Source of the DNA: Oscillospiraceae bacterium
GTDB taxonomy: Bacteria > Bacillota > Clostridia > Oscillospirales > Ruminococcaceae
Length of the DNA: 36,706 nt
Direction: 5' to 3'
Assembly (NCBI GenBank): GCA_017439985.1
Contig: JAFSIC010000017.1
Span: 1 to 36,706, forward strand
A program made the position numbers and the translations under genes. Shown here one piece after another: positions 1 through 36,706 of the stretch. Numbering within the stretch: the first letter of the stretch is position 1; the number at the start of each line of letters is the position of its first letter. Under the pieces are notes generated by a model. The model was not told the DNA's origin. It searched no databases and was given only the letters and a program-made list of their open reading frames with translations.

Positions 1-221
1 TGTCGGTTTCGTATTCAACGTGAGAAGTGTTGATGGTGATACCACGTTCTCTTTCTTCTGGTGCTTTATCGATCATATCGTAAGCAGAGAACTGAGCCTG
101 GCCTTTCAGGGACAGGGTTTTGGTGATAGCTGCGGTCAGAGTGGTTTTACCATGGTCAACGTGGCCGATGGTACCAATGTTAATATGAGGTTTGGTTCTT
201 TCGAACTTAGACTTTGCCATT
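1..221 (-). CDS. tuf: Elongation factor Tu, N-terminal part (cut by window edge)
   Basis: EF-Tu is the GTPase that brings aminoacyl-tRNA to the ribosomal A site in the cytoplasm. The first 73 residues are visible, starting [16 protein letters not shown]. The P-loop GHVDHGKT is at residues 19-26, and the switch I end with the conserved GITI (Mg-binding Thr) is near 60-63. The start ATG at 219-221 follows a good ribosome binding site (GGGAGG, 231-236). The gene is last in the rpsL-rpsG-fusA-tuf order but has its own promoter in the gap after fusA. The 3' part lies outside the window, so it cannot be told whether this is tufA or one of two copies. Confidence 0.98.
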
Positions 222-283
222 GGGGTATTCCTCCCTATAATAAAATTTAATATACACATTCAAAAAAGAATGCTTCACTTTGT

Positions 284-312
284 ATTGTAGCAAGTTCTTT
301 TTCAAAATGCAA
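284..312 (-). promoter_or_regulatory. Promoter of tuf
   Basis: On the minus strand, TTGCAT (307-312) is followed after 17 bp by TACAAT (284-289), a good SigA-type promoter. It lies between the fusA stop and the tuf start and leaves a leader of about 55 nt. It suggests tuf gets extra transcription independent of the str operon. Confidence 0.7.
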
Positions 313-317
313 GTAGG

Positions 318-369
318 ATTCCCGAGGAATGTGAAAAATATCCGAAAATATTCTGCAAATCTCGGGAAT
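318..369 (-). repeat. Inverted repeat in the fusA-tuf gap
   Basis: ATTCCCGAG (318-326) and CTCGGGAAT (361-369) are perfectly complementary 9-nt arms. The intervening 34 nt contain a weaker inner AT-rich dyad (ATAT...ATAT). The repeat lies in the fusA 3' untranslated region just upstream of the tuf promoter. There is no T-run on the minus-strand 3' side, so it is not a classical intrinsic terminator. It may be an mRNA 3' stabiliser or processing signal (inference). Confidence 0.55.
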
Positions 370-399
370 TCTTCTTAAAATCAAGCGTTCAAAAACGAA

Positions 400-2481
400 T
401 TAGTCGTTTTTGGAACGGCTTGCGATGATTTTCTCACCGATGGATTTTGGAACTTCTACGTAGTGAGAAGGTTCCATGGTGTACTGGCCACGACCCTGAG
501 TTTTGGAACGCAGGTCGGTTGCATAACCGAACATCTCAGCCAGTGGAACGAAGGCACGAATTTCCTGAGAACCGTTTCTTGCTTCCATACCCTGAATCTG
601 ACCACGACGGGAGTTCAGGTCACCGATAACATCACCCATGTAATCTTCTGGAGTGATAACAGTTACTTTCATCATTGGTTCGAGCAGTACGGAGTCACCC
701 TTCTTCAGAGCTTCTTTCAGTGCCATAGAACCGGCAATCTTGAAGGCCATTTCAGAGGAGTCAACTTCATGGTAAGAACCATCGTACAGAGTAACTTTTA
801 CGTCTACTACGTTGTAGCCAGCCAGTACACCGGACTGCAGAGCGCCCTGGATACCCTGGTCAACAGCAGGAACGTATTCTTTAGGAATAGAACCACCAAC
901 GAGTTTGTTGATGAATTCGTAACCTTTACCGCTTTCGTTAGGTTCAGCAATGATCTTAACGTGACCGTACTGACCTTTACCACCGGACTGACGAGCATAT
1001 TTCATGTCAACGTTAGCCTCTTTGCGGATGGTTTCTTTATAAGCAACCTGTGGTTTACCTACGTTAGCTTCAACTTTGAATTCGCGGAGCAGACGGTCAA
1101 CGATGATTTCCAGGTGGAGCTCACCCATACCAGCGATGATGGTCTGTGCGGTTTCTTCGTCAGTGTAGGTACGGAAGGTTGGGTCTTCTTCTGCCAGTTT
1201 AGCCAGAGCGATACCCATTTTTTCCTGACCAGCTTTGGTTTTTGGTTCGATTGCTACACGGATAACTGGTTCTGGGAATACCATGGACTCCAGAATGATT
1301 GGATGTTTAGGATCGCACAGAGTGTCACCGGTAGTAACTTTCTTCAGACCAACAGCAGCAGCGATATCACCAGCGTAGCAGGTATCGATATCTTTTCTGT
1401 TGTTAGCATGCATCTGAAGGATTCGACCGATTCTTTCGGTATGGCCTTTGCTTGCGTTCAGAACGGTATCGCCGGTGTTTACTTTACCGGAGTATACGCG
1501 GAAGAAGCAGAGTTTACCTACGTATGGGTCGGTAGCAATTTTGAATGCCAGAGTAGCCATTGGAGCGTCGTCGCTGGATGGTCTTTCTTCTTCTTCCTCA
1601 GTATCAACGTTGATACCTTTGATGTTAGGAACATCGGTAGGAGCTGGCATGTAATCTACGATAGCGTCCAGCAGTTTCTGTACGCCTTTGTTTTTGTAAG
1701 AAGTACCGCAGCATACTGGAACGATGGTGTTTTCCAGGGTGCCGATACGGATAGCTTTCTTGATTTCTTCGATGGTGAGGTCTTCACCTTCGAGGTATTT
1801 TTCCATCAGGGATTCATCCAGCTCTGCTACAGCCTCAATCAGTTTGGTTCTGTATTCATCGCAGATGTCTACCATGTCTTCTGGAATTGGTTCTTCACGA
1901 ATGTCTTTGCCCTTATCGTCGTAGTAAACGTAAGCTTTCATTTCTACCAGGTCAACGAGGCCTTTGTAGAACTGTTCAGAGCCGATTGGCAGCTGAATTG
2001 GAACTGCATTACATTTCAGACGGTCATGGATCATGTTCAGAACGTTGAAGAAGTCAGCGCCCATGATGTCCATTTTGTTTACGTAGATCATACGTGGAAC
2101 TTTGTAGTTGTCAGCCTGTCTCCATACGGTTTCAGACTGTGGTTCTACACCGCCTTTTGCACACATAACGGTTACGGAACCGTCCAGTACGCGCAGGGAA
2201 CGTTCAACTTCTACGGTGAAGTCAACGTGGCCAGGGGTGTCGATGATGTTGATGCGGTGGTCTTTCCAGTAGCAGGTGGTTGCAGCGGAAGTGATAGTAA
2301 TACCACGTTCCTGCTCCTGAACCATCCAGTCCATGGTAGCGCTACCGTCATGGGTTTCACCAATTTTATGGTTAACACCGGTGTAGTACAGAATACGCTC
2401 GGTGGTGGTAGTTTTACCAGCATCGATGTGCGCCATAATACCGATGTTACGGGTGAGTTCCAGAGATACGTCTCTTGGCAT
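400..2481 (-). CDS. fusA: Elongation factor G
   Basis: EF-G is the translocation GTPase, which also acts in ribosome recycling with RRF. At 693 aa it has the usual full length. The P-loop AHIDAGKT is at residues 17-24, the switch regions include ERGITI near 58-63, DTPGHVD is at 81-87 and NKMD at 135-138. The rest matches EF-G domains II-V, including the domain IV YGHVK region. The start ATG (2479-2481) is preceded by a strong AGGAGG site. It sits between rpsG and tuf in the conserved str operon. No insertion or change typical of a duplicated, resistance-type EF-G was noticed, so this looks like the housekeeping copy. Confidence 0.98.
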
Positions 2482-2549
2482 AATTGTCCTCCTCCTATAT
2501 GATGATCGGTCGATTTATACTGTTACACTTGCGAAAACTAAGCAAGAAC

Positions 2550-2579
2550 CAGCGGAAAAAGCATACACTTTTTCCGCTG
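2550..2579 (-). other. Intercistronic hairpin between rpsG and fusA
   Basis: CAGCGGAAAAAG (2550-2561) and CTTTTTCCGCTG (2568-2579) form a perfect 12-bp stem with a 6-nt loop. It stands in the 137-nt gap between rpsG and fusA. The minus-strand sequence after the stem (GGTTCTTGC) is not a T-run, so termination is unlikely. By position it could be an mRNA processing site or an S7 autoregulatory site. In E. coli, S7 binds the rpsL-rpsG junction instead, so that role is only a guess. Confidence 0.6.
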
Positions 2580-2618
2580 TTTCCATTTTCTTCCGAATAT
2601 TCAGTCCGAAAACCGAAA

Positions 2619-3089
2619 TTAGAATCTGTAATGTGCGAAAGCTTTGTTAGCTTCAGCCATTTTGTGAGTGTCTTCACGTTTCTTAACAGCACCGCCGGTA
2701 CCATTGATAGCGTCGACAATTTCACCAGCCAGACGTTCTTTCATGGTTTTCTCGGAACGAGCTCTGGAGTAGTTGGTCAGCCATCTCAGACCCAGAGTCT
2801 GACGACGAGCTGGACGAACTTCCATTGGTACCTGGTAGGTAGCACCACCGATACGGCGAGCTTTTACCTCCAGAACTGGCATGATGTTTTCCAGAGCTTC
2901 CTGGAATGCTTCCAGTGCATCTTTGCCGGTTTTTTCAGCAACGATGTCGAATGCACCGTAAACGATCTTCTGGGCAACACCCTTCTTACCGTCATACATT
3001 ACATTATTTACTAAACGAGTTACCAGTTTGGAATTGTACATTGGATCTGGCAATACGTCTCTTTTTGCGATTTGACCTCTTCTTGGCAC
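2619..3089 (-). CDS. rpsG: 30S ribosomal protein S7
   Basis: S7 is a primary 16S rRNA 3'-domain binding protein that nucleates head assembly of the 30S subunit. The protein has the standard 156 residues when read from GTG at 3087-3089 ([15 protein letters not shown]...). The start is decided by AGGAGG at 3098-3103 with 8-nt spacing. An in-frame ATG 18 bases upstream (3107) would place the Shine-Dalgarno inside the coding region and add six residues not found in S7. It follows rpsL and precedes fusA in the str operon. Confidence 0.97.
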
Positions 3090-3231
3090 TTCGCTTCCCT
3101 CCTTCACATAATGATATCATAGGTACTCGAAAGTGACAAAACTCCCGTTGCCAATGCAGAAGCCTATATATAATAAGCTGCTACACAGCAGTAAATTGTC
3201 TTATTTTAGTTAAGCAACCTGCGGGGTTTTA

Positions 3232-3657
3232 TTACTTCTTGGCACCAGCCTTTGGACGTTTAGCACCGTATTTAGAACGGCTCTGTTTTCTGTTCGCAAC
3301 ACCCTGAGTATCGAGGGTACCACGGATAATGTGGTAACGAACACCAGGAAGGTCTTTTACACGACCGCCACGGATCAGGACAACAGAGTGTTCCTGCAGG
3401 TTATGGCCGATACCAGGAATGTAAGCAGTTGCTTCGATTCCGTTGGAAAGTCTTACTCTCGCTACTTTTCTCAACGCAGAGTTAGGTTTTTTAGGAGTCT
3501 GGGTTCTGATTGCAGTGCAGACACCTCTCTTCTGTGGAGAGTTCTGAGCGATAGCTTCGCGTTTCTGAGAGTTCCATCCTTTCAGCAGTGCTGGAGCGGT
3601 AGATTTTTTCTCTACAGATTCTCTTCCTTTTCTTACGAGCTGGTTAAAGGTTGGCAT
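3232..3657 (-). CDS. rpsL: 30S ribosomal protein S12
   Basis: S12 sits at the decoding centre of the 30S subunit. The protein is 141 aa. The streptomycin-relevant lysines of the [11 protein letters not shown] loop are present (Lys56, Lys57), as is the second loop [14 protein letters not shown] (residues 96-109), which carries the Asp that RimO methylthiolates in many bacteria. Relative to E. coli there is an N-terminal insertion of roughly 14 residues near positions 25-40, usual in Gram-positives. A strong AAGGAGGTG site precedes the ATG. This is the first gene of the str operon, with its own promoter about 70 bases upstream; no L7Ae-like gene is found between rpoC and rpsL. Confidence 0.98.
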
Positions 3658-3725
3658 GAGGGCACCTCCTTCTGAATTTTATAAAATTTCTTGATGGCAT
3701 GGCATAATTGCCCCATCGCTTTTGT

Positions 3726-3755
3726 ATTTTAACACTTTGTCCACGAATTTGTCAA
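3726..3755 (-). promoter_or_regulatory. Promoter of the rpsL-rpsG-fusA operon
   Basis: The minus strand reads TTGACA (3750-3755), 18 bp, then TAAAAT (3726-3731). It lies just after the rpoC terminator and about 70 bases upstream of the rpsL start. It indicates that the str operon is initiated independently of rpoBC. Confidence 0.75.
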
Positions 3756-3850
3756 CTGACGGACCTACACAAAATTGCCATTCCGGACCCCCTGCCTTTG
3801 TGCAATCCGCTCTCTTCTGATAGTTTTGCCACTTTGGGTGTATTTATACG

Positions 3851-3880
3851 CAAAAAACAGCGCCCCAAGCGGGACGCTGT
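3851..3880 (-). terminator. Intrinsic terminator after rpoC
   Basis: On the minus strand, stem ACAGCGTCCC and arm GGGGCGCTGT (one G-U pair) enclose the loop GCTT and are followed by TTTTTT. The element is misplaced for plain rpoC termination: it lies beyond the rpoC stop (3927) in the direction of transcription, about 46 nt downstream, which is normal for a 3' UTR. It separates rpoBC from rpsL. Confidence 0.85.
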
Positions 3881-3926
3881 CTCTTATTTCGTCGGTTTTA
3901 AGCAGTGATTTCTCAGAAATCGCTTC

Positions 3927-7487
<3,561 letters not shown>

Positions 7488-7504
7488 TGTCGACCCCTTC
7501 TTCC

Positions 7505-10500
7505 TTAAAATTCAAAATCACTGTCATCGTCATCGCCGCCGAGGCCCAGATCGCTGAACTGATCCAGCAGGCTGCTGATATCATCGTCATCGTCGTCCAG
7601 GTCAGGCTGTTCGATAGCAAATTTGTCTTCAAACTCGGAATCCACAGCCACGTTCTCGAAGTTGCTGCCGTTTTCCTCATTGTTGTATTCTGCATTGTGT
7701 TCAGGGCCATTGAAGCCAAGATCTTCGTCCAGATCCTGTTTCAGGTCGATCTCTTCGTTGTTCTTATCCAGAACTTTAACATCCAGACACAGGGACTGGA
7801 GCTCTTTAACAAGAACTTTGAAGGATTCCGGAATACCAGGTTTTGGAACGTTCTGGCCTTTGACGATTGCTTCGAAGGTCTTCACGCGGCCGACAACGTC
7901 GTCGGATTTCACGGTGATGATCTCCTGCAGGGTGTAAGCAGCACCGTAAGCTTCCAGTGCCCAAACCTCCATCTCACCGAAACGCTGACCGCCGAACTGA
8001 GCTTTACCACCCAGAGGCTGCTGAGTAACGAGAGAGTATGGACCGGTGGAACGAGCATGGATCTTATCGTCAACCAGATGATGGAGTTTCAGATAGTACA
8101 TGTAACCAACGGTAACCGGGTTATCGAATGGTTCACCGGTACGGCCATCGTAAACGATGGTCTTACCGTCTTCGCGCAGGCCTGCTTCACGCAGAACATC
8201 GCGGATGTCAGCCTCGCTTGCACCGTCGAAGACTGGGGTAGCAACTTTCCAGCCCAGTTCGGAAGCAGCGCGGCCCAGATGCACTTCCAGAACCTGACCG
8301 ATGTTCATACGGGAAGGTACGCCCAGAGGGTTCAGACAGATGTCCAGTGGACGACCGTCAGCCAGGAATGGCATGTCTTCCTGTGGGAGGATTCTGGAAA
8401 CAACACCCTTGTTACCATGACGACCTGCCATCTTATCGCCGACAGACAGTTTACGTTTCTGAGCGATGTAGCAGCGAACGATCATGTTAACGCCTGGAGA
8501 CAGCTCATCGCTGTTCTCACGGGTGAATACTTTCACGTCAACGATAACACCGTACATACCGTGTGGTACTTTCAGGGAGGTGTCACGGACTTCTCTTGCT
8601 TTTTCGCCGAAGATTGCGCGGAGCAGACGTTCTTCTGCGTTCAGTTCGGTTTCACCTTTTGGAGTAACCTTACCAACCAGAATGTCGCCGGCTTTTACTT
8701 CAGCACCGATGCGGATGATACCGCGTTCGTCCAGATCACGCAGAGCGTCTTCACCAACGTTTGGAATATCGCGGGTGATTTCTTCCGGACCGAGCTTGGT
8801 GTCACGAGCTTCGGTTTCGAATTCCTCAATATGAATAGAGGTGTATACGTCATCACGAACCAGTTTCTCATTGATGAGAACTGCGTCCTCGTAGTTGTAA
8901 CCGTCCCAGGTCATGAAGCCGATCAGGGCGTTTTTACCCAGAGAGATCTCACCGTTGCAGGTTGCAGGACCGTCAGCCAGCACCTGACCTTTGGTCACGC
9001 GTTCACCGGCAGCAACGATTGGTCTCTGGTTGATACAGGTACCCTGGTTGGAACGGAGGAACTTGATGATGTGGTAATCTTTCAGTTCACCATCGTCGGT
9101 GCGGATCACGATGCGGTCTGCGGAAACGCGTTCAACCACACCGTCTTCGTTTGCCAGTACACAAACGCCGGAGTCAACGGCTGCTTTGTATTCCATACCG
9201 GTACCAACGATTGGGTTTTCGGTTTTCATCAGCGGAACTGCCTGACGCTGCATGTTCGCACCCATCAGAGCTCGGTTGGTATCGTCGTTCTCAAGGAATG
9301 GGATCATTGCGGTTGCAACGGATACTACCATCTTAGGAGAAACGTCCATGTAGTCAACCAGTTCGCGTTTTTCGGTCTTAACAACGTCTCTGTGACGAAC
9401 TGCAACCATTTCGTTTACGAAGCAGTTGTTTTCGTCGAGAGGTTCGTTTGCCTGTGCTACGATGAATTCATCTTCCTCATCAGCGGTCATGTAGCGGATC
9501 TCATCCAGAACCTTACCGGTTTCTTTGTCAACGCGGCGGTATGGAGCCTCTACGAAGCCGTATTTGTTGATTCTTGCGAAGGTAGCCAAGTAGGAGATCA
9601 GACCGATGTTAGGACCTTCAGGGGTCTCTACAGGGCACATACGACCGTAGTGACTGTAGTGTACGTCTCGAACTTCGAAGCCTGCACGGTCACGGGACAG
9701 ACCGCCAGGACCCAGTGCGGACAGTCTTCTCTTATGGGTCAGCTCTGCCAGAGGGTTGTTCTGGTCCATGAACTGAGACAGTGGAGAAGAACCGAAGAAT
9801 TCTTTGATTGCCGCAACAACAGGGCGGATGTTGATCAGAGCCTGTGGGGTGATCACGTCCATATCCTGAGCCTGAGTGGTCATACGCTCGCGGATCACGC
9901 GTTCCATACGGGAGAAGCCGATGCGGAACTGGTTCTGCAGCAGCTCACCAACGCAGCGGATACGACGGTTGCCCAGATGGTCGATGTCATCGGTCAGGCC
10001 GATGCCGTTGTCCAGGTTGCAGATATAGTTGATGGTTGCGAAGATATCGTCTTTGATGATGTGTTTTGGCACCAGATCGTCGCATCTCATGCGGATGGTT
10101 TCTTTCAGTGCTTCTTCATCATCGCCGCAAGCGTCCAGAATTTCGCAGAGTACGGAGAAACGTACTTTTTCCAGAACGCCCAGCTCTTCGCAGTCGAAGT
10201 TTACATAATCATGGATATCAACCATGCCGTTGGAAATAACTTTAACTTCTTTATCGCCAACTTTCAGGAAAGCAGTGTTGATACCTGCGCGCTCGATCTC
10301 TTCTGCTTTTGCGCGGGAGATGATCTCGCCTTCGTCAGCCATCAGTTCACCGGTACGGGTGTTGATGATAGGCTGAGACAGAACATGGCCAACCAGACGG
10401 CTGCCGATGCCCAGTTTTTTATTGTATTTGTAACGGCCAACGCGGGACAGATCATATCTTCTTGCATCGAAGAAGAGCATATCGATATGGCTCTGTGCGC

Positions 10501-11254
10501 TGTCTACTGTTGGAGGTTCACCCGGACGGAGCTTACGGTAAACTTCCAGCAGACCTTCTTCGGTGTTGTTGGTGCTGTCTTTTTCCAGAGTAGCCAGCAT
10601 CTTGGTATCGCTGCCGAAGAAGTCCAGAATCTGTGCGTCGCTGGAGAGACCCAGTGCACGGATAAAGGTAGTTACAGGCAGTTTTCTGTTTTTGTCGATA
10701 CGAACGTAGAACACATCGTTGGAATCGGTTTCATACTCCAGCCATGCGCCACGGTTTGGAATAACAGTGGAAGAGTACAGTGCTTTACCTGCTTTGTCGC
10801 GGCTCATTGCGTAGTAAACGCCAGGAGAACGAACCAGCTGAGATACGATAACACGTTCTGCACCATTGATGATGAAGGTACCGCTATCGGTCATCAGTGG
10901 GAAATCGCCCATGAAGATATCCTGTTCTTTTACTTCGCCGGTTTCCTTATTGAGGAGGCTGGCACGTACACGCAAAGGTGCGGAGTAAGTAGCGTCGCGC
11001 TCTTTGCATTCTTCGATGCTGTACTTTGGTTTATCTTCGAGACGATAATCGATAAAGTCAAGCACCAGATTGCCCTGATAGTCGGTAATCGCAGAAATAT
11101 CTTTGAATACTTCCTTAATTCCTTCTTCCAGGAACCATTTGTAAGAGTTTTTCTGAATTTCGATGAGGTTTGGCATCTCCAGAACTTCATCGATACGAGA
11201 AAAGCTCATTCGCTGAACATTCTTCCCGAGTTGTACAGGTTTCACATTCACCAT
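7505..11254 (-). CDS. rpoB: RNA polymerase beta subunit
   Basis: This is the beta subunit of RNA polymerase. The chosen ATG at 11252-11254 gives 1249 aa ([13 protein letters not shown]...). Another in-frame ATG at 11272 has no ribosome site, whereas GGAGTGGGTGA precedes the chosen one. The rifampicin cluster ([15 protein letters not shown] then [13 protein letters not shown]) is intact, with His and Ser at the classical resistance positions unchanged; a Pro stands where E. coli has Gln. The C-terminus carries an unusual acidic extension of about 80 residues, with a DDDDDD run and a second DDDD block. Unlike many genomes, no rplL or rplJ lies directly upstream; lysO genes do. It has its own promoter and a structured leader. 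Confidence 0.98.
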
Positions 11255-11289
11255 TCGGTTCACCCACTCCATTCTTTATTACTGAAAGC

Positions 11290-11349
11290 CAGCAAATTTT
11301 TCCGCTTATTTTCTGTGTATCATTACAGAAAATTCAGCCAATTTGCTGA
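11290..11349 (-). promoter_or_regulatory. Structured rpoB leader with alternative hairpins
   Basis: In the roughly 190-nt leader between the promoter and rpoB, the arms 11290-11297 (CAGCAAAT) and 11341-11348 (ATTTGCTG) pair. They enclose a 9-bp hairpin, 11308-11316 with 11325-11333. The distal arm can instead pair locally: TCAGC (11334-11338) with GCTGA (11345-11349). The two outer folds exclude each other, as in attenuators, but no terminator T-run follows. Pairings are seen in the sequence; a regulatory role is inference. Confidence 0.5.
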
Positions 11350-11451
11350 TTTTTTCGTCCTGTTTTTTCTTAAGACTATTGAAAATTCAAAATCGATATG
11401 GTACAATTATTCAAGATAACGGCACATTTATCCATTTTGATACATTATAAT

Positions 11452-11480
11452 ATTATATTATACTTCCTGCAAGAAGTCAA
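11452..11480 (-). promoter_or_regulatory. Promoter of rpoBC
   Basis: The minus strand reads TTGACT (11475-11480), 17 bp, then a perfect TATAAT (11452-11457). It lies between the lysO terminator and rpoB, giving a leader of about 190 nt. Confidence 0.85.
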
Positions 11481-11506
11481 CCATTTTGGTGCAGATAAAA
11501 ACGTAG

Positions 11507-11537
11507 AAAAGCCCCGACCAAACGGTCGGGGCTTTGT
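11507..11537 (-). terminator. Terminator after the lysO genes
   Basis: A 12-bp GC-rich perfect stem, AAAGCCCCGACC with GGTCGGGGCTTT, encloses a 4-nt loop. On the minus strand it is followed by TCTACGTTTTT. It lies about 15-45 nt past the lysO stop and just upstream of the rpoB promoter, so it insulates the two units. Confidence 0.8.
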
Positions 11538-11551
11538 TTATTTTGCTCGGT

Positions 11552-12157
11552 CTACGCACCGAAAAATCCGTAGAGAAAATTGATCAGGATCGGAATGAAG
11601 GATGTGCAGAGCACACCGTTGATCACCGCCATCATCGCCACCTCTTCGTCCGTGTATTTCATTAGAATAGACAAGGAGGTGTCGCTGCTGGTCGCGCCGG
11701 CAGGAGCAATGGCTGTATAGCCGTTGAGATATTTCGCCAGCACAGGGATCAGCAGAAATGTCAATATCTCACGGAGAATATTACTCAGGAACGCGATGGT
11801 TCCGATTTCCGCACCGATCAGATCAGTCAGCAAAACGCCGGATAAACTATACCAGCCCATACCTGCAGAAATGCAGAGGCTTTCCCTCAGCGGCATCTGC
11901 AGCGCGATGCTGCCCGCAATACCACCCAGCAAGGAACCGATCACAATACCGATGGGGATCACCAGAACTCGAACATTGTATTCCTGCATTTTGCGGAACA
12001 GGAGTTTATTCTCGCCAACACTGATACCCACGCTGAACATCAACAAAATCAGCGCATAGTCTGCCACCTGAGAGAAAAACTCCACGGTTTTCGGCAGGAA
12101 AAACAGCTGTCCGCAGGTGATGCCGAGAATCAGACAAAGAACTGCCGCAATGATCAT
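11552..12157 (-). CDS. lysO: Lysine exporter LysO, C-terminal part (split gene)
   Basis: This is a 201-aa, very hydrophobic inner-membrane protein with about six membrane segments. It matches by eye the larger C-terminal portion of LysO (YbjE, DUF340), the lysine/thialysine exporter. Recognisable stretches are LMFSVGISVGENK (near 39-51) and GMGWYSLSGVLL (near 98-109), followed by GATSSDTSLS. The ATG overlaps the stop of the upstream gene by 4 bases (ATGA), so translation is coupled. In E. coli LysO is one chain of about 300 aa; here the two parts total 300 aa, so a two-polypeptide transporter is likely rather than a broken gene. The substrate is inferred from the family. Confidence 0.85.
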   Translation of the reverse strand: MIIAAVLCLILGITCGQLFFLPKTVEFFSQVADYALILLMFSVGISVGENKLLFRKMQEYNVRVLVIPIGIVIGSLLGGIAGSIALQMPLRESLCISAGMGWYSLSGVLLTDLIGAEIGTIAFLSNILREILTFLLIPVLAKYLNGYTAIAPAGATSSDTSLSILMKYTDEEVAMMAVINGVLCTSFIPILINFLYGFFGA

Positions 12158-12453
12158 TCTTCATCACACTCCTTCAGTTTCATACCCACCAGATATTTTC
12201 TGGTCAAAGGATACACCACCAGAATAGAGCCTGTGATCGCCAGCGCCGCAAAAACAAAGCTGCGCAAACCCATGTTGGCCAATTCATGAATGAAGCCCGG
12301 GCGGCTGCCTAAGGAGACACCCATGGAGAAAATCAGCACCAGAGTCGATGCCAGCTGAATATTGATGTTCAGTTTGTTCCACTTTTCAGGGAAGCATTTC
12401 CAGCCGATCACCATACCGATCAGCAAAAAAATCAGAATAGAAATAGGACCCAT
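12154..12453 (-). CDS. lysO: Lysine exporter LysO, N-terminal part (split gene)
   Basis: This is a 99-aa membrane protein with three hydrophobic segments, corresponding to the N-terminal DUF340/LysO portion. Features include an IGMVIGWKCFP stretch and a middle segment LVLIFSMGVSLGS that resembles LMFSVGISVGE of the partner gene, as expected for the internal repeat of the family. The start ATG at 12453 has only a poorly spaced GAGAGG next to it. Translation may be coupled to the gene 15 bases upstream. It ends in the ATGA overlap with the C-terminal half. Confidence 0.82.
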   Translation of the reverse strand: MGPISILIFLLIGMVIGWKCFPEKWNKLNINIQLASTLVLIFSMGVSLGSRPGFIHELANMGLRSFVFAALAITGSILVVYPLTRKYLVGMKLKECDEE

Positions 12454-12468
12454 CCTCTCTTGCTTTGC

Positions 12469-13374
12469 TTACGCTTCCAAGGTTCTGCTGCCGAGAACAT
12501 CTCCGCTGTAAGCATCTACATAATATAACACACCGTCTGCTGTCACGTTCCAAACGATACGGGACGTAAAGTTTGCGTCGTCGCCCCAAGCGATTGGGCT
12601 GCAGATCGACAGCTCCGCTTTTGCTTTCTGTTCAAAAGTCAGAGAAAGCTGATCCTGCACGGAAGCGATCGCCTCGTTCTGTCCGATCATTTGACCCTCC
12701 TGCTCTACCAGAGGCAAATCAAAGATCTTGCAGCTCATCAGTTCACCGGTCTGTGCTGACAGAAGCATTTTTACCGCTTCATAATCTGAATACAGTTCCA
12801 GCTCTTCATCGACCACACGCTGGAAAATCACCGTTGCGATGTTATTCTCTCTGTCCACCTTGCGGGCAATGTTTCCATATTCCTCGCCCAGCTGCAGAAT
12901 TGCCAGATACTCCTTCGCTTTGGAAACCAACTGACGCTCTGTCAATTTGATTTCACTGTGCTTGACATTACTGCGGGCAAACCAATATAACTCGCCGCTG
13001 TTCTTTTTCAGCTGCACTTCGCCGCTTTCATATTCCACACGATACAATTCATCGGCACAGTATTTATCTTCACAAAGAGAGCTTTTTCCCTCTGTTACCA
13101 GCAGACCGAAAATCTCACCGTATGTATTGGCAGTTTTGTTCAGTTCTTCATCCACATAAGTCGATGTTTCCTCCTCGTCAGCAGTTGCCTGCTGCGGAAG
13201 TTCACTGGGCTCAACCACCCGTTCTTCGCTGATGATTTTATCGAAAGAAATCTCCGGCAGTTTCAGCAGGTCGCCCTTTGCCAGCAGGGCGATGCCGCCT
13301 GCCGCCGCAGTGCAAAGGAACAGCAGACCTACCAGCAGTCCCACCGGGATGGTTTCGTTTTTCTTCTGTTTCAT
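12469..13374 (-). CDS. Membrane-anchored PepSY-like protein
   Basis: The protein is 301 aa. One N-terminal membrane segment (about residues 10-31, after MKQKKNETIP) is followed by an acidic linker rich in Glu, Ser and Thr (about 45-75) and an extracytoplasmic domain. The last 35 residues (SRIVWNVTADGVLYYVDAYSGDV core) have the typical PepSY/YpeB-type strand pattern; an earlier stretch (near 200-230) ends with a similar SAQTGELMSC. Such domains are known in protease inhibitors and germination proteins, but the function here is unknown. It is the first gene of an operon with the two lysO genes (15-bp gap) and has a good promoter. It has no lipobox Cys, so it is an anchored protein rather than a lipoprotein. 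Confidence 0.75.
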   Translation of the reverse strand: MKQKKNETIPVGLLVGLLFLCTAAAGGIALLAKGDLLKLPEISFDKIISEERVVEPSELPQQATADEEETSTYVDEELNKTANTYGEIFGLLVTEGKSSLCEDKYCADELYRVEYESGEVQLKKNSGELYWFARSNVKHSEIKLTERQLVSKAKEYLAILQLGEEYGNIARKVDRENNIATVIFQRVVDEELELYSDYEAVKMLLSAQTGELMSCKIFDLPLVEQEGQMIGQNEAIASVQDQLSLTFEQKAKAELSICSPIAWGDDANFTSRIVWNVTADGVLYYVDAYSGDVLGSRTLEA

Positions 13375-13406
13375 CGGATTCCTCCACCCTATTTTACAGT
13401 TTTACC

Positions 13407-13435
13407 ATGATAGCACAAAACTTTTTTTCTGCCAA
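13407..13435 (-). promoter_or_regulatory. Promoter of the PepSY-lysO operon
   Basis: The minus strand reads TTGGCA (13430-13435), 17 bp, then TATCAT (13407-13412), 33 bases upstream of the first start codon. Confidence 0.7.
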
Positions 13436-13521
13436 TCCTTTTTGCCCTTCTTCGGAAAAAGCCTATGGATTCCGCCAAATTCGAGAAAAACTTTTCTGCT
13501 TCTCTGTGCGTTTTTGCCCAT

Positions 13522-13558
13522 AAAAAAACCAAAAGGGACAGAGTAAACACTCTGTCCC
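13522..13558 (-). terminator. Terminator after fakA
   Basis: GGGACAGAGT and ACTCTGTCCC pair perfectly (13535-13544 with 13549-13558), with a 4-nt loop. On the minus strand they are followed by TTTTGGTTTTTTT. Confidence 0.9.
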
Positions 13559-13574
13559 CAACATTGCTGTTTGA

Positions 13575-15272
13575 TTATTCTACGGAGATCACGAAGTAGT
13601 AAACCGGCTGTTCGCCTTTTACCAGAACGACCTCTGCCTGTTCGCCTACTTTTTCCTGAACTGCTTCCTGGATTTCCTCTGCCTCTTCGTCGGATACATC
13701 TTCACCGTAAATCAGAGTGATGAAATTGCCATCCTCTTTGTTCAGATGTTTTTTCAGCAGAGAAGCAGTCAGCTTCACGATGGTCTTTTTCAGATCTTCA
13801 TCAACAAAGGAAAGTTTGCCGCCTTCCATTGCCAGCAGCTGACCTTTTTTGATTTTATGACCTTCAAAGTCACTGTCGCGGGCAGCGAAGGTAACGGAAC
13901 CGGTGCCCACTTTTTCATAAGCCTTGATCATGTTCATCAGGTTGCTTCTGCTGTCCTGATCAGGATCAAAGGCCAGCATTGCTGCAAGACCTTCCGGAAT
14001 GCTTCTGGTCTGGAGAACTCCAACCTCGCGGTCTGCCAGATTGATGGTCTGTTCTGCAGCCATGATGATATTTTTATTATTTGGCAGAACGAAAACGTGT
14101 TTTGCCGGAGTTGCGTGAATTGCAGCCAGAATATCATCGGTGGATGGGTTCATGGTCTGACCGCCGCTGACAACGTTGTTGACACCCAGGTCAAGGAAGA
14201 GCTGTTTCACGCCTTCGCCTGCAGCAACAGCAACGAAGCCGAACTCGTTTTCTTCTTCAACAGCTGCGTATGGGAATTCAGGAACTTCCTCACCCATTTC
14301 TGCAGCAGCCAGCTCAGCAGCGGAGTTGCCGCTGTGACCATGCTGCTCACGCATGTTATCGATTTTCATATTGGTCAGGTAGCCCAGTTTCAGAGCTGCC
14401 TGGATCGCATTCCCAGGATCATTGGTGTGTACATGGCATTTGATGATCTCTTCGTCATCAACTACCACAACACAGTCGCCGATGGATTCCAGATATGCAC
14501 GCAGACCTCTTGGGTCAGCGTTTGGATCTTCTTTGTTAACAATGAATTCGGTGCAGTAGGTAAAGGTGATCTCACCTTCGTCGAATTCAGCTGCAATGCC
14601 CTGAGCACGTTTCTCAGGAACTTTCTGTGCCTCGTCTTCGGACTCGATCACAGCGCCGCCGTCGATTACCACTTTCATACCCTCCCAAATGGTCACAAAG
14701 CCCTGTCCGCCTGCGTCAACAACGCCTGCTTTTTTCAGTACAGGCAGCAGTTCCGGAGTCTGAGCCAGTGCGTCTTTTGCAGCAATGAGGATCTCATTCC
14801 ACATTTCTGCAACGGACAGACCGTTTTCAGCCAGTTCTTTTGCTTTTTCAGCAGCCAGACGAGCTACAGTCAGAATGGTGCCTTCGGTTGGTTTCATAAC
14901 AGCTTTATACGCTGCTGCAACACCCAGGTCCAGAGCGGTGGCAATATCAGCAGCTGCTGCAGTTTCTTTGCCTTCCAGGCCTTTGGAGAAGCCGCGGAAC
15001 AGCAGAGAGAGGATAACGCCGGAGTTACCGCGCGCACCGCGCAGCAGGGCGGAAGCCGCTTTTTTGGAAACGGTTTCCACGGTGATATCGTCTTTCATGT
15101 TCAGCAGTTCACGTTTTGCTGCATTGATGGTCATGGACATATTGGTGCCGGTATCGCCGTCCGGTACAGGGAAAACGTTCAGCGCGTCCACCTGCTGGCG
15201 ATAGTTGGAGATATTATTTGCGCCGGAGACGAAAGCGTCTCTCAGCTGAATACCGTTGATCACTGATTTCAC
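13575..15272 (-). CDS. fakA: Fatty acid kinase subunit FakA (DAK2/DegV-like, YloV)
   Basis: FakA phosphorylates fatty acids bound to a FakB (DegV-family) partner, feeding exogenous fatty acids into phospholipid synthesis. At 565 aa it has the family length. The N-terminal DAK2 (DhaL-like) nucleotide domain occupies about residues 1-200, with the ADP/Mg motif PVPDGDTGTNM (Asp38, Asp40). Next come GARGNSGVILS (near 79-89) and DAGGQGF (near 190). A middle domain follows, then a C-terminal domain containing SGGQTMNPST, typical of the family. It lies 78 bases behind asp23, the usual yloU-yloV pair. No fakB is in the window. Signature match is strong; kinase activity is inferred from the family. 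Confidence 0.93.
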   Translation of the reverse strand: MKSVINGIQLRDAFVSGANNISNYRQQVDALNVFPVPDGDTGTNMSMTINAAKRELLNMKDDITVETVSKKAASALLRGARGNSGVILSLLFRGFSKGLEGKETAAAADIATALDLGVAAAYKAVMKPTEGTILTVARLAAEKAKELAENGLSVAEMWNEILIAAKDALAQTPELLPVLKKAGVVDAGGQGFVTIWEGMKVVIDGGAVIESEDEAQKVPEKRAQGIAAEFDEGEITFTYCTEFIVNKEDPNADPRGLRAYLESIGDCVVVVDDEEIIKCHVHTNDPGNAIQAALKLGYLTNMKIDNMREQHGHSGNSAAELAAAEMGEEVPEFPYAAVEEENEFGFVAVAAGEGVKQLFLDLGVNNVVSGGQTMNPSTDDILAAIHATPAKHVFVLPNNKNIIMAAEQTINLADREVGVLQTRSIPEGLAAMLAFDPDQDSRSNLMNMIKAYEKVGTGSVTFAARDSDFEGHKIKKGQLLAMEGGKLSFVDEDLKKTIVKLTASLLKKHLNKEDGNFITLIYGEDVSDEEAEEIQEAVQEKVGEQAEVVLVKGEQPVYYFVISVE

Positions 15273-15315
15273 AACTCCTTAATCGATCTGAGGAAAATAT
15301 AAAAATGCGCAAGAA

Positions 15316-15339
15316 AGAAGCCGAATATCTTCGGCTTCT
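15316..15339 (-). other. Hairpin between asp23 and fakA
   Basis: AGAAGCCGAA (15316-15325) and TTCGGCTTCT (15330-15339) form a perfect 10-bp stem with a 4-nt loop. On the minus strand it is followed by TTCTTGCGCATTTTTATA, a T-rich but interrupted tail. It could act as a leaky terminator, lowering fakA relative to asp23, or as an mRNA stabiliser. Confidence 0.6.
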
Positions 15340-15350
15340 CCGCGAAGAAA

Positions 15351-15701
15351 TTACTGTTTCATATCGTCAACAAAAACGTTGACTTTTGCTACTTCGAAGC
15401 CGGTTGCTTCTTCTACGGTGTAGCTTACTTTGTTTACAATGCTTTTTACGATAGCGGAAATATTCACGCCATAGGTCACAGCGATGTGCAAGTCGATCAC
15501 AAGACCGTTTGCACCGTAGCGTACTTTTACGCCTTTATCCTGAGTGTCTTCTTTTCTTAAAATATAACGCAGGCCCTGGGATGCAGTGCTTTCGATCATG
15601 CCGGCAACGCCGAAGCATTCGGAAGCTGCGTGGCCAACCAGATTTGCAAAGTAATCGTTGGAGATTTCTACTGCGCCAAGAGGAGTTTCCATTTTGATCA
15701 T
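15351..15701 (-). CDS. Asp23/Gls24 family envelope stress protein (YloU)
   Basis: The protein is 116 aa (MIKMETPLGAVEISNDYF...), the normal length of the Asp23/YloU family. These proteins associate with the membrane and are linked to alkaline or envelope stress. The body has ASECFGVAGM and the conserved VRYGANGLVIDLHIAVTYG strand; the C-terminus has VAKVNVFVDDM. The start at 15701 is chosen because AAAGGA lies 9 bases upstream; an in-frame ATG at 15710 directly abuts that site. It precedes fakA, as in many Firmicutes. Confidence 0.92.
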   Translation of the reverse strand: MIKMETPLGAVEISNDYFANLVGHAASECFGVAGMIESTASQGLRYILRKEDTQDKGVKVRYGANGLVIDLHIAVTYGVNISAIVKSIVNKVSYTVEEATGFEVAKVNVFVDDMKQ

Positions 15702-15737
15702 GTTACACATTCCTTTCTCATGCTGGATATACAAAGT

Positions 15738-15743
15738 ATTATA
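15738..15743 (-). promoter_or_regulatory. -10 element upstream of asp23
   Basis: A perfect TATAAT on the minus strand lies 37 bases upstream of the asp23 start. No convincing -35 is found at 16-18 bp spacing (CTGTTA at 18 bp is the best). A short dyad, ACGGA-TTT-TCCGT, lies just upstream of the -10. Confidence 0.5.
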
Positions 15744-15918
15744 ACGGATTTTCCGTGAAAATAACAGAGTTTTTCCGTCGTCTTTTTTCAATTTGGTATG
15801 AACAGACAAAGTTTTTGCCGGAAATGCTCCGGAAATCAGAATAAACAACAACTGTTACATTTTATTTTAGCTTCTGATCCGACTTTTCTTTCATTATAGC
15901 ATACCGTTCGGATAAAAT

Positions 15919-17421
15919 CTACGCGATCTCCGCAAAGGCTTCCGCCGGGTTGGAGAGGATATCCGCCTTGACATATTCCTCGCAGATCACCAGTCCCTGA
16001 CGATACAACAGTGGGATTGCAGGCATGTTCTGCTGATACACGCTGAGGAACAGCGACAGAGAAGCTGCCCCCTGCTGATAGGAGGTATAAACCTGCTGCA
16101 CGGAATTCTCCGGCAGGCAGCCATAGCCATAACCCGCTCCCGCTTCGATCAATCGGCTGATATCCATAGATTCGTCTATGGCCAGCTCGCCGAGATAGAG
16201 GTCAAACTCACCCTCCTGCAGCGCCGCCATATAGTCTGCATACGGCAGACCGACCAATTCTAATTTCAGTGAAATGCCCTCCAGCTGCTGCGCGATCATT
16301 TCCGCAGTCTGCAGACGGTACACATTTTCGCTGTTGTACAGCAGACGCAGAACGCTCTGCTCCTCGCTGCCAAAATAACCTTCGGCATCTTTGATAAGCC
16401 CCGTATCTGCCAGCTGCTTCACAGCTGCTTCTGTATTGAGGGCCGACTTCTCCTCCTGCTCCAAACGGTAATACTTCGGATGGAACGGTGTGGAGGCCGC
16501 TGTTGCTCTGGAGGCATACACACGGTCCGTCAAAAGCTGACGGTCAATGATGCCGCTGACCGTTCTGCGAAGCGCCGCATCTGCCATCAAGCCTTCCTCA
16601 TTGTTGACACCCAGGAAAAGCAGGTGCCCGATCTCCACCGCAGAACTTCGTTCGGACAGTTTCATGGCTTCACCACTGCTCAAATCGTCAAACAGAGCAC
16701 TGATGCTGCCGATCCTCAAGGTATCGTACAGCGTCTCCGTATTTGGAAGAACATTGAGCTGAATCTGTTCAACCGACGGAATGGTTTCCGCGTTTGGATT
16801 CACTTCCAGACAAGGAGAGGCTGCATTTTCGTTGTTCAGTACATACTGTCCGCTGCCCAGCCAAGTGCCGTCATTTTTCTCCTCAATGATCGGGAACGTC
16901 AGCAGATTTTCAAAATCCTGATGAGCTTCCGTCAAGACGATCTGAACCTTATCCGCTGTCAAAGTCACACAGTCTGCCACAATGGCCAGTTCCTCCGCCC
17001 AAGGAGAACCCACGCTGCGGGCATAGTTCATGGAATTGACCACATCGGATGCGCGAACCTCACTGCCGTCGGAGAACACCGCATCCCGCAAAATGATAGT
17101 ATATTCCAGACCATCCTGCTGAATTTCCGCAGCCAATTCCGGCTGCCAGTGATATGTCTCATCCACAGTGACCAGACTTTCATACATCAAAGGAAGGACT
17201 GCCAGAGAGGCTTCATCCTTCAGCTGATACGGCAAGGTATCGACAAAGTCCCGACCTACCGCCAGAACCAATTTTGTTTCCTTTGCCTTATTTTCGCTCT
17301 GAACCGAAACCGCCGCTTCACTTTTCACCGGAGCTTCCTGTTCGCTTTCTTCCTTGTTTGCTGCACAACCCGTCAGCAATAAAACAGACAGCAAAAACGC
17401 TGTTATTCTTTTCCGATCCAC
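15919..17421 (-). CDS. Peptide/nickel-type ABC substrate-binding lipoprotein (SBP_bac_5), orphan
   Basis: The protein is 500 aa from GTG at 17419-17421, chosen because AAGGAGG lies 7 bases upstream. The reading frame stays open further up but without a ribosome site. A lipoprotein signal (VDRKRITAFLLSVLLLTGC, lipobox Leu-Thr-Gly-Cys, Cys19) is followed by an acidic linker. The mature part follows the family 5 (OppA/DppA) plan: a PLMYESLVTVD-like N-terminal strand, FSDGSEVRASDVVNSM near residues 135-150, the long lobe, and C-terminal YADYMAALQEGEFDLYLG. No permease or ATPase genes are adjacent, so it either works with a transporter elsewhere or senses ligands. It is transcribed on its own between terminators. 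The ligand cannot be told. Confidence 0.85.
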   Translation of the reverse strand: MDRKRITAFLLSVLLLTGCAANKEESEQEAPVKSEAAVSVQSENKAKETKLVLAVGRDFVDTLPYQLKDEASLAVLPLMYESLVTVDETYHWQPELAAEIQQDGLEYTIILRDAVFSDGSEVRASDVVNSMNYARSVGSPWAEELAIVADCVTLTADKVQIVLTEAHQDFENLLTFPIIEEKNDGTWLGSGQYVLNNENAASPCLEVNPNAETIPSVEQIQLNVLPNTETLYDTLRIGSISALFDDLSSGEAMKLSERSSAVEIGHLLFLGVNNEEGLMADAALRRTVSGIIDRQLLTDRVYASRATAASTPFHPKYYRLEQEEKSALNTEAAVKQLADTGLIKDAEGYFGSEEQSVLRLLYNSENVYRLQTAEMIAQQLEGISLKLELVGLPYADYMAALQEGEFDLYLGELAIDESMDISRLIEAGAGYGYGCLPENSVQQVYTSYQQGAASLSLFLSVYQQNMPAIPLLYRQGLVICEEYVKADILSNPAEAFAEIA

Positions 17422-17453
17422 TCTGCATCCTCCTTTCCGATTCAATGATCTTT

Positions 17454-17478
17454 CCACAAGAATACCACAAATCTGTGG
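17454..17478. promoter_or_regulatory. Dyad and direct repeat in the lipoprotein-gene promoter region
   Basis: CCACA-AATC-TGTGG (17465-17478) is a perfect 5+5 inverted repeat. CCACAA recurs 11 bases away at 17454-17459. A -10-like TATTCT (minus strand, 17459-17464) lies between the two copies. The position suits an operator for the substrate-binding protein gene; there is no direct proof. Confidence 0.35.
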
Positions 17479-17518
17479 ATTTTTCTGCCCTTTTCTCCAG
17501 TATTTCAAAAATATTTAC

Positions 17519-17546
17519 AAAAGCCGCCCCAAACGGAGCGGCTTTT
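17519..17546 (-). terminator. Terminator after ribU
   Basis: AAAAGCCGCTCC pairs with GGGGCGGCTTTT (one G-U), loop GTTT, starting 5 bases past the ribU stop; T-rich sequence follows on the minus strand. Confidence 0.85.
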
Positions 17547-17550
17547 CAGC

Positions 17551-18156
17551 TTATGGTCGGATATAGGTTTTTAAGAAAGCTTCCATTTTCTTATAGAGCA
17601 GGAAAGTGAACACGGTCAGCAGCAGACCCTTGATCAAATTGAACGGCACTGCGCCGAATAAAATATACGCGCTCAGGCCGTCAATGGCCGGATTGATTTC
17701 GGCACAGGCTGCAAAGATCGCATCCAGCGGCATGATGTTAGAGAAGAACGGGATCAGCAAATAGTAATTTGCCAAACCGCCGACCACGGCACAGGTCACA
17801 GTACCTGCGATCGTTGCCATGAGAACGCCCTTTCGGTCACTTCTCTTATGATAGATCACACCAACCACAATGGAAAAGGTGGACATAATGAGGAAATCTG
17901 CCAGTTCTCCCACACCGCCGGTGGTGGTGGAAAGCACATGGATCAAATCTTTGATCAGTGTCACGCTGATGGCTGCCGATGGACCGAAGAGCATGGAAGA
18001 CAGCAGGATCGGCACACCGCTCGGATCAAATTTGAGGAAAGGCGGCATAAACGGCAGTGGCAGCTCAAAGAACATAAGTACCGTGGAAATCGCCGCAAAA
18101 ATACCGATAAGGGTCATTTTTCTTACATTACTGCTGGCTTTGGTGTTGTTTTTCAA
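17551..18156 (-). CDS. ribU: Riboflavin ECF transporter S component RibU
   Basis: RibU is the substrate-binding membrane subunit that, with a shared EcfA/A'/T module, imports riboflavin. The protein is 201 aa with about six membrane segments. Family features are the N-terminal ALI-type helix (LIGIFAAISTVLMFFE), LPLPFMPPFLKFDPSGVP (near 33-50), and KDLIHVLSTTTGGVGELADF (near 69-88), which contains the conserved Gly/Glu/Asp residues. The start is TTG at 18154-18156 with AGGAGG 8 bases upstream; no ATG fits. An FMN riboswitch with a terminator precedes it, so it should be shut off when FMN is plentiful. The ecf energising genes are not in the window. Confidence 0.95.
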   Translation of the reverse strand: MKNNTKASSNVRKMTLIGIFAAISTVLMFFELPLPFMPPFLKFDPSGVPILLSSMLFGPSAAISVTLIKDLIHVLSTTTGGVGELADFLIMSTFSIVVGVIYHKRSDRKGVLMATIAGTVTCAVVGGLANYYLLIPFFSNIMPLDAIFAACAEINPAIDGLSAYILFGAVPFNLIKGLLLTVFTFLLYKKMEAFLKTYIRP

Positions 18157-18186
18157 CTTGATAACCTCCTTTTATGAGGTCTGGTC

Positions 18187-18225
18187 AGGAAACAACAATG
18201 CCCGGAAACAAACAGTTTCCGGGCA
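18187..18225 (-). terminator. Regulatory terminator of the FMN riboswitch
   Basis: TGCCCGGAAAC (plus, 18199-18209) and GTTTCCGGGCA (18215-18225) form an 11-bp stem with a 5-nt loop. On the minus strand a TTGTTGTTTCC tail follows. It lies between the FMN aptamer and the ribU ribosome site, as expected for ligand-dependent attenuation. Confidence 0.8.
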
Positions 18226-18246
18226 GAAAGTACGTGCAATTACGCC

Positions 18247-18355
18247 GTTTCTTTCATCCGGACTATACCGTTGGTATGGGAGTTTCACCCATTCATGCCG
18301 CAGATGCGGCTCGCGGACTTTACCGCCAGTGAGGATTTGCACCTCGCCCTGAAAC
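18247..18355 (-). promoter_or_regulatory. FMN riboswitch (RFN element)
   Basis: The minus strand shows the aptamer core in order: GTTTC (P1), AGGGCGAGGTGCAAATCCTC, ACTGGCGGTAAAGTCCGCGA, a GC stem (GCCGCATCTGCGGC), GGTGAAACTCCC, ACGGTATAGTCCGGATG, and closing GAAAC. These are the universally conserved FMN aptamer segments. An extra perfect hairpin (GTCGGC-AGA-GCCGAC, 18363-18377) lies between the promoter and the aptamer. Ligand binding is predicted to favour the downstream terminator and repress ribU. Confidence 0.95.
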
Positions 18356-18398
18356 AGACAGCGTCGGCAGAGCCGACAATCTTTTACTTATCGAGTTC

Positions 18399-18427
18399 AG
18401 TATACGGGTTTCGTCTGTTCATGTCAA
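18399..18427 (-). promoter_or_regulatory. Promoter of the FMN riboswitch-ribU transcript
   Basis: The minus strand reads TTGACA (18422-18427), 17 bp, then TATACT (18399-18404), a strong SigA-type promoter just upstream of the aptamer. Confidence 0.85.
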
Positions 18428-18522
18428 TGCTTTTTCTGTAAATAATTTACGGATTGCTTTGTATGTTTCTCCAAAAGTTTGTGGATTTTTTCTCAAAGTT
18501 TCCTTTTTTGCGGCGGCTGTGT

Positions 18523-18528
18523 TATACT
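18523..18528 (+). promoter_or_regulatory. -10 element upstream of fbp
   Basis: TATACT lies 51 bases upstream of the fbp start. No clear -35 is seen at 16-18 bp spacing (TTCCTT at 17), so the promoter may need an activator or be weak. Confidence 0.4.
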
Positions 18529-18579
18529 TAAATTGATATATGTAATTTCCCTCATAGGAGGGAAGAAAGGGGTCTTACT

Positions 18580-20574
18580 ATGAGAGAAGATCTGATCCAA
18601 ATCCAGGAGAACAGAAAGTATCTTCGTATGCTTTCTCAGAAATATCCTTCTATCCTCGCGGTAACCGACCGCATCGTTGAGCTGGCCTCTCATGACGTAC
18701 TGCCAAAGGGCACCGAACACTTCATGAGTGATATTCACGGTGAAGCTGACGCTTTCATTCACATTCTGAATAACGCATCCGGCGTTATCCGAGAAAAAGT
18801 TGACTGGCGTTTCGGACACATTCTGTCTGAGGAAGAACGCGACAATTTCGCAACTCTGGTTTACTATCCACGTCAAAAAATGGCGCTGGTAAAACAGCGT
18901 GTCCGCAACATGGAGGACTGGTATCTGATCACCATTGAACGTCTGGTGGAACTGACCCGCGTTATGGCGACCAAATATTCCCGCCGCACCATCCACAATC
19001 GCTCTCCAAAAGGCTTTGAGGACATCATCGACGAGCTGATCTACACCAACTACGATGATTCCAACAAGGAAGGTTACTACAATACCATCATCCAGACCAT
19101 GATTGAACTGGACATGGCCGGCGACCTGATCACCGCTCTCTGCAGTCTGATCAAGGCTCTGGCTGTTGACCGTCTGCATATCCTCGGCGACGTTTATGAC
19201 CGCGGTCCTCGTCCTGACATCATTATCGACCAGCTGATCGAGCACCATAATGTAGACTTCCAGTGGGGCAATCACGATATGCTGTGGATGGGCGCCGCTT
19301 CCGGCAGCCGTGCCTGCATCGCCAACGTGCTGAACATCGCTCTGCAGTACAACAACACAGACCTGATCGAAAACGTATATGGTATCAGCTTGCGTGAACT
19401 GGCAATGTTCGCACAGGAAACTTACGCTGACTGTCCTGTGTTCACCCCGAAAGTTGTAAACACCGAAACACAGGGTGCCAAAGAGATCCAGCTCTTCTGC
19501 AAAATGAAGAAAGCCATCGACATCATCATGCTGAAACTGGAAGGCCGCATCATTCAGCGCCGTCCGGAATTCAACATGGAAGATCGTCTGCTGCTGGATA
19601 AGATCGACTACGAAAACAAGTGCATCACCCTCCGTGGCATTACTTATCCGCTCCGTGACTGCGACTTCCCAACCGTTGACCCGGCTAACCCATACGAACT
19701 GACCAACGATGAACGCCGTGTCATGAACAATCTGAAGCACGCCTTCAAAGAGAGCGAAAAACTCCGCCGCCACATGAACTTCCTCTACACCAAAGGCGGT
19801 ATGTACACTCGTTACAACTCCAATCTGCTGTTCCACAGCTGCGTTCCAATGAACGAGGACGGCAGCTTTGCAGAATTGACCATCGACGGAACCACCTACT
19901 CCGGTCGTTCTCTGATGCATCTCAGCGAATCCATGGCACGTCAGGCTTATATGTCTCCAAAAGATTCTGCTGAACGCACCTACGCCAAAGACTTCGTTTG
20001 GTACCTCTGGTGCGGACCAAACTCACCGCTCTTCGGCCGCGCTCGCATGACTACCTTTGAACGTCTGCTGATCGAGGACAAAGCAAGCTGGAAAGAACCG
20101 CAGAACCCTTACTACGATCTGGCTAACGACGAAGAGATCTGCCTGAAGATCCTCAAGGAATTTGACCTGAACTCTCCACATTCTCATATTATCAACGGTC
20201 ACGTTCCGGTTAAAGTAAAGAAAGGCGAAAGCCCGATCAAAGGCAACGGTCGTCTGTTGCTGATCGATGGCGGTTTCTCCCGCGCTTACCATAACACCAC
20301 CGGTATTGCAGGCTACACCTTGATCTACAACTCCCACGGCATGCGTATCGTTGCCCACGAACCATTTACCACCACCGAAGATGCTGTTCGAAACAACGTG
20401 GATATCCACTCTACCAGTAATCTGTTTGAATCTCTGGATAAGCGTATCCTCGAAGGTGATACAGACGGCGGTGAGGTCAACAAAGAAAAGATCGAAGACC
20501 TGAAAATGCTGCTGAAAGCATACCGTCTCGGCGTTGTAAAACCGGAAACCATCCGACCAAGAGCAAAAATCTAA
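18580..20574 (+). CDS. fbp: Fructose-1,6-bisphosphatase, class III
   Basis: The enzyme hydrolyses fructose 1,6-bisphosphate to fructose 6-phosphate in gluconeogenesis. At 664 aa it matches the large Bacillus Fbp/YydE type, unrelated to classes I and II. It has a calcineurin-like metallophosphatase core: SDIHGEADAF (Asp51, His53), GDVYDRGPRPD (near 202-212), WGNHDMLWMG (near 228-237) and INGHVPVK (near 537-544) supply the metal ligands. The start ATG follows AAAGGGG. The gene is monocistronic, bounded by a terminator shared with the convergent tetR-like gene. Confidence 0.95.
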   Translation: MREDLIQIQENRKYLRMLSQKYPSILAVTDRIVELASHDVLPKGTEHFMSDIHGEADAFIHILNNASGVIREKVDWRFGHILSEEERDNFATLVYYPRQKMALVKQRVRNMEDWYLITIERLVELTRVMATKYSRRTIHNRSPKGFEDIIDELIYTNYDDSNKEGYYNTIIQTMIELDMAGDLITALCSLIKALAVDRLHILGDVYDRGPRPDIIIDQLIEHHNVDFQWGNHDMLWMGAASGSRACIANVLNIALQYNNTDLIENVYGISLRELAMFAQETYADCPVFTPKVVNTETQGAKEIQLFCKMKKAIDIIMLKLEGRIIQRRPEFNMEDRLLLDKIDYENKCITLRGITYPLRDCDFPTVDPANPYELTNDERRVMNNLKHAFKESEKLRRHMNFLYTKGGMYTRYNSNLLFHSCVPMNEDGSFAELTIDGTTYSGRSLMHLSESMARQAYMSPKDSAERTYAKDFVWYLWCGPNSPLFGRARMTTFERLLIEDKASWKEPQNPYYDLANDEEICLKILKEFDLNSPHSHIINGHVPVKVKKGESPIKGNGRLLLIDGGFSRAYHNTTGIAGYTLIYNSHGMRIVAHEPFTTTEDAVRNNVDIHSTSNLFESLDKRILEGDTDGGEVNKEKIEDLKMLLKAYRLGVVKPETIRPRAKI

Positions 20575-20584
20575 ACGATACAGC

Positions 20585-20610
20585 AAAAGCCGCCTTTTTA
20601 GGCGGCTTTT
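20585..20610. terminator. Bidirectional terminator between fbp and the TetR gene
   Basis: AAAAGCCGCC and GGCGGCTTTT form a perfect 10-bp stem with a 6-nt loop, T-rich on the plus side (ATTTTG). It overlaps the stop codon of the convergent regulator gene. Confidence 0.85.
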
Positions 20611-21130
20611 ATTTTGTTCTGTATTCGCTTTCAATGATATTGTTGATTTCTTCCGGACTTTCTTTACAGTCATTATTCAGCCACTTGCGGATGATCGCAT
20701 TGAAGCCTGCTCGGAAAAACTCGATATGATATTCGACATACTGCTTATCATAGTAGCGTTCTGCTCGATGATCGTCATAAGCCGCAAAAGGATTTTTCTG
20801 CTCCAGTCCCAGCTTAAAATATGTCTTATAAAACAGCTTGTTCTCTGAGATATGCCGCAGCAGTTTCATAAAATTCACATCATGCTGCGGTTCTTTTGAT
20901 TCCTCCTGATACAGTTCCAGCATATCTTCGATCATTCGCTTCTGCACCGCGTCGATCAGATCGTAAATATCAAGGTAATTGGCGTAAAAGGTGCTGCGAT
21001 TGACCTGTGCCAGCTTACAGATTTCTGAAACGCTGATTTGATTCACATCTTTTTTCTGCAGCAGCTGCACGAAGACTCTCTCAATCCTGTTCTGGGAATC
21101 TCTGCGGCGCTTATTATTGACTTTATTCAT
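20609..21130 (-). CDS. TetR family transcriptional regulator
   Basis: The protein is 173 aa. An N-terminal TetR helix-turn-helix occupies about residues 13-58 (RIERVFVQLLQKKDVNQISVS, then EICKLAQVNRSTFYANY, the recognition helix). The C-terminal part (KTYFKLG, YHIEFFRAGFNAIIRKWL) resembles the TetR_C/DhaS-like ligand domain. It is divergent from a two-gene module with only 114 bases between start codons, and the shared gap holds two dyads. It most likely represses that module and itself. The ligand is unknown. The ribosome site GGAGG is somewhat close (4-5 bases) to the ATG. Confidence 0.88.
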   Translation of the reverse strand: MNKVNNKRRRDSQNRIERVFVQLLQKKDVNQISVSEICKLAQVNRSTFYANYLDIYDLIDAVQKRMIEDMLELYQEESKEPQHDVNFMKLLRHISENKLFYKTYFKLGLEQKNPFAAYDDHRAERYYDKQYVEYHIEFFRAGFNAIIRKWLNNDCKESPEEINNIIESEYRTK

Positions 21131-21170
21131 AGCTCCTCCATTATTCCAACACTTGTTCGAATTTTGATGA

Positions 21171-21199
21171 TTGTTTTCTTTCTATACAACCAGTATACT
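21171..21199 (+). promoter_or_regulatory. Promoter of the 11-mer-repeat/membrane protein module
   Basis: TTGTTT (21171-21176), 17 bp, TATACT (21194-21199). It is in the divergent gap with the TetR gene. Confidence 0.7.
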
Positions 21200-21227
21200 A
21201 TAAATCAAAGGAAGTAACAAGAGTTAC
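21183..21227. promoter_or_regulatory. Candidate TetR operator dyads
   Basis: Two dyads lie on and just after the promoter. TATAC-AACCA-GTATA (21183-21197) overlaps the -10, and GTAAC-AAGA-GTTAC (21214-21227) lies in the initial transcribed region. Both are perfect 5+5 inverted repeats with short spacers. One or both may be bound by the divergent TetR protein; this is inferred from position only. Confidence 0.4.
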
Positions 21228-21244
21228 GAAAGGAGAAAATCATC

Positions 21245-21463
21245 ATGCCCAACTTGAAAAAGACCAACATGAAAATCGAACAAGCTGTGGTTGAGACCTA
21301 CCAAAAAATCGAAGATACTGTGGTAGGCGGCTACAAAAAAGTAGAAGACAGCATTGTTGGAACGTATCAAAAAATCGAAAACAAATTTGTGGGAACCTTT
21401 CTCGCCGAAGAAGGTGAAACAGTAGAAGAAGCCAAAAAACGCATGACAAATATGGAGGACTAA
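21245..21463 (+). CDS. Small protein of four 11-residue amphipathic repeats
   Basis: The protein is 72 aa. After MPNLKKTNMKIEQ it consists of consecutive 11-residue units: AVVETYQKIED (14-24), TVVGGYKKVED (25-35), SIVGTYQKIEN (36-46) and a degenerate KFVGTFLAEEG (47-57), then a charged tail. The pattern (V-V/G, Tyr, Lys-Lys, Ile/Val-Glu-Asp) recurs with an 11-residue period, like the membrane-surface helices of apolipoprotein, synuclein or LEA proteins. There is no signal peptide. A good AAAGGAG site and promoter are present; the next gene starts 3 bases later. The family was not recognised. A membrane-surface or lipid-binding role is inference from the repeat period. Confidence 0.85.
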   Translation: MPNLKKTNMKIEQAVVETYQKIEDTVVGGYKKVEDSIVGTYQKIENKFVGTFLAEEGETVEEAKKRMTNMED

Positions 21464-21465
21464 CA

Positions 21466-21837
21466 ATGAAAAAAGAAAACTTTATCTCTCTGATCCTTGG
21501 TACCGCAGGCGGTATGCTCTTTGCATTGGGTATGTGCATGGCCCTGCTTCCTGGGTGGAATACGTTCAAGGAAGGCATCGCCATGGGTGTAGCCGGCCTG
21601 ATCGTTCTGCTTGTCATGGTGCTTGTACGCCGCAAAATGCTAGGAAAAGCTCCGATCCGCATCTCCGGTAAAACCATCGGCGCAACCCTTCTGGGTATCG
21701 TCGGCGCACTGACTTTGGGTGTCGGCATGTGTATGTGCATGGTCTGGGAAGGCCTGATGATTCAGGGTATTCTGGTGGGCATCCTCGGCATCGTTCTGCT
21801 GCTCTGCCTCATTCCTCTGTGCAAAGGTTTGGAGTAA
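21466..21837 (+). CDS. Small four-helix membrane protein with duplicated halves
   Basis: The protein is 123 aa with four hydrophobic segments (about 6-28, 37-54, 70-93, 97-117). It is built of two similar halves. Residues 11-54 (LGTAGGMLFALGMCMALLPG...) align with 76-118 (LGIVGALTLGVGMCMCMVWE...), and the GMCM motif recurs exactly 65 residues apart (22-25 and 87-90). It is rich in Met and Cys, which could suggest metal or redox contact, but no known site is seen. The Shine-Dalgarno GGAGG lies inside the last codons of the 11-mer gene, so the two are coupled. Function not recognised; probably the membrane partner of the upstream repeat protein. Confidence 0.85.
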   Translation: MKKENFISLILGTAGGMLFALGMCMALLPGWNTFKEGIAMGVAGLIVLLVMVLVRRKMLGKAPIRISGKTIGATLLGIVGALTLGVGMCMCMVWEGLMIQGILVGILGIVLLLCLIPLCKGLE

Positions 21838-21879
21838 AAAAGAAACAGCCCCGTCTTTCGACGGGGCTGTTTCTTTTTT
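21836..21879. terminator. Bidirectional terminator between the membrane protein gene and metK
   Basis: A perfect 20-bp palindromic stem with a 4-nt TTTC loop is flanked by A6 and T6, with the core ACAGCCCCGTC paired to GACGGGGCTGT. It serves both convergent genes. Confidence 0.95.
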
Positions 21880-21880
21880 A

Positions 21881-23068
21881 TTATGCCAGTTTTTCAACTG
21901 CAGCTTTCAGAGCGTCAACACGGTCGGTTTTCTCCCAGTTTACGCCCAGATCCTCACGGCCCATGTGACCGTAAGCAGCCAGTTTGCGGTAGATTGGTTT
22001 TCTCAGATCCAGAGTTTTGATGATTGCGGTTGGACGCAGATCGAATACTTCGTATACTGCTTTTTCCAGAACTTCGTCAGCCACAACGCCGGTACCAAAG
22101 GTATTAACGTTGATGGAAACAGGCTGTGCAACGCCGATTGCGTATGCCAGCTGAACTTCGCAGCGTTTTGCCAGTTTTGCAGCAACCAGGTTTTTTGCAA
22201 CGTAACGAGCAGCATAAGCAGCGGAACGGTCTACTTTTGTTGGGTCCTTACCGGAGAATGCGCCGCCGCCATGACGACCCCAGCCGCCATAGGTATCAAC
22301 GATGATCTTACGGCCGGTCAGACCGGAGTCACCCTGAGGACCGCCGATTACGAAACGACCGGTTGGGTTGATGAAGATTTTTGTATTCTCATCCATCAAT
22401 TCTGCTGGAACCACTGCTTTGATAACATGATTCATGATATCTTTGCGGATCTGTTCCAGAGTAGCTTCCGGATGATGCTGGTTGGAAATAACGATGGTAT
22501 CAACGCGAACAGGAACATCGTTTTCGTACTCGATGGTAACCTGAGTTTTACCGTCCGGACGGAGATAAGCCAGAGTGCCGTTTTTACGAACATCTGCCAG
22601 ACGTTTGGACAGTTTGTGAGCCAGAGAAATTGGCATAGGCATCAGTTCTGGGGTATCATCGGAAGCAAAACCGAACATCATACCCTGGTCTCCGGCGCCA
22701 TTGTTTTCTTCTGCAGCTTCTGCATCGCGGGTCTCCAAAGCTGCGTCAACGCCCATAGCGATATCTTCAGACTGTTCGTCGATGGTGGAGAGAACTGCAC
22801 AGGTGTCGCAGTCGAAGCCGTATTTTGCACGGTCGTAGCCGATCTCACGAATTACTTCGCGAGCCAGTTTTGGGAAGTCAACATAGCAGCTGGTGCTGAT
22901 TTCGCCCATGATCATAACCATACCGGTGGTTACGCAGGTTTCACAAGCAACACGACCCATTGGGTCTTTTTCCAGAATGGCATCCAGAACAGCATCGGAG
23001 ATCTGGTCACAGATCTTATCAGGATGGCCTTCAGTAACGGATTCAGAGGTAAAGAGGAATTTAGACAT
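21881..23068 (-). CDS. metK: S-adenosylmethionine synthetase
   Basis: MetK makes SAM from methionine and ATP, releasing phosphate and pyrophosphate. The protein is 395 aa, full length. Signatures: [13 protein letters not shown] (14-26), [12 protein letters not shown] (near 120-131) and [19 protein letters not shown] (P-loop-like, near 267-285). The start ATG at 23068 follows GAAAGGA. It is transcribed from its own promoter through a SAM-I riboswitch, so it is feedback-controlled by its product. Confidence 0.98.
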
Positions 23069-23133
23069 GATTACGTTTCCTTTCTTTCAAATAAATTTTC
23101 TTACGCACAGCGAACTCCTTCGAGAATGAACAA

Positions 23134-23165
23134 GAAAAAAGACCCGGTCTGCCAGAGACCGGGTC
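23134..23165 (-). terminator. Regulatory terminator of the SAM riboswitch
   Basis: GACCCGGTCT and AGACCGGGTC form a perfect 10-bp stem with loop CTGGC, followed on the minus strand by TTTTTTCTTG. It lies between the SAM-I aptamer and metK. Confidence 0.95.
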
Positions 23166-23174
23166 ATATAGGAT

Positions 23175-23268
23175 CCTCATCTCTCGGTTACACCGCAGGA
23201 TTTGGCACCTTACATTGCTGCAGGTTGCCGGACTTCACAGGGCCTGTCCCTCCGTCGCTCTTGATAAG
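23175..23268 (-). promoter_or_regulatory. SAM-I riboswitch (S box)
   Basis: The minus strand reads CTTATCAAGAG, CGACGGAGGGACAGGCCC, TGAAGTCCGGCAACC, AAGGTGCCAAATCC and GAGAGATGAG, the conserved S-box segments in order (kink-turn GA, GGCAACC, GGTGCCAA). When SAM is high it should stabilise P1 and release the terminator, lowering metK. Confidence 0.95.
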
Positions 23269-23293
23269 TTGGTATTCGATTTGTGCAACAGTA

Positions 23294-23322
23294 ATTTTAC
23301 TGATTCCTGTCGAAAATGTCAA
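23294..23322 (-). promoter_or_regulatory. Promoter of the SAM riboswitch-metK transcript
   Basis: The minus strand reads TTGACA (23317-23322), 17 bp, then TAAAAT (23294-23299), starting the transcript about 20 nt before the S box. Confidence 0.85.
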
Positions 23323-23363
23323 TACATCCGCTGAATTTTCTATGATTTGCCTAAGTTTTGGGC

Positions 23364-23394
23364 AAACAAAAAGCCCTGCCTTGGCAGAGCTTTT
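23364..23394 (-). terminator. Terminator ending the candidate ncRNA
   Basis: The minus strand reads AAAAGCTCTGCC, AA, GGCAGGGCTTTTT, then GTTTG. It stands just before the metK promoter and ends any transcript entering from the right. Confidence 0.85.
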
Positions 23395-23553
23395 AAGTTT
23401 GATTTTATTATTTCTATCAGGAGGGGTTGAGCAAGTACCAACGGGGTCTTACTCTTTGGAACACTGACCGATCTGTTTTCATAACCTCTCTGGTTATCTC
23501 TGATGAATCGTGTGGAGTTCGTTTCATCCAGATTCTTTTGTGTTCCTTTCTTT
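23368..23553 (-). ncRNA. Candidate structured non-coding RNA of unknown family
   Basis: A stretch of about 185 nt on the minus strand between the BofC-like gene and the metK promoter has no convincing ORF but ordered pairings. The outer stem is GGAACAC (23540-23546) with GTGTTCC (23458-23464). Inside it, ATCTG (23529-23533) pairs with CAGAT (23471-23475), and two hairpins follow: GATGAA/TTCATC (23523-23528 with 23502-23507) and ATAACC-AGAGA-GGTTAT (23481-23497). A third hairpin, GAGTAAG with CTTGCTC (23448-23454 with 23429-23435), presents an ACCCCGTTGGTA loop. A CCCCTCCT single strand and an intrinsic terminator follow. A TATAAT stands at the right distance upstream. No known family was recognised by eye; 6S, SRP, tmRNA and T-box features were looked for and not found. 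Confidence 0.55.
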
Positions 23554-23559
23554 GACTTT

Positions 23560-23565
23560 ATTATA
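23560..23565 (-). promoter_or_regulatory. -10 element of the candidate ncRNA
   Basis: A perfect TATAAT on the minus strand, 14 bases before the first stem arm. The best -35 at 17 bp is CTGATT (weak, three of six). Confidence 0.5.
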
Positions 23566-23643
23566 CCGCAGCTTTTTATGAAAATCAGCCTTTTTTGATT
23601 GCAAGCTAATGACAAAACTGTTACTTTCGCCGAGAAAAAGGTT

Positions 23644-23976
23644 TCAACTGCTGTAATCTTCGATCCGTTTCAGTAATTCTTCGTAATCTTTTACCGGAAT
23701 CCCATGCTCCAGCTGTTTTCTGTCCAATTCGGGCAGGGTTTGGATATAAACATCAAAGACCCTCCGTGGCTGTGTTTCTCCATAGAAATAGACCGCCAGT
23801 TTGCCGTCGCAGACTTTCAGTTCGTAAGCATACTCCGCATTTTCCTTTGGAACTTCCTCCGTCGGCTGCAGTGAAGATTCCTCCTCCACCCAACTCTGGG
23901 GCACTGTCAGGAAAAAGGTCACTACGATCACCACAGCAAGAATCGCCGCGCAGGTCAGTAACAGATTCCGGCTCAT
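23644..23976 (-). CDS. Small membrane-anchored protein with a BofC C-terminal-like domain
   Basis: The protein is 110 aa from ATG at 23974-23976; GGAGG lies 7-8 bases upstream, while an in-frame GTG two codons earlier abuts it. A membrane segment (about residues 4-24: RNLLLTCAAILAVVIVVTFFL) leads to an acidic Glu/Pro linker and a domain of about 65 residues. The pattern YELKVCDGKLAVYFYG, TLPELDRKQLEHGIPVKDYEELLKRIEDYSS resembles the BofC C-terminal domain of spore formers (DG-x-hAVY, LP-x-xD, LxxGI, LEDYSS). BofC restrains the sporulation protease SpoIVB; that role is not shown here. The gene stands alone between a terminator and the ncRNA candidate. Confidence 0.7.
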   Translation of the reverse strand: MSRNLLLTCAAILAVVIVVTFFLTVPQSWVEEESSLQPTEEVPKENAEYAYELKVCDGKLAVYFYGETQPRRVFDVYIQTLPELDRKQLEHGIPVKDYEELLKRIEDYSS

Positions 23977-24036
23977 TTCCACACCTCCACACAGACTTTT
24001 CTTCCTTATTCTGCACTGCCCTTTCGTATTTATGCA

Positions 24037-24064
24037 GAAAACAGGCGGCCTTTCGGCCGCCTGT
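24037..24064 (-). terminator. Terminator after the methionine gamma-lyase gene
   Basis: ACAGGCGGCC and GGCCGCCTGT form a perfect 10-bp stem (24041-24050 with 24055-24064), loop GAAA on the minus strand, followed by TTTC. Confidence 0.85.
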
Positions 24065-24083
24065 GAGAAGCTTCTGTTCTATT

Positions 24084-25280
24084 TTATGCAAGTGTGTCCA
24101 AAACTGCCTTGAAGTCAGCGATGATATCTTCCGGATCCTCCAGACCCACGCTGATACGCACCAGCCCCTCCGGAATACCGGCATAAGCCAACGCCTCCGC
24201 CGTATAGGTGGAGTGGGTCATGGTTGCCGGATGCTCTACCAGAGTCTCTGCGTCACCCAGAGAAACTGCAATGGTGCAGAGCTGCAGTTTATTGATGCAG
24301 GCTGCTGTCGTTGCTCGGTCGGCTTTCAGTTCAATGGAGATCATACCGCCCGGAAGTTTCATCTGTTTTTTCGCTACTTCATGACCCTCAAAGCTCTCCA
24401 GACCCGGATAGTACACTTTTGCTACTGCCGGATGCTGCACGAGGAACTCTGCGATTTTCTTCGCGTTAGCGCAGTGGCGCTCCATACGAATGTCCAGAGT
24501 TTTCAGGCCGCGGGCAATCAGAAATGCATCGAACGGACTCAGGGTCGCACCGGTCATATCTTTCAAACCGAACATACGGCACTTCATAATATAGTCCTCT
24601 TTGCCAACAATAAAACCGGCAATGACGTCTCCATGACCATTCAGATATTTGGTCGCACTGTGTACCACAACGTCTGCGCCCAAATCCAACGGACGCTGAA
24701 TGTACGGAGTACAGAAGGTATTATCTACAATAACAAGAATCCCCGGATTGTATTCATGGGCAATGGAAGCAAGACGCTCAATGTCCAGAATCTTCAGAGT
24801 CGGATTGCAAGGAGTTTCAAAGTAAACCACTCTGGTTTTCTCCGTCAATGCCGTTTTCAGAGTTTCCGGATCTGTGAGATCCACGAACTTGGTGCTGACA
24901 CCAAACTGAGTCAATCCATGGCTCATCAGCGCATACGTACAGCCGTAGAGCGTCTTATCCGCAACGATCTCGTCACCGGCTTTCAGTGCAGACCACAACG
25001 CAGACGAGATAGCGCCCATACCAGAAGCTGCAGCCACAGCAGCTTCCCCGTTTTCCAGAGATGCGATCTTTTCTTCAACCGCCGTGATGGTCGGATTGCC
25101 CAAACGAGTATAGATGTAACCGTTTTCCTGTCCGGCAAAGCGGGCACCACCCTGCTCCACACTTTCAAACTCAAAGGTCGAAGTCTGATAAATCGGTGCA
25201 CAAAGAGCGCCTGCCGTATTCTTCTGCTTACCCACATGGATCTGTCTTGTTGCAAAGCCCAGTTCACTATGCTTTTTCAT
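24084..25280 (-). CDS. Methionine gamma-lyase (PLP enzyme)
   Basis: The enzyme cleaves methionine to methanethiol, 2-oxobutyrate and ammonia. The protein is 398 aa, the length of the Pseudomonas MdeA enzyme. The PLP lysine is Lys211 in HSATKYLNGHGD. Tyr112 and Cys114 in the LYGCTY motif match the active-site Cys that separates methionine gamma-lyases from cystathionine lyases. YIYTRLGNPT (55-64), VVYFETPCNP and the C-terminal SMTHS-like motif (ATMTHSTYT) are present. The start ATG at 25280 is chosen because AAAGGA stands 8 bases upstream; the frame is open further up without a site. It has a structured leader, and metK lies close by. The split from cystathionine gamma-lyase rests on Cys114. 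Confidence 0.9.
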   Translation of the reverse strand: MKKHSELGFATRQIHVGKQKNTAGALCAPIYQTSTFEFESVEQGGARFAGQENGYIYTRLGNPTITAVEEKIASLENGEAAVAAASGMGAISSALWSALKAGDEIVADKTLYGCTYALMSHGLTQFGVSTKFVDLTDPETLKTALTEKTRVVYFETPCNPTLKILDIERLASIAHEYNPGILVIVDNTFCTPYIQRPLDLGADVVVHSATKYLNGHGDVIAGFIVGKEDYIMKCRMFGLKDMTGATLSPFDAFLIARGLKTLDIRMERHCANAKKIAEFLVQHPAVAKVYYPGLESFEGHEVAKKQMKLPGGMISIELKADRATTAACINKLQLCTIAVSLGDAETLVEHPATMTHSTYTAEALAYAGIPEGLVRISVGLEDPEDIIADFKAVLDTLA

Positions 25281-25288
25281 TTGATACA

Positions 25289-25348
25289 TCCTTTCTGTAT
25301 GTCCGCTGTGCGTCTCCCCATGCACAGCTCCAATGGGGGTTCTTCCCC
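25289..25348 (-). promoter_or_regulatory. Leader of the methionine gamma-lyase gene: H-type pseudoknot and SD hairpin
   Basis: On the minus strand, CCCCAT (25333-25338) can pair with ATGGGG (25316-25321) while GCTGTGC (25322-25328) pairs with GCACAGC (25305-25311). The order A-B-A'-B', with 4-nt loops TGGA and AGAC and no gap between B and A', is a textbook compact H-type pseudoknot. Downstream, ATACA and TGTAT pair around GAAAGGA, placing the Shine-Dalgarno in a loop. A competing GGGG-AAGAA-CCCC hairpin lies at the transcript start. All pairings are perfect; function is inference. Confidence 0.55.
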
Positions 25349-25354
25349 TTCTTT

Positions 25355-25360
25355 ATTATA
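25355..25360 (-). promoter_or_regulatory. -10 element of the methionine gamma-lyase gene
   Basis: A perfect TATAAT on the minus strand predicts a transcript starting near 25348. There is no good -35 at 16-18 bp; a TTGACA lies about 34 bp upstream, too far for direct use. Confidence 0.55.
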
Positions 25361-25410
25361 CCACGGAAGAATGCCCGTCTGAGGAAAAAACAGCAGATTG
25401 TCAACCAAAC

Positions 25411-25518
25411 ATTTCCGAACATTTTCATATTCTTCGATGAAGACTTTTCAATAAATTTAAGATTTCTTCACAAAGATTGTGTTATACTCAGTGTAAGGTC
25501 GGTATTTCCGAACATTTT
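25411..25518 (+). repeat. 15-bp direct repeat upstream of the PBP gene
   Basis: ATTTCCGAACATTTT occurs at 25411-25425 and again at 25504-25518, 93 bp apart. The copies flank a TATACT (25483-25488). The second copy runs into a stem, CATTTTT-CTCG-AAAAATG (25513-25530). In this 323-bp divergent gap these repeats may be sites for a regulator of the PBP gene. Confidence 0.6.
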
Positions 25519-25554
25519 TCTCGAAAAATGCTTTTCTATCCCATCTTTTAATGG

Positions 25555-25560
25555 TATAAT
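25555..25560 (+). promoter_or_regulatory. Probable -10 element of the PBP gene
   Basis: A perfect TATAAT, 44 bases before the start; the -35 is poor (TTTTCT at 17 bp). A second -10-like TATACT lies at 25483-25488, so two promoters are possible. Confidence 0.45.
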
Positions 25561-25603
25561 GAAATGTACTTGCAATGATTCTTCATAAAGGAGGATTGAT
25601 TGG

Positions 25604-27817
25604 ATGAGCAAACGTCCAAGAAAGAAACACGGCCCGATCCGCCGCTTCTTCGGCGCTATGATGCGCTGTATCGCCCTGCTGATTTGTATGGGTATTATTT
25701 GCGGCTCTACCTGTGCCGCTGTCATGTCTGTTTACATCTTCAAATCCCTGGAAGGTGAGCCGGACCTGAAGCTGGAAGACATCACCATGGCCAACTCTTC
25801 GTCTGTCTATGCCATCAACAGCGAAACCGGCGAATACGAAAAGATTCGTGAGCTTCACGGCGATGAAAACCGTATGGAGATCACCAATTACCGTGATATC
25901 CCTCAGGACATCATTGACTGTCTGGTTGCAGCGGAAGACCATCGTTACTGGGAACACAACGGCGTTGACTGGAAGCGTACTGTTGCTTCTACTCTGACCT
26001 TCTTTACACAGAGCAGCTCTCAGGGTGGTTCCACCATTACTCAGCAGGTCATCAAAAACCTGACCGGTAACGATGAGTTCTCTCCGGAACGTAAAATCAA
26101 AGAGATCTTCCAGGCAATCAAACTGAACAAAGCCTACTCCAAAGAGGAAGTTCTGAAGGTTTATCTGAACTATGTCTTCTTCGGCAATAACTGCTACGGT
26201 ATCGCAGCAGCAGCCGACGGCTACTTCAACAAAACTGTTGATGAGCTGAACCTCGGTGAGATCGCGACCATCATCGCCATCACCAACAACCCGACCTACT
26301 ACAATCCACGTACTGAAAAGGGCATGGAGCACAACAAAGAACGTCGGGAATACATCTTCTATATGATGAGAGAAAACGGCTACATCGACGAAGCAGAAGA
26401 GGAAAAGTGGAACAACTACACCCCAACTCTTGCTCCGAAAAAAGCAGAAACCGATACCACTCTCTCTGAGGGTTGGTACATCGACCAGGTTCTGGAGGAT
26501 GTAACCGAGGATCTGATCAACGAAAAGGGCTACACCGCTGCTTATGCGGAAACTCTGCTGAAAAACGGCGGTCTCAACATTTACGCCTGCGTGGATGAAG
26601 AAGTGCAGGCTAAAATGGAAGCCGTTTACGATGACAATGCCAGCTTCCCGGGTGTTCTGAATACCGAATATCCGGAAACCGCCGCTATCACCATCGCACC
26701 AAGCGGACAGGTTCTCGGCATCATCGGCGGTAATGAAAAGACCACTGCCCGCGGTTGGAACAATGCTACCATGTCTGTACGCCATCCGGGTTCCTCCATC
26801 AAACCGATCTCCGCTTACCTGCAGGCTCTGGAATCCGATCTGGTGACCTGGTCCTCTCTGTGGGACGATAATCCACTGCCTGACTACTTCGGCCCTTCCG
26901 AACCGGGTCCGAAGAACTACTCCGGCTACTACTCCGGTGCAATGACCATTCAGTACGCACTGCAGCAGTCTATCAACACCATTCCGGTAAAACTGGTAAA
27001 AACCATCGGTCCGGAACGCTGCTACAACTTCCTTCTGAACAAGCTGGAATTTGAAAATCTCAGCGAGCGCGACATCGCCCTGTCCCCAATGGCTCTGGGC
27101 GGTATGACCTACGGTGTTACTCTGGAAGAGATCACCGGCGCATATCAGATGTTCGTAACTCAGGGTAAATATGTAAAACCTTACACCTACACCAAGGTAA
27201 CCGACTCCGAAGGCAACGTCATTCTGGAACGCAATACCAAACAGGTTCGCGTTATTTCCGAACAGACCGCTACCGTTATGAACAAACTGCTCCAGACCGT
27301 TGTTACTCAGGGTACCGGTGCGGCTGCAAACCTGTCCTCCATCGGTATGCCGGCAGGCGGTAAAACCGGTTCTTCCACCGGTACCAAACTGGTAGACGGT
27401 GTACTGACTCCGGTTGACAACGATAACCTGTGGTTCATCGGTTACACCCCATACTACATCACCGGTGTATGGATGGGTTATGACGACCACAGCGAGATCT
27501 TCTACTCCTCTTACCCAACCCCAAAGCTTTGGAAAAACATCATGCTCCCACTGCATGAGGGCTTGGAACCAAAACAGTTTGAGGAAAACGAACACGTTAT
27601 TCCGCTGACCTACTGCAGAGACTCCGGTGAGATCGCAGTTGCCGGCTGTACCAATACCGCTACCGGCTGGTACAAGGATACGGTTCTTCCATCCAACTGT
27701 ACCGTTCACGGCGGCTACGGTTCCTCTGCATTTGATGATGAAGAGGACAAGAGCAGCGAAGAAGATGGCGGCGATCCATTTGATTGGTCCACCTTCTTTG
27801 GCAGCGACGAAGAATAA
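25604..27817 (+). CDS. Class A penicillin-binding protein (PBP1A-type transglycosylase/transpeptidase)
   Basis: The enzyme polymerises and crosslinks peptidoglycan. The protein is 737 aa. A short basic cytoplasmic tail is followed by one membrane segment (about 20-46). The GT51 domain has catalytic Glu111 in EDHRYWEHNGVD, then GGSTITQQVIKNL, then VYLNYVFFGNNCYGI. The transpeptidase domain has Ser397-x-x-Lys400 (GSSIKP), Ser456-Ile-Asn458 and Lys587-Thr-Gly. The C-terminus ends in an acidic Asp/Glu/Ser-rich tail rather than PASTA domains. The start follows AAAGGAGG. It is monocistronic, with a strong terminator. Confidence 0.95.
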   Translation: MSKRPRKKHGPIRRFFGAMMRCIALLICMGIICGSTCAAVMSVYIFKSLEGEPDLKLEDITMANSSSVYAINSETGEYEKIRELHGDENRMEITNYRDIPQDIIDCLVAAEDHRYWEHNGVDWKRTVASTLTFFTQSSSQGGSTITQQVIKNLTGNDEFSPERKIKEIFQAIKLNKAYSKEEVLKVYLNYVFFGNNCYGIAAAADGYFNKTVDELNLGEIATIIAITNNPTYYNPRTEKGMEHNKERREYIFYMMRENGYIDEAEEEKWNNYTPTLAPKKAETDTTLSEGWYIDQVLEDVTEDLINEKGYTAAYAETLLKNGGLNIYACVDEEVQAKMEAVYDDNASFPGVLNTEYPETAAITIAPSGQVLGIIGGNEKTTARGWNNATMSVRHPGSSIKPISAYLQALESDLVTWSSLWDDNPLPDYFGPSEPGPKNYSGYYSGAMTIQYALQQSINTIPVKLVKTIGPERCYNFLLNKLEFENLSERDIALSPMALGGMTYGVTLEEITGAYQMFVTQGKYVKPYTYTKVTDSEGNVILERNTKQVRVISEQTATVMNKLLQTVVTQGTGAAANLSSIGMPAGGKTGSSTGTKLVDGVLTPVDNDNLWFIGYTPYYITGVWMGYDDHSEIFYSSYPTPKLWKNIMLPLHEGLEPKQFEENEHVIPLTYCRDSGEIAVAGCTNTATGWYKDTVLPSNCTVHGGYGSSAFDDEEDKSSEEDGGDPFDWSTFFGSDEE

Positions 27818-27822
27818 AAATG

Positions 27823-27862
27823 AAAACCCAGACATTTCCCGACAGAAATGTCTGGGTTTTTT
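27823..27862 (+). terminator. Terminator after the PBP gene
   Basis: AAAACCCAGACATTTC and GAAATGTCTGGGTTTT form a perfect 16-bp stem with a 6-nt loop, ending in T6. Confidence 0.95.
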
Positions 27863-27894
27863 GTTGTGAAATGATGAAAATTTAACAAAACCTC

Positions 27895-27923
27895 TTGACA
27901 TTACTGATTTAACGCGTTAAACT
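27895..27923 (+). promoter_or_regulatory. Promoter with palindromic operator for the TrpXYZ-like operon
   Basis: TTGACA (27895-27900), 17 bp, TAAACT (27918-27923). The perfect 14-bp palindrome TTTAACGCGTTAAA (27908-27921) fills the spacer end and the -10. A half site, TTTAAC, lies upstream at 27881-27886. The palindrome's position suits a repressor. The leader is only about 45 nt, too short for a T-box or large riboswitch. Confidence 0.75.
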
Positions 27924-27974
27924 AATAAACAAGATCCCCGTGAGAGATCAGTATATTGAGAAAGAAGGATTTTT

Positions 27975-28943
27975 ATGAAAAAACGTTTCTTCGCTGCATT
28001 ACTGGCTGTCGCTATGACTTTGACTATGAGCGCCTGCTCCTCCGGCGGCGCTGATTATACGGTAGGTATCTGCCAGCTGGCTCCGCATCCTGCTCTGGAT
28101 GCCGCGACCAAAGGCTTCAAAGACACACTGACCGAACTGGCAGCTGCTGACGGCAAGACCATTGAGTTCCAGGAACAGAACGCCAACGGCGAAGCAACCA
28201 CCTGTGGTACGATCATCAATGGTTTTGTTTCTTCCAAAGTGGATTTGATTCTTGCGAATGCAACTGCTCCTTTGCAGACTGCCGCATCTTCCACCGACAG
28301 CATTCCGATTCTCGGCACCTCCATTTCCAGCTACGGAACCGCACTGGAAGAGCCTGATATGGGCGAAAGCACCGGCAGAAATATCTCCGGTACCTCCGAC
28401 CTTGCTCCTCTGGATGAACAGGCTGCTATCGTAAAAGAATGGTTCCCTGACGCGAAAAATGTTGGTCTGCTCTTCTGCTCCGGTGAAGCAAACTCCCGCT
28501 ACCAGATCGATATGATCAAACCTCATCTGGAAGCTCTGGGCTTCACCTGCACCGAGTTCACCTTCTCCGACTCCAACGACTTGGCTACCGTTACCACCAA
28601 CGCCTGCCAGAACAGCGATGTTATCTACGTTCCAACCGATAACACCGTAGCAGACAACACCGGTATCATCGCCAACATCGCTATCCCTGCCAATGTTCCT
28701 GTCATTGCCGGTGAGGAAGCAACCTGCTCCGGCTGCGGCGTGGCAACACTCTCCATCAGTTACGAAGAACTGGGACAGACCACCGGCGAAATGGCTTACG
28801 AAGTCCTTGTAAAAGGTGCTGACATCTCTGCTATGCCAATTCAGTTCGCACCATCTGTTACGAAAAAATATAATCCAACGATCTGTGAGCAGATGGGTCT
28901 GACCCCACTGGAAGGCTACATCGCTATCGAAACCGCTGAATAA
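27975..28943 (+). CDS. TrpX-like ABC transporter substrate-binding lipoprotein
   Basis: The protein is 322 aa of the ABC_sub_bind family. Its lipoprotein signal has Cys21 (MTLTMSAC). Early motifs GICQLAPHPALDAATKGFKD, QNANGEATTCGTII and the DLILANATAPLQTA block are typical of this family, as are VYVPTDNTV-like and PVIAGEEATCSGCGVATLSISYEELG. Many Firmicutes members sit behind tryptophan-specific T-boxes and are called TrpX, but none is seen here, so the substrate (an aromatic amino acid or another small molecule) is open. It is first in an operon with permease and ATPase. Confidence 0.88.
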   Translation: MKKRFFAALLAVAMTLTMSACSSGGADYTVGICQLAPHPALDAATKGFKDTLTELAAADGKTIEFQEQNANGEATTCGTIINGFVSSKVDLILANATAPLQTAASSTDSIPILGTSISSYGTALEEPDMGESTGRNISGTSDLAPLDEQAAIVKEWFPDAKNVGLLFCSGEANSRYQIDMIKPHLEALGFTCTEFTFSDSNDLATVTTNACQNSDVIYVPTDNTVADNTGIIANIAIPANVPVIAGEEATCSGCGVATLSISYEELGQTTGEMAYEVLVKGADISAMPIQFAPSVTKKYNPTICEQMGLTPLEGYIAIETAE

Positions 28944-28951
28944 CTTTTCCG

Positions 28952-28976
28952 TCCTGCGGTACTCTGTACCGCAGGA
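28952..28976 (+). other. Intercistronic hairpin between trpX-like and permease genes
   Basis: TCCTGCGGTA and TACCGCAGGA form a perfect 10-bp stem with a CTCTG loop, followed by only TTTCC. It is typical of a stabilising element that keeps more binding-protein mRNA than permease mRNA. Confidence 0.65.
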
Positions 28977-28999
28977 TTTCCGTTTAAGGAGGAATTACT

Positions 29000-29911
29000 T
29001 TGAATATCATGAACCTGTTGAACGCAATGCCCGGTGCGGTAGCACAGGGCTTGATCTGGGGCATCATGGCCATCGGTGTTTACATCACCTACCGCGTCCT
29101 CGATATTTCTGACCTGACTGTTGACGGTTCCATCACCACCGGCGGCGCTGTCTGCATTATGATGATGCTGGCGGGCTTCCCTGCATGGGCAGCCATGCTG
29201 GGAGCTCTTGCAGCGGGAATGCTGGCCGGTTTGGTGACAGGCCTGCTGCATACTGCTATGGGCATTCCGGCGCTTCTGGCCGGCATTCTGACGCAGCTGT
29301 CGCTGTATTCCATCAATCTGCGCATCATGCAGAAGTCCAACCAATCCATCAGCGTTGATAAATACGATCTGCTGATTTCCCTGCGCTACATCACCGAAGC
29401 CATTCTGATTTGTGCTGTACTGGTCGTTGTCATCATCGCGGTGCTGTACTGGTTCTTCGGTACCTCCCTTGGCTGTTCTGTTCGTGCGACCGGTGCAAAC
29501 CCCAATATGTCCCGCGCACAGGGCATCAATGTCAACATGACAAAAATCATCGGTCTCATGTGTGCCAACGGTCTGGTGGCTCTTTCCGGTGCTCTGCTGA
29601 GTCAGTACAACGGCTTTGCGGACGTTAAGATGGGCATCGGCGCCATCGTTATCGGTCTGGCTGCCGTCATCATCGGTGACGTTGTCTTCGGCAAAATCTT
29701 TACCAACTTCGCAGCCAAACTTCTTGCTGTTGTTTTCGGCGCCATCATTTACTACGCCGTTCTGCAGGTCGTTTTCTGGTTCGGCCTCAACTCCGACTAT
29801 CTGAAACTGCTCACCGCTGTCATCGTGGCAGTTTTCCTGGCGCTTCCATACTGGAAAGCCAAATACTTCAGCAAACCTGTAAAGAGGGGGAACGAACATG
29901 CTGGAAATTAA
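29000..29911 (+). CDS. ABC transporter permease (TrpY-like)
   Basis: The protein is 303 aa with roughly eight or nine membrane segments, of the BPD_transp_2 family (LivH-like) found with ABC_sub_bind proteins. Motifs: IGVYITYRVLDISDLTVDGSI (near 25-45, a family hallmark) and LGCSVRATGANPNMSRAQGIN (the coupling-loop region near 157-177). The start is TTG at 29000 with AAGGAGG 7 bases upstream; an internal ATG at 29009 has poorer spacing. It overlaps the ATPase gene by 14 bases. Confidence 0.9.
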   Translation: MNIMNLLNAMPGAVAQGLIWGIMAIGVYITYRVLDISDLTVDGSITTGGAVCIMMMLAGFPAWAAMLGALAAGMLAGLVTGLLHTAMGIPALLAGILTQLSLYSINLRIMQKSNQSISVDKYDLLISLRYITEAILICAVLVVVIIAVLYWFFGTSLGCSVRATGANPNMSRAQGINVNMTKIIGLMCANGLVALSGALLSQYNGFADVKMGIGAIVIGLAAVIIGDVVFGKIFTNFAAKLLAVVFGAIIYYAVLQVVFWFGLNSDYLKLLTAVIVAVFLALPYWKAKYFSKPVKRGNEHAGN

Positions 29912-30677
29912 ATCTGTTTACAAAACCTTCAATGCAGGTACTGTTAACGAGAAACGCGCCATCAATGGCATCGACTTGAAGTTGGAAGACGGCGATTTTG
30001 TCACTGTCATCGGCGGCAATGGTGCAGGTAAATCCACTCTGCTGAACCTGATTGCCGGTGTTTATCCGGTGGATGAAGGCTCCATTCGCTTGAACAACAT
30101 CGACCTGACTCATCTCCCCGAACACAAACGCGCCAAATATCTTGGCCGTGTGTTCCAGGACCCGATGATGGGCACTGCCGCAACCATGGGTATCGAGGAA
30201 AATCTGGCCCTTGCTTATCGCCGTGGTCTCTTCCGTGGATTGGGCGGAGGCATCTCCAACAAAGAGCGTGAGCTCTACCGTGAGAAGCTGGCGACCCTCG
30301 GACTCGGCTTGGAAAATCGCATGACCAGTAAAGTTGGTCTGCTGTCCGGTGGTCAGCGTCAGGCTCTGACTCTGCTGATGGCCACTCTCAAGAAACCGAA
30401 TCTGCTGCTGCTTGACGAGCACACCGCTGCTCTCGACCCGAAAACCGCTGACAAGGTTCTGCAGCTGACTGATGAGATCGTTGCCCGTGACAAACTGACT
30501 ACCGTTATGATCACCCACAACATGAAAAACGCCATTCAGTACGGCAACCGCCTCATCATGATGGACAGCGGCCGAGTTGTGGTAGACATCAAAGGTGAAG
30601 AAAAGAAACACCTGACTGTCCGCGATTTGCTGGAAAAATTCAATATTGAAAGCGATCGTCTCCTGCTTTCCGAGTAA
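29898..30677 (+). CDS. ABC transporter ATP-binding protein (TrpZ-like)
   Basis: The protein is 259 aa, energising the permease in the cytoplasm. Walker A GGNGAGKST is at 39-47, signature LSGGQ at 149-153, and Walker B LLLLDE ends at Glu174. The D-loop (HTAALDP) follows, and the H-loop is ITHNM. It overlaps the permease by 14 bases, so translation is coupled; AGAGGGGG-type sites precede the ATG. A perfect palindromic terminator ends the operon. Confidence 0.95.
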   Translation: MLEIKSVYKTFNAGTVNEKRAINGIDLKLEDGDFVTVIGGNGAGKSTLLNLIAGVYPVDEGSIRLNNIDLTHLPEHKRAKYLGRVFQDPMMGTAATMGIEENLALAYRRGLFRGLGGGISNKERELYREKLATLGLGLENRMTSKVGLLSGGQRQALTLLMATLKKPNLLLLDEHTAALDPKTADKVLQLTDEIVARDKLTTVMITHNMKNAIQYGNRLIMMDSGRVVVDIKGEEKKHLTVRDLLEKFNIESDRLLLSE

Positions 30678-30697
30678 AAAAACAATACAAAACGTAG

Positions 30698-30727
30698 AAA
30701 ACCCCGAGGAATATTCCTCGGGGTTTT
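30698..30727. terminator. Bidirectional terminator between the ABC operon and the anti-sigma gene
   Basis: The arms AAAACCCCGAGGAAT and ATTCCTCGGGGTTTT form a perfect 15+15 palindrome, effectively a stem with a small AT loop. It serves both convergent units. Confidence 0.95.
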
Positions 30728-30732
30728 GATTT

Positions 30733-32001
30733 TTATACGCCTACTGCCAGTTTGACATCTTCCAGATGGAAGCTTGCAACCTCGGCTCTCTGTTCCAGTT
30801 CGATCATTTCATCGCGTGTACCAATCACGAAAGCGCCGTAAACCATGACACCATTGTTCTTCACATAGGTCAGAGCATCGTGATAGTTGATGACATTACC
30901 ACAGGAATTGACCTGTCCGCTTGGACTGCAGAAGGCAGTTAAAAATTCTTTCTGGTAAGTCAGATATTTCAAAAGACTCTTGAAATGTTCCTCAACCATA
31001 ACATGTTTCTCCGGCAGTTCATCGCTATACAGCAAGCTGGCATCCAGCTCAAAGTGCGGGAACATTTCCTCAAATTCCTCGGTAGGTTCCATCACTGTAC
31101 CCAACTGCCCCATAGAGAAGCCCATCAGCTGGAAATGCTCCTTATAGCTGATGCGGACCGGTGCCCAGTGTACACTGACTCCCAGTTCATCGTCCAGTTC
31201 CAGCAATTCCTCCACGGTCAAATCCTCATCGAAGCTGATGTAGGCACTCAGATATACACTCTTCGGCATTCCTTCCAGCGCCTCACGATGTGACGTGCGG
31301 TGGGATTCCGGCTGTTCAGTAGTTGTCGTACCATCACTGAGTACGTAGCGAGAGTGATAAGGGCCATTATCATAAAACACTCTATTATTCGCACGCTCAA
31401 AGAACCATTTCTCTCCCGCTCCGCTGTCCTGCACGCCTTCTACCAATTTACAGCTGAAATTCCTGTCGTACTTCATCAAATGCTCTGAAGTGATGCTGAC
31501 ATCGTAGCACCCAAAGCCCAAAGATTCCGCTTCCGCACTGGTCACAGACCAGCCGGGACAGTTGATTTCGGTAAATGCTCTCGCCGCTAAGTACAGCGGA
31601 GAAAACAGCTCTTCATTGGTCACATTTTTATCATCGGAATCATCGCGCACATCCGGCACATTCTTAATGGCAGCCAATGGATTATAGAACTGTGCGTCGT
31701 AGGATGGTACCGCCACACACTTCACATAGGAACCGGCTGCAACGATCAGTGCCAGCATGACGCTGAGAATTTTACACAGCTTGATGTTCACCGCACGGTT
31801 GATTTTCTTGATTTCCTGCTTTCTTCTCTGCTTTTCCGCATCCGGAGGCACAGGCTCATCCAGCATTGGCATTGGCGGTAGCTGTTCGCTGAGATACTCA
31901 TTGATCAGCTCGTTCTTTCTGATTTCTTCCTCGACCATCTGGATTTCTTCCATACTGGCCGTTCCGTTTTTATATCGCTGCAGCATATCTGCAAAATTCA
32001 T
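30733..32001 (-). CDS. Anti-sigma factor with Sigma_reg-type domains
   Basis: The protein is 422 aa. An N-terminal cytoplasmic part (about 1-70: FADMLQRYKNGTASMEEIQMVEEEI..., then a basic KQRRKQEIKKINRA stretch) precedes a single membrane segment (about 74-94). A large extracytoplasmic domain of about 325 residues follows. The layout fits the Sigma_reg_N plus Sigma_reg_C anti-sigma family seen beside ECF sigma factors in Firmicutes. No HxxxCxxC zinc motif is present. The start ATG at 31999-32001 shares one base with the sigma factor stop (TGATG) and has AGGAGG upstream. It should hold the sigma factor at the membrane until an envelope signal arrives; the signal is unknown. Confidence 0.85.
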   Translation of the reverse strand: MNFADMLQRYKNGTASMEEIQMVEEEIRKNELINEYLSEQLPPMPMLDEPVPPDAEKQRRKQEIKKINRAVNIKLCKILSVMLALIVAAGSYVKCVAVPSYDAQFYNPLAAIKNVPDVRDDSDDKNVTNEELFSPLYLAARAFTEINCPGWSVTSAEAESLGFGCYDVSITSEHLMKYDRNFSCKLVEGVQDSGAGEKWFFERANNRVFYDNGPYHSRYVLSDGTTTTEQPESHRTSHREALEGMPKSVYLSAYISFDEDLTVEELLELDDELGVSVHWAPVRISYKEHFQLMGFSMGQLGTVMEPTEEFEEMFPHFELDASLLYSDELPEKHVMVEEHFKSLLKYLTYQKEFLTAFCSPSGQVNSCGNVINYHDALTYVKNNGVMVYGAFVIGTRDEMIELEQRAEVASFHLEDVKLAVGV

Positions 32002-32489
32002 CAAATCTCCTCCTTTAGTAAGTCTTTCAGCTGTGCTCGCGCACGATAGAGCAAGGTTCGTACTGCACCGGGCGTTCGCCCTGTCACAGCGGCGATCTTC
32101 TGCCCACTGAAGCCCTCAAAATAAAATAACAGCAACACTTCCCTCGTCTGTTCCGGAAGCTGTAAAATCGCCTGATACAGTCGCCTGTGCTCCTCCTTCT
32201 GCAGAATTGCATCCAAGGGATCGTCGTCTGCTTTCAGCGGCAGCTCTTCAATAGTGGCAGGACTGCGCTTCTGTGCTTTGCGCCAATGATCGATAAAGCA
32301 ATTTTTACAGACTCGCAGCAGCCAGTATTGAATGGACGGGGTATCGTCACCGCAGGAAAGCAAGGCCTTGAAAAAGGTATCGCTGCAGATTTCCTGTGCC
32401 AAATGGTGGTTTTTGCAGAGTGAATAGGCATATAAATACACGCTGCGATAATACTTTTCGTATATCTCTTCCAGAATATTCTGTTTCAA
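32001..32489 (-). CDS. ECF-type RNA polymerase sigma factor
   Basis: The protein is 162 aa from TTG at 32487-32489, chosen because AAAGGAGG stands 7 bases upstream; longer frames lack a site. Region 2 is ILEEIYEKYYRSVYLYAYSL through LAQEICSDTFFKALL, with IQYWLLRVCKNCFIDHWRK after it. Region 4 is LPEQTREVLLLFYFEGFSG followed by the QKIAAVTGRTPGAVRTLLYRA helix-turn-helix. It lacks region 1 and most of region 3, as ECF factors do. It is coupled to the anti-sigma gene by a one-base overlap. Confidence 0.93.
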   Translation of the reverse strand: MKQNILEEIYEKYYRSVYLYAYSLCKNHHLAQEICSDTFFKALLSCGDDTPSIQYWLLRVCKNCFIDHWRKAQKRSPATIEELPLKADDDPLDAILQKEEHRRLYQAILQLPEQTREVLLLFYFEGFSGQKIAAVTGRTPGAVRTLLYRARAQLKDLLKEEI

Positions 32490-32517
32490 AGCCTCACCTC
32501 CTTTGCCCATTTCACTT

Positions 32518-32546
32518 ATAAAACGACAAACTTGGAAAAATGTCAC
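32518..32546 (-). promoter_or_regulatory. Promoter of the sigma/anti-sigma operon
   Basis: The minus strand reads GTGACA (32541-32546), 17 bp, then TTTTAT (32518-32523), usable by SigA. The same stretch can be read as an ECF type: GTGACA, 15 bp, CGTT (32522-32525), which would mean autoregulation. The two readings cannot be separated by eye. Confidence 0.4.
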
Positions 32547-32568
32547 AGCTCTGTTCACAAATCCTGAC

Positions 32569-32597
32569 TGGACTTTTTTCGCCGATTGGTCTACTAT
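32569..32597 (+). promoter_or_regulatory. Promoter of the nucleoside phosphorylase gene
   Basis: TGGACT (32569-32574), 17 bp, TACTAT (32592-32597), followed by TATAAA (32595-32600). It is a moderate match only, in the divergent gap with the sigma factor gene. Confidence 0.4.
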
Positions 32598-32641
32598 AAA
32601 GATAGCAAGACAAATCGAACAAAGCAACAGGAGGGATCTTC

Positions 32642-33949
32642 ATGCGCATGATCGACATCATTGAAAAGAAAAAACTGGGACAGACACTCAGTGATGCAGA
32701 GTTGGCTTTCTTTGTTGAGGGCTACACCAAGGGAAGCATCCCCGACTATCAGGCGGCGGCTCTGTGCATGGCGATCCGACTGATGGGCATGGATTCTAAA
32801 GAAACTGCCGCTCTGACGATGGCTATGGCAGCCTCCGGCGATCAATCTGACCTGAGTGGGATCAAGGGTATCAAAGTCGATAAACACAGTACCGGCGGCG
32901 TCGGAGATAAAACCACGCTGGTGGTCGGCCCCATTGTTGCAGCCTGCGGCGTGCCTGTTGCCAAAATGTCCGGTCGCGGCTTAGGACATACCGGAGGAAC
33001 ATTGGATAAATTGGAATCCATTCCGGGCTACCGCATCTCCATCCCAACCGACGAATTTTTCTCTATCGTCAACTCCGTCGGCATCGCTCTCATCGGCCAA
33101 ACAGGAAATCTGGCTCCTGCCGACAAGAAGCTCTATGCTCTTCGCGACGTCACCGCTACGGTGGACAGCCTGCCTCTGATCGCTTCCAGTATTATGAGTA
33201 AAAAGCTGGCGTCCGGTGCCGATGCCATCGTTCTTGATGTAAAAGCCGGCAGCGGCGCTTTTATGAAAACCACGGAAGCTGCCTATGCCTTAGCCAAGGA
33301 GATGGTTGCTATCGGTCACCATGCCGGTCGCAACACGGTGGCTCTCATTACCAATATGGATCAACCCCTGGGGTGCTCCATCGGCAACAGCTTAGAGGTT
33401 ATCGAAGCCATCGAGACCTTGAAAGGCAAGGGGCCTGACGATTTTAACGACCTTTGCATCGAGCTTGCCGCCAATATGCTCTTCCTCGCTGAAAAAGGCA
33501 GCTTGGATGATTGCCGTAAGTTGGCTGTTCAGCGCATTGCAGACGGCTCTGCGCTGCAGAAGTTCCGCGATATGATCGCTGCACAGGGCGGAGACCCTGC
33601 TGTTGTGGACGATTACAGCATCTTCCCACAGGCTTCCATCCAACGAGAAATTTGTGCGGAGGAAAGCGGGTATGTCAGTCATATGGATACGCAAAATTGC
33701 GGTATCTCCGCCATGCTTTTGGGTGCAGGCCGCGCTACGAAGGAAGATTCCATCGACCATGCAGCCGGCATCATTCTGAACATCAAGCCCGGTGACTTTG
33801 TGGAAAAAGGCCAGACACTGGCTGTTCTCTACACCAACGACCCAAATACTCTGGATAATGCCGAACAGCAGCTGCGTGCATCCATTCACCTTTCTTCCGT
33901 GAAGCCGCAGGTACAGCCGCTGATTTACGGCAGAGTAGAATTTGAATAA
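32642..33949 (+). CDS. pdp: Pyrimidine-nucleoside phosphorylase
   Basis: The enzyme phosphorolyses uridine, thymidine or deoxyuridine to the base and (deoxy)ribose 1-phosphate for salvage. The protein is 435 aa. An N-terminal helical domain (MRMIDIIEKKKLGQTLSDAE) is followed by KVDKHSTGGVGDKT (phosphate-binding loop, 78-91) and the family signature GRGLGHTGGTLDKLES (111-126). The catalytic region has SSIMSKKLASGADAIVLDVK. The C-terminal domain ends in a biotinyl-like fold (IKPGDFVEKGQTLAVLYT). AGGAGG is 7 bases before the ATG. An unknown gene follows 12 bases later. Confidence 0.95.
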   Translation: MRMIDIIEKKKLGQTLSDAELAFFVEGYTKGSIPDYQAAALCMAIRLMGMDSKETAALTMAMAASGDQSDLSGIKGIKVDKHSTGGVGDKTTLVVGPIVAACGVPVAKMSGRGLGHTGGTLDKLESIPGYRISIPTDEFFSIVNSVGIALIGQTGNLAPADKKLYALRDVTATVDSLPLIASSIMSKKLASGADAIVLDVKAGSGAFMKTTEAAYALAKEMVAIGHHAGRNTVALITNMDQPLGCSIGNSLEVIEAIETLKGKGPDDFNDLCIELAANMLFLAEKGSLDDCRKLAVQRIADGSALQKFRDMIAAQGGDPAVVDDYSIFPQASIQREICAEESGYVSHMDTQNCGISAMLLGAGRATKEDSIDHAAGIILNIKPGDFVEKGQTLAVLYTNDPNTLDNAEQQLRASIHLSSVKPQVQPLIYGRVEFE

Positions 33950-33961
33950 AGGAGCCCGATT

Positions 33962-34378
33962 ATGAACACGATTCGTCAAAATATTCTGACGCCATACAGC
34001 CTCCACGACATGAAGCTGATTTCTTTTGAAATTCAGAAAGATGATTTGACTTTGTTCAGTCAATCCGGTATGGTGAGGACCCTGCCGCCTTTCGGACAGC
34101 CGGACGGTCATATCGAGTTTCATCAAGTCGATTGGGATTTTTCCTACGTTTACATCTTTGATTTCTGCGGCAACAGCGGTCAGTTCCAAGCAGAAAAGAA
34201 ATTCCTCAAGGATTTTCTCAAAAGCGATTTCCAAGATGCCAGCGTTGAAATTATCGATGAAACCTACGGTTACAATCAGAGCCACTTTGGTGGGTATTTT
34301 TCCAAGGGTTGTGACGTTAAGGAATGCATGATCCAAATTTATCACCATGGCGATATGGTCTATGTGACCGAAGAATAA
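33962..34378 (+). CDS. Conserved-looking protein of unknown function
   Basis: The protein is 138 aa, soluble, without a signal peptide or membrane segment. It alternates predicted strands and helices: MKLISFEIQKDDLTLFS, GHIEFHQVDWDFSYVYIFDF, QAEKKFLKDFLKSDFQDASVEIIDETYGYN, then ECMIQIYHHGDMVYVTEE. It is rich in aromatics and Asp. A good AAAGGAG site, tight spacing to pdp and a terminator after it show it is a real gene co-transcribed with pdp. I do not recognise the family and assign no function. Confidence 0.85.
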   Translation: MNTIRQNILTPYSLHDMKLISFEIQKDDLTLFSQSGMVRTLPPFGQPDGHIEFHQVDWDFSYVYIFDFCGNSGQFQAEKKFLKDFLKSDFQDASVEIIDETYGYNQSHFGGYFSKGCDVKECMIQIYHHGDMVYVTEE

Positions 34379-34380
34379 AG

Positions 34381-34412
34381 AAAGAGCTGAGTTCCTGTGA
34401 ACTCAGCTCTTT
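34381..34412. terminator. Bidirectional terminator between the unknown gene and the nitroreductase gene
   Basis: AAAGAGCTGAGTTC and GAACTCAGCTCTTT form a perfect 14-bp stem with loop CTGT and T-runs on both sides. Confidence 0.95.
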
Positions 34413-34416
34413 TTCG

Positions 34417-34995
34417 TTAGAGGATGATATCTTCCAGTTTTCGTTTTGGAACGTAGTGAGTTTTTCCGTCCTCACTGCGGTAGTATTTCACGCTGCCGTC
34501 TTCTTTTGGTTCGGTAAGAATGATCTCCTCCGCCGGTTTACCCAAAGCGATGACCAACTTCGGCTCAATGTGCTCCGGCAGATTCAGCAAGGTTTTCAGC
34601 TCCACTTTCTCAAAACTGCCGATCATGCAGCCGCCCAAGCCTTTCTCTGTGGCAGCCAGCAGGATCGTCTGCGCGGTGATACCCACATCCGGCAGGAAAG
34701 AGGTTGGATTGCTGCCGATATTCATATCCTGACAGATAGTGATAAATGCCGTTGGTCTTGTGCCGGGATAAGGCAGATTCAGCTGAGGCAGACTGCCTGC
34801 CCAGCGAGTCAGCGGCTGGATCTGATCCACCTGCTCTTTCTCATAAGCAATATGATACTTCAGCGGCTGAATGTTGGCACTGGCCGCTGTCTGTCGCGCC
34901 AGGTCCACAAAATCCAGCAGTTCTTCCCTGCTAAAACGATAACTTTCATCATAACCGCGGTAACTGCGGTTCTTAAGTACCAAATCTCTCAGCAT
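34417..34995 (-). CDS. Nitroreductase family FMN oxidoreductase
   Basis: The protein is 192 aa. The FMN-binding pattern of the family is present: NRSYRGYDES near 9-18 (Arg-Ser-Tyr-Arg), TAASANIQPLKY (near 36-47), a middle helix DVGITAQTILLAATEKGLGGCMIGSF (near 102-127) and IALGKPAEE near the C-terminus. Members reduce nitro compounds, quinones or flavins with NAD(P)H; the substrate is not predictable. Its ATG lies 9 bases after the pyrophosphatase stop, with AAGGAG overlapping that stop, so the two form an operon. Confidence 0.92.
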   Translation of the reverse strand: MLRDLVLKNRSYRGYDESYRFSREELLDFVDLARQTAASANIQPLKYHIAYEKEQVDQIQPLTRWAGSLPQLNLPYPGTRPTAFITICQDMNIGSNPTSFLPDVGITAQTILLAATEKGLGGCMIGSFEKVELKTLLNLPEHIEPKLVIALGKPAEEIILTEPKEDGSVKYYRSEDGKTHYVPKRKLEDIIL

Positions 34996-35004
34996 AAGTG
35001 CTCC

Positions 35005-36651
35005 TTACTGCTGCATTGCAGCGATCAAATCAGGCAGCAGCTGTTTCTTTCTGGAAACCATACCCTCAATCACAACGCCGTCGTCCGGAATCTCCTTATT
35101 GTACGCTGCAGCCAACAGTTCTTTGGAATTTCCACCGCAGTACAGAACAACACTGCTCTCTTCCAGAATATTGGTCAACATGAAGAAGAACATCATGTCC
35201 GGGTTCTGGCGATGTTTCTCCTGCATAAATTCCAGCAGTTTGCTCTGCATCTGCTGCAGACCGTTTTTGCTGACAGAAGTGATCTGACCAACGCCGAAAT
35301 TCTTGCCGGCGGTGCTGAAGGTCTTGTAGTCCTGATAGAAGATTTCTTCTGTGGACTTGGAAGACAGGTCGCTGCCTGCTTCAAACATCTGCTGTGCATA
35401 TTCTTCGATCTCAATACCTGCGATGACAGCCAACTCCTCAGCCGCCGCTTTATCGGTTGCAGTACAGGTTGGAGAGCGGAACATCAGTGTATCAGACAAA
35501 ATCGCAGAACAAAGCAGACCGGCAGTTTGACGAGACAGTTCCAGACCATTTTCTTTGGCGATCTGATAAACGATGGTTGCAGTACAGCCCAGAGGATGAT
35601 TGCGGAACAGCAGCGGATTGATGCTTTCCATACCACCCAGACGATGATGGTCGATGATTTCCAGAATATCTGCGCCCTGAACACCGTCTACCGCCTGATT
35701 CTTCTCGTTGTGGTCAACGAGGATCACGCGTTTTTTCTCCATCGCCAGCATATTGCGTTTGGAAATCAGACCAAGGTAGTGACCCTGATGATCGGTCACC
35801 GGGAAGTAACGATGACGCTCTTTGGACATAACATCCTTAACATCTTTTGCAAAGTCATCCAGTTCAAAACTGAGAATGTTTTTACTGAGCATGAAATGTT
35901 CTACAGGCATACTCTGGTTGATCAGACGGGAAACCGTATAGCTGTCGTAAGGACTGCTGAGAACGATACATTCTCTTGCTCTTGCCAGCTCCAGAATCGT
36001 TGGATTTGGCTCGCCATCCGTACCGAGGACGATACAGGATGCACCAATTTCCACTGCAAAGAACTGAGATTCAAAACGGTCACCCAGTACAACAAGGTCA
36101 CCCTTGCTGATGTAGTCCACCATTTTTTCCGGTGTGTTTGCACCGATGGTCACGCGGCCTTCATCGAAAACTTTATCAATGTCGCCGCAGAGAACACGGG
36201 CATTCAGTGTTTTTACAATATTTTTAAATGGAGTTTTTGCTTTGGAAACCAACTGATTATCCAGTACATCTAGGTTAGCGCCGGCAATATCAGTCATAGT
36301 AATGATACCGCTGATCAAATTGTCCTCATTGGTGATACACAGCGTGGTGCTGTTATGCTCCTTCATGGTCAGGTAAGCCTCACGAATGGACATGTTGCGG
36401 TCCACGCTCGGAACGACCTCAAATTCAATATCGCTGACTCTGGTGCGTACATCAGGCTGGTAGTCCGGCTCTTCCACGCCAAAGTAATCAAGAACGAACG
36501 CCGTTTCCTTATTGATGTCACCGGCACGTCTTGCAACATAGTTTCCACCATCCATTTGACGTTTCAGCTGCGCGTAAGCAACCGCGGAACAAATGGAGTC
36601 ACTGTCCGGACTCTTATGACCAATGACAATGATTTCTTTCTCTTTTTTCAA
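35005..36651 (-). CDS. ppaC: Family II manganese-dependent inorganic pyrophosphatase with CBS-DRTGG insert
   Basis: The enzyme hydrolyses pyrophosphate, pulling biosynthetic reactions forward. The protein is 548 aa from TTG at 36649-36651, chosen because GGAGGG lies 7 bases upstream; a longer frame from 36687 lacks a site. The DHH core is split: IGHKSPDSDSICSA (His12, Asp16, Asp18) at the N-terminus, then a regulatory insert (about 60-290) of CBS, DRTGG and CBS domains, then VDHNEK and IIDHHR (Asp334, His335, His336), and the DHHA2 domain with a Ser-Arg-Lys-Lys (SRKKQ) motif at the end. In this class adenine nucleotides and diadenosine polyphosphates bind the insert. It heads an operon with the nitroreductase. 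Confidence 0.95.
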   Translation of the reverse strand: MKKEKEIIVIGHKSPDSDSICSAVAYAQLKRQMDGGNYVARRAGDINKETAFVLDYFGVEEPDYQPDVRTRVSDIEFEVVPSVDRNMSIREAYLTMKEHNSTTLCITNEDNLISGIITMTDIAGANLDVLDNQLVSKAKTPFKNIVKTLNARVLCGDIDKVFDEGRVTIGANTPEKMVDYISKGDLVVLGDRFESQFFAVEIGASCIVLGTDGEPNPTILELARARECIVLSSPYDSYTVSRLINQSMPVEHFMLSKNILSFELDDFAKDVKDVMSKERHRYFPVTDHQGHYLGLISKRNMLAMEKKRVILVDHNEKNQAVDGVQGADILEIIDHHRLGGMESINPLLFRNHPLGCTATIVYQIAKENGLELSRQTAGLLCSAILSDTLMFRSPTCTATDKAAAEELAVIAGIEIEEYAQQMFEAGSDLSSKSTEEIFYQDYKTFSTAGKNFGVGQITSVSKNGLQQMQSKLLEFMQEKHRQNPDMMFFFMLTNILEESSVVLYCGGNSKELLAAAYNKEIPDDGVVIEGMVSRKKQLLPDLIAAMQQ

Positions 36652-36692
36652 AACAATCCCTCCAAGAGTAGAATTGGAATTATCCACTTATT

Positions 36693-36698
36693 ACTATA
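36693..36698 (-). promoter_or_regulatory. -10 element upstream of the pyrophosphatase gene
   Basis: TATAGT on the minus strand, 41 bases upstream of the start; the matching -35 would lie outside the window. Confidence 0.35.
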
Positions 36699-36706
36699 CC
36701 ATGAAA

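Follow-up and report, generated by a model that had tools for sequence, protein, structure and literature searches.

The leader of the methionine gamma-lyase (MGL) gene in the window, by which we mean the whole 36,706-nucleotide stretch of DNA that was analyzed, likely contains a selected RNA structure, because one of its stems, stem B, covaries with its counterpart in the sole homologous leader found and, judging by that alignment, is maintained through compensatory changes. Our preferred reading, held tentatively, is a lineage-specific 5′ UTR of two hairpins that works passively on mRNA stability or ribosome loading. What stands at present is a structured 5′ UTR in which one hairpin (B) is well supported in two genomes, and the pseudoknot and the switch that the same letters allow are not backed by related species.

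Assignment of the gene is based on a TIGR01328 match of 595.5 bits against a cut-off of 549.7 (profile run on 24084-25283) together with a PF01053 match of 494.8 bits. The elements of the leader, all on the minus strand, are collected in Table 1. The distance from the TATAAT box through six nucleotides to GGG, where transcription is predicted to start, is identical in the two homologous leaders; a consensus scan for -35/-10 pairs returned none at this promoter. No minus-strand terminator-like site falls within the leader, which makes attenuation unlikely. On the plus strand, terminator-like matches at 25335-25351 are hairpin 1 read from the other strand, followed by the complementary letters of the TATAAT region; the one long plus-strand frame that ends nearby (23766-25382) is antisense to MGL. 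Extending the N-terminus of MGL into the leader, from a GTG at 25325, was considered and rejected: the frame is open in the homologue too, yet the two extensions share little, and so the leader is probably not coding. Elsewhere in the window a SAM-I riboswitch (23174-23270, minus strand) precedes metK and an FMN riboswitch lies at 18242-18360 (minus strand), both above the gathering score; between MGL and metK a small protein is encoded at 23647-23982 (minus strand) with a BofC C-terminal domain match of 24.4 bits (cut-off 21).

Table 1. Features of the MGL gene and its leader, in window coordinates
Feature	Positions	Strand	Remarks
MGL (methionine gamma-lyase) CDS, 398 aa	24084..25280	-	ATG at 25280
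Possible upstream ORF, 14 codons	25277..25321	-	Read from sequence only; preceded by TTGGAG; its TGA overlaps the MGL ATG (ATGA)
Weak Shine-Dalgarno (SD) hairpin	25284..25300	-	ATACA 25300-25296 / TGTAT 25288-25284; loop holds GAAAGGA; SD is AGAAAGGA, 25296-25289
Hairpin B	25305..25328	-	GCTGTGC 25328-25322 / GCACAGC 25311-25305; covariation with the homologous leader L006
Stem A, 3′ arm ATGGGG	25316..25321	-	Within the stem B loop
Stem A, 5′ arm CCCCAT	25333..25338	-	Alternative partner of 25316-25321; perfect in the window
5′-terminal hairpin 1	25335..25348	-	GGGG 25348-25345, AAGAAC, CCCC 25338-25335; in the MFE fold; at the predicted 5′ end
TATAAT box, extended -10	25355..25360	-	TG one base upstream; from sequence; predicted start near 25348

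The sole homologous leader found, L006, belongs to Oscillospiraceae bacterium RGIG8545 (genome G002) of the same genus, and its MGL is the closest among the best 80 of 435 MGL-like stretches from a species-level genome collection. The two proteins are identical at 337 of 398 residues, and four-fold codon sites at 91 of 170. The neighborhoods agree as well, with an S-box downstream of MGL in both and the start of a divergent penicillin-binding protein gene alignable upstream. From the TATAAT box onward the two leaders align, with 59 of 74 positions identical as against 67 of 83 aligned positions (with many gaps) in the 100 nucleotides upstream of the -10 box; since this flank is alignable too, conservation of the leader does not clearly exceed that of its surroundings. 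The whole evolutionary argument that follows is a comparison of these two sequences.

Within that comparison L006 keeps six of the seven window pairs of stem B, three of them through double compensatory changes, and loses the innermost C-G pair. Every perfect stem of at least six pairs with a loop of 4-15 nucleotides in the syntenic 4.2 kb was taken as a control, 19 stems including A and B; stem B has three double changes, two stems have one, and sixteen have none. The observed covariation score was reached in 72 of 500 column shuffles, a control that is weak with two sequences. In the loop of hairpin B the eight nucleotides TGGGGAGA (25320-25313) are identical in L006, where part of this region pairs in the MFE fold as UUCU/AGAA around GGGG, and the loop stretch UGGGGAGA is likewise unchanged while the stem around it changed. 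UGGGGAGA resembles an SD, its duplex with the 16S tail being estimated at -7.8 as against -9.8 for the real SD.

MGL is encoded in 2 of 6 genus genomes (E 1e-80), the other four being uninformative for the leader, and in 5 of 396 family genomes (E 1e-170); the patchiness of this type of MGL across genus and family hints at transfer or loss. The leaders of MGL genes at 79% protein identity or lower, within the best 80 of 435, are unlike that of the window (14 were aligned). Several relatives come from animal guts, to judge from their record titles. A family-wide MGL leader element was rejected, in that model R1 applied to 82 sources finds the two leaders and two weak matches (E 0.35 and 8.2). 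With stricter filters that lose weak matches, and in genome sets that overlap, R1 finds the two known leaders plus 12 weak matches (E 0.01 to 0.96) in 396 family genomes and the window plus 12 weak matches (E 0.004 to 0.09) in 394 order genomes, where G002 is absent from the matches. Given per-genome E-values across so many genomes, the weak matches are no more than chance. Inspected by eye, most of these loci (12 family, 8 order) overlap long open frames, and no methionine-gene leader was recognised among them. Viral contigs gave no match to a degenerate leader pattern and no MGL protein. Folding z, taken over 75 MGL leaders with the window and L006 counted in, averages -0.16, and eight leaders fall below -2, so a structured leader is no general need of the MGL gene; the window leader has a z of -2.72 and L006 of -2.35. 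Among the Oscillibacter-like MGL leaders, seven (L007, L008, L015, L017, L029, L031 and L033) carry a GATAgC/GATAaC-gAAAAA-type stretch about 65-85 nucleotides before the ATG, roughly where the window has TATAAT, and L034 and L036 carry it somewhat nearer the ATG; in some Oscillibacter-like leaders a G/C-rich hairpin of variable sequence directly precedes the SD.

The initial annotation described a compact pseudoknot in this leader, and its letters are present as it gave them: perfect stems of six and seven pairs in the order A-B-A′-B′, with 4, 0 and 4 nucleotides between successive arms, the loops being TGGA and AGAC and B directly adjoining A′. Such a pattern occurs at one place in the window (a plus-strand match at 25305 is the same place read from the other strand) and in none of 3000 dinucleotide shuffles of the 72-nucleotide leader, or none of 1000 when G-U pairs are allowed; the test was post hoc, the pattern having been seen before the test was chosen, and its outcome is extreme. 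The complementarity of stem A thus exists in the window, and the pseudoknot is possible in the window species. Comparison with L006 does not confirm stem A as a pseudoknot helix, as far as the two leaders can be read: three C-G pairs are unchanged, one A-U becomes G-U, one pair is broken and one meets a gap. The check proposed with that description, an alignment of leaders for compensatory changes in both stems, came out for stem B, with its three double changes, and for stem A gave none. Hairpin 1, for which six pairs were counted, has five unchanged in L006 (GGG/CCC and two flanking), one paired only in L006 and no double change; because invariant pairs are uninformative, the comparison allows both hairpin 1 and stem A and proves neither. 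The two share the same C's, and the competition claimed for them is supported in both leaders, where either the 5′ GGG or the GGGG of the loop could take up one CCC.

Energy estimates differ between the two leaders. In the window the nested fold reaches -21.2 kcal/mol with the SD hairpin included, and the pseudoknot is roughly estimated, without coaxial stacking or the SD hairpin, at -18.3 kcal/mol, a value matched by 0 of 500 shuffles; on these figures the two are predicted to be close in energy. In L006 the best compact pseudoknot is equaled by 336 of 500 shuffles under script limits that exclude a CCCG/UGGG version of stem A, and that version comes to about -14 once a penalty of 9.6 is set against stacks of -8.5 and -15.1; as the nested MFE is -24.5, the two-hairpin fold should dominate there by estimate.

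The ribosome binding site was also said to be displayed in the loop of a hairpin. The letters for this hairpin are present, and the structure is weak (-2.0 kcal/mol), absent from L006 and not beyond chance: a stem of at least five pairs, with G-U allowed and in any register around the SD, is found at 4 of the genome's 13 AGAAAGGATG sites, the window site included and the sites being taken without a filter for position before genes. The SD begins 8 nucleotides beyond the 3′ end of stem B (25305), outside both the pseudoknot and the two hairpins. Over its eight bases the mean unpaired probability in the nested ensemble is 0.63 in the window and 0.60 in L006, and its core is predicted to be mostly paired, the last three bases (GGA) in the window being 0.26-0.31 unpaired and two G's in L006 0.20-0.24. 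No leader or early-coding stretch of the window pairs with the SD over more than four bases; in L006 six bases beside the hairpin B loop (CAUUCU) can pair with the SD AGGAUG, with one G-U, a pairing that the window lacks.

These observations can be joined in the following way. The extended -10 promoter would fire with a start at or next to GGG, so that the mRNA opens with the small G-C hairpin 1; hairpin B, its loop carrying the invariant UGGGGAGA, would come next, and the SD would follow beyond both hairpins. The structured 5′ end would slow 5′-end-dependent decay and keep the leader away from the ribosome site, and MGL expression would be supported. The hairpin 1 CCCC could, in the window species, also pair with the loop of hairpin B to give the compact pseudoknot, which would either add 5′ protection or compete with hairpin 1. 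The transcript start, the formation of hairpin 1 in vivo and the effect on stability or loading are inferred. The passive two-hairpin UTR is favored by the covariation of stem B, by the constancy of TGGGGAGA although four-fold sites agree at only 91 of 170, and by the conserved spacing from TATAAT to GGG, the folding z of -2.72 and -2.35, the lack of a terminator in the leader and the lack of a known riboswitch. Against it stand the dependence on two sequences, the alignable flank, the mean z of -0.16 over 75 leaders, and an SD core that is not free. We prefer it given the lack of a terminator-like site on the leader's own strand, the position of the SD 8 nucleotides beyond the pseudoknot, the lack in the window of any partner stretch for the SD longer than four bases, and the failure to find CsrA in any of the six genus genomes.

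The constancy of UGGGGAGA amid change in its stem is left unexplained by the passive UTR, and is the best argument for readings in which the leader is a switch or a protein site. In a two-state switch the CCCC would pair either with the 5′ GGGG in hairpin 1 or with the GGGG in the hairpin B loop, and a ligand, a protein or the pace of transcription would choose between them and alter ribosome loading on MGL. The GGG-CCC-GGG triad is kept in window and L006 while stem B turned over, the hairpin 1 fold and the pseudoknot are close in energy in the window, the SD-like UGGGGAGA means that a pseudoknot could mask a standby site, and the CAUUCU pairing would offer L006 a direct contact with its SD. 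We nonetheless consider such a switch unlikely: stem A lacks compensatory changes and is eroded in L006, where the two-hairpin fold is better by estimate and the compact pseudoknot no better than shuffles (336/500, the weak stem A version excluded); the window SD lies outside the pseudoknot with no partner stretch of more than four bases; and the 396 family and 394 order genomes yielded no relatives beyond the two. A new RNA switch restricted to this lineage, in which the 5′-terminal hairpin and a pseudoknot formed with the covarying hairpin's SD-like loop would share one CCC tract, and in which a metabolite, a protein or the speed of transcription would set MGL expression, is less probable again, and a metabolite switch is speculation. 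Nothing beyond the gene downstream was found to link the leader to methionine or SAM sensing. Rfam riboswitch families gave no leader match at gathering scores, and at E up to 10 across 25200-25500 the four matches included no riboswitch and were all far under the gathering score; the earlier remark that the leader departs from the preQ1 and SAM-II consensus agrees with this, as no Rfam riboswitch family fits. Nor was a riboswitch found upstream of MGL in 40 scanned loci of 80 fetched (the best 80 of 435). Passages from papers that mention both MGL and riboswitches, among them PMC2940859, describe no leader RNA for MGL, which is no proof that none has been published.

An RNA-binding protein reading UGGGGAGA on hairpin B, as a putative site, would account for an identical loop stretch on a changed stem; with no candidate protein and two sequences only, it appears quite improbable. 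A CsrA/RsmA target in particular was ruled against, CsrA (PF02599) being found in 0 of 6 genus genomes (three of the six 77-94% complete) and in 3 of 14 control genomes. The initial suggestion of a new cis element or a protein-binding site stands to the extent that the stem B covariation makes a selected structure likely, and no candidate protein was found for its second half. Unlikely, too, is the view that hairpin B is a harmless insulator or its compensations luck, and the pseudoknot a coincidence in a G/C-rich leader. Two sequences, column shuffles that reach the score in 72 of 500 and the unrelated sequences of other MGL leaders (among the best 80 of 435) speak for it; it has to contend with three double changes in stem B, where none of the 18 other stems has more than one, and with a pseudoknot seen in 0 of 3000 shuffles. 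Finally, the upstream ORF could couple its translation to that of MGL, hairpin B folding over its start. Its frame and spacing are present in the window, whereas in L006 the ATG is replaced by CTG and the frame runs into MGL without a stop, so that the arrangement is not conserved and the coupling is highly improbable.

Were the switch real, it would define a new class among the very small RNAs that regulate in cis, one attached to an enzyme that degrades methionine and releases methanethiol and placed in a cluster where metK has the classical SAM-I switch. Known systems offer three comparisons. The SAM-I riboswitch (S-box, RF00162) occurs in this cluster too, ahead of metK in the window and, in L006, on the downstream side of MGL, and it has no match in the MGL leader itself. 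SAM-II riboswitches are tied to a methionine-related gene, as the MGL leader is, and together with preQ1-I riboswitches they share with it a compact H-type topology close to the ribosome site. In both classes the SD lies in or touching the 3′ helix, whereas in the MGL leader it lies 8 nucleotides beyond; the MGL leader also has no Rfam match, and on these two counts the reading as a translational riboswitch of this kind, raised in the initial annotation, is not supported. As a further difference, its stem B covaries and its stem A is not confirmed by covariation. Switches acting by direct occlusion usually hold the ribosome site in or touching the 3′ helix of the pseudoknot, according to passages of PMC10907184. 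The closer likeness under the passive two-hairpin reading is to 5′-terminal stabilizing hairpins, with which the MGL leader shares a hairpin at the predicted 5′ end and a ribosome site outside it. The ompA type is a hairpin of this sort, and the Bacillus subtilis aprE leader is reportedly another in bacterial mRNA. To this plan the MGL leader adds another conserved hairpin, part of whose loop is invariant, and a possible pseudoknot.
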